Positions 1 to 64,000 of a stretch of 64,000 nt of DNA are shown piece by piece (the stretch's first letter is position 1; the number at the start of each line of letters is the position of its first letter). Origin of the DNA: an uncultured Verrucomicrobiota bacterium (GTDB lineage: Bacteria; Verrucomicrobiota; Kiritimatiellia; CAIQIC01; Lenti-01); NCBI GenBank assembly GCA_937872095.1, contig CALMNW010000075.1, forward strand, positions 1 through 64,000, read 5' to 3'. The position numbers and the translations under genes are program-made. The notes beneath the pieces were generated by a model. It ran no database searches and had not been told where the DNA came from. It was given only the letters and a program-made list of their open reading frames with translations.

Positions 1-45
1 CCCAAATGCCTCACCTCCTCATCACACGCTTTCGGACATTCCCAA

Positions 46-99
46 GTTTTTACGTTCTACGTAAAACCCGCCGAAAGTTTTTACGTAGCGTGGAAAAAT
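46..99. repeat. Two TTTTTCCACG/CGTAAAAAC-type palindromic repeats
   Basis: Two imperfect palindromes lie here. The first has arms GTTTTTACG and CGTAAAAC around a short loop at 46-67. The second has arms GTTTTTACG and CGTGGAAAAA at 77-99. They belong to the family seen again near 29.5, 38.2 and 58.8 kb. This copy lies downstream of the minus-strand gene that ends at 125, so it could act as a 3' hairpin. The short reading frame across it looks spurious. Confidence 0.7.
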
Positions 100-124
100 C
101 GCGGTTTCCGCGGTGGCGGAGGGA

Positions 125-658
125 TTATGATTCGGGGGGAGCGCCGGGAATGGCGATGGCGGCATGGGGCGGGCGGACGTCGAGCCGGGTGAGGGTTGCG
201 GCGTAGGCCCGCGCGAGCAGGTCCCGGTCGTCGGCCTTTTTCAGGCGGGCGATGCCGGCCTGGAAGAGGAGGTTGGCGCGCCGGGCGTCCCGGAGATCGT
301 GGACGGCGAGATCGATCATTTCGAGCCAGGGGCGGACTTCGTCGGGATGGGCGGCGGCGATTTTCTCGTATTCGGCGAGGGCTTCTTCCAGTTGCCCTTT
401 GGCGCGGCGGGACTGGGGAATGCCGTACATGGGCTGGGGCTTGTCGTAATACCGCTTGGGCCAGAACAGGCTCCCCATCGGTTCCGCCAACCCGCGGGCG
501 ATGGGACCCGCGGCGAAAACGGCCGCGACGAGAAAAAGGAAAAACCCGAGCAGCATCTGGGCGACGTCCCCGGCGCCGAGCAGGACGCCGATGCCCAGGG
601 ACAAGGCGACCAAGGCGGGCAGGAAATGCCGGACGAAGACGGCGAGAAAGGCGCGCAT
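125..658 (-). CDS. Membrane-anchored TPR-like protein of unknown function
   Basis: The 177-residue protein starts at the ATG at 658, 22 bases after the rmlB stop. Two hydrophobic segments span roughly residues 8-30 and 33-52. A soluble helical region follows (about residues 78-160) with a TPR-like pattern around 'GQLEEALAEYEKIAAAHPDE'. The likely topology is two membrane helices anchoring a helical repeat domain for protein contacts. It is the last gene of the minus-strand run with rmlB, rmlD and metF. A longer reading frame upstream overlaps rmlB in another frame and was rejected. I do not recognise a specific family, and a role in polysaccharide assembly would only be guilt by association. 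Confidence 0.7.
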   Translation of the reverse strand: MRAFLAVFVRHFLPALVALSLGIGVLLGAGDVAQMLLGFFLFLVAAVFAAGPIARGLAEPMGSLFWPKRYYDKPQPMYGIPQSRRAKGQLEEALAEYEKIAAAHPDEVRPWLEMIDLAVHDLRDARRANLLFQAGIARLKKADDRDLLARAYAATLTRLDVRPPHAAIAIPGAPPES

Positions 659-680
659 GTCCGTTTTCCAGCGCGGCGGC

Positions 681-1745
681 TCAGGCGTAGTGGGCGGCGA
701 TCCACTTCTGGTAGTCGCCGGAGCGCACCTGGGCGCACCATTCGGCGTTGCCCAGATACCAGTCGACGGTGCGCTCGAAGCCGGTGGCCCAGGTTTCGGC
801 GGGCTGCCAGCCAAGATCGCGCTCGATCTTGGAGCAGTCGATGGCGTAGCGGCGGTCGTGGCCGGGGCGGTCCTTGACGAAGGTGATCAGCGAGCGGCGC
901 GGCTGGCCGTTCGGCAGGGCCGGAGCCTTGGCGTCCACGAGATCGCAGATTTTTTCGACGACGCGGAGATTGGGGAGTTCGTTGCGGCCGCCGACGTTGT
1001 AGGTGGTGCCGAAAGCGGCCTGCTGCATGACGCGCCAGATGGCGGAGCAATGGTCGGTGACGAACAACCAGTCGCGCACGTTCAGGCCGTCGCCGTAGAC
1101 GGGCAGGGGCTTGCCTTCGAGGGCGTTCAGGATCATCAGGGGGATGAGCTTTTCGGGGAACTGGAAGGGACCGTAGTTGTTCGAGCAGTTGGAGAGGGTG
1201 GTGGGCAGCTTGTACGTCTCGTGGTAGGCGCGGACGAGATGGTCGCTGGACGCCTTCGACGCGGAATACGGGCTGTTGGGGGCGTAGGGGGTGTCTTCGG
1301 TGAAGAACCCGGAATCGCCGAGGGTGCCGAACACTTCGTCGGTGGAGACGTGGTGGAAGAGCTGGATCTGGCCGGCGTGCTCGCGGGCGGCCTGGAGGAG
1401 CACGTAGGTGCCGAAGATGTTGGTGCGGACGAATTCGTCGGGGGCGACGATGGAGCGGTCGACGTGGCTTTCGGCGGCGAAGTGGGCGATGGCGTCGATT
1501 TCGTATTTCTCGATGATCTCCTTCATCTTCGCGGCGTCGCAGATGTCGGCCTTGACGAAGACGTAGCGGTCGCCGACGCGTTTTTCGACGTCGAGGAGGG
1601 AGAGGGGGTTGCCGGCGTAGGTGAGCTTGTCGACGTTGACGATGCGCGCCGGGCCGTCCTGCTGTTCGAAAAGATGGCGGATGAAATTGACGCCGATGAA
1701 GCCGGCGCCGCCGGTGACCATGAGGTTGCGGAAGGTGCGGGACAT
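681..1745 (-). CDS. rmlB: dTDP-glucose 4,6-dehydratase
   Basis: This enzyme dehydrates dTDP-glucose to dTDP-4-keto-6-deoxyglucose, the second step of dTDP-L-rhamnose synthesis, in the cytoplasm. The 354-residue length is normal. The extended-SDR NAD-binding motif GGAGFIG lies near residue 12. The catalytic segment STDEVFG carries the Thr-Asp-Glu triad of the family, and YSASK supplies the Tyr and Lys. The ATG lies 5 bases after the rmlD stop, so the two are co-transcribed. Neither rmlA nor rmlC is visible in this window and they must lie elsewhere. The family assignment is secure. The sugar product could feed rhamnose or another 6-deoxyhexose. Confidence 0.95.
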
Positions 1746-1749
1746 GGGC

Positions 1750-2625
1750 TCAGCTCCTGACTTCGGCGAGGAGGGCGTCGCGGTAGCGCTCGACGTATTC
1801 CCCCAGATCTTCGCGCCAGTCTTTCATGAGGTTGAGATTGGCTTTCTTGAGGTTGGCGTTTTCGAGGATGGAGTTGGCGGGGCGGACGGTGGGGGTGGGA
1901 TAGTCGGCGGTGGTGCAGGGGCGGACTTCGCAGTCGAGTTTCATGAGGGCGATGAATTCCTTGGCGAAGTCGTACCAGGAGCAGTGGCCTTCGCCGGAGG
2001 CGTGGAAGAGGCCCGCCGCGTCGGCTTCGGCGACGGCGAGGATCTGGTGGGCGAGGCGGCGGGACCAGGTGGGCGTGCCGAACTGGTCGCTGACGACGCG
2101 CAGGCCCTTCTGGGGGTCGTTGACGGCGCGGCGCAGGATGGTTTTGAGGAAATTGTAGCCGTGGGCGCCGTAGAGCCAGGCGGTGCGCAAGATGGCGTGG
2201 CGCGGATCCTTTTCCTGGATCTCGCGCTCGCCGGCGAGCTTGCTCTTGCCGTAGACGCTGACGGGGTTGGGGGCGTCGGTCTCGACGTAGGGCTGCGGCA
2301 CGGCGCGCAAGCCGTCGAACACGTAGTCGGTGGAGACGTGGACGAGGAAGATGCCGTAGGCCTTGGCGCGCGAGGCGAGCAGGGCCGGGCCGTCGCGGTT
2401 GACGTGCCAGGATTTGGCGACGTCGCTCTCGGCGCGGTCGACGGCGGTGTAGGCGGCGCAGTTGACGAGCACGTCGGGCTTCCAGAGGTTGAGGACGCCG
2501 TCGACGCTGTCGGAATCGGTGATGTCGAGGTTGGGGAGGTCGAGGGCGAGGACTTCGTGTTTGGCGAACACTTCGCGGCAGTCCCAGCCGAGCTGGCCTT
2601 GGGCACCGGTGACGAGAATTTTCAT
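1750..2625 (-). CDS. rmlD: dTDP-4-dehydrorhamnose reductase
   Basis: This short-chain reductase makes dTDP-L-rhamnose from the 4-keto sugar. The 291-residue protein starts at the ATG at 2625, which overlaps the metF stop codon. The N-terminal nucleotide-binding motif is GAQGQLG (residues 7-13). STDYVFDG and YGKSK give the Ser/Thr and Tyr-Lys active-site signatures of the RmlD family. It is immediately followed by rmlB. A much longer frame extends upstream through metF but is only the shadow frame of that gene, and the family's length supports the internal start. Confidence 0.95.
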
Positions 2626-3533
2626 GGGGTGGCTCCTGTGTCGGGGGATCGGCGCCAGCGCGCGAGGCATTCGGCGAGGCGCGGATCCAAAATGGTCTTG
2701 GCTTGGTTGAGGATGTAGAGGTGGATGCCGGGCGCGCCGTGGGCGATCAGCCCGTCGATCTGGGCGACGAGCCACTCGATGCCGGCGCGGCGCGCGGCGG
2801 CGGGATCGGCCGTCTGGAGCGCGGCGCGCAGCGCGGCGGGGGCGGTGGCGCGGCTGAAGCCGAGGGCCCGGTCGAGCTGGGCGGCGGACGCGACGGGCAT
2901 CAGGCCGGGCAGGATGGGCGCCTGGATGCCGGCGGCCCGGGCGGCGTCGAGGAAGCGGAAGTAGACGTCGTTGTCGAAAAAGAGCTGGGTGTTGACGAAA
3001 TCGGCGCCGGCCGCGAGCTTTTCCAGGAGGTGGCGGAGATCGGTGGCGAGATCGGGCGCTTCGGGATGGGTTTCGGGATAGCCGGCGACGCCGCAACAGA
3101 TTTCAGGGTGGCGGGACTTGATGAGGGCGACGAGGTCGGAAGCGTGGGCCAGACCGTCGGGGGCGGGAACGAAGGTGGTTTCGCCGCGGGGCGGATCGCC
3201 GCGCAGCGCCATGACGTTGCGGATGCCGGCGGCGTGGATGCGGTCGATCTGCGCGACGAGATCGGCCCGCGAGGCGCCGACGCAGGTGAGGTGCGCGACG
3301 ACGGGGGTGAAGCCCATGCGCGCGAGCAGTTCCCAAGCGGCGAAGGAAAATTCCCGGGACGAGCCGCCGGCGCCGTACGTGCAGGTGACGAAATCGGGGC
3401 GGACGGGCCGCATGCGCTCGATGGATCCGCCGAGAATGCCGAAGCCAAGGGGGTCTTTGGGCGGATAGAATTCGAGGGAAAGCGTCGGCTGGCGCCGCGC
3501 TTCCAGAAGTTCCCGGATGGTCGACGGGGTCAT
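2622..3533 (-). CDS. metF: 5,10-methylenetetrahydrofolate reductase
   Basis: MetF reduces methylenetetrahydrofolate to 5-methyltetrahydrofolate, the methyl donor for methionine synthesis, using a TIM-barrel flavoprotein fold. The 303-residue protein begins at the ATG at 3533. Near the N-terminus it has the family segment 'LSLEFYPPKDP' containing the catalytic Glu. Further on are TYGAGGSS and the folate-site region 'VNTQLFFDND', both typical of MetF. Its stop overlaps the rmlD start by four bases, which places a one-carbon enzyme at the head of a dTDP-rhamnose operon. A TATGAT hexamer lies only about 10 bases upstream of the start, so the mRNA may have a very short leader. Confidence 0.94.
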   Translation of the reverse strand: MTPSTIRELLEARRQPTLSLEFYPPKDPLGFGILGGSIERMRPVRPDFVTCTYGAGGSSREFSFAAWELLARMGFTPVVAHLTCVGASRADLVAQIDRIHAAGIRNVMALRGDPPRGETTFVPAPDGLAHASDLVALIKSRHPEICCGVAGYPETHPEAPDLATDLRHLLEKLAAGADFVNTQLFFDNDVYFRFLDAARAAGIQAPILPGLMPVASAAQLDRALGFSRATAPAALRAALQTADPAAARRAGIEWLVAQIDGLIAHGAPGIHLYILNQAKTILDPRLAECLARWRRSPDTGATP

Positions 3534-3615
3534 AGGCGGGGCATCATAGCGAAAGCCCGGGGCGGACAGCACTCTTTTTTTGTCGCCGCCCCGCCGGAAA
3601 TTCCCGGCGGCGGGC

Positions 3616-4023
3616 CTATTCGGCCGCGGCGGGCAGTACCGCGGCGGCGGCGGGCCGGCGGGGATCCTGGACGCGGACGAGGTTGGCCCGGGCCGGCGGC
3701 GGTTCGAAATGGACGGCGTACGTGACGTGCACGGCGGCGTTGGTGGCGAGGCGGGCCTCGACGTAGGCGGCGGCCATCTCGCTTTCCAACTGGGAAATGG
3801 ATTTGCCCTCGGCCGGCAGGAAGCCGAGGAAGGGCAATTCGACCTTGCCGTCGCTGTCGACGATTTCGCGGTATTCGGGCAGGCCGCCGCCGATGCCCTC
3901 GATGCGGACGAAGAAGGCGTCGCCCTTGCGCAGGGCGGCGGGCGGTTCTTCGGCCTGGGCGAAGTACGGGGCGGCGCACAGCAGGAGCAGCGCGCCGAGC
4001 AACGGCCGGGTAGCGGACGTCAT
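3616..4023 (-). CDS. Small secreted polysaccharide-export-like protein (Wza N-terminal-like)
   Basis: The 135-residue protein has a signal peptide ending near 'AQAEE' (about residue 24). A compact domain follows, with 'LRKGDAFFVRIEGI', 'IVDSDGKVELPFLGFLPAEGK' and 'ISQLESEMAAAYVE'. This is the layout of the polysaccharide biosynthesis/export domain of Wza-type outer membrane exporters. The SLBB domains that normally follow are absent, so it cannot be a full exporter channel. It could be a single-domain periplasmic relative. The start overlaps the antiporter stop by four bases, so the two are translationally coupled. Confidence 0.65.
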   Translation of the reverse strand: MTSATRPLLGALLLLCAAPYFAQAEEPPAALRKGDAFFVRIEGIGGGLPEYREIVDSDGKVELPFLGFLPAEGKSISQLESEMAAAYVEARLATNAAVHVTYAVHFEPPPARANLVRVQDPRRPAAAAVLPAAAE

Positions 4024-5642
4024 GGGAGGGACTCCTCTCCGTTGTCGCCGCCGAAGAGGTCGGCGACGAGGTTGTACTCCATGGAATCGAGGTTGCCGTT
4101 TTTCTGGGCCATGTGGAGCATACTGCGGAGACTGAGCATTTCCTCGGCGATGACGAGGCGCGCCAGCGTTTCGTACTGGACGGAGGTGGTCAGTTGGATC
4201 TCGCCGCCTTCGCCTTCCAGGATGAAGAAGATTTCGTCCTTGCGGATGTGGTAGGTGGGGGCGTCGGGGCTGAGCCGGTAGACGTAGAATTCCTCCTGGC
4301 GGAAGGCGCGGACGATGCGGGCGAGCAGGAAATCGGCCATGTCGGGGGAGGGGAACGAAAGCTGAATGGTCTTGCTGCGGGATTTGGCGACGTCGTCCGG
4401 GCGGCGCAGGCCGGGGGCGGGATTTTCGAAGCTGCCGGCCAGCAGCATCGGGCCGAGAAGCGTGGTGACGAGGGTCATGAGGATGGCGATGCCGAAGATG
4501 TCCTGGCCGATGGCGCCGGAGGTGAGGCCGATGCCGGCGACGATGAGGGCGACTTCGCCGCGGGGCAGCATGCCGACGCCGATGCGGGCGGCGCCGTGGC
4601 GGTTGAAGCCGCAGAAGAGGGCCGGCACGCCGCAGCCGGCGACCTTGCTGACGATGGCGAAGAGCGAATAGATCAGGCCGATCTTGAGCACGGGCACGAT
4701 GGCGGCGAAATTCACCAGCATGCCCATGGTGGCGAAGAACACCGGCACGAGAATGTTCTGCAGGCCTTCGATTTCCTTCTGGATGACCTGGACGAGATCG
4801 GTGCGCGACAGGGACAGGCCCATGATGTAGGCGCCGATGATCATGGCGAGGCCGGCCATTTCGGACAGACCGGCCAAGAGGAGCCCGAAGCCGAGGGCCA
4901 GCGCGGCGATGGCCTGGGTGGATTTGAAATACTTGAGCATCTTGGAGAAGCGGCGCGCGAGCAGCAGGCCGGCCGCCGTGGCGCCGATCCAGAAGCCGAA
5001 GGCCTTGGCGGCGATGAAGAGGATGTGCGACCACAGCACGCCCCCTTCGGTCTCCGCGCGGGACATGCCGACGACGATGGCCAGGACGATGATGCCCAGC
5101 ACGTCGTCGAAGACGGCGGCGGCGAGGATGGTGACGCCTTCAGGCGAGTCCATCTTGCGGCGCTCGCTCAGGATGCGGGCGCTGATGCCGACGGACGTGG
5201 CGGTGGCGATGGCACCGAGGAACAAGGCGTGGGGCGCCAGCCAGTTGTCCGCCAGGCCGAACCAGACGGCGCAACCGGTGCCGAGGAAGAAGGAAATGGC
5301 GACGCCGCCGATGCCGACCACGGTGCCGGCGACGGAGTAGCGGAGGAAGGTGGACAGGTCGGTTTCCAGGCCCGACAGGAAGAGCAGGACGATGGAGGCG
5401 AACGTGGAGAACGCATACAGCTCCGGCGAGACCGGGGCGCCGCCGGGGCCGAAGGGGAACAGCTTGCCGACCAGCGGCCAATGGAGCTGGCCCAGCGCGT
5501 AGGGGCCGATGAGCATGCCGACGATCAGTTCGCCGAGGACGCCCGGCAGGCGCAGCCAGCGCCGCAGCCAATACCCCCCGATGCGGGTGAAAACGATCAG
5601 GATCCCCAGTTGAAAGATGAACTGGATTTCCGTTGAGAGCAC
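4020..5642 (-). CDS. CPA2-family cation:proton antiporter with a C-terminal cytoplasmic domain
   Basis: The 540-residue protein starts at a GTG at 5642. About 400 residues of hydrophobic helices form a Kef/NapA-like antiporter core. Typical segments include 'VLGELIVGMLIGPYALG', 'LFLSGLETDLSTF', 'TSVGISARIL' and 'FDDVLGIIVLAIV'; the paired Asp residues of FDD match the ion-binding aspartates of CPA2 exchangers. After about residue 415 comes a soluble tail of some 125 residues that is not an obvious TrkA-N or TrkA-C domain. The gene directly follows an EIIA gene and overlaps the next gene by four bases. The transported ion (Na+ or K+) cannot be read from the sequence. Confidence 0.9.
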   Translation of the reverse strand: MLSTEIQFIFQLGILIVFTRIGGYWLRRWLRLPGVLGELIVGMLIGPYALGQLHWPLVGKLFPFGPGGAPVSPELYAFSTFASIVLLFLSGLETDLSTFLRYSVAGTVVGIGGVAISFFLGTGCAVWFGLADNWLAPHALFLGAIATATSVGISARILSERRKMDSPEGVTILAAAVFDDVLGIIVLAIVVGMSRAETEGGVLWSHILFIAAKAFGFWIGATAAGLLLARRFSKMLKYFKSTQAIAALALGFGLLLAGLSEMAGLAMIIGAYIMGLSLSRTDLVQVIQKEIEGLQNILVPVFFATMGMLVNFAAIVPVLKIGLIYSLFAIVSKVAGCGVPALFCGFNRHGAARIGVGMLPRGEVALIVAGIGLTSGAIGQDIFGIAILMTLVTTLLGPMLLAGSFENPAPGLRRPDDVAKSRSKTIQLSFPSPDMADFLLARIVRAFRQEEFYVYRLSPDAPTYHIRKDEIFFILEGEGGEIQLTTSVQYETLARLVIAEEMLSLRSMLHMAQKNGNLDSMEYNLVADLFGGDNGEESLP

Positions 5643-5661
5643 GCCGGACGTCCCGCCCGGC

Positions 5662-6108
5662 TCAGCCGATCAACAGATGGAGGACTTCGTCGGGGCTGGT
5701 GGCCGCGAGCAACTTGGCGCGGACGGCCGCATCGTTGAGGGGCCGGCTGATCTCCGCCAAAAACTGGATGTGCGGGCCGGTGCGGCTGTCGGGGGAAACG
5801 GTCATGACGAAGATGTTGGAGGGCTGGCCGTCGAGCGCGCCGAAATCGACTCCGCCGCGCTTGATGCCGAGGGCGGCGACGAGGCAATCCACGCTGTCGG
5901 TCTTGCCGTGGGGGATGGCGATGCCGTTCTGCATGCCGGTGCTCATGCGTTTTTCGCGTTCCAGCACCGCCTTCAGCACGGCGTCGCGGTCCCGGATGTG
6001 CCCGGAGGCCATCAGCAGGTCCACCATTTCGGCGAGGATGGCCTCCTTGGTGTCGCCCTTCAGGTCCAGGCGAATGGTTTCAACGGTCAACGGCTTTTTC
6101 AAATTCAT
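5662..6108 (-). CDS. PTS EIIA domain protein (fructose/nitrogen type)
   Basis: The 148-residue single-domain EIIA belongs to the mannitol/fructose/Ntr class. The phospho-accepting histidine is H67 in GIAIPHGK. The surrounding pattern ('AILAEMVDLL', 'AVLEREKRMSTGM', 'LLAATSPDEV') fits the family. No EIIB, EIIC, HPr or EI gene is in the window. It sits 19 bases upstream of a cation/proton antiporter on the same strand, and EIIA-Ntr proteins are known to regulate potassium transport in other bacteria. A regulatory role on the antiporter is therefore more likely than sugar uptake. That last point is inference. Confidence 0.88.
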   Translation of the reverse strand: MNLKKPLTVETIRLDLKGDTKEAILAEMVDLLMASGHIRDRDAVLKAVLEREKRMSTGMQNGIAIPHGKTDSVDCLVAALGIKRGGVDFGALDGQPSNIFVMTVSPDSRTGPHIQFLAEISRPLNDAAVRAKLLAATSPDEVLHLLIG

Positions 6109-6234
6109 GCTTCTCTCCAGCCCATGCCAAGCGAAAATCGGAATATGTGCGGCATTTTCCTCCCTTCATGGACCAATTCAAGCCTCAAATTCCGCGCGGA
6201 CCAGAAAAGGGCGGAGCGCGGAAAAGCGCGGCGC

Positions 6235-6954
6235 CTACCGGGAATGGATCGCGCCCGATTCCCGCAGATGCCGCAGGCGTCGGTGGACCAGTTCGGCCAT
6301 GGTTTGGACCATGTCGGGAACCGGAATCCGGTCCATGTTCCAAACGACGTCGAAGCGGGTGAGGTCGTGGACGTCGAAATTGTACTGGCTCTTCAGGAAG
6401 GCGGCCCGTTCGGCGTCGATTCCCCGGATTTTCTTGGCGGCCTGCGCTTCGTTCAGGTTGTCGTGCTTCATCACGTCCTGGATGCGGTAATCCATGGAGG
6501 CGATGAGGCGGACGTGGATGGCGCCCGGCATGTCCCGGGCGACCAGGAAACCCGCGCGGCCGATGATGACCACCTTGCCCAGGCGGGCCAGCAGGCGGAC
6601 GACTTCGGCGATCTTTTTCTGGATTTTATACTGCTGGGGGGTGCCGATCAGCAGTTCGTAGACCATGCGTTGGATGCCTTCGGCGCGGTACTTTTCGTTC
6701 ACCAGCGTGTCGTAGTCGGCGTCGAGGCTTTTGTTCTGGGCGATCAACGCGCACAATTTCTGGTCGAAGAGGTCCCAGCCCGTCTTCAGGTCGGGATCCT
6801 CGTATTCGGCCAGGCGCATGAGGATGAAGCGGCCGACGGCATGCGCCTCGGTGCCCGCTTGGCGGGAAATGGTAACGAAGGGAAACCCGGTGTCGTGGAA
6901 ATCCACGTCGCGCGGGTTCTGGAGATAACGCCGGACCACGTCGGCCTGATTCAT
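6235..6954 (-). CDS. Cytidylate-kinase-like family protein
   Basis: The 239-residue protein resembles the cytidylate-kinase-like (Cytidylate_kin2) family. It has an N-terminal 'TISRQAGTEAHAVG' segment in place of a classic P-loop, then a middle 'VVIIGRAGFLVARDMPGAIHVRLIAS' typical of the group. Members are P-loop NTPases with uncertain substrates, so it should not be called Cmk. I take the ATG at 6954; an upstream in-frame start adds 18 residues without obvious conservation. It lies 126 bases upstream of the EIIA gene on the same strand and diverges from the ATP synthase operon. Confidence 0.75.
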   Translation of the reverse strand: MNQADVVRRYLQNPRDVDFHDTGFPFVTISRQAGTEAHAVGRFILMRLAEYEDPDLKTGWDLFDQKLCALIAQNKSLDADYDTLVNEKYRAEGIQRMVYELLIGTPQQYKIQKKIAEVVRLLARLGKVVIIGRAGFLVARDMPGAIHVRLIASMDYRIQDVMKHDNLNEAQAAKKIRGIDAERAAFLKSQYNFDVHDLTRFDVVWNMDRIPVPDMVQTMAELVHRRLRHLRESGAIHSR

Positions 6955-7032
6955 GCTGGCAAGCTCCCAAGTGCGGCCATATAACCGGAAAAGGGGCGGG
7001 AAGGCCATCCCAAACTTCGATCGGGATTTACC

Positions 7033-7061
7033 TTGAAGTTCGGGGCCGACGGGCCTACAAG
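7033..7061 (+). promoter_or_regulatory. Candidate sigma-70 promoter for the ATP synthase operon
   Basis: TTGAAG (7033-7038) and TACAAG (7056-7061) are separated by 17 bases and match four of six positions each of the -35 and -10 consensus. They lie 15 bases upstream of the first gene of the operon. The prediction is by eye only. Confidence 0.4.
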
Positions 7062-7076
7062 GGCGAAAACGTTTTT

Positions 7077-7331
7077 ATGGCTCTTCAACCTCCATCGTCG
7101 CCGGGCGGCTCGCAGGCCCTCGGCTTGGCTTGGACCATTCCCGCGCTGCTGCTGGTCTACGTCGGCTTGGGCTTCTGGCTTGGCGGGCTGTGCGGCTCCC
7201 GCTTGGCAGGCGTCCTGATCGGCTGGCTCGCGGGCATGGGGGGCGTTTTCTACGAAATCCGCAAGGTGCTGCGCCGGGAGGGCGAGGCCACCAAGAAGCC
7301 GCCGGTGCCGCCGCCAGGAGGCGCAACCTAG
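7077..7331 (+). CDS. AtpZ/AtpI-type ATP synthase accessory membrane protein
   Basis: The 84-residue protein has two hydrophobic helices (about residues 17-37 and 41-58) with 'LGFWLGGLCGSRLAGVLIGWLAGMGGVFYEIRK'-like spacing (quoted in outline; Gly-rich turn then an 'IRKVLRR' tail). This is the pattern of the AtpZ/AtpI proteins at the head of atp operons, which assist c-ring assembly or Mg2+ supply. It lies directly upstream of atpB. Sequence conservation in the family is low, so the call depends partly on position. Confidence 0.75.
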   Translation: MALQPPSSPGGSQALGLAWTIPALLLVYVGLGFWLGGLCGSRLAGVLIGWLAGMGGVFYEIRKVLRREGEATKKPPVPPPGGAT

Positions 7332-7345
7332 TTGCGGGGTGCGAA

Positions 7346-8173
7346 GTGGATGCTTCCTCGACAACGAACGTTCTCGCGGCCGCCGCGGAGGTCGTCGACC
7401 GCAAGACGCTGGTGCACGACTACATCCAGCACCACGTGCTCTACCACGTGGCGGATGGCGAACCCAGCGTGTGGAACCTGCCGTTCATCCGGGTGCCCGC
7501 GTTGGACGTGTTCCGGAACGACGGCGTCATGCTGGCGACGGCCGTGGTGGTCTTGGTGGCGCTGTTCGGGCTGCTCTACCGCCGGGATCGGGAAGTGCCC
7601 CATGGCTGGAGCAATCTCTTGGAACTCTTCGTCCTGTTCGTCCGCGAGCAGATCGTCCGCCCCTATTTCCAGGACGACGACGTCCGCCGGATGGCCCCGG
7701 TCTTCTGCACCTTCTTCTTCTTGATCCTGACGCTGAATCTGCTGGGGCTGGTGCCGCTGTTCAGCGCCGCCACGAGCAACGTCAGCGTGACCGGCGGGCT
7801 GGCGCTGGTGACGGCGACCTTCATGGTCGCGGGCGCCCTCTGGAAAAAGGGGCCGGTGGGCTTCCTGAAATGCTTCGTGCCGGCCGGGGCTCCGCTGCCG
7901 CTGCTGGTCATCTTGATGCCGGTGGAGATCATCAGCTTTTTTTCCCGGGTGTTCGCGCTGGCCATCCGATTGTTCGCGAACGTGCTGGCGGGGCACATCC
8001 TGATTTTTGCGCTGCTGAGCATGGTGGTGCTGTTCGGCTGGTTCGCCGCGCCGGTCATTTTCATGGCGGTGGGCATCTACTTTTTCGAGATTTTCATGGC
8101 CTTTCTGCAGGCCTACATTTTCTCCCTGCTCTCGGCGATTTTCATCAGCCAAATGGCCTATGAGGCGCACTGA
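7346..8173 (+). CDS. atpB: ATP synthase Fo subunit a
   Basis: Subunit a forms the proton half-channels against the c-ring. The 275-residue protein has at least five membrane helices. The essential stator arginine is present in 'LAIRLFANVLAGHI', followed by the conserved Asn and His of bacterial subunit a. I place the start at the GTG at 7346, 14 bases after the previous stop. No ATG occurs in frame until well inside the protein, and the N-terminal 'LVHDYIQHHVLYH' segment resembles the periplasmic leader of other PVC subunit a proteins. The next gene starts 72 bases downstream. Confidence 0.95.
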   Translation: MDASSTTNVLAAAAEVVDRKTLVHDYIQHHVLYHVADGEPSVWNLPFIRVPALDVFRNDGVMLATAVVVLVALFGLLYRRDREVPHGWSNLLELFVLFVREQIVRPYFQDDDVRRMAPVFCTFFFLILTLNLLGLVPLFSAATSNVSVTGGLALVTATFMVAGALWKKGPVGFLKCFVPAGAPLPLLVILMPVEIISFFSRVFALAIRLFANVLAGHILIFALLSMVVLFGWFAAPVIFMAVGIYFFEIFMAFLQAYIFSLLSAIFISQMAYEAH

Positions 8174-8245
8174 GCGGCGGGAGCGCGGCGGACGCCGCGG
8201 GACGGAATCGACAACAGCGAACGACAGAAAGACGAGGAAATACAT

Positions 8246-8458
8246 ATGACAAGCATCGCGATCGCCAGCATTGGCGCAGGATTGGTGGCCATCGGGGCCG
8301 GAATCGGCATCGGACAGGTGTGGTCGTCCGGGCTCCAGGGCATGTCCCGGCAGCCGGAGATGTCATCGAAAATCCAGACCTCCATGTTCATCGGAGCCGC
8401 CTTGGTCGAAGGCATCGCGCTCTTCGCCCTGGTGATCTGCTTCCTGCAGATGTCATGA
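8246..8458 (+). CDS. atpE: ATP synthase Fo subunit c
   Basis: The 70-residue hairpin protein has two helices joined by the polar loop 'GMSRQPEM', matching the ARQPE loop of subunit c. The ion-binding glutamate is in 'AALVEGIALFALV'. A glutamine occurs in the first helix (GIGQV), as in sodium-binding rings. The residues after the glutamate are Gly-Ile rather than the Ser-Thr of sodium-type rings, and Phe stands where Tyr would be. Proton coupling is therefore more likely. The stop overlaps the start of atpF. Confidence 0.96.
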   Translation: MTSIAIASIGAGLVAIGAGIGIGQVWSSGLQGMSRQPEMSSKIQTSMFIGAALVEGIALFALVICFLQMS

Positions 8459-9042
8459 GCGAAACGGCGTCCAGCCCCGTCCCGCAGGAAGGCGGCGCGG
8501 CCGGATTGACGGCCGCCGCCGCCGTGCCGGCCTCCCCTGGCGGCGAGGCGCAGGTCGGCAGCGTCCTGGCCGTTTCCGACACCATGGTCGGCCTGACCTG
8601 GCTGGCGTTCCTGCTGGCCTGTTTCGCGCTCTACAAGCTGGCGTGGAAGCCGATTTCGCAGGCGCTGGACCGGCGCGAGGACAAGATCCGCGAGAGCCTG
8701 AAGGAGGCCGCGGACGTTCGGGCGCAGGCCGCCATGGACCAGGAGGCGCAGAAAACGATGCTGGCGGAGGCCACCCGCGAGGCGGCGGCCATCGTCGAGC
8801 GGGCCCGCGTCGCCGCCGAGGCGACCGCGCGCGCCGTGGAGGCGAAATCCCGCGCCGAGGCGGAAACCCTGATCCGCGATGCCGCGGCGGAAATCGGACA
8901 GGCCAAGGAAAAGGCGCTGGCCGAACTCCGGCGCGAAACCTCCGGTCTCGCCTTGCAGATGGCCGGGCGCGTTCTCGAGCAGAAACTCGATTCGGCGGCG
9001 GACCGCGAGCTGACCGATCGGTTGATCCGGGAGATTCCGTGA
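8455..9042 (+). CDS. atpF: ATP synthase Fo subunit b
   Basis: The 195-residue stator protein has a low-complexity N-terminus of about 40 residues, longer than in typical b subunits. One membrane helix ('LTWLAFLLACFALYKLAWKP') follows, then a long Ala/Glu/Arg-rich amphipathic coiled coil to the C-terminus. The ATG at 8455 overlaps the atpE stop, and the stop overlaps the GTG of atpH. Only one b-type gene is present, so a homodimeric stator is expected. Confidence 0.93.
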   Translation: MSETASSPVPQEGGAAGLTAAAAVPASPGGEAQVGSVLAVSDTMVGLTWLAFLLACFALYKLAWKPISQALDRREDKIRESLKEAADVRAQAAMDQEAQKTMLAEATREAAAIVERARVAAEATARAVEAKSRAEAETLIRDAAAEIGQAKEKALAELRRETSGLALQMAGRVLEQKLDSAADRELTDRLIREIP

Positions 9043-9590
9043 ACCGCTCGGCGCAGAAGATCCAGCGGTATGCCAAAGCCCTGCTCGACGTGGCCGGGCA
9101 GGAGCACGCCGTGGAATCCGTCTGCGCCGAACTGGCGGAGATCCGGCGCTGGCTCGCCGAGGTTCCGGCGTTCCACGTGTTCGCGGCGTGCAAGCATCTC
9201 GGCGGCCGGGCGGAACGCCTGCGGGCCGTGCTGGAATTGGCGCGCGCGGCGGGCCTGAGCCGGCTGACGGCGGAATTCCTCGCCCGCGTCGAAGCGGGCC
9301 GGGACCTGGAGCACCTGGAGGCCGTGCTGGACGAATTCGAGCGGTTGCGCCGGGAGCGCGCCGGAATCGTTTTGGCGGAAATCGTCTCCGCGCGCCCGTT
9401 GACCGACGCGCAGAAGAGCGAGTTGGCCCGGCGCTTCGGCCGGGACCGGGCCGGCGGCCGGCTGGAGATTTCGTACAAGGAAGATCCTGGAATCCTTGGG
9501 GGCTTCGTGGCCCGGATCGGCGAACAGATTCATGACTACAGCGTTTCCGGGCGGTTGGCGCGCATGCGCCGGCAGTTCGCGGGCGCCTGA
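9039..9590 (+). CDS. atpH: ATP synthase F1 subunit delta
   Basis: The 183-residue protein connects the b stator to the top of F1. The N-terminal segment '[15 protein letters not shown]' is the family hallmark (normally 'RYAxAL'). The C-terminal '[27 protein letters not shown]' carries the conserved 'P.ligG..i..g....D.S' pattern of OSCP/delta. The start is a GTG at 9039 that overlaps the atpF stop. The gene ends 14 bases before atpA. Confidence 0.92.
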
Positions 9591-9604
9591 AGGAGCGGGC
9601 CGAC

Positions 9605-11122
9605 ATGGCGGTGGAACTGAAACCCGAAGAGATATCCGCGATCATCAAGAAACAGCTGGAGGATTTCGACGTATCCTCCGACGTGGTCGAAAGCGGAACG
9701 GTGCTGAGCGTGGGCGACGGCATCGCGCGGCTGTATGGCCTGAAAAACGCCATGGCCGGCGAGCTGGTCGAATTCCCGGGCGGGCTGCAGGGCATCGTGC
9801 TCAATCTGGAGGAACAGAGCGTGGGCGTGGCGATCATGGGCGATTCCGCGCTCCTCCGCGAGGGCGACGCCGTCCGCCGCACGAAGCGCATCGCGTCGGT
9901 GCCCGTCGGTCCGGCGCTGGCGGGCCGCATCGTCGACGCGCTGGGCACGCCCATCGACGGCGGTCCGGCGCTCGCCGCCGCCGAAACGCGGCCGGTCGAA
10001 GTGCCGGCGCCGGGCATCATCGCTCGCCAGAAGGTGCGGGAACCCCTGCAGACGGGCATCAAGGTGATCGACGCGCTGACGCCCATCGGCCGGGGGCAGC
10101 GGGAACTGATCATCGGCGACCGCAAGACCGGCAAGACGACCTTGGGCATCGACGCGATCATCAACCAGGCGGGCCAGGACGTGGCGTGCTTCTACGTGGC
10201 CATCGGCCAGAAACGATCGACGGTGACGCAGGTCTACGAGAAGCTGAAGAAACACGGCGCGATGGCCTATACGACCATCGTCGCGGCCACGGCCTCGGAT
10301 GCGGCCCCCTTGCAGTATCTCGCGCCCTACGCCGGCTGCGCGATGGCCGAATACTGGCGCGACCGGGGCGGGCACGCGCTGATCGTCTACGACGACCTGA
10401 CCAAGCAGGCGCAGGCCTACCGCCAGCTGTCGCTGCTGCTGCGGCGGCCGCCGGGCCGCGAGGCGTTTCCGGGCGACATCTTCTATCTGCACAGCCGCCT
10501 GCTGGAACGCGCCGCGCGCCTGAGCGACGCCCAGGGCGGCGGCAGCCTGACCGCGCTGCCCATCGTCGAGACGCAGGCCAACGACGTCTCGGCCTACATT
10601 CCCACCAACGTGATTTCCATCACCGACGGCCAAATCTTCCTGGAGGCGTCGGCCTTCAACGCGGGCCAGCGGCCGGCGATCAATCCGGGCATTTCGGTTT
10701 CCCGCGTGGGCGGCGACGCGCAGGTCAAGGCCATGAAGAAAGTGGCCGGCAGCCTGCGGTTGACCTTGGCGCAGTACCGCGAGATGGCCGCGTTTTCGCA
10801 GTTCGCGGGCGATCTCGACAAGGCGACGCTGGCCCAGCTGGAGCGGGGCCGGCGCCTGATGGAGGCGTTCAAGCAGGGCCCGCAAATGCCGATTCCCGTG
10901 GCCAAGCAGATCGTCTTCCTCCATGCGTGCGGCGCCGGCCTGTGCGACGACGTGCCCGTGGCGCAGGTGGCCGAGTTCGAGCGGCAGCTGTACCTGGCGC
11001 TGGACGGGCCGTATGCCGAATTCCGCGGGAAGCTGGAGCGCAGCGGCGAACTGCTGCCCGACCTGGCCAAGGAACTCGACCGGCTGCTCGCCGAATTCAA
11101 GGAGTCGTTCCGCGCGTCCTAG
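9605..11122 (+). CDS. atpA: ATP synthase F1 subunit alpha
   Basis: The 505-residue subunit is of normal length. Its Walker A loop is GDRKTGKTT near residue 170. The beta-barrel start '[14 protein letters not shown]' and the ending 'FKESFRAS' are typical. It provides the non-catalytic nucleotide sites of F1. Classic alpha motifs such as 'GQKRSTV' and '[13 protein letters not shown]' are intact. The ATG is 14 bases after the atpH stop, with GGAG immediately upstream. The gene is followed by atpG after 17 bases. Confidence 0.98.
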
Positions 11123-11139
11123 AGGCGCCCTCCGAAGCC

Positions 11140-13501
<2,362 letters not shown>

Positions 13502-13504
13502 GCC

Positions 13505-13816
13505 ATGGCCGCATTCCGTCTCGCCATCTTGTCGCCGGACCGCAGCTGGTTCGAGGGTTCCGCCGAAGCGGTGGTGGCCCCCGGGCAGGAAGGCGAATTC
13601 GGCGTGCTGGCCCACCACGTCCCGTTGCTGGCGGGCTTGAAGGCCGGCGTGGTGACCGTGCGCGCGTCCGGGGGGCAATCCCTCTATTTCGCCGTGGACG
13701 GCGGCGTGCTCGGGGTGGACCGGAACGGCGCGCGCCTCTTGACCGGCCGCGCGGTTCCGTGCGCCACCCCCGAAGCCGCCCGCAGCGCCCTCCTCGATCT
13801 GAAGCGCAACGCGTAG
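13505..13816 (+). CDS. atpC: ATP synthase F1 subunit epsilon (short form)
   Basis: The 103-residue protein starts with 'FRLAILSPDRSWFEGSAEAVVAPGQEGEFGVLAHH' features (key motifs SPDR, GEFGVL.HH, LLAGLKAG), which form the beta-sandwich of epsilon. It ends soon after the sandwich, so the C-terminal helical hairpin that gives autoinhibition in longer epsilon subunits is reduced to a stub ('EAARSALLDLKRNA'). It is the last gene of the operon. Confidence 0.93.
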   Translation: MAAFRLAILSPDRSWFEGSAEAVVAPGQEGEFGVLAHHVPLLAGLKAGVVTVRASGGQSLYFAVDGGVLGVDRNGARLLTGRAVPCATPEAARSALLDLKRNA

Positions 13817-13851
13817 AGCGATTCCATCCATGTCGTATTCGCTTGGGACGG

Positions 13852-13923
13852 CCCGACGAGGGCGTCGGGTCTCCAAGGAAAACCAGAATTCGCTGCGTTG
13901 GAGCCGGGACGCCCTCGTCCCGG
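13852..13923. repeat. REP-like pair of GACGAGGGCGTC palindromes after atpC
   Basis: Two GC hairpins follow the ATP synthase operon. CCCGACG/CGTCGGG with loop AGGG spans 13852-13869, and CCGGGACG/CGTCCCGG with loop CCCT spans 13904-13923. Their cores GACGAGGGCGTC and GACGCCCTCGTC are exact reverse complements, so the two elements are also inverted with respect to one another. No T-run follows. They may be REP-type elements or 3' stabilisers of the atp mRNA. Positions 13817-14083 hold nothing else I can name. Confidence 0.65.
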
Positions 13924-14083
13924 TCTTCGGTTCTCCTTTACGGGCAACGCCGCATCACTCTTGAACATGCTTTGGGGGATTGTGCGCAAAGACGAGGGAT
14001 CCCGCGCGGTTGCCTGCGCTTTCCGGCTTGCCAACCGGCAAGATCGGCAGAAACTATTCAATGAATTGATTGGGCAAGATGAG

Positions 14084-14473
14084 ATGACGACGGCAATGTC
14101 ATACGCAGGCAACTTCGGCATCGTCATCGGGTTTTACGCGGTCAAGCCCATCCTGCTTCGATTCTGCCGCAGCCGATGGGCGCAACTTGCCGCCTTTCTG
14201 TTCCTTGTGGCCTGTGCCGTTCCCCTCATCCATTCCCTCTCGACAGACTGGGACAATCCCGATGTCAGCCGCCTCTCTCCGCTGATCGGCGAGCCCATCC
14301 TCGTCCTCGCCGTTCCATTGTTTTCGTTCCTTTTCGACATCCCGCAGCCAAACCGAACCTTTTTCCCCAATTGGAAATGGAGGATTCCTCTGGAAATATT
14401 TGTGATTCTTCCCCTGTGGGGAGCCATCTGGATTGCCGTCGAGTTTTTCTTTTTGGACTGGGTGTGGTTTTGA
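14084..14473 (+). CDS. Hypothetical four-helix membrane protein
   Basis: No family is recognised. From the ATG at 14084 the 129-residue protein shows four hydrophobic segments: about residues 7-24, 32-50, 70-87 and 98-125. It has an aromatic C-terminus (LDWVWF). The frame is open further upstream, and an ATG at 13967 would add 39 residues. Those residues overlap no hydrophobic segment and run close to a REP-like element, so I prefer the shorter form. It precedes another small membrane protein by 37 bases. Base composition is lower in G+C than the atp operon, hinting at weaker constraint or later acquisition. Confidence 0.5.
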   Translation: MTTAMSYAGNFGIVIGFYAVKPILLRFCRSRWAQLAAFLFLVACAVPLIHSLSTDWDNPDVSRLSPLIGEPILVLAVPLFSFLFDIPQPNRTFFPNWKWRIPLEIFVILPLWGAIWIAVEFFFLDWVWF

Positions 14474-14510
14474 ATGAAGAGACAAGAATGGACGTGGAAA
14501 GGAGATGCAT

Positions 14511-14777
14511 ATGAAGCCGAAAGACATCCTCAACGTAGTCGTGGCGGGATTCGGCCTGTATAGCCTGTGGAAGGCATTCGCCTGTGCGGTGGCCGTTGCG
14601 TTGATTAATTTAGGCCTCTACGCCGAAGCGGAATCCAGCAAAGGCTATTACCTGGCCTGGTTTGTCATTGGTCTGGCGCTCGGAATCGTCCTGCTTCGAT
14701 ATGGCGCCAAATTGCTGGCGTGGATCTTGCCTGATCATTGGCCGGAAAACGAAAAACCAAAACCGGAACAGTCCTAA
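14511..14777 (+). CDS. Small two-helix membrane protein, unknown
   Basis: The 88-residue protein has hydrophobic segments at about residues 8-34 and 45-70. The second ends in 'GAKLLAWILPDHW', and a charged Lys/Glu/Pro tail follows. I choose the ATG at 14511 because AAAGGAG lies six bases upstream; the ATG at 14505 is too close to that ribosome site. It probably forms a unit with the membrane protein ending at 14473. Function cannot be inferred. Confidence 0.6.
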   Translation: MKPKDILNVVVAGFGLYSLWKAFACAVAVALINLGLYAEAESSKGYYLAWFVIGLALGIVLLRYGAKLLAWILPDHWPENEKPKPEQS

Positions 14778-14904
14778 AACGGTTTCAATGCGTTGCGCCG
14801 CAGGCCGCACAAGGCGCGTTGTTCGCCGAGCGCTGAAATTGCGGCAACCGCCCCAAGGAGGCGGTTGCCGGATCCGGTTTCGCCGGAGCGATGCCCACGC
14901 GACG

Positions 14905-14935
14905 AAAAAGGTTTCCACTACGTGGAAACCTTTTT
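14905..14935. terminator. Bidirectional intrinsic terminator
   Basis: A perfect 14-bp stem (AAAAAGGTTTCCAC paired with GTGGAAACCTTTTT) with a three-base loop sits between the convergent genes ending at 14777 and 14966. The A-run and T-run make it usable from both sides. Its core matches the TTTCCAC/GTGGAAA arms of the dispersed palindrome family, so at least this member looks like a terminator. Confidence 0.8.
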
Positions 14936-14965
14936 CCGCAAGTGCGCCGCGCTGCGGCGCAGGGC

Positions 14966-15520
14966 CTACTTCTTGATGGTGATCTTGATTTTGCCGGGGC
15001 CGGATTTGTCTTCGGCCGCGGGTGCGGGTTCGGGCTTGGGGTTGGCGGAAATCTTGATGGCCGGATGGGCGATCTTGATGGCGGGCTTGGCGGCGGGCTT
15101 GGGCGCCGCCTTTTCGGGGGCGGCTTCCGGCGTGATGTCCTCGACGATTTCCTTGAGGATGGTGGTGTAGCCTTTGCCGCCGTCCATTTCGTTCTGCACG
15201 TTGCCGAGCGCCTTCTGGGCGTCTTCCTTGTCGGTGGCCGTTTCGAGGACGAACACGGTGGAGCCGATCTGGATGCGGTCGCCGACCTTGAGCTTGGCGG
15301 TGTCGTCGACGCGCTGGCCGTTGACGAACACGCCGTTGCGGCTCTTGAGATCCTTGAGGTAGAACTCGCCGTCGGACAGGCGGATGCCGCAATGGACGCG
15401 CGAGACCTTGTCGTCGAGCAGGGGGATGTCGGCTTCGCGGGATCGGCCGATGGAGAGCGGTTCGCCGGTGAGTTCGATGTCCTTGGGAATACCGAGCTTG
15501 TTGACGTAGCGCAAATGCAT
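14966..15520 (-). CDS. FHA-domain protein with Lys/Pro/Ala-rich tail
   Basis: The 184-residue protein has a forkhead-associated domain over residues 1-95, with 'LSIGRSREADIPLLDDKVSRVHCGI' landmarks (GRS, SRVH) and 'LKSRNGVFVNGQRV' for the phosphothreonine-binding loops. A linker follows, then a C-terminal tail rich in Ala, Pro and Lys ending in 'KIKITIKK'. FHA domains bind phosphothreonine peptides; no Ser/Thr kinase gene is visible in the window. The gene follows the UDP-glucuronate decarboxylase gene by 14 bases and is the last gene of the exosortase run. Confidence 0.88.
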   Translation of the reverse strand: MHLRYVNKLGIPKDIELTGEPLSIGRSREADIPLLDDKVSRVHCGIRLSDGEFYLKDLKSRNGVFVNGQRVDDTAKLKVGDRIQIGSTVFVLETATDKEDAQKALGNVQNEMDGGKGYTTILKEIVEDITPEAAPEKAAPKPAAKPAIKIAHPAIKISANPKPEPAPAAEDKSGPGKIKITIKK

Positions 15521-15534
15521 GGCGGATCCTTTCG

Positions 15535-16503
15535 TTAGACGATGCCTTTTTCCACGAGCGTGGCGAAATAGTCGATGGTGCGGCGAAGGCCGTCTTCGAG
15601 CGGCATTTTCGGTTCCCAGCCGAGGAGTTTGCGGGCCTTGTCGATGTTGGGCTGGCGCACCTTGGGATCGTCCACGGGCAGGGGCTTGTGGACGACGGGG
15701 GACGCGCTGCCGGTGAGCTCCTTGATCTTGAGCGCGAAGTCCATGACGGTCAGTTCGCGCGGATTGCCGATGTTCACCGGATCGGAATGGTCGCTCATCA
15801 TCAGGCGGAAGATGCCGTCGACGAGGTCGGAGACGTAGCAGAACGAGCGGGTCTGCGAGCCGTCGCCGAAGACCGTCATGGGTTCGCCCTTGAGGGCCTG
15901 GCAGCAGAAAGCGGGGACGATGCGGCCGTCCTTGGGGCGCATGCGGGGACCGTAGGTGTTGAAGATGCGCACGATGCGGGTCTGCACGCCGTGGAAGCGG
16001 TGGTAGGCCATCACGATGGCTTCGGCGAAGCGCTTGGCTTCGTCGTAGACGCCGCGGGGGCCGATGGGGTTCACGTTGCCCCAGTAGCTTTCGACCTGCG
16101 GGTGGACGAGCGGATCGCCGTAGACTTCGGAGGTGGAGGCGAGCAGGAGGCGCGCGCCTTTGGCCTTGGCCAGGCCCAGCGCGTTGTGGGTGCCGAGGGA
16201 ACCGACCTTGAGGGTCTGGATGGGCAGCTCGAGATAGTCGATGGGGCTGGCGGGAGAGGCGAAATGGAAGATGTAGTCGACCGGACCGGGCAGATCGATG
16301 TGGCGGGTGACGTTGTGGTTGATGAACTCGAAGTCGGTGCGCGCGCGCAGGTGGGCGATGTTGTCGAGATTGCCCGTCAGCAGGTTGTCCATGGCGATGA
16401 CGCGATGGCCTTCGGCGAGAAGCCGGTCGCACAGGTGGGAGCCGAGAAAACCGGCGCCGCCGGTGATCAGCGTGGTGGGTTGTCGGGTCGGGGCTGCATT
16501 CAT
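15535..16503 (-). CDS. UDP-glucuronate decarboxylase / SDR sugar-nucleotide enzyme (UXS type)
   Basis: From the ATG at 16503 the protein has 322 residues. Landmarks are GGAGFLGSH (NAD site), '[26 protein letters not shown]', '[13 protein letters not shown]', 'YDEAK' and '[10 protein letters not shown]'. These match UDP-xylose synthases, which convert UDP-glucuronate to UDP-xylose. A GTG at 16521 could extend it by six residues. The start region overlaps or abuts the EpsI stop at 16523. Its place in an exosortase locus suggests that xylose or a related pentose goes into an exported polymer or glycan. That context is inference. Confidence 0.9.
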
Positions 16504-16522
16504 GGGGGGGGAGGATGGCACG

Positions 16523-17293
16523 TCATTCGGGTTTGAGCAAGGCGGGATGAAGCTGGCTGGCGAAATCGGCGATGGTTTGAAGGTGGGCGTCGGAACCGGG
16601 CCGGCGTTGGCCGGAGAGGGCGATATAGGCCCAGCGGTGGGAAACGCCGCGGACGATGCGGTCGTAGCCCATCCAGAACATCCGGGCGAGATGGGAGGCG
16701 GTTTCGCGGTCCTTGCCCACGAACCAATAGGCGTAATAAGAAGAATAGACGGCCGGGGCGCCGTTGGCGTCCGAATAGGACTTGGCCATGTCCAGCACCA
16801 TTACCTCCAGCGGTTCGGCGGGCCCGGCCAGCGGAATGCGGACGACGCGTTCGGCGACGATTTCGTGGCCGGCCGCGGTCATGCAAACCTGGGGGCGGTG
16901 GATGCTGGAACGGTCGTTGCCGCTCAACACGATGGTGGCGTGCAGCGGATCGCGGCCGCCGGGGCGGGTGTAATATTTGCGGACGAGACCGGTGTCGGCC
17001 GGGAGCATCGACCGCTCGGCCCAGTTCATGTTGCCGAGGGAAGCGCCGCATTTCGGGCAAACCGTCGGATCTTCGAGCTGTCCCGCGGAATATTGGGCGC
17101 CGCAATCGCGATTGGGGCAGAACAGGAGATCCACGCCGCGCCAGTCGCCTACCTGCTCGGGCAGGTGCAGGACGATGCCGGCTTCGTCGCTGCTGGCGAC
17201 GCCGGTCTTGTAGACGAGAGCCCAGGCGGTGGCCGCCAGGGCCGCGATCACGAAGAGGCGCGTCCCGAGAGCAGATGTTTGCATTTTGTCCAT
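16523..17293 (-). CDS. EpsI-type exosortase-associated protein with an inserted zinc ribbon
   Basis: The 256-residue protein has one N-terminal membrane helix, then the EpsI (DUF3485) opening '[12 protein letters not shown]'. An unusual insert with two CxxC-like pairs comes next ('CPNRDC' near residue 59 and 'CPKCG' near 79). The EpsI body resumes with '[21 protein letters not shown]', '[16 protein letters not shown]' and 'SYYAYWFVG'. EpsI proteins work with exosortases in sorting or in exopolysaccharide export. The start overlaps the end of the exosortase gene by 46 bases. The four cysteines suggest a bound zinc. Confidence 0.85.
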
Positions 17294-18243
17294 GCGGTGC
17301 GGTAGTCCATGTTGAAGAGGCGGTCGAGGGCGAGCATCAGCAGGATGCTGATGAGGAAGATGGGATAGCCGGAGTAGTCGTGCCAAAGCCCCATGGCCGT
17401 TTCCTGGCCGAAGAACGCCGCCGCGACCACTACGAGAATGATGCGGCAGACGTTGGCGATGATGGCCACGGGGATGCCGCAGAGGAACAGCAGCCATTTC
17501 TTGGCCAGCGTCTTCTGGCTGTACCAGGCGTAGAACGCCATCAGCGCGGTCATCGCCAGCAGGGAACGCAGGCCGCTGCATTCGGGGGCGACGGTGAAGG
17601 CGAAGGAATTTCCCGCGCCGGAGAACAAGCCGGAGCCGATGCGCTGGACCTCCAGGCCGAAGCCGTTGAGGATGCCGGCGGACAGCGCGGTGGCGAAGAG
17701 GCGCAGGGGAGCGGTCATGCTGTCGATGAAATTCAGCGGGATGGCCAGGAACAGATAGCCGCAGGGAAACAGCAGCCAGCGGGCGAGGCCATAGCCGTAA
17801 AGAAGAAACGGCAGGCCCCACAGCAGAATGATCAGGCCGGCGGCGGAAAGGCGCGGCTGCTGGGCCAGCACGCCGACCCAATGCAGCGCCAGGGCGAACA
17901 ACACGATGGGCACGCCGCGAACGTCCGCGCGCCGCGGCGCCGCGGCGATTTCCCGGCGCCGCCACCAGATCGCGACGAGGCTGGCCACGGGCAGAAGTTG
18001 GCAATAGGCATAGTCGTCGACCCAGCGGCTGCGAAGCCAAAGGAACAGCGAGCGGCGGCACGTGGCGATTTCCTGGCTATTGCCATGGAGATGGAACAGG
18101 AAAAACAGGCCGCCGGCGACCACCGACCAGAAGGCGACGTCCAGCTGCGCGGCGGGCGTCAGGCGGGACCAGCGGAATCCGGCCCACGCGGTCTTCAGTT
18201 TCTGGATCGGTTCGAACATGAGATGGAGGGCAAGATAGCCCAT
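17248..18243 (-). CDS. Exosortase / archaeosortase family transpeptidase
   Basis: The 331-residue polytopic membrane protein carries the exosortase catalytic triad: C222 in 'PECSGLRSL', R267 in 'ANVCRI' and H288 in 'LWHDYSGYP'. Exosortases cleave C-terminal sorting signals (PEP-CTERM type) and hand the protein on to surface glycans. The start is uncertain: ATGs at 18243 and 18219 are both in frame and neither has a good ribosome site. The gene lies about 100 bases after a secreted peptidase gene and overlaps EpsI. No PEP-CTERM substrate is seen in the window. Confidence 0.92.
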   Translation of the reverse strand: MGYLALHLMFEPIQKLKTAWAGFRWSRLTPAAQLDVAFWSVVAGGLFFLFHLHGNSQEIATCRRSLFLWLRSRWVDDYAYCQLLPVASLVAIWWRRREIAAAPRRADVRGVPIVLFALALHWVGVLAQQPRLSAAGLIILLWGLPFLLYGYGLARWLLFPCGYLFLAIPLNFIDSMTAPLRLFATALSAGILNGFGLEVQRIGSGLFSGAGNSFAFTVAPECSGLRSLLAMTALMAFYAWYSQKTLAKKWLLFLCGIPVAIIANVCRIILVVVAAAFFGQETAMGLWHDYSGYPIFLISILLMLALDRLFNMDYRTAWTKCKHLLSGRASS

Positions 18244-18344
18244 GCGCCGTGCGGATGCAAAGCGCAAAGTCCGGCCCGGCCGGCGAACCGGCGGGGCCAT
18301 TCGGAAAACGCTTTCGCAAGCGCTCGGGCGGGCTTCGCGGCCGG

Positions 18345-19115
18345 TCAGGGTTCCCAGCGGATCCGGTAGAAGGATTCCGCGACGCCGACGTCCACCGTGG
18401 CGGCGTTTTGCGGCCAGGTCGCGGCGATGTTGCTGGCGGCCGTTACCCAGCTGGGCGCGACCAGATTGGTGGTGTAGTCCACCGCGTAATATTTATTGGA
18501 GACGCAGTTCCAGCGGAGGACCACGCCGGCGCCGGCCGGCGCGACTTCCGCCTCGGCGGTTTCGAGGTCGTTGGAATAGATCGGCGCGTTGGTTAGGCGC
18601 AACGTATATTCCCAGGTATGGCTGTCGCCGCTGTTGACCCAGGCGTAGGTGCCGACGGTGGGGCCGTCCCAGGGATCCATCAGGTACATCGAACCGCCCA
18701 CGTAGCCGCGGCTGACCACGAAATGGCCGCCGCCGGTGGTCCAGTACCAGTTGATGACGATCGGGCGCAGCGCCGCCATCTCGTTGCTGACCACGGTCTC
18801 CGAAACCGAGCCCGCCGTGCCGTTGCCGAAGAACCCTCCGAAGTTCTGGAGGATTTCCCGGATGCCCCGCCGGGTGATGCTGCCCGACGTTCCCGTGCCC
18901 CACAGATAATTCCACGTGTTGACGCCCCCCGTGCCGTAGATGGCGATGTTCGTCTGCGTCACCACCGGGCCGTAATATTCCAAAATGGCCTGGGAACAGC
19001 CCGCCCAGCACCACTGGTCCATTTCCTGGTACTTCTGGGGCAGGTGGAAGGTTCCGGCTTCCGCGGCGGAAAGCGCCCCGCACAGCGCAACGGTCCAGAT
19101 CGCGCGGCGTTTCAC
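18345..19115 (-). CDS. Secreted C39-like (papain-fold) cysteine peptidase
   Basis: The 256-residue protein starts at a GTG at 19115 that overlaps the previous stop. It has a signal peptide (about residues 1-20). The segment 'DQWCWAGCSQAILEYYG' holds the likely catalytic C36, and 'GGHFVVSRGY' holds H131, in the order of papain-like C39/C70 peptidases. The last 55 residues form a separate module ending 'SFYRIRWEP', similar in style to the end of the M28 peptidase at 34-36 kb. The gene sits between an unknown secreted protein and the exosortase. It may trim exported proteins, but the substrate is unknown. Confidence 0.8.
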   Translation of the reverse strand: MKRRAIWTVALCGALSAAEAGTFHLPQKYQEMDQWCWAGCSQAILEYYGPVVTQTNIAIYGTGGVNTWNYLWGTGTSGSITRRGIREILQNFGGFFGNGTAGSVSETVVSNEMAALRPIVINWYWTTGGGHFVVSRGYVGGSMYLMDPWDGPTVGTYAWVNSGDSHTWEYTLRLTNAPIYSNDLETAEAEVAPAGAGVVLRWNCVSNKYYAVDYTTNLVAPSWVTAASNIAATWPQNAATVDVGVAESFYRIRWEP

Positions 19116-19819
19116 GGCGCCGGTCCTCCGGCCGGGAAGGCGTGCAGATTCGCCTGGACCTCGGCTTGCAATGTCTGCAGGGTGGCCGCCGGCGCATCCA
19201 GACGGCGATAGTCGAAAATGGATTGGGTGGGGGCGGGGGAGGTTCGCAGGAGAGTCAAGTTCGGCGCGCCGGCCTCCGGCACCGTGAACAAATGGCGCCG
19301 GGCCTGGAACGAGGACACCAGCCGGGCGTGATAGCCGCCCTTGGCCGGCCATTGGGCGCGGACCCGCGCCAGTTCCCGGGACAACCCCACGTAACCGAGC
19401 GCCGCGGCGCGCCATTCTTCGCCGCTGTAATTCACCGCCAGCAGCGCGCAGGGGGAATCGCCGCGGACGATCGGGAAAAGCCACGTGTCCGTGGCCTGGA
19501 GAGTCTCCTCTATAGAGGATAAGGATGGCGCGACGTTCAGAACGGCGTCGGGCGGCAACGCATATTGGCGCCAAGGCGTGTCCAGCCGGAGTTCTTCGAC
19601 GGCGACGTCCGCGGGAAAGCCGTAACGCTCGGGCTGGTCCGCCAGCGCCGCGGAAACCAAACCGCCCAGGCCGTCCCGGGCGGCGCGCCAAGCGGCTTCG
19701 GGCGGGGCGTCGGTAGATTCCGCCGCTCCGACGAGCGTGCCGGTCAGCATCGCCGCCAAACCCAGCGAAAGCCGCGGGAGCGTCGTTCGGCGCAAGCATT
19801 GGAGGAAGCATGCGTTCAT
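19112..19819 (-). CDS. Secreted protein of unknown function, coupled to the peptidase
   Basis: The 235-residue protein from the ATG at 19819 has a signal peptide that ends near 'VGAAES' (about residue 33). The mature part has no domain I recognise. It contains 'WRQYALPPDAVL', 'LQATDTWLFPIVRGDSPCALLAV' and an Ala/Leu-rich end. The stop overlaps the GTG of the C39-like peptidase by four bases, so the two are translationally coupled and may work together, for example as inhibitor or chaperone and enzyme. A reading frame 28 residues longer at the N-terminus is less likely because it would bury the signal peptide. Confidence 0.6.
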   Translation of the reverse strand: MNACFLQCLRRTTLPRLSLGLAAMLTGTLVGAAESTDAPPEAAWRAARDGLGGLVSAALADQPERYGFPADVAVEELRLDTPWRQYALPPDAVLNVAPSLSSIEETLQATDTWLFPIVRGDSPCALLAVNYSGEEWRAAALGYVGLSRELARVRAQWPAKGGYHARLVSSFQARRHLFTVPEAGAPNLTLLRTSPAPTQSIFDYRRLDAPAATLQTLQAEVQANLHAFPAGGPAP

Positions 19820-19925
19820 CGCGTCACTGGAAAAATACCGATTCGGCGCGCAGAAGCAAAGACGAATTGAATCCGGACGGAAAAAAGTCCATCCTGTTTT
19901 CAACCCGAAGGAGCAAAGGAAAACG

Positions 19926-20774
19926 ATGGCTAAACGATGGATGATGGGCGCGGCGCTGGCCGTCGGTTTCGCGGTGGCGGCGGGAGCGGCTCCGGTGCGG
20001 GAGAGCGTGGCGACGGACAGCGACTGGGTGCACGACGTTTCCTACGAATACGAGGAAGGGGCGGCGGACGGCACGCTGACGGTCCGGCTGGGCGACGATC
20101 CGGTCCCCGTCCGCTATTTCGAGGTGCCGCTGGAGACCTGGGCCGAGTTCAAGGCGGCGGCGTCCAAGGGCTCCTTCTACGGCAAGCAGATTCGCCAGCG
20201 CTTCGAGCGGCAATACGGCAAATCGCGCCAGGAGGTCTTCGATTCGCCGATTCCGATCCAAACGCAGGTCGACGCCTTGTGCGCGTTCAACGAGGAATGC
20301 GAGGGCGTGGTGCTGCAGGGCATCGAGCAAAGCCAGGAAAGCATCTGGGTGGCGGCGTACGCGTTCACGCGGACGCGCATCGCGGCGGCGCTGATCCGCG
20401 CGCACCAGCGCGGCGTGCGCGTGGAAGTGAAGATGGACGCGAACCAGGCCGAATTCGCCGGCGCGCAGCGCCTGATCGAATGGCTGCGGAACGAAGGCGT
20501 CCCCGTGACGCTCATCCACACCGCCGGCGAATATTCCGCGATGCACAACAAATTCATGGTTTTCGACATGAGCCGGGTGATCGCCGGCAGCTACAACTTC
20601 ACCACCGTGGCGCAGGTGTCGAACTGGGAAAACCTGATCTGGGTGGCTTCCGCGGACATGGCCGAGCAGTACAAGCAGGCCTGGGACGCGATCGCGTCCG
20701 ACGAAGTGGCCGAACCGCGGGAAAAACCGGAGCCGAAGAAACGGAAAGCGAAAGCGCCGGACGCGGACGAATGA
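19926..20774 (+). CDS. Secreted KTSC-phospholipase D-like nuclease fusion
   Basis: The 282-residue protein starts at the ATG at 19926, preceded by AAGGAG. A signal peptide (about residues 1-22) is followed by a KTSC-like domain (about 38-96; 'RYFEVPLETWAEFKAAASKGSFYGKQI', key residues SKGSFY..QIR). A single phospholipase D/nuclease domain follows (about 115-255), with HKD residues H207, K209 and D214 in 'MHNKFMVFD' and then 'GSYNFT'. The C-terminal tail is Lys/Glu/Pro-rich. A single HKD motif suggests a homodimer of the Nuc/endonuclease type. It is divergent from the secreted-protein/peptidase operon. Confidence 0.82.
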   Translation: MAKRWMMGAALAVGFAVAAGAAPVRESVATDSDWVHDVSYEYEEGAADGTLTVRLGDDPVPVRYFEVPLETWAEFKAAASKGSFYGKQIRQRFERQYGKSRQEVFDSPIPIQTQVDALCAFNEECEGVVLQGIEQSQESIWVAAYAFTRTRIAAALIRAHQRGVRVEVKMDANQAEFAGAQRLIEWLRNEGVPVTLIHTAGEYSAMHNKFMVFDMSRVIAGSYNFTTVAQVSNWENLIWVASADMAEQYKQAWDAIASDEVAEPREKPEPKKRKAKAPDADE

Positions 20775-20782
20775 GCGGGCCG

Positions 20783-20812
20783 TTGACGCCGCGCCGCCGG
20801 CGGGCTTAAGAT
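20783..20812 (+). promoter_or_regulatory. Candidate sigma-70 promoter for yicC-gmk-coaC-coaB
   Basis: TTGACG (20783-20788) and TAAGAT (20807-20812) are spaced by 18 bases and lie 42 bases upstream of the yicC start. The match to consensus is good (five of six at -35). The sites start right after the stop of the PLD gene. Confidence 0.55.
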
Positions 20813-20854
20813 GGTCGCAGGATCGGCCGCGGCCGATCCGGGAACGGAACGAGA

Positions 20855-21742
20855 ATGAGTTTGATGAGCATGACGGGTCGCGGCACGGGCGCGGCCGCCG
20901 GCCGCCTCGCGCGCGTCGAGGCGGAACTGAGCAGCGTGAACCGCAAGCAGCTCGACGTCGACGTCGGGCTGCCCCGTTTCCTGTCGGCGTACGAAGCGCG
21001 GGTCCAGGAAAAGATCCGGCGCGCCGTGTCGCGCGGCCGCGTGACGGGGGAAATCCGCGTGGCGTGGACGGGAGCCGCGCAGGCCGCGGGCGTGCGGGTG
21101 GATGCGGGCTTGGCGCGGGCCGCCGTGACCGCGCTGCGCGCCGCGGCGAAGAAACTGGACCTGCCCGACGACTTGAAGGCGTCGGCCCTGCTGGCCCTGC
21201 CGGGCATCGTGGCCTTCGAGCCCGGCGGCCGCGATCTCGCGGCGCTGGAACCGACGCTCGACAAGGCCTTGGATGCGGCGCTGGCGAAGCTGAAAGCCAT
21301 GCGGAAGAAAGAAGGGGCGGCGCTGGGCCGCGACCTGCGCGCCCGGCTGGCGACCTTGCGGAACGAAACGGCCGAAATCGCCGCCCGCGCGCCGGGCGTC
21401 GCCGGCGCCTACCGCGCGAATTTGCTGCAGCGCATCGCGGCCGCGCTGCCCGGAACGGATCTCGCCGATGACGAGCGGCTGCTCCGGGAAGTCGCGCTGT
21501 TCGCGGACAAAGCGGACGTCGTCGAGGAACTCGTGCGGCTGGACAGCCATTTCCGGCAGGCGGACGACCTGCTGAAGGCGGGCGGCGTGGTCGGCCGCAC
21601 CTTGGATTTTCTCGTGCAGGAAATGGGCCGCGAAATCAACACGATCGGCTCGAAGGCGAACGACGGCGAGATCGCGCGCCGCGTCGTGGCGTGCAAGGCG
21701 GAGCTGGAACGGTTCCGGGAACAGGTGCAGAACATCGAATAG
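20855..21742 (+). CDS. yicC: YicC-family endoribonuclease
   Basis: The 295-residue protein has the YicC N-terminal signature 'SMTGRGTG' and 'ELSSVNRKQLDV'. Its C-terminal half (DUF1732) has 'DERLLREVALFADKADVVEELVRLDSHF', 'RTLDFLVQEMGREINTIGSKAND' and 'EIARRVVACKAELERFREQVQNIE' motifs. YicC proteins are endoribonucleases implicated in small-RNA turnover. The gene is followed by gmk after 14 bases, the arrangement common to many bacteria. The ATG at 20855 gives a normal family length. Confidence 0.92.
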   Translation: MSLMSMTGRGTGAAAGRLARVEAELSSVNRKQLDVDVGLPRFLSAYEARVQEKIRRAVSRGRVTGEIRVAWTGAAQAAGVRVDAGLARAAVTALRAAAKKLDLPDDLKASALLALPGIVAFEPGGRDLAALEPTLDKALDAALAKLKAMRKKEGAALGRDLRARLATLRNETAEIAARAPGVAGAYRANLLQRIAAALPGTDLADDERLLREVALFADKADVVEELVRLDSHFRQADDLLKAGGVVGRTLDFLVQEMGREINTIGSKANDGEIARRVVACKAELERFREQVQNIE

Positions 21743-21756
21743 GAGAGGAAAGCGGA

Positions 21757-22398
21757 ATGAACGGAATCAAGCCCAGCTGGAACAACATCATTTTCGTGGT
21801 CTCGGCGCCGTCGGGCGCGGGCAAGACGACGCTGTGCGACAAGCTGCAGAAGGAATTCAAGGACATCCATTACGCGATCACGGCGACGACGCGGGCGCCG
21901 CGCGGCGACGAAGTGGACGGCAAGAGCTACTATTTCATGACGCGGGAGGGGTTCGAGAAACGGCTGTCGGAAGGCGGCTTCATCGAGAGCGCGGTGGTGC
22001 ACGGCAACCTCTACGGTTCGCCGAAAGGGCCGGTGGTGTCGGCGCTGGAAGACGGCTGCGACGTGCTGATGAACCTGGACGTGCAGGGCGCGGCGGCGGT
22101 TCGGCAGTGCATCCGGAACGCGCCGGCCAACGATCCGCTCAAGCGGACGCTGGTGGACATCTTCGTGGTGCCGCCCTCGACGGAAGTGCTGCGCAGCCGG
22201 CTGGTGGTGCGCGGCACCGACAGCCTGGAGGTGATCGAAAAGCGCATGAAACAGGCGCGCGAGGAAATCGCCCATTGGAAGGAATACAAATACATGGTGG
22301 TGAACGACGACCTCGCGGAGGCCTACGACCACATGCGCGCCATCATCCTGGCCGAACGCCACCGCAACGACAACCGGCGCGAGGATTACCATGGCTAA
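21757..22398 (+). CDS. gmk: Guanylate kinase
   Basis: The 213-residue enzyme phosphorylates GMP to GDP. The P-loop is SAPSGAGKTT near residue 16. GMP-binding residues are in 'TRAPRGDEVDGKSYYFMTREGFEK' landmarks, and 'NLDVQGAAAVR' is the usual 'DIDWQGA' position. I start at the ATG at 21757, 14 bases after yicC; an upstream in-frame start lies inside yicC. Its end overlaps the coaC start by eight bases. The rpoZ gene often found between gmk and coaBC is absent here. Confidence 0.96.
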   Translation: MNGIKPSWNNIIFVVSAPSGAGKTTLCDKLQKEFKDIHYAITATTRAPRGDEVDGKSYYFMTREGFEKRLSEGGFIESAVVHGNLYGSPKGPVVSALEDGCDVLMNLDVQGAAAVRQCIRNAPANDPLKRTLVDIFVVPPSTEVLRSRLVVRGTDSLEVIEKRMKQAREEIAHWKEYKYMVVNDDLAEAYDHMRAIILAERHRNDNRREDYHG

Positions 22399-22942
22399 GT
22401 CCCCGAAAAAAGTGCTGCTGGGGGTGACCGGCTCCATCGCCGCCTACAAGGCGGCGGAACTGGTCCGGCGGATGCAGAAGAAAAATTGGGACGTGTGGGT
22501 CGTGATGAGCGCCTGCGCGACGCAGTACGTCGGCCCGCTGACGTTCCGCGCCTTGACGGACCACCCGGTGGCGCACGGCTCCTTCGCGGAGCTGGAACAG
22601 GAAACCTATACCCACCTCGGCCTGTCGGAAGGCGCGGCGGCGATGGTCGTGGCCCCGTGCTCCGCGCAGACGCTGGCGCGGCTCGCGCACGGGTTCGCGG
22701 ACGACGTGCTCAGCTGCGCCGCGCTCGCGCTGGACGCGCCGCTGCTCGTCGCGCCGGCCATGAACGTGCGGATGTGGAACAACCCGGCCGTGCGGGAAAA
22801 CGCGGCGACGCTGAAGCGGCGCGGCGCGATCGTCGTGCCGCCCGGCACGGGCGAACTGGCGTGCGGCGACGTGGGCGCGGGACGCCTGGCCGATCTCGAC
22901 GCCATCGTGCGGGCCGTGGCGAAGGCGATCGGGGAGCGCTGA
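22391..22942 (+). CDS. coaC: Phosphopantothenoylcysteine decarboxylase (CoaC), separate protein
   Basis: The 183-residue flavoprotein decarboxylates 4'-phosphopantothenoylcysteine in CoA synthesis. It shows 'GVTGSIAAYKAAELVRRM' at the N-terminus, the active-site His in 'TYTHLGLS', 'PAMNVRMW' (the PxMNxxMW motif) and the substrate clamp Cys in 'GELACGDVGAGRL'. In most bacteria CoaB and CoaC are one fused protein. Here a stop at 22942 and a new start at 22947 split them into two coupled genes. No frameshift signature is visible, so the split looks real. Confidence 0.94.
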   Translation: MAKSPKKVLLGVTGSIAAYKAAELVRRMQKKNWDVWVVMSACATQYVGPLTFRALTDHPVAHGSFAELEQETYTHLGLSEGAAAMVVAPCSAQTLARLAHGFADDVLSCAALALDAPLLVAPAMNVRMWNNPAVRENAATLKRRGAIVVPPGTGELACGDVGAGRLADLDAIVRAVAKAIGER

Positions 22943-22946
22943 AGCC

Positions 22947-23594
22947 GTGAAGGTGCTGGTGACGGCGGGACCGACGCGGGAAGCCATCGACCCCGTCCGT
23001 TTCGTCAGCAACCGGTCGAGCGGAAAAATGGGGTATGCGGTGGCCGCGGCCGCGCGGCGCGCCGGCCACGACGTGTGTCTCGTCTCCGGCCCCGTGGCGC
23101 TCGCGCCGCCGCGCGGCGTGGAACTCGTGCGCGCGACGACGGCGGCGGACGTGCTCGCGGCGGTGAAGAAACGCGTGCGCGGCTGCGACCTGCTCGTGAT
23201 GGCGGCCGCCATCGCGGACTGGCGCCCGAAAAAAATCGCGGCGCGGAAGCTGAAAAAACGCGCCGGCCCGCCGCGCATCGAATGGGTGCCGACCCCGGAC
23301 GTCCTGAAGGAAATCGCGCCGCTGAAAAAACCGGCGCAGGTGTTCTGCGGCTTCGCGGCGGAGACGGAGCGCCTCGCGCAGGAAGCGCAACGCAAGCTGC
23401 GCGAAAAAAATCTCGACGCGATCGCCGCGAACGACGTGTCGAAAAAAGACCGCGGCTTCGAGTCGGATCGCAACGCGCTGACGATCTATTTCGCGGATCG
23501 CCGCGCGGTGCGCGTCGCGCTCGCGACGAAAGAGCGGTGCGCGGAACGTCTCCTGGACGTCCTGACGGAAATTTTCGATCGGAAAAAAAAGTGA
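22947..23594 (+). CDS. coaB: Phosphopantothenate--cysteine ligase (CoaB), separate protein
   Basis: The 215-residue protein joins cysteine to phosphopantothenate. It begins directly with 'VLVTAGPTREAIDPVRFVSNRSSGKMGYAVA' landmarks (TAGPT.E.IDPVR, SSGKMG), followed by 'VMAAAIADWRP' and 'VFCGFAAET'. The start lies five bases after the coaC stop. The C-terminal 'LTIYFADRRAVRVALATKERCAERLLDVL' is normal for the family. The three ends of the run yicC-gmk-coaC-coaB are tightly packed, so one transcript is likely. Confidence 0.94.
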   Translation: MKVLVTAGPTREAIDPVRFVSNRSSGKMGYAVAAAARRAGHDVCLVSGPVALAPPRGVELVRATTAADVLAAVKKRVRGCDLLVMAAAIADWRPKKIAARKLKKRAGPPRIEWVPTPDVLKEIAPLKKPAQVFCGFAAETERLAQEAQRKLREKNLDAIAANDVSKKDRGFESDRNALTIYFADRRAVRVALATKERCAERLLDVLTEIFDRKKK

Positions 23595-23613
23595 AAAATT
23601 TTCCGAAAAACTA

Positions 23614-23642
23614 TTGACGCTGTTAATAACTTCGCATTACTG
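23614..23642 (+). promoter_or_regulatory. Candidate promoter and long leader of the histone-like gene
   Basis: TTGACG (23614-23619) and TTACTG (23637-23642) lie 17 bases apart. The -10 element is weak. The leader to the ATG at 23836 would be about 190 bases. Just before the ribosome site it has a CCTGAC/GTCAGG hairpin (23791-23796 with 23808-23813), then GGAAGGGGGG. The leader contains a short open frame (23642-23845) with no recognised similarity. Confidence 0.4.
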
Positions 23643-23835
23643 TGTTGATCAACGAGATGAAGATGTGGAAAAAAACGGTGAACGCATCCTCCCATTTTCG
23701 GTTCGAAGTTGAGCCCAGCGGGCCTTCGAAAAGCGATTTAAGCGAAAACGAAACACAGGACAATGTTTCCATGCTCAACTTCAAGAATACCCTGACCGCC
23801 TTTGTGCGTCAGGTTGGAAGGGGGGGAAATACGCA

Positions 23836-23946
23836 ATGGCAGTGAAGAAGGCTAAGAAGGCCGCGAAGAAGCCCGCGAAGAAGGCGGTCAAGAAGGCGGT
23901 CAAGAAGGTCGCGAAGAAGAAAGTCGCGAAGAAGGCGAAGAAGTAA
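23836..23946 (+). CDS. Lys/Ala-rich 36-residue histone H1-like DNA-binding peptide
   Basis: The tiny gene encodes 36 residues. It opens with MAVKKAKKAAKKPAKKAV and continues as Lys-Lys-Ala/Val repeats to the stop, giving about half lysine. This composition resembles the C-terminal tails of eukaryotic histone H1 and Chlamydia Hc2-like proteins, and suggests DNA compaction by charge. A G-rich ribosome site (GGGGGG) lies upstream and a terminator-like hairpin downstream, so it stands as its own transcription unit. It is below the usual length cut-off of gene finders. Function is inferred from composition alone. Confidence 0.75.
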   Translation: MAVKKAKKAAKKPAKKAVKKAVKKVAKKKVAKKAKK

Positions 23947-23991
23947 TTGCTTCAGCCAGTGCCGGACCGTGCAATGCGGTTCGGTGAATGA

Positions 23992-24032
23992 ACGGCGGTG
24001 AATTCCGAATTCGGATTCGCCGTCGTTTTTTT
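23992..24032 (+). terminator. Intrinsic terminator of the histone-like gene
   Basis: The outer stem ACGGCG (23992-23997) pairs with CGCCGT (24018-24023). A CCGAATTCGG palindrome lies within the loop, and a seven-T run follows directly. It lies about 45 bases after the stop of the Lys/Ala peptide. Confidence 0.6.
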
Positions 24033-24111
24033 GCGCCCCGCTTTCGCCGCCGCTTGAAAAATCCGGGCGGGTGGGGTAGGTTGCCCCGACGTTTCACAAG
24101 GAGAAGACGCC

Positions 24112-24339
24112 ATGCAAGAGAAAGTCGCCCAATTCATCGAGGAAATCCGCCCCCTGATCCAAGGCCACGGCGGCGACGTGGAATTCGTTTCCATGGAAGG
24201 CAATACGGTGAACCTGCGCTTGCACGGAGCCTGCCACGCCTGCCCGCACGCGATGATGACGCTGAAAAACGGCATCGAGGCCGAAATGCGCGAGCGCCTG
24301 AGCCCGGACTTGACCGTCGAGCGCGTGATGGACGCCTAG
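24112..24339 (+). CDS. NifU-like C-terminal (NFU) domain protein
   Basis: The 75-residue protein is a stand-alone NFU domain, with 'IRPLIQGHGGDVEFV' and the Fe-S ligating cysteines C41 and C44 in 'HGACHACPHAMMTLKNGIE' (the usual form is GxCxxCxxS). NFU proteins carry or scaffold Fe-S clusters. AAGGAG lies ten bases before the ATG. It has its own terminator and sits convergent to an exonuclease gene, with no other isc/suf genes nearby. The third conserved position is His/Ala rather than Ser, a small deviation. Confidence 0.9.
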   Translation: MQEKVAQFIEEIRPLIQGHGGDVEFVSMEGNTVNLRLHGACHACPHAMMTLKNGIEAEMRERLSPDLTVERVMDA

Positions 24340-24360
24340 ATTCCGTCCCGCGTCGCCGCG

Positions 24361-24391
24361 AAAAAAAGGCCGCCCGTTCGGGCGGCCTTTT
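24361..24391. terminator. Bidirectional intrinsic terminator
   Basis: GGCCGCCC pairs with GGGCGGCC around a GTTCG-containing loop. A seven-A run precedes the stem and four T bases follow it. It separates the convergent NFU gene and the exonuclease gene, and could terminate both. Confidence 0.85.
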
Positions 24392-24396
24392 GCGTT

Positions 24397-25218
24397 TCAG
24401 ACGGACGGGGCGGCCGGCGGCTCCGGAAATTTCCCGGCGACGGCGTCGCGGACGATCTGTTTGGTGTCGTCGGGAAAGTCGGACCGGAGGAGCCAGGTGA
24501 TGAAATTGGGATCGCGGACGACGGTCTCGCGCAAGGATTGGCCCTGGAACTTGCCGAAGTTGAAGACGATTTCGCCCTTGGCCCATTTCAGGCGGCCGGC
24601 GCGGTCGACCCAGGACGGGTCGCGCGGATCGCAATAGTCGCTGAGCGCCTCCACGTCTGCGGGGAGTTCGGCGTACTTGCGGAATTGCCCGTCGAGGACG
24701 CGGATGGTGGCGAGGACGTCGCCGAGGGCGTCGTGGGAGTTGTCGTGGCTGTCGCCGCAATAGTAGCGCAGCGCGGCGGACAGATCGCGGGGTTCGTTGC
24801 GGAAGAAAATGCGCTGGGCGTCGATCACGCGCCGGCCTTCGAGGGAGAAGGGACGATTGGCGCGCGCGAACTCCTCGGTGAGCATCTGGATGTCGTAGCC
24901 GAGGACGTTGTAGCCGGCGAGGTCGGCGCCGGCGAAGTGGTCGGCGAGCGTTTCGGCCATTTCGGCGAAGGTGGGCGCGCCGGCGACGTCCGCGTCGGAA
25001 ATGCCGTGGATTTTCGTGGCCTCTTCGGGGATGGGCATGCCGGGATTGAGGAGATAGGTGGCTTGCTCGACGGTGCCGATCGGCTCGTAGCGGACGAGGG
25101 CGATGGCCACGATGCGGTCCGTCCGCTTGTTGAGACCGGTGGCCTCGAGGTCGAAGACGACCAGGGGGCGGTCGAGGCGGAGGCGGGCAGGCAAGGCGGG
25201 GATGGGGTTTTCAGTCAT
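24397..25218 (-). CDS. DEDD-family 3'-5' exonuclease (RNase T / PolC-epsilon type)
   Basis: The 273-residue protein has the exonuclease motif I 'VVFDLEATGLN' (Asp and Glu), motif II 'LAGYNVLGYDIQML' and motif III 'SHDALGDVLATIRVL' (HD...D). It is therefore a DEDDh nuclease. The C-terminal 90 residues, with 'FGKFQGQSLRETVVRDPNFITWLLRSDFP', match the exonuclease-associated extension (DUF3820-like 'FGKyKGk' motif) often fused to such nucleases. The start at 25218 is chosen over a longer frame that would add 40 residues. A role in DNA repair or RNA processing is likely. Confidence 0.88.
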   Translation of the reverse strand: MTENPIPALPARLRLDRPLVVFDLEATGLNKRTDRIVAIALVRYEPIGTVEQATYLLNPGMPIPEEATKIHGISDADVAGAPTFAEMAETLADHFAGADLAGYNVLGYDIQMLTEEFARANRPFSLEGRRVIDAQRIFFRNEPRDLSAALRYYCGDSHDNSHDALGDVLATIRVLDGQFRKYAELPADVEALSDYCDPRDPSWVDRAGRLKWAKGEIVFNFGKFQGQSLRETVVRDPNFITWLLRSDFPDDTKQIVRDAVAGKFPEPPAAPSV

Positions 25219-25419
25219 GGCCGCAGGATGGCGCAATGCGGGACGGAGGAAAAGCAGAATCGGCGCGGCCCGCCGGGCCGAAATAGTTGCAGAATTGTCT
25301 TGCGGGGGCTTGGGCGGCTCGCGTACTTTTCGCGGCATACCTTCCGCATGTCCATGGGTCGCCGATTTGCGGGGGGCGGGTTAACCGGCGTCCCATGGTT
25401 ACATGGAGTTGATAGATAC

Positions 25420-25674
25420 GTGAAAATATACGTTGGGAATCTCTCGTTCAAGGCCACGGATGATGATCTGCGCGCGGCGTTCGAGCCGTATGGCGAAGTG
25501 GTCTCCGCTCGGGTGATCAAAGACAAGGAAACCGGCCGCTCCCGCGGTTTCGGTTTCGTTGAAATGCCCAATCAGGAACAAGGCAACGACGCGATCGCGA
25601 AGGTGAACAACACCGACATCGTCGATCGGCCTGTCCGCGTGAATGAGGCGCAGGAACGCCCCCCTCGCCGCTAA
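25420..25674 (+). CDS. RRM-domain RNA-binding protein
   Basis: The 84-residue protein is a single RNA-recognition motif, with RNP2 'IYVGNLSF' and RNP1 'RGFGFVEM' in the expected places, and a short basic tail. Proteins of this kind in bacteria bind single-stranded RNA, often under cold stress. The start is the GTG at 25420, which puts 'KIYVGNLSF' at the normal N-terminus. No ATG is in frame close by. A strong terminator follows. The 200-base leader between it and the divergent exonuclease gene shows no clear motif. Confidence 0.9.
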   Translation: MKIYVGNLSFKATDDDLRAAFEPYGEVVSARVIKDKETGRSRGFGFVEMPNQEQGNDAIAKVNNTDIVDRPVRVNEAQERPPRR

Positions 25675-25689
25675 GTCCGGATTCGAACA

Positions 25690-25723
25690 AACCCCGGCGG
25701 GTTTTCCCCCGCCGGGGTTTTTG
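25690..25723 (+). terminator. Intrinsic terminator of the RRM gene
   Basis: ACCCCGGCGGG (25691-25701) pairs with CCCGCCGGGGT (25708-25718), a stem of eleven base pairs with a six-base T/C loop, followed by TTTTTG. It lies 15 bases after the RRM stop. Confidence 0.88.
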
Positions 25724-25746
25724 TTTGCCCAGGCGGCGGCGGCAGG

Positions 25747-26592
25747 TCAGCGCGCCGGCGCCAGCGCGCGCAACAGCGCGGGCCAGGTTTCGGGCGGCAG
25801 TTCCTCGGCGCGCGCGGTCGGCGCGATGCCGGCCTGCGCCAAGGCGGGCAGGGGATCGGCCACGAGGTCGCGCAGGGAACGGGCCATGGTCTTGCGCCGC
25901 CGCGAAAAGGCGTGGCGCAGCAAATCGCGCAACGCGCGTTCGTCGGCGGCCCCGCCGAGCGGTGCGGGGCGGCGCGCGAGCTTGGAAATGGAGGAGTGCA
26001 CTTCCGGCGGCGGCCAGAAGCAGGAGGGGGAGACGTGCTTGACGGTCGCGATGGCGTAGTGCCGCTGCATCAGGATCGACAGCAGCCCGTAGTCGTCGGT
26101 GGCGGGCGCCGCTTCGAGGCGGTCGGCCACTTCGCGCTGGATGGTCACGACCATCAGCGCGGGGGGGTGGGGGATGGCGGTCAACTCGACCAGCAGGCGC
26201 GCGGCGATGGCGTAGGGCAGGTTGGCGACGAGCTTGCCGCCGGGGCGGGGAAAGAGCGCCGGCAAATCGCAGTCGAGGACGTCGGCGTGGATCAGGGTCA
26301 ATTTGGGCTCGTCCGCGAAGCGTTCGCGGAGATAGGGGGCCAGGCGGTTGTCCTTCTCGACGGCGGTCACGGCCGCGACCCGTTCGAGGAGGGCGCCGGT
26401 CAGGACGCCGAGGCCGGGGCCGACCTCGACGACGGCGTCGGCGGGGCGCAGTTCCGCGGCGTCGAGAAGGATGTTCAGCACGTTGCGGTCGATCAGGAAA
26501 TTCTGGCCGAGGATGCGCGACGGATGGAAATCGAGCTGCGTCAGCAGGGCTCGCACTTCCGAAGGGCGCGTCAGATTGGGGGCGTCGGCCAT
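25747..26592 (-). CDS. rsmA: 16S rRNA (adenine1518/1519-N6)-dimethyltransferase
   Basis: The 281-residue methyltransferase dimethylates two adenines near the 3' end of 16S rRNA. It has 'ILGQNFLIDRNVLNILL', the SAM-binding 'VVEVGPGLGVLTGALLE' and the catalytic 'VANLPYAIAARLL' (NLPY) motif. The C-terminal domain is normal for KsgA. The ATG at 26592 gives standard length, and the frame continues upstream only as a shadow of rfaE2. The gene diverges from rfaE2, whose start is 58 bases away. Confidence 0.95.
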   Translation of the reverse strand: MADAPNLTRPSEVRALLTQLDFHPSRILGQNFLIDRNVLNILLDAAELRPADAVVEVGPGLGVLTGALLERVAAVTAVEKDNRLAPYLRERFADEPKLTLIHADVLDCDLPALFPRPGGKLVANLPYAIAARLLVELTAIPHPPALMVVTIQREVADRLEAAPATDDYGLLSILMQRHYAIATVKHVSPSCFWPPPEVHSSISKLARRPAPLGGAADERALRDLLRHAFSRRRKTMARSLRDLVADPLPALAQAGIAPTARAEELPPETWPALLRALAPAR

Positions 26593-26649
26593 TTTGGGGA
26601 TGTCATCCGGGGCGGGGTTTTGGTATCTGCTGGGAAGGTAGGAGCTGCC

Positions 26650-27141
26650 ATGAGAGAAGCCGAGCAAAAAATACGGGAGCGGAGCGCGCTGGCGCAGGAA
26701 TGCGCCCGGCTGCGGGCGGCGGGGAAGAAAATCGTTTTCACCAATGGGTGTTTCGACCTGATGCACGCCGGGCACGCGACCTATCTGCAATTCGCGCGGG
26801 AGCAGGGCGACGTCCTGGTCGTCGGGCTGAACACGGACGCTAGCGTCCGGCGCTATAAAGGGGAAAAGCGGCCGATCGTGGACGAAAAGAATCGCGCCCG
26901 GATGATGGCGGCGCTGGAATGCGTGGACTACGTCACCTGGTTCGACGAAAACGAGCCGAAGGAACTGATCGCCGAACTGCAGCCGGACGTGCTGGTGAAG
27001 GCGGAAGACTGGGCGCACTACGTCAGCGGGCGCGACGTCGTCGAGGCGCGCGGGGGCAAGGTCGTGCTCGCGCCGATGGTGGCGGGGCTTTCCACGACGA
27101 AGCTGATCGAGAAGATCGTCCAGGCCTACGGCGGAACCTGA
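26650..27141 (+). CDS. rfaE2: D-glycero-beta-D-manno-heptose 1-phosphate adenylyltransferase
   Basis: The 163-residue nucleotidyltransferase has 'VFTNGCFDLMHAGHATYL' (the HxGH motif of the cytidylyltransferase fold), 'VVGLNTDASVRRYKG' and 'RPIVDEKNRARMMAAL', typical of the RfaE C-terminal domain. It activates heptose phosphate to ADP-heptose for lipopolysaccharide. In enterobacteria the kinase and transferase are fused as HldE; here the transferase stands alone and no kinase is in the window. AGGAG precedes the ATG by five bases. This supports a heptose-containing outer membrane. Confidence 0.93.
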   Translation: MREAEQKIRERSALAQECARLRAAGKKIVFTNGCFDLMHAGHATYLQFAREQGDVLVVGLNTDASVRRYKGEKRPIVDEKNRARMMAALECVDYVTWFDENEPKELIAELQPDVLVKAEDWAHYVSGRDVVEARGGKVVLAPMVAGLSTTKLIEKIVQAYGGT

Positions 27142-27203
27142 TCCGCCATGCGTGGACAAGGCGGGAATGCCGGATTGCATCGGGGAAAACGGAAGGATAG
27201 GGT

Positions 27204-27434
27204 ATGGAGGGTATGAAAGCGGTGGATGATCCCCATGCCAAGGTTCGATTTTGGGCGGCCGCGGCGGCGCGCCCCGATTTCCGTCCGCCGCCCTGCCCGG
27301 TTCCGGAAAATTTGCCTAAATTTCCGCCCCAGCGGTTTTCCTCCTATGCGGAAATGAACGCCTGGAAACGCCGTTATTTGTTGGAAATCGCCAGGCAGGG
27401 AGGGGTCAAATGGAAGAGTTCATTGCCCGGTTGA
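27204..27434 (+). CDS. Small protein paired with a nucleotidyltransferase-fold protein
   Basis: The 76-residue protein has an N-terminal helix, a proline-rich middle ('RPPPCPVPENLPKFPPQRF') and a C-terminal 'SSYAEMNAWKRRYLLEIARQGGVKW' region (key residues SY.E.N.WK..LL..IA.QGG). GGAAGGA lies upstream of the ATG. Its end overlaps the next gene by 25 bases, so the pair is coupled. Small adaptor-like proteins of this kind next to a nucleotidyltransferase resemble toxin-antitoxin or kinase/NTase pairs. This is inference. I do not recognise a named family. Confidence 0.6.
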   Translation: MEGMKAVDDPHAKVRFWAAAAARPDFRPPPCPVPENLPKFPPQRFSSYAEMNAWKRRYLLEIARQGGVKWKSSLPG

Positions 27435-27850
27435 ACCAAGCGGGCGTCCGCTACGCGGTGATCGGCGGGCAGGCGATCCGTTTGCACGGGATGCCGCGCT
27501 TCAGCTTGGATTGGGATTTGCTGATTCCGGCCCGGGACGCGGGAAATTTCGAGCGGTTGAATGCGGCCGTCGGCGAATGGTTGGAAGAACCCGTGGTGCC
27601 GCTGGGGCCGCGCGGGGAGAATTTCGTGCAAACGTTCCAGACGAGATTCGGCGTGGTGCAATTCCATTTGGCGGTTCCGGGGATTGCGTCGTTCGACGTT
27701 GCGGAAGCGGCGGCCGTGGACATGCCGCTGGAAGCCGGAACTTCCTGCCGCGTGCTGTCCGCAGAGGATTTGCTGCAATCCAAACTGGCGGCCGGCCGCA
27801 GCCAAGACCAGCTCGACGTCGAATTCTTGAAAGAAAAACGGCGGAAATAG
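27410..27850 (+). CDS. Nucleotidyltransferase-fold protein (minimal NTase-like)
   Basis: The 146-residue protein starts with 'IARLNQAGVRYAVIGGQAIRLHG' and 'FSLDWDLLIPARD'. This matches the opening of nucleotidyltransferase-fold proteins: a GG near a helix, then the D-x-D pair of the metal site (DWD). The rest has 'GVVQFHLAVPGIASFDVAEAA' and 'CRVLSAEDLLQSKLAAGRSQDQLDVEFL', similar to AbiEii/DUF6036-type proteins. AGGGAGGGG precedes the ATG. It pairs with the upstream small protein. Whether it acts on tRNA, protein or nucleotides is unknown. Confidence 0.7.
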   Translation: MEEFIARLNQAGVRYAVIGGQAIRLHGMPRFSLDWDLLIPARDAGNFERLNAAVGEWLEEPVVPLGPRGENFVQTFQTRFGVVQFHLAVPGIASFDVAEAAAVDMPLEAGTSCRVLSAEDLLQSKLAAGRSQDQLDVEFLKEKRRK

Positions 27851-27866
27851 CCGGTCGCCGTTTGGC

Positions 27867-29498
27867 TCATTCCGGCGCCGGATAGAGCAGGAAGGTGGGG
27901 TAGCCCTGGATGGCGAAGGGGGCGAGGGCTTCGCGGGCGGGGGACTGGTTGGGGTCGTCGGCGAGGATCTGGATGGGGAACACGTCTTCGAGCTTCTCGA
28001 CGACGGCGGGGTCGCGCAGCGTGGTGGCGTCCATGAGATGGCAGGCTTTGCACCAATGCGCGCCGAAATCGATCAGGACGGGCTGGCCGGAGGCGGCGGC
28101 TGCGCGCAGCAGGTCGTCGAAAGCGGCCGGATCGTCCGCGCCGAAATCGACGCGGTGGAAGACGGAATCGGCCGGTGCTTCGTCGGAAACGACCGGAGTC
28201 CGGAAAGCGGCGAGCGCGTTCCAGGCGTAGTAGCCCGCCAGCAGCAGGATCAGGACGCCGAAGGCCTTTTTGACTTTTTCCATCCAGGCGCCGGGCTTGG
28301 GGAGCACGGCGAGGCCGGCGGCGACGAGCGGCCAGGGGAGCGCCATGCCGACGCCCAGCAGGAACGGCAGCGCGAGGGCGACGCCGATGCCTTGGGCATA
28401 GAGCGCGCCGGAGAGCGCGAGGACGGCGATGAGCACGGGCGCGACGCACGCGCCGGCCAGCAGCGCGGAAATGCCGCCCATGACGAGGACGGCCGGCAGG
28501 CGCGCGCGCCCGGCGAGGCCGCCGGCTTTGCGGAAGCGGGAGAAATCGAGCTGCCAGACGTCGAACATCGCGAGGGCCAGGGCGACGAACAGGACGGCGA
28601 TGGCGCCGTTGAAGACGGGGGAGGAATTGATCGCACCGAAGACGGAGCCGGTGAGCACCACGACGAGCCCGAGCGCGCCGTAGACGAGCGCCATGCCGAG
28701 GCCGTAGACGAGGCCGAGGCCGAAGCGGGCGGCGCGCGGGGAATCGGTGCCGCTCGCGCCGATGATGGCGAGGTTGATGGGGATCATCGGCAAGACGCAG
28801 GGCGTCAGGTTGAGCAGGAAGCCGCCGATCAGGATCAGGAGGATCGAGGGCCAGACGCCGCGGCGGAGATAGAACTGCGCGGGATCGTCGAGAAACAGCC
28901 GCCAGGCGGAGGCGGGCGCGGGCACGGCGGCGGGATCGAGGAAGGCGAGGAAGGCGGGGACGTCGGCATAGCCGACGAGGCGGCGCGGCTCGCCGCGGGC
29001 CGCCAGCGGGAACGCGCCGGCGGCGGCCGATTCGGCCGGTTCCTCGACGGGTTCGTCAGCGGTTATTTCAGGGAGTTCGTCGGCGGGCAGGGCGACGACG
29101 GCTTCGAGCGCTGGATCGCCGCCGATGTCCAGCGTGACGTCCGCGGGCATGAAGCAAACGGATCCGGCGCAGCCTTGGTAGGTGACGACGATGGAATCGG
29201 CGTCGGGCGGCGCGTAGTACGCGGCGAAGGGTTGGGAGTAGGACGGTTCGATGTCGTCGGGATCGTTCGTGTCCGGCTCGGGCACGGAGAGGGGTTCGAG
29301 GAGCTCGCCGTCGGGGTCGGCGACGGAAAAGCTGGCGTAGAGGTGGTGGTTGGCGGGGAAGGAAAAGGCCACCCGGACGGCTTCTTGGCCTTCAAAGGCG
29401 TCGCGCTCGGCGGAAACGGCGAAGGGGGCGGCCGAGGCAGGTCCAATTAAAAATGAAGAATGAAGAATTAAAAATGAAAGGGCGGTTTTACGTAGCAT
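27867..29498 (-). CDS. DsbD-like thiol:disulfide interchange protein
   Basis: The 543-residue protein has the three parts of DsbD. An N-terminal periplasmic domain carries 'YQGCAGSVCFMP' (two cysteines). A membrane domain of about eight helices has 'NLTPCVLPMIPI' and 'AGACVAPVLIAVLALSG' (the two membrane cysteines). A C-terminal thioredoxin domain has 'DFGAHWCKACHLMD' (CxxC). It moves reducing power across the inner membrane. The signal peptide core (residues 8-18) is encoded by a low-complexity A/T repeat, and the start codon lies in a palindromic repeat. It follows a TlpA-like gene. Confidence 0.92.
   Translation of the reverse strand: MLRKTALSFLILHSSFLIGPASAAPFAVSAERDAFEGQEAVRVAFSFPANHHLYASFSVADPDGELLEPLSVPEPDTNDPDDIEPSYSQPFAAYYAPPDADSIVVTYQGCAGSVCFMPADVTLDIGGDPALEAVVALPADELPEITADEPVEEPAESAAAGAFPLAARGEPRRLVGYADVPAFLAFLDPAAVPAPASAWRLFLDDPAQFYLRRGVWPSILLILIGGFLLNLTPCVLPMIPINLAIIGASGTDSPRAARFGLGLVYGLGMALVYGALGLVVVLTGSVFGAINSSPVFNGAIAVLFVALALAMFDVWQLDFSRFRKAGGLAGRARLPAVLVMGGISALLAGACVAPVLIAVLALSGALYAQGIGVALALPFLLGVGMALPWPLVAAGLAVLPKPGAWMEKVKKAFGVLILLLAGYYAWNALAAFRTPVVSDEAPADSVFHRVDFGADDPAAFDDLLRAAAASGQPVLIDFGAHWCKACHLMDATTLRDPAVVEKLEDVFPIQILADDPNQSPAREALAPFAIQGYPTFLLYPAPE
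29445..29479. repeat. AATTAAAAATGAAGAATG-type low-complexity repeat inside the DsbD signal peptide
   Basis: A short A/T-rich stretch made of ATTAAAAATGAAG units interrupts otherwise GC-rich coding sequence. Read on the minus strand it encodes residues 8-18 of the DsbD-like signal peptide ('SFLILHSSFLI'). The same repeat type recurs at 30188-30226 and 61919-61943. Confidence 0.75.
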
Positions 29499-29620
29499 GT
29501 AAAAAGGTTGGGGGATTTTTCCACGGAACGTAAAAACTTTGGGCAATTTTTCCACGCTACGTAAAAACTTTGGGGGATTTTTCCACAGTGTGGAAAAAAG
29601 TTTTCCACGGTGTGGAAAAA
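29486..29620. repeat. Cluster of five TTTTTCCACG/CGTAAAAAC palindromic repeats
   Basis: Five imperfect palindromes of about 20 bases lie at 29486-29505, 29516-29537, 29547-29568, 29578-29599 and 29601-29620, with spacers such as CTTTGGGGGA. Arms are of two types, TTTTTCCACG and GTTTTTACG, and mixed pairs occur. The DsbD-like start codon (29498) falls inside the first element. The cluster fills the gap between the TlpA-like and DsbD-like genes and would form serial hairpins in the transcript. Confidence 0.85.
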
Positions 29621-29647
29621 CGCAAGCCGCGAGCAAGCGCAGACGGG

Positions 29648-30244
29648 TCATGGGGCGTTTTCCTCGGGAACCGCGGGTTTGGCCTTTCGATCGACGATGG
29701 ACCGGCCGTCGAGCGTGCGGTCGACGTCGTCGCGGATCTGTGCCAGCGGTTCGAATCCGGCATAGATGCGGACGGGATTGCCGGTGCGGTCGAGGAGGAA
29801 GGCGGTGGGGATGGCGCGGATGGCGGCCGGGCCGCCGAACGCATCGACAAGGCGGGCGTCGGTCGCGAGGCCGACGGGGAAGGCGGCGCCGAGGTCGAGG
29901 GCTTCAGCGGCGATCTGGTCGGTATCGCGGTCGTCGACGAGGACGCCGACGAGGACGAAGCCGCGGCCGGAAAAGTCCTTCAGGAGGGCGTTCCAGTCGG
30001 CGACGGAGCCGCGGCAGGCGGGATCGTCGGAGCGGAAGAAGAGGACGAGCTGGACCTTGCCGGCGTAGTCGGCGGTGCGGATTTCCCCGGGGAATTCGGA
30101 CAGCAGGTTCTTCAAGACGAAAGCGGAGACGGCGGGGGCGGGGCCGAGATCGACGGGGGCTTCTTTCTTTCGGCCGCAGGCGGCCGAAAGAAGAATGAAG
30201 AATGAAAAATTAAGAATTAAGAATTTGAGGAATGCTTTGTTCAT
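29648..30244 (-). CDS. TlpA-like thioredoxin-fold lipoprotein
   Basis: The 198-residue protein has a lipoprotein signal (C23 in 'LLSAACGRKK'), then a redoxin/TlpA-type fold: 'VQLVLFFRSDDPACRGSVADWNALL', 'VLVGVLVDDRDTD' and 'IRAIPTAFLLDRTGNPVRIYAGF' (cis-proline loop IPT). The usual CxxC is reduced to a single Cys ('DPACRG'), so it may be peroxiredoxin-like or non-redox. It is coupled to rmuC by a four-base overlap and is followed by the DsbD-like gene, a sensible partner. Residues 7-19 of the signal peptide come from a low-complexity repeat. Confidence 0.8.
   Translation of the reverse strand: MNKAFLKFLILNFSFFILLSAACGRKKEAPVDLGPAPAVSAFVLKNLLSEFPGEIRTADYAGKVQLVLFFRSDDPACRGSVADWNALLKDFSGRGFVLVGVLVDDRDTDQIAAEALDLGAAFPVGLATDARLVDAFGGPAAIRAIPTAFLLDRTGNPVRIYAGFEPLAQIRDDVDRTLDGRSIVDRKAKPAVPEENAP
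30188..30226. repeat. AAGAATGAAGAATGAAAAAT-type low-complexity repeat inside a lipoprotein signal peptide
   Basis: An A-rich run built from AAGAATGAAG and ATTAAGAATT units. On the minus strand it encodes residues 7-19 ('KFLILNFSFFILL') of the TlpA-like lipoprotein, its hydrophobic core. It is the second of two such events in neighbouring genes. Confidence 0.75.
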
Positions 30245-31416
30245 GTGGCGTTTTCATCCGCGTCCTGGAAGGCCGGGGGCGGAAGCTTCTTGGGCTTGAT
30301 GATATTCTCTTTTCGGAATTTTTCCAGCTGGCGGACGAGATTTCCGTCGCCGGTGGCGAGTTTTTTGACGGCGTCCTGGTAGGCGGCCTGGGCTTTGCGG
30401 AGGTGGTCGTCGATGGCCTGGAGGTCTTCGGCGAAGTTGACGTACTTCTCGTAGATCTTGCGGACGGCGTCGAAGACCTCGTTGAGGGAGGCGCGCTGGT
30501 TTTCCTGGCGCCAGAGAAGGGCGACGAGGCGCAGGGCGGCGAGGAGGCCGCCGGGTCCGGCGAGGACGACGTTGGCGCGGGCGGCGGTTTCGAAGAGGGC
30601 GGGCTTGGCGGTCAGCGCGAGGGAGAAGGCGGGCTCGGAGGGGATGAACATGAGGACGAAATCGGGGGAGCGGTCCTTGAAGGCGGGGAGATCCTGGTAG
30701 CGCTTGTCGGCGAGGCGCTTGATCTGGGCCTCAACGGACGCGACGAGGGCGCGGAGGGCGGCGGCGCGTTCCTCGGCGGTGGCGGCCGCGACGTAGTCGA
30801 CGTGGTCCTTGAGGGACATCTTGGCGTCGACGACGAGGCAGCGGCCTTCGGGCAGGCGGACGACGGCGTCGGGCTGGAAACGGCCTTCGGCGGAGGAAGC
30901 GCTGACCTGCAGATCGAAATCGCGGCCTTCCTGGAGGCCGGCGGCTTCGAGGATGCGCGCGAGGACGAGTTCGCCCCAGTTGCCGGCGGCCTTGTTGTCG
31001 CCCTTGAGGGCTTCGGCGAGATGGTCGGCCTTCTGGCCGACGGCCTTGCTTTGCTCGGCGAGCAGTTCGACCTGCTGCTTGAGGGCGCTGCGCTGCTGGA
31101 CGTCGGCGAGGTGGACCTGCTCGACCTTCTGCTTGAAGTCGGCGATCTTTTCGCCGAGGGGGGAGAGGAGGGCGCCGAGGGCTTCGCGGTGCTGGGCGGA
31201 GAACTTCTGCGACTGGGCGTCGAGGACTTGGGCGGCGAGGACCTGGAAGCGGTCGGCGAGTTCCTCGCGGGCGGCCTGGATGGTGTCGAGCTGGGTTTGG
31301 AGACGGATGGCGTCGGATTTGGCGCGTTCGATCGCGGCGGCGGCGCGGAAGTGCGCGAGGGCGTAGCCCAGGGCCAAGCCCAGGAGCAGGGCGACGAGAA
31401 TATAGGCGGCGGTCAT
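30241..31416 (-). CDS. rmuC: RmuC-family DNA recombination protein
   Basis: The 391-residue protein has an N-terminal membrane helix (residues 4-21) and a long coiled coil (about 25-125). The RmuC nuclease-like core follows, with 'GNWGELVLARILEAAGLQEGRDF', 'RFQPDAVVRLPEGRCLVVDAKMSL' (D...D.K catalytic pattern) and 'FVLMFIPSEPAF'. RmuC limits inversions between short inverted repeats. That is of interest here because this genome carries many short palindromes, though no functional link is shown. The stop overlaps the TlpA-like start. Confidence 0.93.
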   Translation of the reverse strand: MTAAYILVALLLGLALGYALAHFRAAAAIERAKSDAIRLQTQLDTIQAAREELADRFQVLAAQVLDAQSQKFSAQHREALGALLSPLGEKIADFKQKVEQVHLADVQQRSALKQQVELLAEQSKAVGQKADHLAEALKGDNKAAGNWGELVLARILEAAGLQEGRDFDLQVSASSAEGRFQPDAVVRLPEGRCLVVDAKMSLKDHVDYVAAATAEERAAALRALVASVEAQIKRLADKRYQDLPAFKDRSPDFVLMFIPSEPAFSLALTAKPALFETAARANVVLAGPGGLLAALRLVALLWRQENQRASLNEVFDAVRKIYEKYVNFAEDLQAIDDHLRKAQAAYQDAVKKLATGDGNLVRQLEKFRKENIIKPKKLPPPAFQDADENAT

Positions 31417-31503
31417 GGAAAAGAGTTAGCCGCGCCGGCGGCCGGAAAGCAAGTCAAAGCAGAGAATCCCAATATCCAAACCGTGGACCCGTAATCAGGG
31501 CCG

Positions 31504-32457
31504 TCAGGCGCCGACGTAGCCGAATTTCTTGAGCATCCAGTAGTTGCGGGACCAGTTGGGCTCGACCTTGACCCAGAGTTCGAGCTTGTGCTTTTTCTCG
31601 TAGATGGCGGCGAGCTCTTTTTCGGCGGCATGGCGGATGTCGCGGATCATTTTGGCGCGTTGGCCGATGACGATGGGGCGCTGGGACGGCTTTTCCACGA
31701 AGATCGTGGCCGACACCTTGACGACGTCGTCGGATTCCTCGACGTGGTCGACGGCGACGGCGATGGCGTGGGGGAGTTCGGCTTTGAGGCGGACGTTGAT
31801 CTGGCCGCGGATGACGTCGGCGATGAAGAAGGGGCCGGGATCGTCGGTGAGCATGTCGAGGGGAAAGAGGGGTTGCGCAGCGGGGGGCATTTTTTCCCGG
31901 ACGGCGGCCAGGAGTTCGGGCAGGCCGGCGCCGGTTGCGGCGGAAACTTCGAACCAGCGGAGCGGCGGCGGGGCGAACCCCGGATCGCGCGCGCGGTTTT
32001 TTTCGACGGTTTCGGCCCAGGCGGTTTCGTAGGCGGCGCGCCGGAGCCCGAGATCGGTTTTGTTGAGGACGGCGAAGACGGGGGAGGCGTCGGCGGCGAG
32101 TTTCTGCATCCAGCCGCGGTCTTCGTCCTGCGGCGAGAGGGAGGCGTCGAGCAGGAGCAGGACGACGTCGGAACCGGTGACGAGGCCGCGCGCGGTGCGG
32201 TTAAGCATCGAGCTGAGGGAATGCGTGGCCTGGCGGATGCCGGGGGTGTCGAGGAAGACGATCTGGAGGCCGGATTCGTTGTGGATGGCGCGGACGGGCC
32301 GGCGCGTGGTTTGGGCGACGGGCGAGACGACGGCGACTTGTTCGCCGATGAGGGCGTTGAGCAGCGACGATTTGCCGGTGTTGGCGCGGCCGACGATGGC
32401 GGCGAGGCCGGCGCGGAAGGGCGCTGGAGCGGCAGGCGTTTCGGAGGAGGGGGGCAT
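31504..32457 (-). CDS. era: GTPase Era
   Basis: The 317-residue protein has G1 'GRANTGKSSLLN', G2/G3 'QTTRRPVRAIH' and 'LDTPGIRQ', and G4 'NKTD'. A C-terminal KH domain follows, with 'QRPIVIGQRAKMIRDIRHAAEKELAAIYEKK' landmarks (IGQ.G-like loop). Era binds 16S rRNA and assists 30S assembly. The first 15 residues are a Ser/Pro/Ala extension, and the ending 'NWSRNYWMLKKFGYVGA' is typical. It follows the MBL gene after a 60-base low-complexity spacer. Confidence 0.95.
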   Translation of the reverse strand: MPPSSETPAAPAPFRAGLAAIVGRANTGKSSLLNALIGEQVAVVSPVAQTTRRPVRAIHNESGLQIVFLDTPGIRQATHSLSSMLNRTARGLVTGSDVVLLLLDASLSPQDEDRGWMQKLAADASPVFAVLNKTDLGLRRAAYETAWAETVEKNRARDPGFAPPPLRWFEVSAATGAGLPELLAAVREKMPPAAQPLFPLDMLTDDPGPFFIADVIRGQINVRLKAELPHAIAVAVDHVEESDDVVKVSATIFVEKPSQRPIVIGQRAKMIRDIRHAAEKELAAIYEKKHKLELWVKVEPNWSRNYWMLKKFGYVGA

Positions 32458-32516
32458 GGGGAGGATGATTGAGATTAAGATGAAGATTAGGATTAAGATT
32501 ACGATTATGATTGGGA
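32458..32516. repeat. Low-complexity GATTAAGATTAGG-type spacer
   Basis: This 60-base stretch between the MBL gene and era consists of GATTAAGAT, GATTACGAT and similar units, in sharp contrast to the surrounding GC-rich DNA. It abuts the Pro/Ser-rich 3' end of the MBL gene. No promoter or terminator is evident. Confidence 0.6.
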
Positions 32517-33998
32517 TTACGATGGGGAGGGAGACGGAGGCGGGGGCTCCGACGGGGCGGGGGGCGCGGGGGCGGCCGGTTGCGCCGGGGGCGGCGCGGA
32601 GAGGAAGGCGGAAAGATCGACGACTTCGCCGTTGGCGGGGAGGGAGACGTCAAGGTGGAGCTGGTCGCGCAGCAGGCGGGCGAAAGATTCGCGCTGGTCT
32701 TGTTCGCCGTGGACGAGGAAGACCTTTTTCGGCTTGGCGTCGCGGACGTAGCGGAAGAGTTCGAGGCGGTCGGCGTGAGCGCTGAAGGAATGGAGCGTGC
32801 GGACTTCGGCCTTGAGGGCGAATTCGTCGCCGAAAATGCGGACTTTCTTTTCGCCGTTCTGGATGCGGCGGCCGAGGGTGTTCAGGGCCTGGTAGCCGAC
32901 GAGGAGGATGAGGTTCTTCTCGTTTTCGACGCCGTGCTTGAGATGGTGGAGGATGCGGCCGTGTTCGCACATGCCGGAAGCGGCGATGACGATGGCCGGC
33001 TGCTTGGAGGCCGTGATGGCCTTCGATTCCTCGACGGATTCGGTGAAGGTGAGCCAGTCGGGATTCACGATGGAACCCACGGCGCCGCGCAGGGCCCGAG
33101 ATTCGGCGTCGAGATAATCCAGGTTCTTTTCGAACACGCCGGCGATGGCGTGGGCCATGGGGCTGTCGACGTAGACGGGGACGGAGGGAATCTCGCCGCG
33201 TTCGCGGAGCTGGACGAGGTGGTAGACGATTTCCTGGGCGCGGCCGAGGGCGAAGGTGGGGATGAGCACCTTGCCGCCGCGGCCGAGGGCGCGGACGATG
33301 CCGTCGCGGAGTTCTTCGCGGGCATTGAGGGCGTTGTCGTGGAGGCGGTCGCCGTAGGTGGATTCGGCGATGACGATGTCGACGTCCTGGAGCTGGGCGG
33401 GGTCGTTCAGGAGGGGCAGATTGCGGCGGCCGAGATCGAAGACGAGGGCGATGCGCAGGAAATCGCCGCCGTTGTAGGGGATTTCGACGAGCGCGAGGGC
33501 GGCGCCGAGGATGTGGCCGGCGTCGACGTGGGTGACGACGACTCCGCCGGGCAGCGGCAACGGCTCGTTGTAGCCGTGGGGACGGACGAGCTTGAGGGCC
33601 GCCTCCGCGTCGGCGAGGGTGTAGAGGGGTTCGACGGCGGGCTGGCCGCGGCGGTTGGTCTTCTGGTTCAGGTAGGCGGCGTCGGCTTCCTGGATGTGGG
33701 CCGAATCGCGCAGCATGATGGGCAGCAGGTCGGCGGTGGCGGACGTGGCGTGGATGGCTTTTGGGTAGCCCTGCTGGACGAGGGTGGGGATGTTGCCGCA
33801 GTGGTCGATGTGGGCGTGGGAAAGAACCATCGCATCGACGTCGCCGGGGGCGAAACCGAGTTTTCTGTTGGCCTCGAAGGATTCCTTGCGGCGGCCCTGG
33901 AAGAGGCCGCAATCGAAGAGAATATGCGTGTCGTCGAATTCGAGGAGGTGCTTGGATCCGGTGACCTGGTCGGCGCCGCCGAGGAAATGCCACTTCAT
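32517..33998 (-). CDS. MBL-fold beta-CASP exonuclease-like protein (YsiB/CPSF73 type)
   Basis: The 493-residue protein has metal-binding motifs 'HAHIDHCG' (HxHxDH), 'HVDAGHILGAA', 'GDRLHD' and the beta-CASP signatures 'PTFALGRAQEIVYHL', 'SGMCEHGRILHHLKHG' and 'SFSAHADRLEL'. These match the RNA-processing metallo-beta-lactamase family found alongside RNase J in many bacteria. The C-terminal 35 residues are a Pro/Ala/Ser-rich tail, apparently an extension near the low-complexity spacer. The start is the ATG at 33998. It is a standalone gene upstream of era, and both act on RNA. Confidence 0.92.
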   Translation of the reverse strand: MKWHFLGGADQVTGSKHLLEFDDTHILFDCGLFQGRRKESFEANRKLGFAPGDVDAMVLSHAHIDHCGNIPTLVQQGYPKAIHATSATADLLPIMLRDSAHIQEADAAYLNQKTNRRGQPAVEPLYTLADAEAALKLVRPHGYNEPLPLPGGVVVTHVDAGHILGAALALVEIPYNGGDFLRIALVFDLGRRNLPLLNDPAQLQDVDIVIAESTYGDRLHDNALNAREELRDGIVRALGRGGKVLIPTFALGRAQEIVYHLVQLRERGEIPSVPVYVDSPMAHAIAGVFEKNLDYLDAESRALRGAVGSIVNPDWLTFTESVEESKAITASKQPAIVIAASGMCEHGRILHHLKHGVENEKNLILLVGYQALNTLGRRIQNGEKKVRIFGDEFALKAEVRTLHSFSAHADRLELFRYVRDAKPKKVFLVHGEQDQRESFARLLRDQLHLDVSLPANGEVVDLSAFLSAPPPAQPAAPAPPAPSEPPPPSPSPS

Positions 33999-34086
33999 GC
34001 CGGATCCTTTCGCTGGGGATTCAAATAGCGGTTCACGGAAAGAAGATAACAGGCGGGACGGGGGCGCGCAATGCCCGAAGCGGACT

Positions 34087-36252
34087 TTAGGGGGGCAGCC
34101 AACGCCGCTTGACCCGGAAATACAGGGCCGGAGAATTCCCGGTCCCGGAGAGGTCGAGATTCGTCGCGGCGGACGTCCAGCCGGTTTCGAACCCGGCGGC
34201 GTCGGGAACGGGATCGTTGGTGAAGGCGGCCAGCGGAACCCAAGGCGCGGCGGGGAAGAGGTTGGTGGCGTACTCGACGGAATCCGCGACGCGGACGCCG
34301 AGCTGGCAGGGCAGGCTCAGGACCGCACCGGTCGAGGCGATCTGCGGCAGGCGGAGCACGAGGTTGCTGGCGGCGCGGGACACGAAGCGGCGGCTGATCT
34401 CGCAGGTGCCGTAGACGGTGCCGTTGGCGACGTTGGCAAGTCCGGGCAGGGACAGATATCCGCCGCCGGCGACGATCTGGCTCAGATTGGTCGCGCAGGC
34501 GAACGCGGCGCGGTTGGGCGTGGCGTTGCTGTCCACTGTCACCTTCACGACGTAGGCGCAATTGGTGTCGGTGCCGCCGGCGAATTCGAACTTCAGGCGG
34601 TTGGTGCAGGTAAGGTTGCCGGCGTTGGTTTTGACGACGGCGAGCTGGCCGCGGAAAATGGTTTCGCTGTCGGTCGGGCGCGCATCGACGGCGAGATTGG
34701 TGGCATACGGGGCCGTGTAGATCTTCAGCCACGCGGCGTTGGGATTGGTGGCCATGGCGGCGGCGGCATCGCGGGCGTCGTAGCCTTCGGCGGCGCCGGA
34801 TTCGTGGCGGGCGACGAACGTGCCGACGCCGACGTTGGTGGCGGCCAGGAAGGCGCCGTTCTGGATCCGGATCGCATCGAACGTCAGGCGCTGGACGGGG
34901 CGGGCGAGATGGGCGGCGGTGCCGGCGAGGGCCTTCGTCGCATGCGTGAAGAACGGCAGGTTGAGCCGGGCCAGCACGTCGTTGGTCGTGTGGTAGTAGG
35001 GATTGAAATCGGCGACGTCTTCCTCGATGAGGCAGATGGCGGGCAGGCCGTAGCTGTTGAACGAATAATGGTCGCTCCAATCGACGGCTTCCTGCACGAC
35101 GGCGCCCACGACGCCCGTCGCGAGCCCGTAGACGCGGGCGACGTTGGTGAACGTGGCGGCGGCATCCAGTTCGACGGCGTTGCCCGGGCGGACGTAGAGG
35201 TTGAGGACCTTGTCGCCGTTGCCGTCCCACGCCACCATGTCGAGGTTGAGGGCCACCAGGTTGGTTTCGCCCGCCGCCTTCGCGGCGGCGGCGTAGGCGT
35301 CGCTGCCGTAGAGACCTTGCTCCTCGCCGGTGAAAAGCACGAAACGCAAGGTGCGCTCGAAGGAATACCGCCGCAGGACCTCGGCGGCGGCGAAAACGGC
35401 GACGGAACCGCTGGCGTTGTCGTCGGCGCCGGGGGCGGTCGCGCCGGAGGGCATGTCGTCGATGTGGGCGCAGACGACGACGGTGCCGGCCGTGGCCAGG
35501 GTGCCCGGAAGGGTGCCGATCACGTTGCGGTTGGAATAGCCGCCGGCGGACCACGCCTGGTAGCTGGGTTGCAGGCCGAGGGCGTGGAACCGCTCGTAGG
35601 CGAGTTCCGTGGCGCGGCGGATGCCCGTGCCGGAGTTCTGATGACGCGAACGGACATTGGTGTAGCTGCCGCCGGCGGCGACCGGCTGGACGCCCGTCAG
35701 TTCGGCCAGCGAAACGGTCAGGTTGGTTTGCTGGATCCGCGCAATCATTTCCGCGACCCACGCGTTGCTGGAAACGGCGATTTTGGGCGCAACGACGGTT
35801 GGCGCCGGCGCGGACCAGGCCAGGTCCAGCGGCGCGGCCGGCAGGCGCCGGCATTGGAAGCCGAGGCGGCCCAGGGATTCGACGTCGGCGGCGGGCGCCG
35901 CCGACCGGATCACGAGGCGGCGGCCGTCGTCGAGGACGATGCGGAAACCCTCCTGCGCGGCGGCGGCGCGGGCGCCTGTGCGGAATTCGAACGCGAGGAC
36001 GTAGTCGGTTGCCGCGGCCTCGGCGTCCAAGGTCCGGAAGTTCCAGCCGCACGCCTGTAAATCGCCGGCGGCGGCCACCACGAGGACGTAATCCTGGCCG
36101 GTCGCGTCTTGCAGCTGGGCGAAGACGGGCAGGGGGAAAGACGCGAGGGGGCCGGGCACGTCGATGCGCGCGAGCAGCGGGGCGTCGGTTTCGGCGGCGA
36201 AACCGACGCAAGCAAGGGCGAAAAACGTTGCGGCGATGGCGGTGGTTTTCAC
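34087..36252 (-). CDS. Secreted M28-family zinc aminopeptidase
   Basis: The 721-residue protein has a signal peptide (about residues 1-19) and a prodomain-like N-terminal part to about residue 160. An M28 peptidase domain follows with zinc ligands in order: 'CAHIDDM', 'GADDNASG', 'TGEEQGLYGSDAY', 'LDMVAWDG' and 'YHTTND'. Several beta-rich segments come next, and the end is 'ALYFRVKRRWLPP', close to the C-terminal module of the C39-like peptidase at 18.3 kb. It cleaves N-terminal residues from peptides in the periplasm or outside. It is three bases after the lipoprotein gene. Confidence 0.9.
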   Translation of the reverse strand: MKTTAIAATFFALACVGFAAETDAPLLARIDVPGPLASFPLPVFAQLQDATGQDYVLVVAAAGDLQACGWNFRTLDAEAAATDYVLAFEFRTGARAAAAQEGFRIVLDDGRRLVIRSAAPAADVESLGRLGFQCRRLPAAPLDLAWSAPAPTVVAPKIAVSSNAWVAEMIARIQQTNLTVSLAELTGVQPVAAGGSYTNVRSRHQNSGTGIRRATELAYERFHALGLQPSYQAWSAGGYSNRNVIGTLPGTLATAGTVVVCAHIDDMPSGATAPGADDNASGSVAVFAAAEVLRRYSFERTLRFVLFTGEEQGLYGSDAYAAAAKAAGETNLVALNLDMVAWDGNGDKVLNLYVRPGNAVELDAAATFTNVARVYGLATGVVGAVVQEAVDWSDHYSFNSYGLPAICLIEEDVADFNPYYHTTNDVLARLNLPFFTHATKALAGTAAHLARPVQRLTFDAIRIQNGAFLAATNVGVGTFVARHESGAAEGYDARDAAAAMATNPNAAWLKIYTAPYATNLAVDARPTDSETIFRGQLAVVKTNAGNLTCTNRLKFEFAGGTDTNCAYVVKVTVDSNATPNRAAFACATNLSQIVAGGGYLSLPGLANVANGTVYGTCEISRRFVSRAASNLVLRLPQIASTGAVLSLPCQLGVRVADSVEYATNLFPAAPWVPLAAFTNDPVPDAAGFETGWTSAATNLDLSGTGNSPALYFRVKRRWLPP

Positions 36253-36255
36253 GGG

Positions 36256-36864
36256 TCAACGCGCGCCGAGGATGGCGCGGCCGAAGTAGCGTTGCTGGCG
36301 GTTTTGAAAGGCGTAGCCGGCCGACGTGGAGGCCAGCGCGGCGTAAGCGGCGTGCACTTGGCCGTCGCAATCGAGCTGGGTGTTCAGGATGAGGCCCGCG
36401 GCGTCGTAGCCGACGGCAAGAACGAAGTGGTCGACGTACCAGTCGGGATGTTCGTCGGGATAGATCTTGGTTCCGCAGATGACGGGTCGGCCCCGGGCCA
36501 ACTGGGATTTGATCCATTCGATGAACGCGTTCACGTCGCGGTTCGATCCGTCCCAGGCTTCGTATGGCACGCCCAAGGCGCGCAAGGCGACGTCCAGGTC
36601 GTCTTCGGTGATGTCGGACGGACTGCCGGCGGCCTGGTTGATCGCGGCCTGCGAGATTTCGCGGCCGTAATAACCGAGGGCCATCTGGATGCAGGTTTCG
36701 CCGCACCAGCCCACGTCGTCGTGGCCGGGGTCCCAGGCCCGGTCGGGAATGCCGAGGTTGACGGCATCCGCGCCGGATCCGGAATCCCCGTCGCTTTCGC
36801 AACCGGCGAGCGCCAAGACGCCGGCCGCGCACAGAACGGAAAACAGCCCAAAAGTGCATTTCAT
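36256..36864 (-). CDS. C39-like cysteine peptidase lipoprotein
   Basis: The 202-residue protein has a lipoprotein signal ending 'LALAGCESDGDSG'. A papain-like domain follows with 'VGWCGETCIQMALGYYG' (likely catalytic Cys) and 'YVDHFVLAVGYD' (likely catalytic His). The region between has the usual helical layout of C39-like peptidases. I use the ATG at 36864, preceded by AGGTG; a GTG three codons earlier overlaps the previous stop. It is cotranscribed with the M28 peptidase that follows, so the pair could digest proteins together. The substrate is unknown. Confidence 0.8.
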   Translation of the reverse strand: MKCTFGLFSVLCAAGVLALAGCESDGDSGSGADAVNLGIPDRAWDPGHDDVGWCGETCIQMALGYYGREISQAAINQAAGSPSDITEDDLDVALRALGVPYEAWDGSNRDVNAFIEWIKSQLARGRPVICGTKIYPDEHPDWYVDHFVLAVGYDAAGLILNTQLDCDGQVHAAYAALASTSAGYAFQNRQQRYFGRAILGAR

Positions 36865-36869
36865 GGAAT

Positions 36870-37619
36870 TCACCTATCGCGGGGCAAGAGCCGATCCAGT
36901 TCGGCGGGGGCGAGTTCGCGCAACGGCCGGCCGCGCAGGTCGGCTTCGGTCAGGGGGCCGATGCGGATGCGGCGGAGGCGCTTCGTCCGCAGGCCGATCG
37001 CTTCGAGCATGCGGCGGACGTGCCGGTTGCGGCCTTCGCCGAGGACGATGCGCAGGGTGGGCGGCCGGCCGGGCCGGGCCGCTTCGGGGACGACGGCAAG
37101 GGCGCGGAGGCACTCGCCGTTTTCCTCGACGCCGGCGAGCATGGCGGCGATCTGCTCGCGGCCGGCGAGGCGGTCGATCCACGCGCGGTATTCCTTTTCG
37201 ACGTGGCGGCTCGGGTGCGCGAATTCCTGCGCGAGGGCGCCGTCGTTGGTCAGGAGGATCAGGCCCTCGCTGTCGTAGTCGAGACGGCCGATGGTGTAGA
37301 GCCGCAGGCGCGGGTCGGCGCCCATCTGCGCGGCCCACTCGACGATGGTGGGGCGGCCTTCGGGATCGTGCGAGGTGCAGAGCACGCCGCGGGGCTTGTC
37401 GGCCAGGTAGGTGCGGTGCGGTTCGGCGCGGACGGTCTGGCCGTCGAGTTCCACTTTCTGGCGGTCGGGATCGACGCGCGCGCCGAGCTGCGCGACGACC
37501 GCGCCGTCCACGCGGACGCGGCCGGCGACGATCAGTTCCTCGCAATGGCGGCGCGAGCCGACGCCGGCGGCGGCGAGGAATTTCTGCAAACGGATCCCGG
37601 CTGGAGATTCGGGGGTCAT
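36870..37619 (-). CDS. rRNA pseudouridine synthase, RsuA/RluB family
   Basis: The 249-residue protein has an S4 domain ('IRLQKFLAAAGVGSRRHCEELI') and the catalytic motif 'IGRLDYDSEGLILLTNDG' with Asp as nucleophile. Further landmarks are 'KEYRAWI' and 'GRNRHVRRMLEAIG'. It modifies a uridine in 23S or 16S rRNA; RluB, RluE and RluF cannot be separated from the sequence alone. The start is the ATG at 37619, overlapping the previous stop by one base. Confidence 0.92.
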   Translation of the reverse strand: MTPESPAGIRLQKFLAAAGVGSRRHCEELIVAGRVRVDGAVVAQLGARVDPDRQKVELDGQTVRAEPHRTYLADKPRGVLCTSHDPEGRPTIVEWAAQMGADPRLRLYTIGRLDYDSEGLILLTNDGALAQEFAHPSRHVEKEYRAWIDRLAGREQIAAMLAGVEENGECLRALAVVPEAARPGRPPTLRIVLGEGRNRHVRRMLEAIGLRTKRLRRIRIGPLTEADLRGRPLRELAPAELDRLLPRDR

Positions 37620-38173
37620 CACGGTAGCCACCAGGGAAAAGGACGGATGAATATTCGCAGAAGCGCGTCGCGAAAAGCCTCGTTCAGGCCCTCGCGGACA
37701 GGAGATGATTTATCCGGCAATTTGGCGACGGCCTTGTCGAAGGCGGCCTTGCGTTCGGGATCGGCATCGCGCGCGGCGGCGCGGCGCTTCATTTCCTGCT
37801 TGTCGCGGAAGGCGGGCGTGGCTTGGTGCGCGAGCTGGGCCATGGCGAGTTCGCCGCCGTCGAGCCAGACGAGGGAGCAGTTGCGGCAGAGGTCCACGTG
37901 GAGGTTGTCGAAGCCGGGTACCGCCAGCGGGCGTTTCTCCATGGCGAGGCGGCAGCGCGGGCAGCGGATGGGTTCGGGATTGTCGCCTTGGAATCCGTTG
38001 CGCGCCTCGGTCTCGAGCTCGGTGAGGGTTTTCTCGGGTATTTTTTTGATGGATTCGTAACGGGAGAGATCGAGGAGGGTGCCTTGGCATTGCGGACAGC
38101 GCCCGACGGGGAAGCCTTCGTAGGTTTCCTCCGCCAGGGGCACGGCGCAGATGGGGCAGTCGCGGACGATCAT
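37619..38173 (-). CDS. Zinc-ribbon (TFIIB-type) protein of unknown function
   Basis: The 184-residue protein has three to four CxxC pairs: 'CPICA' near residue 6, 'CPQCQG' near residue 27, 'CPRCR' near residue 71 and 'CRNCSLVWLDGGEL' near residue 95. The last is the 'C..C..iWLd.gEL' signature of the zf-TFIIB family. A C-terminal basic stretch follows. Members are often linked to stress or rhomboid proteins. The start at 38173 is directly after a palindromic repeat, and the reading frame continues into the repeats upstream with no ribosome site. It is coupled to the pseudouridine synthase gene. Confidence 0.75.
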   Translation of the reverse strand: MIVRDCPICAVPLAEETYEGFPVGRCPQCQGTLLDLSRYESIKKIPEKTLTELETEARNGFQGDNPEPIRCPRCRLAMEKRPLAVPGFDNLHVDLCRNCSLVWLDGGELAMAQLAHQATPAFRDKQEMKRRAAARDADPERKAAFDKAVAKLPDKSSPVREGLNEAFRDALLRIFIRPFPWWLP

Positions 38174-38177
38174 CGGA

Positions 38178-38284
38178 TTTTTCCACGGAACGTAAAAAGT
38201 TTCGGCGGATTTTCCACGGAACGTAAAAACTTTGCCTGATTTTTCCACGGCGTGGAAAACTTTTTTCCACGCCGTGGAAAAACC
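38178..38284. repeat. Cluster of four TTTTTCCACG/CGTAAAAAC palindromic repeats
   Basis: Four imperfect palindromes with arms TTTTTCCACG and CGTAAAAAC or CGTGGAAAA lie between the rluD-type gene and the zinc-ribbon gene. They make up almost the whole 5' leader of the latter. The spacing and arm types match the cluster at 29.5 kb and the one at 58.8 kb. Consecutive hairpins in the mRNA are likely. Confidence 0.85.
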
Positions 38285-38306
38285 GAGGCTGGGGCTTGAG
38301 CCGCGA

Positions 38307-39242
38307 TCAAGCGCACGGGGAGCCTGTCAGGATTTTCTGGGCGGCGAGGAAATCGGCCGGGGGCGGGGCGGTGAAGACGAGCGGGCGGCCGGTGCGCGGA
38401 TGGACGATCTCGAGGACGTGGGCGTGGAGCATCTGGCGGGGGATTATCAAATCGGCGGGCAGGCCGTGGCGGGCGCGGCCGTAGACGGTGTCGCCGACGA
38501 CGGGATGGCCGAGGTGGGCGAGGTGGACGCGGATCTGGTGGGTGCGGCCGGTTTCGATGCGGACGCGCAGGAGGCTGGCGAGCGGGCCGGCGGCGAGAAC
38601 TTCGTAGTGCGTGACGGCGGGCCGGCCTTTCTCCGTGACGGCCATTTTCTGGCGGTGCACGGGATGGCGGCCGACGGGCAGTTCGACGGTGCCGGCCGGC
38701 TTTTTCGGCGCGCCCCACGCGAGCGCGAGGTATTCCTTGCGGATGGCGTGGGAGGAAAATTGCGCGACGAGGGCGGCGTGGGCCTGCTCGTTCTTGGCGA
38801 CGACGAGGACGCCGGAGGTGTCCTTGTCGAGCCGATGGACGATGCCGGGACGGAGTTCGCCGCCGATGCCCTGGAGGTCGGCGCAATGGTGGAGCAGGGC
38901 GTTGACGAGCGTGTCGGCGGCGTGGCCGGGGGCGGGATGGACGACGAGGCCGGCGGGCTTGTCGAGGACGACGAGGTCGGCGTCTTCGTAGAGGATGGCC
39001 AGGGGAATGTCGGCGGGGACGAGGCCGACGGGTTCCGGTTCGGGCAGGACGCAGCGGAGTTCGTCGCCGGCGGCGAGGGCAGCGTTGGCTTTGCGGACGG
39101 GGGCGCCGTTGAGGGCGACGGCGCCGGCCTCGATGAGCTGTTTCCAGCGAGAGCGGGAAAGCGCGGGATGCGCGGCGGCGAGCCAGGCGTCGAGGCGCGG
39201 CGCGGCGCGGTCGAGGGTGAAGATGAGCGGATCGACGGTCAT
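38307..39242 (-). CDS. 23S rRNA pseudouridine synthase, RluA/RluD family
   Basis: The 311-residue protein has an N-terminal S4 domain ('RLDAWLAAAHPALSRSRWKQLIEAGAV' landmarks) and catalytic 'PGIVHRLDKDTSGVLVVAKN' with the Asp nucleophile. Also seen are 'HPAPGHAADTLVNALLHH' and 'TGRTHQIRVHLAHLGHPVVGD'. This is the RluD layout (U1911, U1915 and U1917 of 23S rRNA), although RluC cannot be excluded. The ATG at 39242 sits next to a short tandem repeat. It is followed by the zinc-ribbon and RsuA-type genes after a repeat cluster. Confidence 0.94.
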   Translation of the reverse strand: MTVDPLIFTLDRAAPRLDAWLAAAHPALSRSRWKQLIEAGAVALNGAPVRKANAALAAGDELRCVLPEPEPVGLVPADIPLAILYEDADLVVLDKPAGLVVHPAPGHAADTLVNALLHHCADLQGIGGELRPGIVHRLDKDTSGVLVVAKNEQAHAALVAQFSSHAIRKEYLALAWGAPKKPAGTVELPVGRHPVHRQKMAVTEKGRPAVTHYEVLAAGPLASLLRVRIETGRTHQIRVHLAHLGHPVVGDTVYGRARHGLPADLIIPRQMLHAHVLEIVHPRTGRPLVFTAPPPADFLAAQKILTGSPCA

Positions 39243-39251
39243 AGGGCGGAG

Positions 39252-39287
39252 CGAACCGTTGAACCGTGAACCGTAAACCGTGAACCC
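39252..39287. repeat. GAACCGTGAACCGTAAACC tandem repeat
   Basis: Four imperfect copies of a GAACCGT unit (GAACCGTT, GAACCGT, GAACCGTA, AACCGT) lie in the short gap between pdxB and the rluD-type gene. It resembles other dispersed low-complexity elements in this window in its position close to start codons. No function is evident. Confidence 0.6.
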
Positions 39288-39294
39288 CGGATCC

Positions 39295-40455
39295 TCATGG
39301 CTGGTGGGCGCAGACCTGGAAGCCGAGGGCGGCGACGGTTTCGAGCAGGGCGGCGGAGGCGCGGGAAAGGTGGACGCGGATGGCGGCGAATTCGCGGCGG
39401 GATTGGTAGTTTTTCCGGAACCGGTCGAACCGGCGGCGGAGTTCGGCGGAGTCGGCGGTGGTCATTTCGGCGCGCCAGGCGCGGTCGTCTTCGGGGATCG
39501 GGCAGGCGGCGGCGAGCAGTTCGGCGAGCACGTCGTCGTCGGCGCGGTGCGCGGCGTCGATTTCGACGAACGGCGCGGGGGGGAGTCGGCGCGGATCGGG
39601 GGTCCAAGTCGGTTCGACTTCGAGGTAGTGGCAGAGCTCGCGGTAGCAGTGGAGCGTGCCGTTGAGGAGGCCTTCGAGGGAATAGCCGGCGACGTGGGGG
39701 GTGAGGAAGTCCGCGGCGCGCTTGAGGGCATCGGGCAGTTCGGGTTCCTTTTCCCAGACGTCGAGGGCGCAGGCGGCCAGCAGGTGGTGGTCGAGGGCGC
39801 ACTGGAGGGAATCGGAGTCGGTGACGGCGCCGCGGGAGGAATTGATGAACCAGGCCCCGGGCTTGAGCTTTTCGAAGAGGCGGCAGTCGGCGAGGTGGCG
39901 GGTCGGGAACGGGCCGCCGGCGGTCAAGGGCACGTGGAGGGTGAGGACGTCGACCTGGGGCAGGACGGTCTCGAGGGGCAGATAATCGGCAGAGCCGGAT
40001 TTCAAGGCGAGCGGGGGGTCGTTGCGGAGGACGCGCAGGCCGAGGAGGCCCGCTTTTTGCGCGACGCGCGAACCGACCTGGCCGACGCCGACGACGCCGA
40101 GCGTTTTGCCGGGCAGGAGCGCGGCGCGCTTGCGGGCGAGCAGCGCGAGGGCCGTGGCGACGTATTCGGCGACGGCGTTGGCGTTGCAGCCGGGCGCGGC
40201 GCTCCACGCGATGCCCGCATGGTTCAGCCACGGCACGTCGAAATGGTCGGCGCCGGCGGTGGCCGTGGCGACGAACCCGACGGACGTGCCTTCCAGCAGT
40301 TCCGGGCCGACGGACGTTTTGGAACGGACGATGAGCGCATCGGCGTCGCGCAGATGGTCGCGCCGGATGTCGCGATCGGGCAGGAGCTGGACGTCGCCGA
40401 GGCCGGAAAACGCCTCGCCGGCGTGCAAGACGCTGGAGGCGCAGACGATTTTCAT
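39295..40455 (-). CDS. pdxB: Erythronate-4-phosphate dehydrogenase
   Basis: The 386-residue protein belongs to the 2-hydroxyacid dehydrogenases. It has 'VATATAGADHFDVPWLNHAGIAWSAAPGCNA' and the NAD site 'GVVGVGQVGSRVAQKA'. The catalytic Arg is in 'FINSSRGAV' and the His in 'LTPHVAGYS'. The C-terminal dimerisation domain of PdxB is present, beginning 'CHYLEVEPTW'. It carries out the second step of the DXP-independent B6 pathway. The rest of that pathway is not in the window. It ends just before the GAACCGT repeat. Confidence 0.95.
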   Translation of the reverse strand: MKIVCASSVLHAGEAFSGLGDVQLLPDRDIRRDHLRDADALIVRSKTSVGPELLEGTSVGFVATATAGADHFDVPWLNHAGIAWSAAPGCNANAVAEYVATALALLARKRAALLPGKTLGVVGVGQVGSRVAQKAGLLGLRVLRNDPPLALKSGSADYLPLETVLPQVDVLTLHVPLTAGGPFPTRHLADCRLFEKLKPGAWFINSSRGAVTDSDSLQCALDHHLLAACALDVWEKEPELPDALKRAADFLTPHVAGYSLEGLLNGTLHCYRELCHYLEVEPTWTPDPRRLPPAPFVEIDAAHRADDDVLAELLAAACPIPEDDRAWRAEMTTADSAELRRRFDRFRKNYQSRREFAAIRVHLSRASAALLETVAALGFQVCAHQP

Positions 40456-40477
40456 GGCGGCGTCCGGAAGCCGGTCT

Positions 40478-40933
40478 TCACGGATTCTTTGCGCCCGCGG
40501 CGGGTTCTTCGATGGCGGTCACGATGCCGTTCTGGAATTCGACGCGGGTCCGGACGTATTCGCGGTTCTGCTCGACGTTGACCCAGGCGCTGCCGCCGAT
40601 GGCCCGGCGGCCGCCGGCGCCGACGACGCCGAGCCCGTCGACGTCGACGCGCTGGCGGTCGTAGCTGCGGATGAAATCGACGTAGAGCCAGATTTCGGCG
40701 TTGCCCGCGATGGCGCGGCGGGACACCTTGCGTTCCGGTTCGCCCAGGGCGATGCGGACCATCTCGGGGGTGAAGCCCAGATCGATCTGGCCGCCGCGGA
40801 TGCGGGCCTGCACGGCGACGGGGAAAGAGTCGAAGACCGCCTGGTTCTGCTGGATGCGCTGCTGGGGCGAAGCGCAACCGGCGAGCAGGGCCGCCAACGG
40901 CAGGGCAAGACAGGCAAGGCGTAGAGGTTTCAT
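40478..40933 (-). CDS. Small lipoprotein with an SmpA/OmlA-like segment
   Basis: The 151-residue protein has a lipobox (C20 in 'LAALLAGCASPQQ'). A region that reads like the BamE/SmpA fold follows: 'RIRGGQIDLGFTPEMVRIALGEPERKVSRR' and 'AEIWLYV'. The rest is a short beta-rich stretch with 'RVEFQNGIVTAIEE', again in the style of BamE. The similarity is suggestive rather than conclusive. It sits between an RsbW-type kinase gene and pdxB. A frame 33 residues longer upstream lacks a signal peptide and is rejected. Confidence 0.7.
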   Translation of the reverse strand: MKPLRLACLALPLAALLAGCASPQQRIQQNQAVFDSFPVAVQARIRGGQIDLGFTPEMVRIALGEPERKVSRRAIAGNAEIWLYVDFIRSYDRQRVDVDGLGVVGAGGRRAIGGSAWVNVEQNREYVRTRVEFQNGIVTAIEEPAAGAKNP

Positions 40934-40946
40934 GGCGGCAGGGTCC

Positions 40947-41411
40947 TTACAGCATGGAAATGAGCTGGGTGTCGTGAGGTTCGAAACAGCGGATGTGCAG
41001 GACGAGGCGGTTGATCCGGCCCTCGCGGGCATAGGTCATTTTTTCGCAGATGCGCCGGACGAGTTCGATGCCCAAGCCGCCGGTCCGGCGGGATTCGACG
41101 ATCCGCTCGATGTTGGGCGAGGGGTGTTTCGTGAGGTCGAAGGGGTGGCCGTCGTCCTCGAAGGAAATTTCCAGAAAATCGCGGTTCGCGACGATGTGGA
41201 CGGTGATCTGGTGTTCCTGGTCGTCGTCGTAGCCGTACTTGATGGCGTTGGAGGCGATCTCTTCGACGGCCAGGCCGGTGGAATATTTCGCGCGGGACGA
41301 AAGGGGCAGATCGGCCATCCAGTCGAAAACTTCCTTGGCGACGTCGGCCAAGGCCGGCATCCGGTTGGGAAACCGCCAGGTTTTTTCTGCCAAAGTCTTC
41401 GACGAGGTCAT
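40947..41411 (-). CDS. RsbW-like anti-sigma factor / serine kinase (HATPase)
   Basis: The 154-residue protein has a GHKL ATPase layout: N-box 'GLAVEEIASNAIKYGY' (Asn near 55), G1 'FEDDGHPFDLTKHP', and 'RRTGGLGIELVRRICEKM' for the G2 loop. Such proteins bind sigma factors or phosphorylate anti-anti-sigma factors of the partner-switching type. No anti-anti-sigma (STAS) gene or sigma factor is adjacent. It is transcribed divergently from efpL across a 99-base gap. Confidence 0.88.
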   Translation of the reverse strand: MTSSKTLAEKTWRFPNRMPALADVAKEVFDWMADLPLSSRAKYSTGLAVEEIASNAIKYGYDDDQEHQITVHIVANRDFLEISFEDDGHPFDLTKHPSPNIERIVESRRTGGLGIELVRRICEKMTYAREGRINRLVLHIRCFEPHDTQLISML

Positions 41412-41510
41412 GCGCGCTCCAAGCTTGCCATTGACGTTTTATGGCATAAACACATACTGTTTTAAATACAAAAAAGCATCGGACCGAAACGCCGTTGGGA
41501 AAGGAAGGCC

Positions 41511-42080
41511 ATGATCAAGGCCTGCGATTTGACGAAAAACAGCGTGGTGGAAATCCACGGGGACCCGCACGTGGTGGAGCAGCTGCGGGTGCAGGCGCCC
41601 TCCGCCCGGGGGGCGGCCACGCTCTACAAGATCCGTTTCCGCAACGTGCGCACCCGGGCCAAGTTGGATCAGACGTTCAAGGGGGACGACCCCGTGAAGG
41701 AGACGGATTTCGATACCCGCCAGGTGTCGTTCAGCTTCCGGGACGGGGACCGCTTCACGTTCATGGATCTGGAGGACTACAGCCAGTTCGAACTGATGGC
41801 CGACGAGATCGAAGACGCGGTTCCCTATCTGGTGGACGGCCTGGAGGGCATCAAGGCCCTGACGCGGGACGGCAAGGTGCTGTGCCTCCAGATGCCGGAC
41901 GCGGTGGAGCTGACGATCGCGGAATGCGCGCCCTCGATGCGCGGCGCGAGCGTGACGGCCCGGACGAAGACGGCGAAGCTGGAGACCGGCCTCGAATTGC
42001 AGGTGCCCGAATACATGGAACAGGGCGAGCGCGTGCGGGTGGACACCCGCACGGGCGATTTCGTCCAGCGGGTGCAGTAG
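41511..42080 (+). CDS. efpL: Elongation factor P-like protein EfpL (YeiP type)
   Basis: The 189-residue EF-P-like protein has the YeiP-specific loop 'APSARGAATLYKIRFRNVRT', with Arg at position 33 where canonical EF-P has its modified Lys, then 'FKGDDPVKETDF' and 'VPEYMEQGERVRVDTRTGDFV'. EfpL relieves ribosome stalling at proline and other difficult motifs and needs no lysine modification. The ATG is preceded by GGAAAGGAAGG. It begins a plus-strand operon with the NUDIX, cvpA and dnaG genes. No canonical EF-P gene occurs in this window. Confidence 0.93.
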   Translation: MIKACDLTKNSVVEIHGDPHVVEQLRVQAPSARGAATLYKIRFRNVRTRAKLDQTFKGDDPVKETDFDTRQVSFSFRDGDRFTFMDLEDYSQFELMADEIEDAVPYLVDGLEGIKALTRDGKVLCLQMPDAVELTIAECAPSMRGASVTARTKTAKLETGLELQVPEYMEQGERVRVDTRTGDFVQRVQ

Positions 42081-42135
42081 AGACGTTTTCCGGGGCCGCC
42101 GGGCCGGACGGGCCGGCGGCGGATGAAGGAGATTC

Positions 42136-42645
42136 GTGAAGTTTTCCAAGATCGATTGGTCGACGTGGACGCCGCGCGAGACGGCGACGCTGATGTTCGT
42201 GCGCATGGACGGCATGGTGCTGCTGATCCGCAAGCTGATGGGGATGGGCGCGGGCCTCATCAACGCCCCGGGCGGGCGCGTGGATCCCGGCGAAACTCCC
42301 GAACAGGGCGCGGTCCGCGAGGCGCAGGAAGAACTGCACGTGACGCCCATCGGGGTGAAGGAAGCCGGCGTGCTGGCCTTCCAGTTCGTCGACGGCTATT
42401 CCCTGCGGTGCCACGTCTACACGGCTTCGTCGTACGAAGGCGTGCCGACGGAAACGAAAGAGGCGATTCCGCTCTGGGTCGACGAGCGCGAAATGCCCTA
42501 TGGCCAGATGTGGGCGGACGACCGGTTGTGGTATCCTCTCGTGCTGCAGGGACGGAAGTTCAGCGGGCGGTTCCTGTTCGACGAAGGCATCATGCTCGGT
42601 TGCGAGCTGGACGTGGAGCCCGCGGCTCAAGGGACGACCGGCTAG
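42136..42645 (+). CDS. NUDIX hydrolase, MTH1/MutT-like
   Basis: The 169-residue protein has a complete Nudix box (about residues 47-69: GRVDPGETPEQGAVREAQEEL). The segment 'YGQMWADDRLWYPLVLQGRKFSGRFLFD' strikingly resembles the human MTH1 motif that reads oxidised purines (the W.DD followed by WxPLxLQ..KF.G.F). It likely cleans oxidised nucleoside triphosphates. The start is a GTG with GAAGGAGA upstream. It is followed by cvpA after 17 bases. Confidence 0.9.
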   Translation: MKFSKIDWSTWTPRETATLMFVRMDGMVLLIRKLMGMGAGLINAPGGRVDPGETPEQGAVREAQEELHVTPIGVKEAGVLAFQFVDGYSLRCHVYTASSYEGVPTETKEAIPLWVDEREMPYGQMWADDRLWYPLVLQGRKFSGRFLFDEGIMLGCELDVEPAAQGTTG

Positions 42646-42662
42646 GGAACGAGGAGGCGCGC

Positions 42663-43274
42663 ATGGACTGGACGACGTTCAACTGGGTGGATTGGCTGTT
42701 CATCGCGGTCCTGCTCTACGGCGCGGCGATGGGCGCGGTGCGGGGGCTGTCGCACGAACTGGCCACGCTGGTGGGGATGGTGGTCGCGGTGATCGCGACG
42801 CGCCTGTTCTACGAGCCGGTGTCGTTCTGGATCTGCGAACGCTGGGGCTGGAACGAGGAGGTCACGCGGCTCTTCGCGGTGGTGGCGCTGGCGCTGCTGG
42901 CGCTCTACGGCATGCGGCTGTTGCGGATCGCGCTGGGGGCGATGATGACGTTCGCCTTCAAGGGGCTGGTCGAGCGGCTCGGCGGCCTGATCGCCGGCTT
43001 TTTCCGCCAGGGCGTCGTGTTCCTGGTGCTGCTGCTGGCGGCGAGCTTCGTGCCGTGGAGCGGCCTGCAGCGCGCGGTGATGATCGACTCGACGGTCGGC
43101 CGCCAGGCGCTGCCGCTGCTGGTGGCGAAGTACAACGAACTGGCGGCGAAAGCCGCGATGGTGCCGGCGGAAATCCCCGTCGGCGTCGAATTGCCCCAGG
43201 CCGTCATGCCGCCGCCGCCCGAAGATGGCGGCGGGCTGCTCCAGACGATGCCGATGTTCCCTCCGGGCGAGTAG
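42663..43274 (+). CDS. CvpA-family membrane protein
   Basis: The 203-residue protein has four hydrophobic segments in the first 130 residues with 'WVDWLFIAVLLYGAAMGAVRGLSHELATLVGMVVAV'-type features (quoted partly; key residues GaxRG at the second turn), then 'LGGLIAGFFRQGVVFLVLLL'. This matches CvpA, linked to colicin V secretion and to biofilm or envelope functions. The C-terminal 50 residues are soluble and Pro/Ala-rich. It is followed by dnaG after seven bases. Confidence 0.85.
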   Translation: MDWTTFNWVDWLFIAVLLYGAAMGAVRGLSHELATLVGMVVAVIATRLFYEPVSFWICERWGWNEEVTRLFAVVALALLALYGMRLLRIALGAMMTFAFKGLVERLGGLIAGFFRQGVVFLVLLLAASFVPWSGLQRAVMIDSTVGRQALPLLVAKYNELAAKAAMVPAEIPVGVELPQAVMPPPPEDGGGLLQTMPMFPPGE

Positions 43275-43281
43275 GCGGGCC

Positions 43282-45120
43282 ATGGCGGGCATGGTCTCCA
43301 AGGAAACGATCGACCAGATCCGCAACGCGTTGGACATCGCCGACGTCATCGGTTCCTATATCCAGATCAAGCGGACGGGGCACGTGGCCAAGGCCTTGTG
43401 CCCGTTCCACAAGGAGAAGACCCCTTCGTTCCACGTCAACCCGGCGCGCCAGGCGTTCCATTGCTTCGGCTGCGGCGCCGGCGGCGACGTGTTCAAGTTC
43501 GTGATGCTCTACGACCACGTCGATTTCCCGACGGCGCTGCGGATGCTCGCGTCGCGCGCGGGCATCGCGATCCAGATCGACGAGAATCGTTCCGGTACGA
43601 GGGAGGGGCCGGGCAAGGACGAAATCTTCGCCGCCAACGAGGACGCCGCCAAGCGCTACCAGAAGGAACTGCTCCAGAGTCCGGAAGCCGCAGGCGCGCG
43701 GGACTATCTGAAAAAACGTTCGCTGGACGTCGCCGCCTGCAAGGAGTGGGGCATCGGCTATTCGCCGGAAGGCTGGGGGTTTCTGTCCGACGCGGCCGGC
43801 CCGCGCAACGGGCCCCGGATGAAGGCGCTGGAAGCGGCGGGGCTGCTGTCGACCAACGAAAAGGGCAACCTCTACGACCGGTTCCGCGGCCGCGTCATGT
43901 TCACGATCCGCGACGAACTGGGCCGCGCGGTCGGCTTCAGCGGGCGGGTGCTGAAGGCGGACGACAAGGCCGGCGGCAAATACGTCAACACGCCCGAAAC
44001 GGCGGTGTTCCGGAAAAGCCGCATCCTGTTCGGGCTCGACAAGGCGAAGCGGGAAATCCTCGATGCGCGCCGGGCGCTGCTGGTCGAGGGGCAAATCGAC
44101 TGCATCCGCTGCCATCTGGGCGGATTCAAGAACGCGGTGGCCTCGCAGGGCACGGCGTTCACCTCCGAGCACGCGGCGCTGCTCAAGCGCTACGCGGACC
44201 ACGTCGTGGTGGTGCTGGACGCGGACGCGGCGGGCCAGAAGGCCGCGCTGCGCAGCGCCGAACTGCTCATCGCGGAAGGTTTGGCCGTCTCGCTCGCCGC
44301 GCTGCCGCCGGGCGAGGATCCCGATTCGCTGATCCTGAAAAAAGGTTCCGAGGCCTTCGCCGCCGTGCTGCAGGACGCCCAGACGCCGATGGGGTTCCTG
44401 CTCGGCCTGCTGCGGAAAAGCGAAAATCTCAGCACGCAGGAGGGCTTGCTGCGCGCCACGCGCGCGGCCCTCGACCTGGCCGCGCACGCGCAGGGCGCGG
44501 TGCAGACCGAACAGATGTTGCGCGAGGCCGCCGCCGGCCTCGGCGTGGGTTTCGACGCCTTGCGGCGCGATTTGAAAGCGGCGGTCCGCCAGAAGTTCCG
44601 TCCGGCGCCGCCCGTCGCGGAGCCGGCGCCTGACGCGCCGGCCGCGCATCCGCTGGACGAAGTGGAATTGGCGATGCTGCTCGCCGCCGGCGATCCGGAA
44701 TTGGCCGGTTTCGTGCGGCGCTGGCTGCCCTATGCCCTGATCGCCGATCCGGGCTGCCGGGCCATCATCCACGCGCTGGCGGAGGAAGAAGGCGATCTGA
44801 TGGCGGCGCTCGACGACGAAAGCGAGGAGTGCCAGGTCCTTGCCGCGCGGATCGTCAACGCTCCGCAGAAGGTGGTGGGGACGGAAGCGGATATGGGCGT
44901 CGCCAAGGCCGCCCAGGATCTGGTGCTCCGCATCTGGCAGCGGCAGCTCGACGCTCAGCGCGAACGGTTAAGCCGTCGGATGAAGGAACAAGAAGGCGCG
45001 GCGCGGCAGGAAACGATGCGGGAACTCGCGGAACTGTTGCTCGACCAGGGCAAGCTCAAGCGGGGCTGGGCGCAGGCGGAGCCGATCCTCGAAATTCGTT
45101 TGCAGCAATTTTTGGCATAG
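43282..45120 (+). CDS. dnaG: DNA primase
   Basis: The 612-residue primase has the CHC2 zinc ribbon (C40, H43, C61, C64 in 'CPFHKEKTPSF' and 'CFGCGAGGD'). The catalytic core has 'LLVEGQIDCI' and 'VVVLDADAAGQKA' of the Toprim fold. The C-terminal third is the helicase-binding region. Either ATG (43282 or 43291) fits. The last 28 codons are shifted in codon style, and a degenerate second copy lies 2 kb downstream at 47103-47189. It is the final gene of the efpL-NUDIX-cvpA operon. Confidence 0.96.
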   Translation: MAGMVSKETIDQIRNALDIADVIGSYIQIKRTGHVAKALCPFHKEKTPSFHVNPARQAFHCFGCGAGGDVFKFVMLYDHVDFPTALRMLASRAGIAIQIDENRSGTREGPGKDEIFAANEDAAKRYQKELLQSPEAAGARDYLKKRSLDVAACKEWGIGYSPEGWGFLSDAAGPRNGPRMKALEAAGLLSTNEKGNLYDRFRGRVMFTIRDELGRAVGFSGRVLKADDKAGGKYVNTPETAVFRKSRILFGLDKAKREILDARRALLVEGQIDCIRCHLGGFKNAVASQGTAFTSEHAALLKRYADHVVVVLDADAAGQKAALRSAELLIAEGLAVSLAALPPGEDPDSLILKKGSEAFAAVLQDAQTPMGFLLGLLRKSENLSTQEGLLRATRAALDLAAHAQGAVQTEQMLREAAAGLGVGFDALRRDLKAAVRQKFRPAPPVAEPAPDAPAAHPLDEVELAMLLAAGDPELAGFVRRWLPYALIADPGCRAIIHALAEEEGDLMAALDDESEECQVLAARIVNAPQKVVGTEADMGVAKAAQDLVLRIWQRQLDAQRERLSRRMKEQEGAARQETMRELAELLLDQGKLKRGWAQAEPILEIRLQQFLA

Positions 45121-45197
45121 CAATGTATTTTCCCGCAGGTGGCTGCTTGAAAGAACGGTTGCCGCAAGCAGTCGGGAATTGGCGTGGACGACAAGTG

Positions 45198-45224
45198 TTG
45201 ATTCTTGTATCCGCGCGCAATAAT
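45198..45224 (+). promoter_or_regulatory. Weak candidate promoter of the Sel1 gene
   Basis: TTGATT (45198-45203) and AATAAT (45219-45224) are 15 bases apart in an AT-richer 120-base gap. No Shine-Dalgarno precedes the ATG at 45241, which is 17 bases downstream of the -10. The whole gap belongs to the lower-GC segment. Confidence 0.3.
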
Positions 45225-45240
45225 TGCATAGTAAACGATT

Positions 45241-47085
45241 ATGAAATCTCGGCGGGCCTTGCTTGTATTGTTGGCGTGCTTTCTTTGCGAGGATTGCATT
45301 GCTGCGGTTCGCCTGAATGTCATATCCGATTCGGTTTCGGCAATTGAAACGGTTTTGGACGCAAGCCGCTTCATTGTCGTAAAACAGTTGGCGGAAGAAG
45401 GCGATCCCGAGGCGCAATGCCGTTTGGGGAGTCACTACGAAAAGGGAATTGGCACTTCGCCCGATCCAACCAACGCGGTTTACTGGTACCGACAATCGGC
45501 AAATCAAAATTATGCGGCTGCGCAAAACCACCTCGGACTTTGTTATAAAAAGGGGATTGGAGTTTGTGCGAATATCGATGAAGCGCTGAAGTGGTATCAA
45601 CTGGCCGCCGACCTTAACGATCCGTGCGCCCAAGCCAACTTGGGCGCGTGCTATCAAGACGGGATGGGTGTGGAGTTAAATCCCGAACGCGCCGTATTTT
45701 GGTATCGGAAATCCGCATCGCAAGGTAATTGCGCAGCGCAATACAATTTGGGTATTTGCTGTGAGAAAGCAATAGGCGTTGAATCCAATCTCACGGAAGC
45801 TATTCGATGGTATCGGCTGGCGGCGGCACAGGGCATGCCATGGGCGCAACTTGCCTTGGGGCTTTGTTATACCGAGCGAATCGAGCTGCAAGCAGAGCAA
45901 GCCGAAGGAGTCCATTGGCTTAGAAAAGCGGCGGAAAATGGGGAGGTCGAGGCCCAATACGCCTTGGCGTCTTGTCTTTCAAGTGGCAAGGGGACTTCCA
46001 AGGACGATCCCGAAGCCTATCGTTGGTTTTGCCAGGCGGCGGCCATGGGCCATTCAAATGCGGAATATGCGGTCGGCACGTATTTCGCGCGAGGTTTAGT
46101 GGTTCAATCTAATGCCAGCGAGGCGATTGTCTGGTTCAATCGAGCGGCGTTGCATGGCAGCATTCCCGCTTGCTATGCATTGGGTCAGCATTACATGATC
46201 GGCATTGGCACGGCCCCGGATTTAAAGATGGCGAAAAAGTGTTATGAGAAGGGGGCACTGGCTGGCAGCGATCCAGCTCAACTCGCATTGGGAAATTGCT
46301 ATTATGACGGCCAAGGAGCCGAGAAAGATTTTGCCCAGGCGGTTGTTTGGTTTAAATTGGCTGCCGATCAAGGCAATCCAGATGCCATGTACAATTTGGG
46401 TGTTTGTTATGAATTGGGACATGGAGTGACCCAAAACTATGACGAGGCGTTGCGTCAATATAGAATGGCCAGCGAGAACGGTCAGATATCTGCGACCGAG
46501 AAAATTGGCGAGTTTTATCAACATGGCCGGAGCGTGCCCCTGGATTTTCGGCTTGCAATGCAGTGGCACCAAAAAGCGGCCACAAATGGCTGTATAGCTG
46601 CCCAATACAATTTGGGATGGATGCATGAAAACGGCAAGGGATGCGTGCCGGATATCTCCGCGGCAATACCGTGGTACATGCAGGCTGCTAGCAATGGGAT
46701 GGCGCAGGCGCAGAACAAAATCGGCTTATTTTATGTTACGGGCAATGGGCTTCCTATAAATCCGACCGAAGGCATCAAGTGGTTTCAATTGGCCGTAGAA
46801 CAAGGAGAACCCTATGCGGAAAGCAACTTGGGCTACAGCTACGAAACGGGCAACGGCGTGGAACGGGATATGCAAAAGGCGTTGGCATTATACCGTTTAG
46901 CGGCGGCTCGGGGTTGTCCTGATGCCATGATTAATCTTCGAAACTGTTATGCCCATGGCTGCGGCGTAAAAAAGGACGTCGTTCAAGCTCAAGAATGGCA
47001 TCAAAAGGCGATGAAAGCTTTTGCAACGCCCAATTCGGTTTGGGTTGCCGGACAGCCATTAGGGCTCGCACATCCATTGCCTTGA
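45241..47085 (+). CDS. Secreted Sel1-repeat (TPR-like) protein, probable island gene
   Basis: The 614-residue protein has a signal peptide (about residues 1-22). At least 15 tandem Sel1 repeats of about 36 residues follow, each with 'A..LG..Y..G.GV..D...A..WY..AA' spacing. Sel1 repeats form a solenoid that binds other proteins, and are found in envelope and host-interaction factors. The gene is clearly lower in G+C than its neighbours and uses A/T-ending codons freely. It lies between two copies of the dnaG 3' end, so it looks acquired. No other island gene is visible. Confidence 0.85.
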   Translation: MKSRRALLVLLACFLCEDCIAAVRLNVISDSVSAIETVLDASRFIVVKQLAEEGDPEAQCRLGSHYEKGIGTSPDPTNAVYWYRQSANQNYAAAQNHLGLCYKKGIGVCANIDEALKWYQLAADLNDPCAQANLGACYQDGMGVELNPERAVFWYRKSASQGNCAAQYNLGICCEKAIGVESNLTEAIRWYRLAAAQGMPWAQLALGLCYTERIELQAEQAEGVHWLRKAAENGEVEAQYALASCLSSGKGTSKDDPEAYRWFCQAAAMGHSNAEYAVGTYFARGLVVQSNASEAIVWFNRAALHGSIPACYALGQHYMIGIGTAPDLKMAKKCYEKGALAGSDPAQLALGNCYYDGQGAEKDFAQAVVWFKLAADQGNPDAMYNLGVCYELGHGVTQNYDEALRQYRMASENGQISATEKIGEFYQHGRSVPLDFRLAMQWHQKAATNGCIAAQYNLGWMHENGKGCVPDISAAIPWYMQAASNGMAQAQNKIGLFYVTGNGLPINPTEGIKWFQLAVEQGEPYAESNLGYSYETGNGVERDMQKALALYRLAAARGCPDAMINLRNCYAHGCGVKKDVVQAQEWHQKAMKAFATPNSVWVAGQPLGLAHPLP

Positions 47086-47102
47086 CATTATCGGCGCCAT
47101 AG

Positions 47103-47189
47103 CTGCTCGATCTGGGCAAACTGAAGCTCGGTTGGGAGCGGGCGCACCCGATCCTCGATCTCCATTTGCACAAGTTCGCCGAGGGCTAG
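47103..47189 (+). pseudogene. Degenerate second copy of the dnaG 3' end
   Basis: Twenty-eight codons in frame from 47103 to a TAG at 47187 align with the end of DnaG. LLDLGKLKLGWERAHPIL here matches LLDQGKLKRGWAQAEPIL there, with about three-quarters of the bases identical over 75 positions by hand alignment. The copy has GC-rich codons like the surrounding genes and ends where hrpB ends on the opposite strand. It probably is the original dnaG 3' end, displaced by the Sel1 segment. Confidence 0.75.
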
Positions 47190-49714
47190 CGCCACTCGTG
47201 CTTGGGGTATTTCCGGCGCAGTTCCTGCTTGATGCGCGGATAATGGTCGCGCCAGAAGCCGGGAAGATCCTTCGTGATCTGCACGGGCCGCTGGCTGGGG
47301 GCCAGGATATGGATCACCAGCGGCACGCGGCCTGCGGCGATGGCGGGGAGGAATTCGACGCCGAACAGTTCCTGGATGCGCGCGGACACGTACGGTTCGG
47401 CCGCATCGGCGTACTGCACCTTGACGCTGCGGCCGTTGGCGAGCGCGACGCGTTCGGGCGCGTGCTTTTCCACGAGCGCGATCTGCGCGGGCGAGAGCAG
47501 CGCTTTCACCGCGTGGAGCACCGGCCGGTCCTTGACGTCTTTGTAGGAAACCGCGCCGTGGCAGATCTGCTGGACCAGCAGTTCGCGCGCCGCATCGTCG
47601 TAGGCGGGCAGTTCCCAGTCGGGGCAGGTTTTGGCCAGCAGGTTCGCGCGCGCGATCCATTGGTCCACGGCCCGGTCCCATTCCTTGAGAACGCACTCGC
47701 CGGCCAGGACGGCCTTGGCCAGCAGACGCGCGGATTCTTCTGCCGGCGGCGGGTCGAGGGGGCGCGAATCGAGGGCCAAATCGCGGAAGACGATTTCGCG
47801 GCGGGCGACGGCGCGCTTGGCGGCGGCGTCCCAATCGACGGCGATTCGCTCGGAAAAATCGTCGGGGAACAGCTCGCGGAGCCATTCCTCGCGGATGGCG
47901 GTGGCCTGCGTGAGCAGGACGTTGACTTCGCCGTCGCCGCGGCCGATTTCGTGGATTTCGTTGGCGACGAGCAGGGGGGCTTCGTCGGCGACGGATTCGC
48001 GGGCGAGTTCGCCGCGCCGCTTGTGGACGAGATCGCAGCGCAGCGTACCGCGGTCGAGGCGGTGCGCGACCTGGTCGGAAAATCCCGCGAGGACGCACTT
48101 GGCGATTTCCTCGTCCTCGGGCGGCGCGGATTCGATCGGCAGCCGCTGCGATTCGGCGATGCGCAGGAAATGGTCCCAGAGCGGGCCGACCTGGCGCGCG
48201 GAGGCGGCGTGGATGCCGAGGCGGCGGCAGCGGCCGAGGTCGAATCCGTTCTGGCGCGCGTAGTTCCAGGCGCGCATGAGCACGAACAGGTCCGAGCCGG
48301 ACGTTCCCAGCAGATCGCGCCGCTGTTCGGCGGCGGGTTTTCCCGCGTTGCGCACGAGCAGGGAGCGGCCTTGCGCGATGGCGGCGATGAGCGCGACGGG
48401 TTTCACGGCGCCGCGTTCGCCGGCGGCGAGCAGCATGCGGGCGTAGCGCGGATGGACGGGGAACGACAGCATGCGCCGGCCCAGCGGGGTGGGCGCGCCG
48501 TCGCCGGCGAGGGCGCCGAGATCGCGCAGGAGGGTCAGCGCGCGTTCCAGCGCCTTGGGCTCGGGCGGCTCCAGCCACGGATAGGCCGCGACGTCGCGCA
48601 CGCCCAGCGCCTTGAGTGTCAGCAGGATTTCCGACGGATCGACGCGTTTGATTTCGGGCAGGTCGTGTCCGGCGCGGCCGGCGTGCTCCTGCTCCGTCCA
48701 AAGGCGGATGGCGTGGCCGGGGGCGGTGCGGCCGGCGCGGCCGGAGCGCTGGTCGGCGGAAGCGCGCGAGATGTTTTCGATCAACAGCGTGTTGATGCCG
48801 CGCCAGGGATCGAAGCGGGCGACGCGCGCGAGGCCGGCGTCGATCACGAGCCGGATGCCGTCGATGGTGAGCGAGGTTTCGGCGACGTTGGTGGCCACGA
48901 CGATTTTCTTGCGGTCGTAGCGCGCGACGGCGGCGTCCTGGTCGTTGGGCGGCAATTCGCCGTGCAGGGGCAGGAGCAGCGCGCCTTTGGCGGCGTCCGT
49001 CCGGCGCAGGGCGTCGATCGTGCGCTGGATTTCGTAGGCGCCGGGCATGAAGATGAGCGCGTCGCCGGGATTCTTCCCTTCGTGCGCGGCGCGTTCGTAG
49101 GCTTCCGCGGCGGCGTCCCACGGCGTGTCGCGGTCGGGATGCAGGGGCTTCGCGAGATGTTCGATCTCGACGGGGAAGGCGCGGCCTTCGGAATGGACGA
49201 GTTCGCAGGGTTCCAGATACGGCTGGAGCAGGCGCGTGTCGAGCGTGGCCGACATGACGATCAGCAGGAGATCCGGCCGCGTGGTTTTCTGGAGGCGCAG
49301 CGCCTGGGCGAGGGTGACGTCGCCGTAGACGTGGCGTTCGTGGAATTCGTCGAACAGGATCGCGGAGACGCCCGGCAGGTCGGGCTGCGAGAGCATCTGG
49401 CGCAGGAGGATGCCTTCGGTCTCGAAATGGATGCGCGTGGCGGGGCCGCAGACGGATTCGAAGCGGATTTGGTAGCCGACTTCGCCGCCGAGCTTCGCGC
49501 CGCGTTCTTCGGCGACGCGCTTGGCCAGCAGGCGCGTGGCGAGGCGCCGCGGCTGGAGCACGACGGCCTTGCCCGCGCCCAGCGCGCCCAGATCCAGCAG
49601 CATCTGCGGCACCTGCGTGGATTTTCCCGAACCGGTGGGCGCGGTCAGGATGATCCGCCGCGAGCGCTTCAGCGCGGCGGCCAGATCGTTCCGGATGGCG
49701 TGGATGGGCAACAT
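47186..49714 (-). CDS. hrpB: ATP-dependent RNA helicase HrpB
   Basis: The 842-residue DEAH-box helicase has 'TAPTGSGKSTQVPQ' (Walker A), 'LFDEFHERHV' (DEFH in place of DEAH, as in HrpB), 'VMSATLDTR' and 'SGRAGRTAPGHAIRLW'. The C-terminal HrpB domain ends with 'FWRDHYPRIKQELRRKYPKH'. The start is the ATG at 49714. A GTG nine codons upstream is possible. It is convergent with the dnaG remnant, overlapping it by three bases. Confidence 0.95.
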   Translation of the reverse strand: MLPIHAIRNDLAAALKRSRRIILTAPTGSGKSTQVPQMLLDLGALGAGKAVVLQPRRLATRLLAKRVAEERGAKLGGEVGYQIRFESVCGPATRIHFETEGILLRQMLSQPDLPGVSAILFDEFHERHVYGDVTLAQALRLQKTTRPDLLLIVMSATLDTRLLQPYLEPCELVHSEGRAFPVEIEHLAKPLHPDRDTPWDAAAEAYERAAHEGKNPGDALIFMPGAYEIQRTIDALRRTDAAKGALLLPLHGELPPNDQDAAVARYDRKKIVVATNVAETSLTIDGIRLVIDAGLARVARFDPWRGINTLLIENISRASADQRSGRAGRTAPGHAIRLWTEQEHAGRAGHDLPEIKRVDPSEILLTLKALGVRDVAAYPWLEPPEPKALERALTLLRDLGALAGDGAPTPLGRRMLSFPVHPRYARMLLAAGERGAVKPVALIAAIAQGRSLLVRNAGKPAAEQRRDLLGTSGSDLFVLMRAWNYARQNGFDLGRCRRLGIHAASARQVGPLWDHFLRIAESQRLPIESAPPEDEEIAKCVLAGFSDQVAHRLDRGTLRCDLVHKRRGELARESVADEAPLLVANEIHEIGRGDGEVNVLLTQATAIREEWLRELFPDDFSERIAVDWDAAAKRAVARREIVFRDLALDSRPLDPPPAEESARLLAKAVLAGECVLKEWDRAVDQWIARANLLAKTCPDWELPAYDDAARELLVQQICHGAVSYKDVKDRPVLHAVKALLSPAQIALVEKHAPERVALANGRSVKVQYADAAEPYVSARIQELFGVEFLPAIAAGRVPLVIHILAPSQRPVQITKDLPGFWRDHYPRIKQELRRKYPKHEWR

Positions 49715-49772
49715 GGAGAAGGCAAGATAAGGTAAAAGCACGGAACAGCCAACCGCCGTTTTCGGCGGGACG

Positions 49773-50768
49773 CTATTCGATCCGCAGATCGAGAACCTCG
49801 TTTTCTTCGAGGATGAGGCCGGATCGGACGGGAACGGATTGATGGAGGAGATAGCCGCGTTTCATTTCGTTCAGTTGAAGGTCGCAGCGACCCGGCGGGA
49901 GGATCACGGAAAATGCGAGATTGGACCGAAGAATGCAACCGTAGCTTCCGCTGTCGGTGTTGGCCCGCAGGTCGATGCGGAATCCGGTTTCCTCTTCGGG
50001 CCAGGGGCCGTTGCGGACGACGCCCGAGATGCCGTGTTTTCGGAGGAATTCGGGCGAGATGTTTCCGTTGAGGGTGGCCTTGCCGATGCGGCGGATTTCA
50101 ACGGGGACGGCATACCCATTTTGAAGCGGGAGATGGGAGGGTTCGAGGACCCAGGGGGAATCGAACCGGGATGGGGCAGAGGCGAGGGCGATATCCAGCC
50201 GGCGCGATTCGACCGAAGAGTGAGAAAAAGCGGAATTGGCGAAAAACGGATCGCCGGCGATATCGGGGATGGAGGTGGAGAAAAAGCCGTCTGCGCGCGT
50301 TCGGGCGGAGGCCATGGGCAGACGGGGAACGCCGCCGTCGGAATAGCCGAAGAAGGAGGCGGCTTCGTCCATGAAATAGGTAAAGACGAGCGTTTCGTCG
50401 GCGACGGGCCGGCCTTGAGAATCGACGAGCTTGCCTTCCAGCGGAATGGAATCCAGGGGGACGAAGAAGGGGTTCCAGGAATCGCCGGCGCGCAGGTCAT
50501 CGACATAGTCGATGCGGTATCCGGGCAGGTAGGCGAAAAGCTTGACGACGTCGGAAGTCGTGCAGAAAATTTCGTATTCGCAGACGCCTTTTTTGCCGGG
50601 CTGGTCGCCGGCCTGAAGCCCTTGGCCGTAGATGCCCGCTCCGATGCGAAGGTTCTCCATGTCCATTTCCGGCGGAATGCGGACGCGGACGGCGGTCGGG
50701 GGAGGCACGGCGCGAGCGACGAGGGCGACGGCGCAAAGACCGGCAAGGAGAGCGGTTTTTCGGCGCAT
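49773..50768 (-). CDS. Secreted protein of unknown function
   Basis: The 331-residue protein has a signal peptide (residues 1-20, ending 'VARAVPPP'). The mature part contains 'PLEGKLVDSQGRPVADETLVFTYFMDE', which reads like a carboxypeptidase-regulatory or Ig-like beta domain ('G.V.D..G.pv.na.V'). The rest is beta-rich and ends 'GLILEENEVLDLRIE'. I recognise no family. It lies two bases after the nucleoside-kinase-like gene on the same strand. Confidence 0.65.
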   Translation of the reverse strand: MRRKTALLAGLCAVALVARAVPPPTAVRVRIPPEMDMENLRIGAGIYGQGLQAGDQPGKKGVCEYEIFCTTSDVVKLFAYLPGYRIDYVDDLRAGDSWNPFFVPLDSIPLEGKLVDSQGRPVADETLVFTYFMDEAASFFGYSDGGVPRLPMASARTRADGFFSTSIPDIAGDPFFANSAFSHSSVESRRLDIALASAPSRFDSPWVLEPSHLPLQNGYAVPVEIRRIGKATLNGNISPEFLRKHGISGVVRNGPWPEEETGFRIDLRANTDSGSYGCILRSNLAFSVILPPGRCDLQLNEMKRGYLLHQSVPVRSGLILEENEVLDLRIE

Positions 50769-50769
50769 G

Positions 50770-51402
50770 CTAGGTCTCCATCCAAAGCCCGCCGGTGGCT
50801 GCGAGCCAGTCGGCGACGCGGTCGGCGGCGGCGGGCACGTCGTTGTCGGACATATCGAGCCGGAGGACGGGAAGGATGGAGTCGGCGACGAGACGATCGA
50901 GGACTTCCTGTTCGCGGACGAAGAGGGAGAGGTCGTCGTACTGATCGGGCTTGCCGGAGACCTGCAGGCGTTTTTCGCGGGCGGCGGCGAAGGATGCGGG
51001 AGTGCGGACGCAGTAGACGAGGCGGAAGTTGAGGGGCCGCAGGCGCTCTTCCAGCCAGCGGAAGTCGTAGTCCTTGCCCCGGGCCATGAGCTGGAACATG
51101 CGGGTGGAGAGGTGGAAGCGGTCGACGATCCACGAGTAGTAGCGCTGGAGTTCGAAGAGGCGGGTCCACGTGGCGTAGGTTTCCATCGCCAGGGCTTCTT
51201 CCTGCGGCTCGAAATTGATGAGGCCGCGGCCCCAGGGGAAGTTGGTGAAGGCGCACCATTCGCCGGAAACGAGCGGCGAGTGGTAGCGGTAGCGGCGGGG
51301 ACCGACGATGCGCGGATGCTCGTTGAGCGCGAAGGCGAGGTCGGTCTTGAAGGTCAGGCGGGTGCCTTCGAGGATGATCTTGGGCGTGAGCTTGTGTCCC
51401 AT
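50770..51402 (-). CDS. Deoxynucleoside/thymidylate-kinase-like protein with an altered P-loop
   Basis: The 210-residue protein has the outline of a deoxynucleoside kinase. It opens with 'KIILEGTRLTFKTDLAFAL' at the P-loop position, has 'WIVDRFHLSTRMFQLM' (the DR[FS] motif) near residue 92, and a lid-like 'VRTPASFAAAREKRL' later. The P-loop reads TRLTFKTD rather than GxxGxGK[ST], so ATP binding may be weak or altered. It lies upstream of the secreted protein and downstream of an NSS symporter. It may be a degenerate or specialised kinase. Confidence 0.7.
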   Translation of the reverse strand: MGHKLTPKIILEGTRLTFKTDLAFALNEHPRIVGPRRYRYHSPLVSGEWCAFTNFPWGRGLINFEPQEEALAMETYATWTRLFELQRYYSWIVDRFHLSTRMFQLMARGKDYDFRWLEERLRPLNFRLVYCVRTPASFAAAREKRLQVSGKPDQYDDLSLFVREQEVLDRLVADSILPVLRLDMSDNDVPAAADRVADWLAATGGLWMET

Positions 51403-51423
51403 GGGAGGAATCCGGTCTTGAAT

Positions 51424-53013
51424 TCAGTTCAGCTTGATCCAGCCGACGGTGTGGAGGAACGCGATGAGCACGGCGACGGGCGAGATGAAGCGGATGAAGA
51501 TGCCCCAGAGGGACGCGAGCGTGAGCACGTGCACCTGCGAATTGTGCGAGGGGTCGTCTTTGAGCCCGGCAAGGAGGCTCAGCAGGTGGACGTCGCCGAA
51601 GTTGCTGGATCCGTGGCGGATTTCGTCGAGGGCGTGCTTGGTGCCCCAGATCCAGCCGGTGAAAAGAGAAATGAACAGGCCGCCCAGCGGCAGCAGCCAG
51701 TTGGAAGACAGGTTGTCCATGACGTCGAAGAAGGAGCCTTTGACGGATCCGAAGACCTTCAGCAGCAAGGAATGGATCCATTCGAGGCGGGACCAGTCGG
51801 CGACGCTGACGGCGCAGAAAGCGCCGAGCAGGAAGATTGCGCCGCCGAAAACGATGGCCGCGCGATGGCGGGCCCAGCCGCGCTCGTCGACGTAATAGGC
51901 GGTGACGACTTCCAGCAGGCTGATGCCGGAGGTGAGGGCGGCGATCAGCAGGAGAACGAAGAACAGGAACGCCCAGAAGGAACCAAGCGGGATCTGGTGG
52001 AAGACGGTGGGCAACACCTGGAAGACGAGGCCGGGGCCGGCGTCGGGCCCGAAGCCCTGCGCGAAGACGGCGGGAAAGATGGCGAGACCGGCCATGAGGG
52101 CGATGAGGGTGTCGAGCGCGACGACGGACAGCGTGGCGGAAAAGAGGTTTTCCTTGCGGTCGATGTAGCTGCCGTAGGTGATCATGGCGCCCATGCCGAG
52201 GGAGAGCGAGAAGAACGCGTGGCCGAGGGCGATCAGCACGCTGCCGGCGTTGATCTTGGAGAAGTCGGGGGTCAGGTAGAACCGGACGCCGGCCATGGCG
52301 CCGGGCAGGGTCAGGCTGCGGACGATGAGGGCGAGGAGGATGAGGAAAAGCACCGGCATGAGGATTTTCGACCAGCGCTCGATGCCGGACTTGACGCCCT
52401 TGTAGACGATGAGGACGCACAGGGCCATGAAGACGAAATGGCAGCCGACGGCCCAGGCGGGAGAGACGATGAAATGGCCGAAGTGTTCCTTGGCGGCCTC
52501 GACGGTGGCGAAGTCGAGCTGGCCGGTGGCGGCCTTCCAGACGTAGCCGACGGTCCAGCCGGCGACGACGCTGTAGAAGGACAGGATCGTGAAGCCGGCG
52601 ACGACGCCCATGACGCCGACGAGGACCCAGCCGTAGCGGAACACGAGCAGACCGAGCCCGACGAGGATGGCGCCCCAGCCCCAGCAGCGGAAGAGCAGCA
52701 AGAAAATTCCCGCCAACAGCACGCCGAGCCCGACGAGATGGGCCAGCACGGAGGATTTCGGCGCGAGGGCCCGGAACGCGCCGACCGGATTGCGCTGCGT
52801 GTGGCGACCGAGCGCGAATTCGCAGATCATGACCGGCGCGCCGATGACGGCGATGCACAGCAGGTACACCAGCACGAAGGCTCCGCCGCCGTTTTCGCCG
52901 GTGATGTAGGGGAACTTCCAGATGTTGCCCAGTCCGATGGCCGAACCGGCGGCCGCCAGAATGAACCCCCATGCGCCGCTCCACTGTTCCCGGGTTGCCG
53001 AAGTGTTGCTCAT
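51424..53013 (-). CDS. Neurotransmitter:sodium symporter (NSS) family transporter
   Basis: The 529-residue protein has twelve or so membrane helices. It has the family opening 'AGSAIGLGNIWKFPYITGENGGGAFVLVYL' (Gly-rich sodium site; key residues GLGN.WRFPY-like) and 'LGMGAMITYGSYI'. NSS carriers take up amino acids or similar solutes with sodium. The substrate is not clear. AAGGAG lies eight bases before the ATG at 53013. It is followed by the kinase-like gene after 21 bases. Confidence 0.93.
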   Translation of the reverse strand: MSNTSATREQWSGAWGFILAAAGSAIGLGNIWKFPYITGENGGGAFVLVYLLCIAVIGAPVMICEFALGRHTQRNPVGAFRALAPKSSVLAHLVGLGVLLAGIFLLLFRCWGWGAILVGLGLLVFRYGWVLVGVMGVVAGFTILSFYSVVAGWTVGYVWKAATGQLDFATVEAAKEHFGHFIVSPAWAVGCHFVFMALCVLIVYKGVKSGIERWSKILMPVLFLILLALIVRSLTLPGAMAGVRFYLTPDFSKINAGSVLIALGHAFFSLSLGMGAMITYGSYIDRKENLFSATLSVVALDTLIALMAGLAIFPAVFAQGFGPDAGPGLVFQVLPTVFHQIPLGSFWAFLFFVLLLIAALTSGISLLEVVTAYYVDERGWARHRAAIVFGGAIFLLGAFCAVSVADWSRLEWIHSLLLKVFGSVKGSFFDVMDNLSSNWLLPLGGLFISLFTGWIWGTKHALDEIRHGSSNFGDVHLLSLLAGLKDDPSHNSQVHVLTLASLWGIFIRFISPVAVLIAFLHTVGWIKLN

Positions 53014-53237
53014 GGTCCGCACTCCTTGTTGGGGGGAAGGTTAAAGGATGGCGCAGGTCGTCGCAAGCCCGAGATGAAGCTTACGGCGCTATCACGCGAT
53101 TTTAACGCAATTTTGACTTCTGAAAGATTGCGGAACGAAATCGGGGGGGGGTATGGTGTTCTTTCTCGAAGAAACGGCGCCGTCGCCGCGGACGTCGTCC
53201 GCGAAACGCCCGTTCTTCGGCAGACGAGGACCGAGCC

Positions 53238-53624
53238 ATGAACAAACCGAAAAAAGCGCCCCGACCGCCGGGCGGCGATTGGATCCACCTGCGGCGGGTC
53301 GAAACGCAGTGCGTGCTGGGGATGTATCCGCCGGAACGGACGAAAAACCGTCCGGTCTGGATGGACATCTCGCTGGAATGCAACACGCGCAAGGCGGCGA
53401 AATCGGACCGGCTGGAAGACACGCTGGACTACGAGTCGATCGAAGCCGAGGCGGTCGCCGTCGCGAAAAAAGGGAAGTTCCGGCTGGTCGAGGCGTTGGC
53501 GGAGAGCGTGGCGGCGGTCTGCCTGAAACATCCGCAGGTGCGGACCGTGCGCGTGACGGTGGACAAGCCGAAGGCGCTGCCGCTGACCCAAAGCGTGGCC
53601 GTGGAGATCGTGCGGCAAAAATAG
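53238..53624 (+). CDS. folB: Dihydroneopterin aldolase
   Basis: The 128-residue protein is a FolB/FolX-type tunnel-fold enzyme. It has 'DWIHLRRVETQCVLGMYPPERTKNRPV' (the 'G.eR...q' start), 'LEDTLDYESI' and 'FRLVEALAESVAAVCLKHP' (the lysine/glutamate substrate pocket with 'vE.la' motif). It converts dihydroneopterin toward folate. It is preceded by a 224-base gap that I could not assign beyond a possible promoter. It is convergent to a GxxExxY gene. Confidence 0.92.
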   Translation: MNKPKKAPRPPGGDWIHLRRVETQCVLGMYPPERTKNRPVWMDISLECNTRKAAKSDRLEDTLDYESIEAEAVAVAKKGKFRLVEALAESVAAVCLKHPQVRTVRVTVDKPKALPLTQSVAVEIVRQK

Positions 53625-53629
53625 CAGCC

Positions 53630-53663
53630 GTTTTTCTCGCGAAGGCGCAAAGGGCGCCAAGAG
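53630..53663. repeat. Left inverted repeat of the GxxExxY cassette
   Basis: This 34-base element (landmarks TTTTTCTCGCGAAGG and CGCAAAGGGCGCC) is a near reverse complement of the element at 54051-54084. It directly follows the folB stop and abuts the stop of the GxxExxY gene. Confidence 0.75.
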
Positions 53664-54053
53664 TCAAGAGGGGTCGGGAAGACCGTTGACGATGCGGACG
53701 ATCCCGCTTTTCATCGTGGCTTCTCCGAAGTTCAGCAGAAGCCCCAGTTTCTTTCCGGTCGCCCGAAGATAGGTCAACAACTGTTTCTTGTGGGCGTCGT
53801 GCAGCGATTCAATGGATTTCAGCTCCAAAATGACTTTGTCGTCCACGACGATGTCGGCGCGAAACCCTTCGTCGAATCGTCGTCCGCGAAATTCAAATGG
53901 AACGGGAACCTGGCGTTCGACCTTCAAGCCCTTCCTCGCCAGTTCATCCGCCAATAGAATCTCATAAACCGATTCAAGCAGGCCGGGACCCAATTCGCGA
54001 TGGATGGCGATGGCCGCATCCACTACGAACCGGCTGATTTCGTTTTCCGTCAT
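53664..54053 (-). CDS. GxxExxY protein (PD-(D/E)xK nuclease-like)
   Basis: The 129-residue protein has the signature 'GPGLLESVY' and 'GFRADIVVDDKVILELKS', an arrangement of Asp then Glu-x-Lys like PD-(D/E)xK nucleases, followed by 'HKKQLLTYLRATGKKLGLLLNFGE'. It may process nucleic acid but the role of the family is unknown. The start at 54053 lies within the right-hand repeat. The gene is flanked on both sides by inverted CGCAAAG-rich repeats, and it divides folB from ispA. Confidence 0.9.
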   Translation of the reverse strand: MTENEISRFVVDAAIAIHRELGPGLLESVYEILLADELARKGLKVERQVPVPFEFRGRRFDEGFRADIVVDDKVILELKSIESLHDAHKKQLLTYLRATGKKLGLLLNFGEATMKSGIVRIVNGLPDPS

Positions 54054-54084
54054 TCTGGCGTTCTTTGCGTCTTTGCGAGAAAAC
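54051..54084. repeat. Right inverted repeat of the GxxExxY cassette
   Basis: The reverse complement of this element reads GTTTTCTCGCAAAGACGC followed by AAAGAACGCCAGAATG. It matches the left repeat at most positions, with differences mostly G/A. It also contains the start codon of the GxxExxY gene, and ends five bases from the ispA stop. Confidence 0.75.
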
Positions 54085-54088
54085 GGAT

Positions 54089-54970
54089 TTAGTTCTTTCG
54101 GTCGGCGACGTGGCGGGCGAGGGCGGCGAGGGGGGCGGTCTTGCCGGGGAAGTCGGCGAGGGCCGCGAGGGATTCCGCGATCAGGTCGTGCAGCCGCCGT
54201 TGCGCGCCGTCCAGGCCGTAGACGGAAATCGCCGTGGTTTTTTCGCGGGCGGCGTCGGTGCCGACGGCCTTCCCGAGCTGTTCGGCGGTGGCCGTGGCGT
54301 TGAGCAGGTCGTCGGCGATCTGGAAAGCTTCGCCGGCGGCCGCGGCGTAGCGGGTGGCGGCGTCCAGCGCGGCGGCGGGACCGCCGGCGGCGAGGACGCC
54401 CATGCGGCAGGCGCAGACGATCAAGTCGCCGGTCTTGTGCCGCTGGATGAAGCGCAGGCGATCCTCGTCCGGCGGCAGACGTTCGCCGAGCATGTCTTCG
54501 ACCTGGCCGCCGACGACGCCGACGGAACCGGCGGCGGCCGCGAGTTCGCGGACGACGTCCAGAGCGGCGATGGGGGTTTGGGCGGCCAGTTGGAACGCCA
54601 GCGCCTGCAAAGCGTCGCCGGCGAGCAGCGCGGTGGCTTCGCCGTAGACCTTGTGGCAGGTGGGGATGCCGCGGCGGAGGTCGTCGTCGTCCATGCAGGG
54701 CAGATCGTCGTGGATGAGGGTGTAGGTGTGGAGGCACTCGATGGCGGCGGCGGGAAACAAGGCGGCATCGCGGGATGCGCCACAAGCTTCGGCGCAGGCG
54801 GCGCAGAGCAGGGGGCGGAGTCGCTTGCCGCCGGCGAACAGGCCGTGGCGCATCGCGGCATGGAGCGCGGCGGGACGGACGTCCGCCGCCGGCACGAGGC
54901 GGTCGAGTTCGGTTTCGATCCAGTGCGCGCCGTTGGCGAGATAGGTTTTCAGGTCAAACATGGCGGCCAT
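54089..54970 (-). CDS. ispA: Polyprenyl synthetase (farnesyl diphosphate synthase type)
   Basis: The 293-residue protein condenses isoprenoid diphosphates. The first Asp-rich motif is 'HDDLPCMDDDD' (DDxxxxD) and the second is 'IADDLLN', where the usual DDxxD ends in Asn. Also seen are 'GGKRLRPLL' and 'GEAFQIADD'. The DDxxxxD form suggests a short-chain type (C15). Starts at 54970 and 54961 are both possible. It follows the secreted nuclease gene directly. Confidence 0.9.
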   Translation of the reverse strand: MAAMFDLKTYLANGAHWIETELDRLVPAADVRPAALHAAMRHGLFAGGKRLRPLLCAACAEACGASRDAALFPAAAIECLHTYTLIHDDLPCMDDDDLRRGIPTCHKVYGEATALLAGDALQALAFQLAAQTPIAALDVVRELAAAAGSVGVVGGQVEDMLGERLPPDEDRLRFIQRHKTGDLIVCACRMGVLAAGGPAAALDAATRYAAAAGEAFQIADDLLNATATAEQLGKAVGTDAAREKTTAISVYGLDGAQRRLHDLIAESLAALADFPGKTAPLAALARHVADRKN

Positions 54971-54971
54971 T

Positions 54972-55826
54972 TCAGATGCCGAGGTCGGTGAAGCGGGCGA
55001 GGCCTTCGTAGACTTGTCCCGAGGAGGACGTGAAGCGCACCTGCGCCTTGTCGGGGGTCGCCCCCTTTACCACGTGGACCGTCAGGCCCGCCTGCAGCGT
55101 GCCCAGAGGCCGGACGTTGCTCGGGTCGAGGGGATAGAGGTAGATCGGCCGCGCGAGGACGACGTCTTGTTCGGCCACCTCGCGCGGAGCCGTCAGGGCG
55201 GCGAGGGGATTGACGGGGCCGGCGGCCAAGGCCCAGGCGCCGCGCTTTTCCTTCTTGGCTTCGAGTTCGGCCTGGCGCAGGCGGCGCCACCAGGCGTCCT
55301 CCGACCGGTTGTAGGCGTCCAGTTCGCTCAGATCGGTCCCGTTGCCGTAGACGCGGGCAAGGCCGTTGCGCACCAGTTCCGTGCCGAGATCCTGACCGGC
55401 GGCGTTGATCACCATGGCGTAGTCGCGATCTTTGTCGGAACGGCCCAGCGCGTCGGACAGGCGCGAGTGGACGGTGAAGCCGTCCTTGAGGAAGTTTTCG
55501 GTGAAACGGGTGGCTTCCTTGCCGGCCTTGACGACGTCCTTGAGATCGGCGATGCCGAAATAATCGGCCTGTTCCTGGAGCCGCTCGGGCAGGGAGGATT
55601 CGGATTCGGGCGTGTCCGTGAAGTAGAGGCGGAACAGATAGGTCTTCGACTTGATGTTGCCGGCCTTGACGTGGAAGCTGTCGCCGTCGTTCGCGGGGTT
55701 GGGAATCATGCGGCAATCCGTATACTCGCGCCATTTCTTGGCGGCTTCGGCGCCGGTCGGCGCGGCCAGCGCGAACAGGATCGCGGAAAGACACAGATAA
55801 CGGAGGAGGGAAGGGTTCTTTTTCAC
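54972..55826 (-). CDS. Secreted thermonuclease (SNase) family protein
   Basis: The 284-residue protein has a signal peptide (about residues 1-28) and a thermonuclease-like domain with 'NPANDGDSFHV' (Asp metal ligand), 'YLFRLYFTDTPE' (Arg and Asp) and 'LGRSDKDRDYAMVINAAGQDLGTELVRNGLARVYG' features (key parts GRSDKDR, LV..GLA). A C-terminal SH3-like region follows. It likely degrades extracellular nucleic acid. It is translated immediately before ispA. Confidence 0.85.
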   Translation of the reverse strand: MKKNPSLLRYLCLSAILFALAAPTGAEAAKKWREYTDCRMIPNPANDGDSFHVKAGNIKSKTYLFRLYFTDTPESESSLPERLQEQADYFGIADLKDVVKAGKEATRFTENFLKDGFTVHSRLSDALGRSDKDRDYAMVINAAGQDLGTELVRNGLARVYGNGTDLSELDAYNRSEDAWWRRLRQAELEAKKEKRGAWALAAGPVNPLAALTAPREVAEQDVVLARPIYLYPLDPSNVRPLGTLQAGLTVHVVKGATPDKAQVRFTSSSGQVYEGLARFTDLGI

Positions 55827-55877
55827 GGCGGAAGTGTAGGGGAAGCATCCGGAAAGGGAAAAGCAAAAAAGGCGGCG

Positions 55878-55906
55878 TTGACAAGCGGGCGCGCCGCGCT
55901 TTCAAT
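55878..55906 (+). promoter_or_regulatory. Candidate sigma-70 promoter giving a near-leaderless transcript
   Basis: TTGACA (55878-55883) and TTCAAT (55901-55906) are spaced by 17 bases. Transcription would start at about 55913, next to the ATG at 55914, so the mRNA would have little or no leader. The -35 is a perfect match. Confidence 0.5.
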
Positions 55907-55913
55907 GCGCGGC

Positions 55914-57425
55914 ATGAATCGCGCGTGGAAATGGGTGCTCGGATTGGCCGTCGTCGCTGCGCCGTGGCTGGTCGGCCTGTCGGCTCCGTTCCTGTACGAC
56001 GACGTCGGGATGATCGCGGAAAACGCGTATCTGGAAGATCCGGCGAATCTCGGGAACGTGCTGGCCGGCCAGACGCTGGCGGATCCGCAGGTGGTGAACG
56101 GCCGCCGTCCGGCCGTGCTGGCGACCTATTTCATCGATCGGGCGCTCTATGGCCTGCAACCCGCCGGCTGGCGGGCGACGAACCTGCTGCTGCATCTGGG
56201 ATGCGCCGCGTTGCTGGCGGGGCTGTTGCTGCGGTTGACGGGGCGCGTGTATTTCGCGGCCGCCGCGGGAATTCTCTTTGGACTGCATCCGGTGTTGTCG
56301 GAAGCGGTGCATGCGCCGGGCTTTCGCGCCGACGTGCTGTGCCTGTTCTTCGTGCTGGCGTTCCTGCACGGCTTCCTGGCGAAAGGGCCGCGAGCCGCGA
56401 TTTGCCGCAGCGGGGGCCTGCTTGCCCTGGCGCTGGCGCTGTTGGCGAAGGAAACGGCCTTGGTCGCGCCGCTGCTGCTGGGCGCGCTGATGGTTCTGTT
56501 TCCTTCGGCGGTTTCCGGCGGCCGCCGGTCCAAGGGAATTTGGTTGGCGGGAGCGTGCGGACTGGCCGCGGCGTTTTTCGCGCTCTGGGCGCTGCTGCCG
56601 GTGGATCTGCAGGCGGCGGGCGGCGCGTGGAACGGCGAATCGCTGCGGTTCCCCGCAACGCTGTATTCGGCGCCGGCGCTGTGGGCGCGTTCGCTGCGCC
56701 TGTTGCTGGTGCCGTGGCCGCTGAACGTGACGCCCGGATTCGCGCCGGTGACGGCGCCGGCGTCGCTGCGTTCGCTGTGGGGCATGGTCTGGCTGGCGCT
56801 GGCAGCGGTCGGCGCGTGGAAGGCGCGCCGCGCCGCGCCGGAATTGGCGCTGGGACTGGTCTGGATGCTGGCGTTCTTCGCTCCGGTCTCGAATCTGTGG
56901 CCGTTGCTGCATCCGGTGGCGGACCGCTATCTCTATCCGCTCGCGCCGGGATTCGCGGTGCTGGCGGCTTGGATCTTGTCGCACCAGTCGCGCCGGGGAC
57001 GTACGCTGGGCCTGGCGTCGCTGGCCGCGATCTATGCGTTGCTGCTGGCGCTGCGCCTCGGCCAGTGGGAATCGGCGGAGAAGCTGTGGACGGCGGCGTA
57101 TTTCCAGAATCCGAAGAGCGCAACGGCGGCGACGTGGCTGGGCCTGCTGCGCGACAAGGCGGGCGACGCGGACGGTGCCCGCGAATTCTACCGCGCCGCG
57201 ACCGAGGCGAATCCGCAGGCGATCGCGGCATGGGCCAACTGGGGCATTTTGGAAAGCCGGGCGGGACAATGGGACGAAGCGGAACGCCTGCTGCGGCGCG
57301 TGGTGGAACTGCGGCCGGACGAAGGCAAGGGCTGGCGCGATCTGGGCGTTTGCCTCGAAGCGCAGGGTCGGCCGGAGGAAGCGGCCGCGGCGGCGGCACG
57401 GGCCGCCGAACGGGCGAAACCTTAG
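55914..57425 (+). CDS. Membrane GT-C-like protein with C-terminal TPRs (TMTC type)
   Basis: The 503-residue protein has about ten membrane helices. Its first loop contains 'FLYDDVGMIAENAYLEDPANL' and the DD of GT-C glycosyltransferases. Also seen are 'RPAVLATYFIDRALYGLQPAGWRATNLLLH' and 'DRYLYPLAPGFAVLAAWIL'. Two to three TPR units follow at the C-terminus. The layout matches TMTC-like proteins that transfer mannose to proteins. I start at the ATG at 55914; an ATG three codons upstream is possible. It is divergent from the nuclease gene. Confidence 0.82.
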   Translation: MNRAWKWVLGLAVVAAPWLVGLSAPFLYDDVGMIAENAYLEDPANLGNVLAGQTLADPQVVNGRRPAVLATYFIDRALYGLQPAGWRATNLLLHLGCAALLAGLLLRLTGRVYFAAAAGILFGLHPVLSEAVHAPGFRADVLCLFFVLAFLHGFLAKGPRAAICRSGGLLALALALLAKETALVAPLLLGALMVLFPSAVSGGRRSKGIWLAGACGLAAAFFALWALLPVDLQAAGGAWNGESLRFPATLYSAPALWARSLRLLLVPWPLNVTPGFAPVTAPASLRSLWGMVWLALAAVGAWKARRAAPELALGLVWMLAFFAPVSNLWPLLHPVADRYLYPLAPGFAVLAAWILSHQSRRGRTLGLASLAAIYALLLALRLGQWESAEKLWTAAYFQNPKSATAATWLGLLRDKAGDADGAREFYRAATEANPQAIAAWANWGILESRAGQWDEAERLLRRVVELRPDEGKGWRDLGVCLEAQGRPEEAAAAAARAAERAKP

Positions 57426-57904
57426 GGCAGCGCGAAGCCCTGGCGGGCGAACGCTTCGCGGGCCGGCTCCGATGCCAGAAACTCGAGGAACGCCATCGCC
57501 TGCAGGCGATTCGGGGCGTCGCGCAGCACGGCGGCGGAGGTGTACTGGATTTCGGGGGTTTCACCTTCCTCGGGCGGTTCGGAAGGGGGCACGACGAGGA
57601 CGTTGCGCTTGAGGGCGACGTCGACCAGGCCCTTTTCCACGACGAGCTGCATGTCGCTTTCGGTGGCGGGGAAGAACACGTCGGCTTTGGCGCCGCGGAT
57701 GATCTTTTCGGCCAGCGCCGTGGAATTTCCGGAGGTCGTGCCGACTTCGAAACCGGTTTGTTGGGCGAACAGCCGGGTGATTTCTCCGAGCGCGGGCTGG
57801 AAATCGCGGGACGCGAAGACGCGGAGTTCCTCGGCGGCGGCGGCGCCAACGGTGCCGGCCAGCAGAACCAGCGAGACCAAAATGAAGAAGAATCGGTTTT
57901 TCAT
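57422..57904 (-). CDS. ModA-like molybdate-binding protein lacking its middle part
   Basis: The 160-residue protein has a signal peptide (about residues 1-24). It has the N-terminal lobe of ModA ('LRVFASRDFQPALGEITRLFAQQTGFEV', 'SGNSTALAEKIIRGAKADVFFPA'), then after 'VALKRNVLVVPP' jumps to the C-terminal part ('AAVLRDAPNRLQAMAFLEFLASEPAREAF'). Typical ModA is about 250 residues, so roughly 90 in the middle are missing. No stop or frameshift marks the join. No modB or modC is nearby. It overlaps the previous plus-strand gene by four bases. Confidence 0.75.
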   Translation of the reverse strand: MKNRFFFILVSLVLLAGTVGAAAAEELRVFASRDFQPALGEITRLFAQQTGFEVGTTSGNSTALAEKIIRGAKADVFFPATESDMQLVVEKGLVDVALKRNVLVVPPSEPPEEGETPEIQYTSAAVLRDAPNRLQAMAFLEFLASEPAREAFARQGFALP

Positions 57905-57983
57905 GGGGTGGGTTTCCTTCCCGCAGGATCGAAAACGCGCACATTCAAGGGAACCGCGTCCGATTTGTCAATGCAAGACGGGC

Positions 57984-58742
57984 CTATTGGAAGTCCACGA
58001 GGCCGGCTTCGCGCAGGCTGACGTAGGGCGCCGGATGCGGCTTTTTGCCGCCGATGACGATGTGGTCGAGCAGCTGGATGCCGACGATTTTGCCGGTTTC
58101 GACGAGTTGGCGGGTGGCGCGGACGTCTTCGGCGGAGGGCGTCGGATCGCCGGACGGATGGTTGTGGGCGACGATGATCGCCGCCGCCGCCATGCGGATG
58201 GCTTCGCGGAACACTTCGCGCGGGTGGGCGAAGCTGGCGTCGAGGATGCCTTTCGTGACGGCTTCGGGCGCGCGGCGGAGGCGGTATTTCTGATCCAGCA
58301 TGAGCACCCAGAACGTTTCCTGGTCGAGCTGGGCGGTTTCCTTCCGCAACAGGCCCAGCACGTGCGCCGGCTCGCGGATCAGCGGCAGGGCTTCGTTGCG
58401 CTCGCCGGCGGCGCGGCGGCCCAGCTCGAGCGCGGCCCGCAATTCCAGGATCTTGACGGGACCCAGGCCCTTGATGCCCAGCGCGAGCAGTTCGTCGTGG
58501 TGGGCGGCGGCGAGGCGCGCGAGCGAGCCCTGGTGGCGGTCGAGCACCTGGCGGGCGAGGTCGATCACGCTTTGCCCGCGGGTGCCCGCCCGCAAGAGGA
58601 TGGCGACCAGGATTTCGTCGGGTACGTTCTGGATGCCCGCCTCCAGCGCCAGCTCGCGCGGCCGCCGGTGCCCCGGCAGGTCCTTGATGCGCGAAAGCGA
58701 AATCTCGTAGGGGCCGGCCGATTCCTTCACGGGGTGCTTCAT
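57984..58742 (-). CDS. radC: RadC/JAB-domain DNA-repair-associated protein
   Basis: The 252-residue protein has an N-terminal helix-hairpin-helix-like part ('[23 protein letters not shown]') and a RadC/JAMM-type domain with '[45 protein letters not shown]' landmarks ([10 protein letters not shown] is the metal motif). RadC proteins are widespread, and the repair role is not proven. The start is the ATG at 58742. It diverges from icd across the 58.8-kb repeat cluster. Confidence 0.93.
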
Positions 58743-58830
58743 GGCACAAAGAATAGGCGGGTGCCGGCCGCTTGAACAGCCCAAAGCGCCGCTTTCGGCG
58801 CGCCTGCCGCCGCCGCGGTTTGTTTTGACC

Positions 58831-58904
58831 TTTTTTCCACAGTGTGGAAAAGTCTCGGCGCGTTTTTCCACCGTATGGAAACCTTTTTTCCACGGCATGG
58901 AAAA
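58831..58904. repeat. Three TTTTTCCAC/GTGGAAAA palindromic repeats ahead of icd
   Basis: Palindromes lie at 58831-58851, 58863-58881 and 58884-58904, with arms TTTTTTCCAC and GTGGAAAA (and variants). They sit in the divergent gap between radC and icd, ending 25 bases before the icd start. They match the family at 0.05, 29.5 and 38.2 kb. Confidence 0.85.
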
Positions 58905-58929
58905 TTCCGATTTGAAAGGACGGCGAGAG

Positions 58930-60192
58930 ATGAGCGACAGCAAGATCCAGGTGCCCGCGGACGGGCAGAAAATCGCGATGGGCCCGGACGGGCGCCTGCA
59001 GGTGCCGGACCGGCCGATTTTGCCCTTCATCGAGGGCGACGGCACGGGGCCGGACATCACTCGCGCGGCGATGACCGTTTGGGACGCGGCGGTGGCAAAG
59101 GCCTACGGCGGCAAGCGCAAAGTCGCCTGGATGGAAATCTACGCGGGCGAGAAGGCGAACGAAGTCTACGGCCCGAACACCTGGCTGCCGGCGGAAACGC
59201 TCGCGGCCTGCCGCGATTATCTCGTTTCCATCAAGGGCCCGCTGACGACGCCCGTGGGCGGCGGCATCCGCAGCCTGAACGTGGCCCTGCGGCAGGAACT
59301 GGATCTCTACGTCTGCCTGCGGCCGGTGCGCTGGTTCGAAGGCGTGCCCAGCCCCGTGAAGCATCCGGAAAAGACCGACATGGTCATCTTCCGCGAGAAC
59401 GCCGAAGACATCTACGCCGGCATCGAATGGGCGGCGGGGACGCCGGAAGTGAAGAAGGTCGTCGATTTCCTGCAAAAGGACATGGGCGTGAAGAAAATCC
59501 GCTTCCCGGGCAGCTCGGGCATCGGCATCAAGCCGGTGTCGGAAGAGGGCACCCGGCGCCTCGTGCGGGCGGCGATCCGCTATGCGATCGAGAACGGTCG
59601 CCGGAGCGTGACCTTGGTGCACAAGGGCAACATCATGAAGTTCACGGAAGGCGCGTTCCGCGATTGGGGCTACGCGACGGCGCGCGACGAGTTCGGCGCG
59701 AAGCCGCTGGACGGCGGACCGTGGCACGAGATCGCCGATCCGGTGACCGGCCGGAAGATCGTGGTGAAGGACTGCATCGCCGACGCCTTCCTGCAGCAGA
59801 TCCTGACGCGTCCGGCGGAATACGACGTGATCGCGACCCTGAACCTGAACGGCGACTACGTGTCCGACGCCTTGGCGGCCTGCGTGGGCGGCATCGGCAT
59901 CGCGCCGGGCGCCAACGTCAACTACGACAGCGGCTGCGCGGTCTTCGAGGCCACGCACGGCACCGCGCCGAAGTACGCGAATCTGGACAAGGTGAATCCG
60001 GGCTCCCTGATCCTGTCGGGCGAAATGATGTTCCGCTATCTCGGCTGGACCGAGGCGGCCGACCTGATCGTCCGGGGCGTGGAAAAGGCCATCGCGCAAA
60101 AGACGGTGACCTACGACTTCGCCCGGCTGATGGACGGCGCGAAGGAAGTGAAATGTTCCGAGTTCGGCGCGGCCATCGCCGCGAACATGTGA
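58930..60192 (+). CDS. icd: NADP-dependent isocitrate dehydrogenase
   Basis: The 420-residue enzyme converts isocitrate to 2-oxoglutarate in the TCA cycle. It has '[18 protein letters not shown]', '[31 protein letters not shown]', '[14 protein letters not shown]' and '[21 protein letters not shown]' landmarks (the Ser of 'GGGIRSLN' is the phosphorylation site in enterobacterial Icd). AAAGGA lies about 10 bases upstream of the ATG. The gene follows a palindromic repeat cluster, and an inverted repeat comes after it. The bacterial NADP-type pattern is clear. Confidence 0.95.
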
Positions 60193-60214
60193 GCGCGGAG
60201 CCAGAACAGCCATT

Positions 60215-60322
60215 TAGCAGGAAAACAGGAATGAGACAGGAAAACAGGATAAATCAGGATCGGCAGACGGAAAGATTCCGGGGTTCTTTCCTGTTTTCCT
60301 GATGTTTCCTGTTTTCCTGCTA
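60215..60322. repeat. Long imperfect inverted repeat built from GGAAAACAGGA units
   Basis: Left arm 60215-60250 (TAGCAGGAAAACAGGA, then CAGGAAAACAGG) pairs with right arm 60288-60322 (CCTGTTTTCCTG, then TCCTGTTTTCCTGCTA), with one short mismatch per arm. The loop is about 37 bases. It fills the gap between icd and proS, and could be a hairpin that ends icd or affects proS. Confidence 0.8.
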
Positions 60323-60348
60323 GGATCGGATCTTAAAAGGAATCCAAT

Positions 60349-61914
60349 ATGAGCAATCAGCAGAACCAGAAGCAGCAGCCGGCGACGGCGGCGGACGGCA
60401 TCACGCCGCGGGCGGCGGACTACGGGCAGTGGTACCTGGACGTCGTGAAGCGGGCGGACCTGGCGGACCATTCGTCGGTGCGCGGGTGCATGGTGATCAA
60501 GCCGCACGGCTACGCGATCTGGGAGAAGCTGCAGCGCGAGCTGGACGACCGCTTCAAGGCGACGGGCCACGTGAACGCGTACTTCCCGCTGTTCATCCCG
60601 CTGTCGTTCCTCGCGAAGGAAGAGGAGCACGCGGCCGGCTTTGCGAAGGAATGCGCCGTGGTGACGCACTACCGGCTGAAATCCATCGACGGCAAGGTGA
60701 CGGTGGATCCCGAATCGAAGCTGGAGGAGCCGCTCGTGGTGCGGCCGACCAGCGAAACGATCATTTGGGCCCAGTACAAGAACTGGATCCAGAGCTACCG
60801 CGATCTGCCGCTGCTGATCAACCAATGGGCGAACGTGGTGCGCTGGGAAATGCGCACGCGCCTCTTCCTGCGGACGGCGGAATTCCTGTGGCAGGAAGGC
60901 CACACGGCGCACGCGACCGAAGCCGAGGCGCGCGAGGAGGTCTCGCGCATGCTGGACGTCTACGCCGACGTGGCGGAGAACGTGATGGCCGTGCCCGTCG
61001 TGCGCGGCCACAAGACCGAGGGCGAACGGTTCGCCGGCGCCATCGACACGCAGTGCATCGAGGGCATGATGCAGGACGGCAAGGCCCTGCAGATGGGCAC
61101 GAGCCACTACCTCGGCCAGAATTTCGCCAAGAGCAGCGACGTGAAGTTCCTGAATCCGTCGGGCCAGCTCGAATACGTGCATGCGACGAGCTGGGGCGTC
61201 TCGACGCGCCTGGTCGGCGCGCTGATCATGACGCATTCGGACGACAACGGGCTGGTCCTGCCGCCGAAACTGGCGCCGATCCAGGTCGTGATCGTGCCGA
61301 TCTACAAAACGCCGGACGAGCAGGCGCGGACGATCGCCGAGGCGCAGGCCGTGGCGACCGAACTGCGCGCGCAGGGGCTGGCCGTGAAGGTGGACGACCG
61401 CGAAGGGCTGCAGCCCGGCGCGAAGTACTACGAGTGGGAGCGCAAGGGCGTGCCCGTGCGCATCGAAGTGGGCCCGAAGGATCTCGAAAAGGGCTCGCTG
61501 TGCGTCGTGCGGCGCTTCGTGCTGGAAAAGGAAGGCGAAAGCGAACAGGATCTGCGCAAGCGCAAGAAGCAGTTTCTGCCGCGCGCCGAAGCCATCGCCG
61601 GCATGCCGGCGCTGATGGACGTCCTGCAGAAGGAACTGCTGGAGCGCGCCCGCGCCATGCGCGAGAAGCGCACACGCGTCATCGATACGCTGGAGGACTT
61701 CGAGGCCTTTTTCAAGGGCGAAGGCGGCGGCTTTGCCTGGGTGCATTGGGCCGGCACGCACGAAGACGAGGACGAAATGGCCAAGCGTTTCGAGACGAGC
61801 ATCCGCTGCATTCCGTTCGAAAGCCAGATTCCCGCCGCCGCGCGCGGCGCGGGCACCTGCATCCTGACCGGCAAGCCCAGCGCGCAGCGCGTGCTGATGG
61901 CGAAGTCCTACTAA
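60349..61914 (+). CDS. proS: Prolyl-tRNA synthetase (archaeal/eukaryal type)
   Basis: The 521-residue class II synthetase has '[16 protein letters not shown]', motif 2 with '[26 protein letters not shown]' landmarks, '[13 protein letters not shown]' and '[32 protein letters not shown]' of motif 3. The C-terminal domain ends in '...KSY', typical of the archaeal/eukaryal-type ProRS (no INS editing domain). It is a minority form in bacteria. AAAAGGA lies upstream of the ATG. The next gene follows after 26 bases. Confidence 0.96.
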
Positions 61915-61918
61915 GGCC

Positions 61919-61943
61919 AATTAAGAATGAAGAATTAAGAATG
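61919..61943. repeat. AATTAAGAATGAAGAATTAA-type repeat carrying a start codon
   Basis: This short low-complexity repeat lies between proS and the phosphatase gene. It provides the ATG at 61941 and no Shine-Dalgarno sequence. It is of the same type as those at 29445 and 30188. Confidence 0.7.
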
Positions 61944-62423
61944 GCGGAAGACAGCCAGATTCCCAAAAAAGTCCTGGTGGTGTGCACGGGGAACACCTGC
62001 CGGAGCCCGATGGCGGCAGGGTGGCTGATGCAGAAGCTGGCGGGCAAGGGGTGGACGGCGGAATCGGCGGGCGTGGCGGCTTGGGGCGGCACGCCGGCTT
62101 CGCCCGCAGCGCTCGCCGTCATGCGGGAAATCGGCATCGACCTGTCGGCGCACCGCAGCCGGAAACTCACGCGGAAACTGGCGGACGAAGCGACCTTCAT
62201 TCTGGCGATGACGGACGGCCATCGGCGGGAAATCGCGCGTCACTTTCCGGAGACGGCGGGGAAGATCCATCTCGTGCACGGCTTCGGTTTGGAAGAGGAA
62301 CGGGACGTGCTCGATCCGATCGGCCTGCCGGAGGACGTCTACCGCCACGTGCGGGATGAACTGATCCAGGCGCTGGGGGATTTCCTGCTGTTTCTGGCCG
62401 ATCGCGGCGAATTAAATCGCTGA
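61941..62423 (+). CDS. Low-molecular-weight protein-tyrosine-phosphatase
   Basis: The 160-residue protein has the P-loop 'VVCTGNTCRSPMA' (C15, then R21-S22) and the general-acid region 'ERDVLDPIGLPEDVYRHV' (Asp-Pro). It dephosphorylates tyrosine in proteins. In many bacteria such genes sit near capsule clusters, but none is adjacent here. An arsenate-reductase role is less likely. The start codon lies in the A/T-rich repeat. Confidence 0.9.
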   Translation: MAEDSQIPKKVLVVCTGNTCRSPMAAGWLMQKLAGKGWTAESAGVAAWGGTPASPAALAVMREIGIDLSAHRSRKLTRKLADEATFILAMTDGHRREIARHFPETAGKIHLVHGFGLEEERDVLDPIGLPEDVYRHVRDELIQALGDFLLFLADRGELNR

Positions 62424-62527
62424 ACGATCCCAAAGCCCTAATCCATTGATCTGCAGCCTATTGAACTTCGTTCAGCGGCGATTATTTCCGCATATATTCC
62501 ACAATATCCATCGAGATACTTGAATAG

Positions 62528-62544
62528 ATACCCCTTGGGGGTAT
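62528..62544. promoter_or_regulatory. CsoR-type operator, ATACCCC-TTG-GGGGTAT
   Basis: A perfect seven-base inverted repeat with a three-base centre matches the G/C-tract operators of CsoR-family repressors (TACCCC...GGGGTA). It lies 10 bases upstream of the csoR start and overlaps the spacer of a possible promoter (TTGAAT 62520-62525, TATGTT 62542-62547). Binding by the CsoR encoded next door would give autorepression. Confidence 0.75.
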
Positions 62545-62553
62545 GTTGGGAGT

Positions 62554-62838
62554 ATGAAAACGAAGGCCCACCCCACGACGCACGAGGAGACGCTCCAGCG
62601 GTTGCGGCGCATCGCCGGCCAAGTGCAGGGGATCCAGCGGATGGTTGCAGAGCGGAAATACTGCATCGATATCGTCACCCAGCTCCAAGCCGCCCGTTCC
62701 GCGCTGCGGGCGGTCGAAATGCAAATCCTGAAAAAGCACGTGGACCATTGCGTGCGCGACGCCTTCGCCTCGGGATCGCCGGCGGAAGCGGACCTCAAAA
62801 TGGACGAACTGCTGCGCGTGATGAAGAAACCCTATTGA
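62554..62838 (+). CDS. csoR: CsoR-family copper-sensing repressor
   Basis: The 94-residue all-helical protein has 'RLRRIAGQVQGIQRMVAERKYCIDIVTQLQAARSAL' landmarks (key residues R.I.GQ..GI..M....YC.D) and the metal ligands C37, H62 and C66 in 'KYCID' and 'KHVDHC', the Cys-His-Cys set of copper-responsive CsoR. It lifts repression when Cu(I) binds. A matching operator lies immediately upstream. It is the first gene of an operon with a YHS-like protein and a porin-like protein. Confidence 0.92.
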   Translation: MKTKAHPTTHEETLQRLRRIAGQVQGIQRMVAERKYCIDIVTQLQAARSALRAVEMQILKKHVDHCVRDAFASGSPAEADLKMDELLRVMKKPY

Positions 62839-62863
62839 GAACGAACCCGAAAGGAAACGGAAC

Positions 62864-63127
62864 ATGAAGAGAATCCTGATGATCGCGGCGTTGTTGGCCT
62901 CGGTTTCGCTGGCCTTCGCGGCCGGAAAGCCCCAGACGACCTGTCCCGTGATGAAGGGCAGTCCGGTGAACAAGGCCCTCTACGTGGATGCGGAAGGCTA
63001 TCGCCTCTACGTCTGCTGCGGAGCTTGCGTTCGCGAAGTAAAAGCCGACCCGACGAAATACGTCGCGCGATTGCAGGCCGAAGGCGTGGAGCTTGAAAAA
63101 GCGCCGGAGGCTCCGGGAGCGGAATGA
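62864..63127 (+). CDS. Periplasmic YHS-like metal-binding protein
   Basis: The 87-residue protein has a signal peptide (about residues 1-19). A small domain follows with 'TTCPVMKGSPVNKALYVDAEGYRLYVCCGACVREVKADPTKYV' landmarks (CPVM near residue 27 and CCGAC near residue 51). This resembles the YHS-type metal-binding domains often coded next to copper regulators. It probably binds Cu or a similar soft metal in the periplasm. It overlaps the next gene by four bases. AAAGGAAACGGA lies before the ATG. Confidence 0.78.
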   Translation: MKRILMIAALLASVSLAFAAGKPQTTCPVMKGSPVNKALYVDAEGYRLYVCCGACVREVKADPTKYVARLQAEGVELEKAPEAPGAE

Positions 63128-64000
63128 ACGGGTTCCGGTCCAGCTTGGTTTGGCTGGCGACGGCCGCGGCGGCCTGCGCCGCGGATCCGTTCGCCGGCGT
63201 GGAACCGGCGGTGCCGGAAACGAACGCGCAAGCCGCGGCGCCGGGCTGGAAGGACAATCTCCTTTTCCGGAAAGAGCTGTACCTGCTGTGGGCGGTCGGG
63301 GCCGACGATTTCGAGAAGACCGACCGCCTGTCCTCGCGGCTCTCGGCCGGCTTCGAAGTCCAGAAGAAGTTTTCCACGGCGACGAAGACGGTGGCGTCGG
63401 TGGATTACCAGGGGCGGCTGGTCTATCGCGACCACGCGCTGGGCACGGCGGCCGACGCAATGGGGATGGACGCGGGGCGGTGGACGTACGAAACCCACAA
63501 CGCCTATGCGGATTTCTACAACGTCCTGGGCGAGCCGGGGCGTTTCAACCTGCGTGCCGGGCGGTTTTATCTGCCGTTCGGGCTGAATTCGCAGACCGAT
63601 ACGCACGGGACGCTGCTGCAGTTGTCCAACGACCGTCTGTTCGGCGCCGACCGCGATTGGCAGGCGACGGCCTACGGCAACGCCACGAAACGTCTGGATT
63701 ACCTGGCGGGCTACGTGTTCGGCGCGGGGCCGGACCAGAAGCTGGACGGCCAAACGGGAATGGCGGTGGGGCGCCTCGGACTCAACGGCGATTACATCAA
63801 CGAACGCGGTTTGGAGGCGGGCGTGAGCGGCGCGTATGGCGAGCGTCTCGATCCGCATGCCGGAATCGACGGGCCTATCCGCACCTGGCGGCTGGGGGCC
63901 GACGCGCGAAAGCGCCTGGATTCGGGCATCGGTCCGTTCACGCTGACGGGCGAAGCGGCGGTCGGCGAGGACGAAGACGCCTCCGTCTGGTCCGGGCTGG
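63124..64000 (+). CDS. Outer-membrane porin-like protein, 3' end outside the window
   Basis: The frame is open from the ATG at 63124 to the last base, giving at least 292 residues. A signal peptide ends near 'ACAADPF' (about residue 20). The rest shows alternating beta-strand patterns such as 'FNLRAGRFYLPFGLNSQ', 'GDYINERGLEAGVSGAYGERLDP' and 'RTWRLGADARKRLD'. These are usual for outer membrane beta-barrels (porins of the phosphate-selective or DcaP style). Its operon place after CsoR and a YHS-like protein suggests a link to metal resistance. The family is not certain without the C-terminus. Confidence 0.7.
   Translation, partial: MNGFRSSLVWLATAAAACAADPFAGVEPAVPETNAQAAAPGWKDNLLFRKELYLLWAVGADDFEKTDRLSSRLSAGFEVQKKFSTATKTVASVDYQGRLVYRDHALGTAADAMGMDAGRWTYETHNAYADFYNVLGEPGRFNLRAGRFYLPFGLNSQTDTHGTLLQLSNDRLFGADRDWQATAYGNATKRLDYLAGYVFGAGPDQKLDGQTGMAVGRLGLNGDYINERGLEAGVSGAYGERLDPHAGIDGPIRTWRLGADARKRLDSGIGPFTLTGEAAVGEDEDASVWSGL

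Follow-up and report, generated by a model that had tools for sequence, protein, structure and literature searches.

The locus studied here raises the question of how the 3′ end of dnaG, an essential gene, came to lie on both sides of a low-GC gene for a Sel1-repeat protein. The window, that is the whole stretch of DNA analysed (64 kb), belongs to a contig of 169,685 bp, and the features needed for the argument are the following.

43282–45120, forward strand: complete primase gene dnaG, whose end is the upstream tail (Pfam Zn_ribbon_DnaG, DNAG_N, Toprim)
45037–45120, forward strand: upstream copy, comprising the stop of the present dnaG and the 27 codons before it (repeat comparison)
45082–45092, forward strand (47148–47158 in the other copy): CCGATCCTCGA, the longest exact match of the two copies, 11 bp
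45093–45120, forward strand: A/T-rich final stretch of the present dnaG (36% GC), which still reads as the DnaG C-terminus EIRLQQFLA
45121–47102, no strand: inserted low-GC segment of 1,982 nt, bounded by the 6-bp direct repeat CATAGC
45130–45178, forward strand: imperfect hairpin within the insert, just 3′ of the dnaG stop (folding against shuffled sequences)
45241–47085, forward strand: gene for a Sel1-repeat protein of 614 aa with 12 Sel1 repeats (Pfam) and an apparent signal peptide (by eye)
47103–47189, forward strand: downstream copy, the displaced native dnaG 3′ end, last 28 codons and stop (repeat and congener comparison)
47186–49741, reverse strand: hrpB helicase (Pfam), whose stop and that of the displaced dnaG end overlap (the dnaG and hrpB stops do likewise in the congener G006)

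The repeated dnaG end and the insert

The recurrence of the dnaG end on either side of the Sel1 gene, first pointed out in a first-pass annotation of this DNA, is well above background. Positions 45038–45104 and 47104–47170 form a gapless direct repeat identical at 52 of 67 positions (78%), whereas the runner-up gapless match to the downstream copy in the 64-kb window reaches 35/67, and a search of the genome itself returned just these two places and no third. Leaving aside obvious tandem or paralogous arrays, this is the strongest repeat on the contig, and the only one with a low-GC gene between its copies. The downstream copy is in frame, with a CTG start, and translates as LLDLGKLKLGWERAHPILDLHLHKFAEG before the stop TAG at 47187–47189. 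It abuts hrpB as the annotation had it, this stop overlapping the hrpB stop on the opposite strand. The A/T-richness claimed for the final codons of the present dnaG is also borne out, with a GC3 of 0.33 in the last nine codons versus 0.89 in the preceding 27. The resulting C-terminus, EIRLQQFLA, may be compared with EIYLQRLDG in G012, but has no close match among the sampled relatives.

The segment between the copies, described earlier as about 2 kb of lower GC holding one gene, has 51.7% GC versus 65.5% for the window. The Sel1 gene, its only convincing gene, has a GC3 of 0.53 versus 0.87 for dnaG. As had been remarked, no integrase is visible: we found no recombinase in the insert, and the six integrase-family genes of the genome are all on contigs other than that of dnaG. 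Nor does the insert contain a transposase or notable terminal inverted repeats, the only hint of a transposon being the motif CATAGC at both edges (45116–45121 and 47098–47103). A run of six has a probability of about 0.002 by chance at a fixed position pair; since several positions would have drawn remark, this repeat may be due to chance. The hairpin at 45130–45178 is more stable than shuffled sequences as DNA (z −3.2) and not as RNA (z −0.6), and could be a putative terminator or a recombination fold. Neither RNA families nor tRNA targets were found.

The empty site in related genomes

The alignment of dnaG–hrpB regions proposed in the first-pass annotation gave a clear result. Five congeners (G001, G002, G004, G005, and G006) have an uninterrupted dnaG in the order efp-nudix-cvpA-dnaG-hrpB, with 0–230 nt from the end of dnaG to the end of hrpB and nothing inserted there. 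Neither a tandem dnaG end nor an insert at the dnaG–hrpB joint was found in any congener. In G006, the dnaG and hrpB stops overlap in TAGCGCCACTCGTGCTTGGG, and the same sequence occurs here at 47187, where it ends the downstream copy. Because it shares this overlapping-stop joint, the downstream copy is the native end of the gene, still in its original position.

Other members of the family have a wider spacing between dnaG and hrpB, 3.3 kb in G009 and 6.5 kb in G013, with no repeated dnaG end. The gap in G009, which belongs to another genus of the family, lies on contig C90 and contains two genes, one of them quinolinate-synthase-like (by eye), with a short tandem repeat array on the hrpB side. 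The contents of the dnaG–hrpB joint thus vary between genera.

Differences between the two copies

Of the 45 positions to the left of CCGATCCTCGA, 33 are identical between the two copies, and 32–40 between congeners. Over these positions the downstream copy matches G005 at 39/45 and G006 at 33/45. Diagnostic sites are G001/G005-like in 9 of 11 cases in the downstream copy and in 5 of 10 in the upstream copy. Trees put the upstream copy next to G006 and the downstream one next to G005, and forcing the two copies together costs 8.9–10.5 lnL (first 56 nt). That the dnaG end had simply been duplicated not long ago was considered and rejected, the copies differing as those of two species do and not being sisters on the trees. 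Compared with G005, the downstream copy differs at 5 first, 2 second, and 9 third codon positions, a coding-type pattern indicating that the downstream copy has not been non-coding for long and has a mostly coding history. As the repeat has just 84 nt, its own phylogenetic signal is weak; single lines are only suggestive, and it is their combination that points to the presence of dnaG ends from two different species.

Ancestry of dnaG and its neighbours

In trees of the body and of the 3′ part of dnaG, this genome falls with G006 (bootstrap 99 and 90, respectively). The neighbouring efp/nudix/cvpA and hrpB genes favour a grouping with G001/G002/G005, and dnaK favours G001/G002 (bootstrap 81), the support being weak to moderate in each case; rpoB gave no match in this assembly as a further marker for trees. 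Over 43611–45092, the G006 grouping is ahead by 25.7 lnL (AU p 0.003 versus the best alternative), and over the flanks and dnaK it is behind by 17.5 lnL (KH p 0.03; AU 0.076, which is borderline). In a per-site likelihood profile, the best segment starts at 43435, and none of 2000 permutations, by site or by block, was as strong. This switch adjoins the conserved zinc-finger part of dnaG, where the congeners are about 86–96% alike. From about 43435 onward, dnaG is probably a xenologous allele allied to that of G006.

On its right side, this segment may stop at the insert or extend into hrpB by as much as 140 nt (47326), and in the latter case the downstream copy would be part of the import. 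The topology does not give the direction of the exchange, and G006 may itself have been the receiving genome, in an exchange that had nothing to do with the insert; transfer from a G006-like donor into this genome is favoured by the adjacency of the insert.

Proposed origin of the structure

As the most economical account, we propose, at a probability of about 50%, that the insert, the empty site in congeners, the two non-identical dnaG ends, and the ancestry switch at about 43.4 kb go back to DNA from a G006-like donor that underwent homologous recombination in dnaG and was joined illegitimately at its far end, that is, homology-facilitated illegitimate recombination (HFIR). Linear DNA from a relative of G006, carrying its dnaG followed by the low-GC Sel1 gene, would have been taken up. 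The left end would have entered by a homologous crossover in the well-conserved first part of dnaG, while the right end, beyond the Sel1 gene, would have been joined without homology to the resident dnaG at a point 28 codons short of the stop. As an outcome, most of dnaG would have been swapped for that of the donor, the Sel1 gene gained, and the cell's own last 28 codons left as a dead fragment beside hrpB. Since the donor dnaG was complete, the essential gene would have stayed functional, and no integrase would be needed. Selection would explain why the surviving junction is a harmless one, with dnaG complete and hrpB untouched. The right joint (47102/47103) has 0–1 bp in common with the equivalent position of the congeners, native bases having been lost. 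A ComEC-family gene, a candidate route for taking up DNA, is present in 7/7 genomes of the genus.

Several points count against this import, among them the weak signal of the repeat, the borderline flank test, the possible extension of the segment into hrpB, the possible role of G006 as recipient, and the scant microhomology. In addition, a G006-like donor does not account for the nine A/T-rich codons at the end of dnaG, though these may have come from the donor as they are or record an earlier event within it, and no donor genome with dnaG followed by this Sel1 gene was found. The event looks like a one-off import and not a new kind of mobile element, a known kind of event in a new instance. 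The structure is a readable fossil of gene entry beside an essential gene without an integrase, in which the leftover dnaG tail marks the right joint and the ancestry switch suggests the left recombination point. Leftover tails of this kind could help to detect further imports, among them swapped housekeeping alleles that escape the usual island finders.

The first-pass annotation had described an insertion into the 3′ end of a gene, with the end supplied anew by the incoming DNA, as integrases do. Its core stands: foreign DNA lies at the dnaG 3′ end, the working end has been replaced, and the native end has been displaced to 47.2 kb. The comparison with integrases has become weaker, because there is no recombinase, the exact stretch is 11 bp long, and the foreign affinity extends beyond the tail into most of dnaG. 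Given the missing recombinase, the short core, and the changed history of dnaG, a homologous left and an illegitimate right joint fit better than an att crossover, and HFIR is to be preferred to an integrase event like that of e14/icd. In such a site-specific or single-crossover (Campbell) integration, a circle with a variant dnaG end would have crossed over in the tail, perhaps at CCGATCCTCGA, so that dnaG to the right of this core and the downstream copy to its left would both be foreign. This would agree with the abrupt composition change right after the 11-mer (GC3 from 0.89 to 0.33) and with a downstream copy that is G005-like and not G006-like to the left of the core. It has a precedent in e14, with an icd duplicate of 165 bp and 12 differences (PMC11148124), and in an E. 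coli HFIR assay most lacZ-end recombinants were single-crossover duplications (PMC3240628). Nevertheless, we consider it possible but rather unlikely, since the integrase-family genes are on other contigs, 11 exact bp in ends otherwise 75% alike offer little for RecA, no further copy of the structure occurs in the 446 kb sampled, and the changed dnaG ancestry from 43.4 kb would go unexplained. Very improbable, in our view, is a related scheme in which the Sel1 segment is a recombinase-less one-gene cassette, moved in trans, that targets the dnaG end and brings a spare tail of its own, by which the essential gene would be kept intact.

The two copies could also stem from a tandem duplication that long ago doubled the final 28 codons in this lineage and was later split by the Sel1 segment, with CATAGC as the target duplication, the copies having diverged since. 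Deleting 45121–47102 does set the downstream copy directly behind the dnaG stop, and the exact CATAGC at the two edges is what such a target duplication would leave. We judge this improbable: the copies, with 33/45 to the left of the core, are as far apart as the dnaG ends of two species and resist being made sisters (8.9–10.5 lnL), the downstream copy is still coding-like, the tandem end is present in no congener, and the insert shows no transposase or notable terminal inverted repeats. Least probable of all is an assembly chimera of two congeners from one metagenome. The assembly, of 102 contigs, is probably a metagenome bin, and dnaG has exact 31-mers in common with congeners (79 with G006), so that the left switch could be artificial. 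A chimera could explain only that switch, as the right joint, between the Sel1 flank and the dnaG tail, offers no long identical word to an assembler; this, together with the position of the locus well within its contig, means that the structure needs a real molecule.

Comparison with known systems

HFIR, with one homologous and one illegitimate end, is known from Acinetobacter, Streptococcus, Pseudomonas stutzeri, and E. coli (PMC3240628), and was proposed for displaced effector 3′ ends in Vibrio (PMC5361080). As in those cases, one end at this locus would lie in shared homology, the other would be joined to unrelated sequence, and a foreign gene would be gained without a recombinase. The differences are that HFIR is deduced here from a mosaic, that the 0–1 bp of visible microhomology compares with the usual 3–10 bp at such joints, and that the gene would have been exchanged rather than deleted.

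The arrangement of the prophage e14 in icd of E. coli K-12 (PMC11148124, PMC6379469) shares with dnaG a variant 3′ end, a short remnant of the old end beyond the insertion (icdC), and a gene that is uninterrupted in relatives and displaced at its end in the carrier. However, e14 has an integrase and a near-identical repeat, whereas here there is no integrase and the ends are 75–78% identical over 67–84 nt; near-identical att repeats would be expected of the e14/icd type, and the repeat here (78% over 67 nt, exact run of 11 bp) could have decayed. In type VI secretion (T6SS) effector and Rhs loci with displaced 3′ ends (PMC5361080), an incoming module anchored by upstream homology likewise pushes the old end downstream, but the genes there are modular toxins with immunity genes, in contrast to the housekeeping primase and the Sel1 gene of this locus.

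Search for a donor and for further cases

The Sel1 gene is the only member of its family found in this genome. Its relatives are at most 49% identical in the class (346 genomes) and at most 43% identical at the 11 loci found in a GTDB scan, and IMG/VR holds none. A donor carrying dnaG followed by this Sel1 gene is absent from these three collections. A phage or plasmid origin of the Sel1 gene was rejected, its relatives being distant only (<60%) and absent from IMG/VR.

A scan for the same structure at other 3′ ends of this genome, as proposed earlier, gave no second copy with a low-GC middle in the 446 kb sampled (13% of the genome), and the sequence immediately 3′ of dnaG has no other copy in the genome. 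On the basis of these 446 kb, we rejected an element recurring in the genome; the spaced repeats on contigs C4 and C8 are not displaced gene ends, but intergenic repeats or repeats sited in a small-gene array. Positions 1–3600 of G000:C8 hold a low-GC run of small ORFs on one strand, three of which share a repeat of 30–60 nt at their 3′ ends. This run recalls a cassette array, with repeats that show no convincing attC fold. On G000:C4, a 70-nt repeat (TTTTTGCCGCAGAGAACGCCGAGGG...) at 12072–12141 and 12718–12787, 91% identical, is probably a dispersed repeat.
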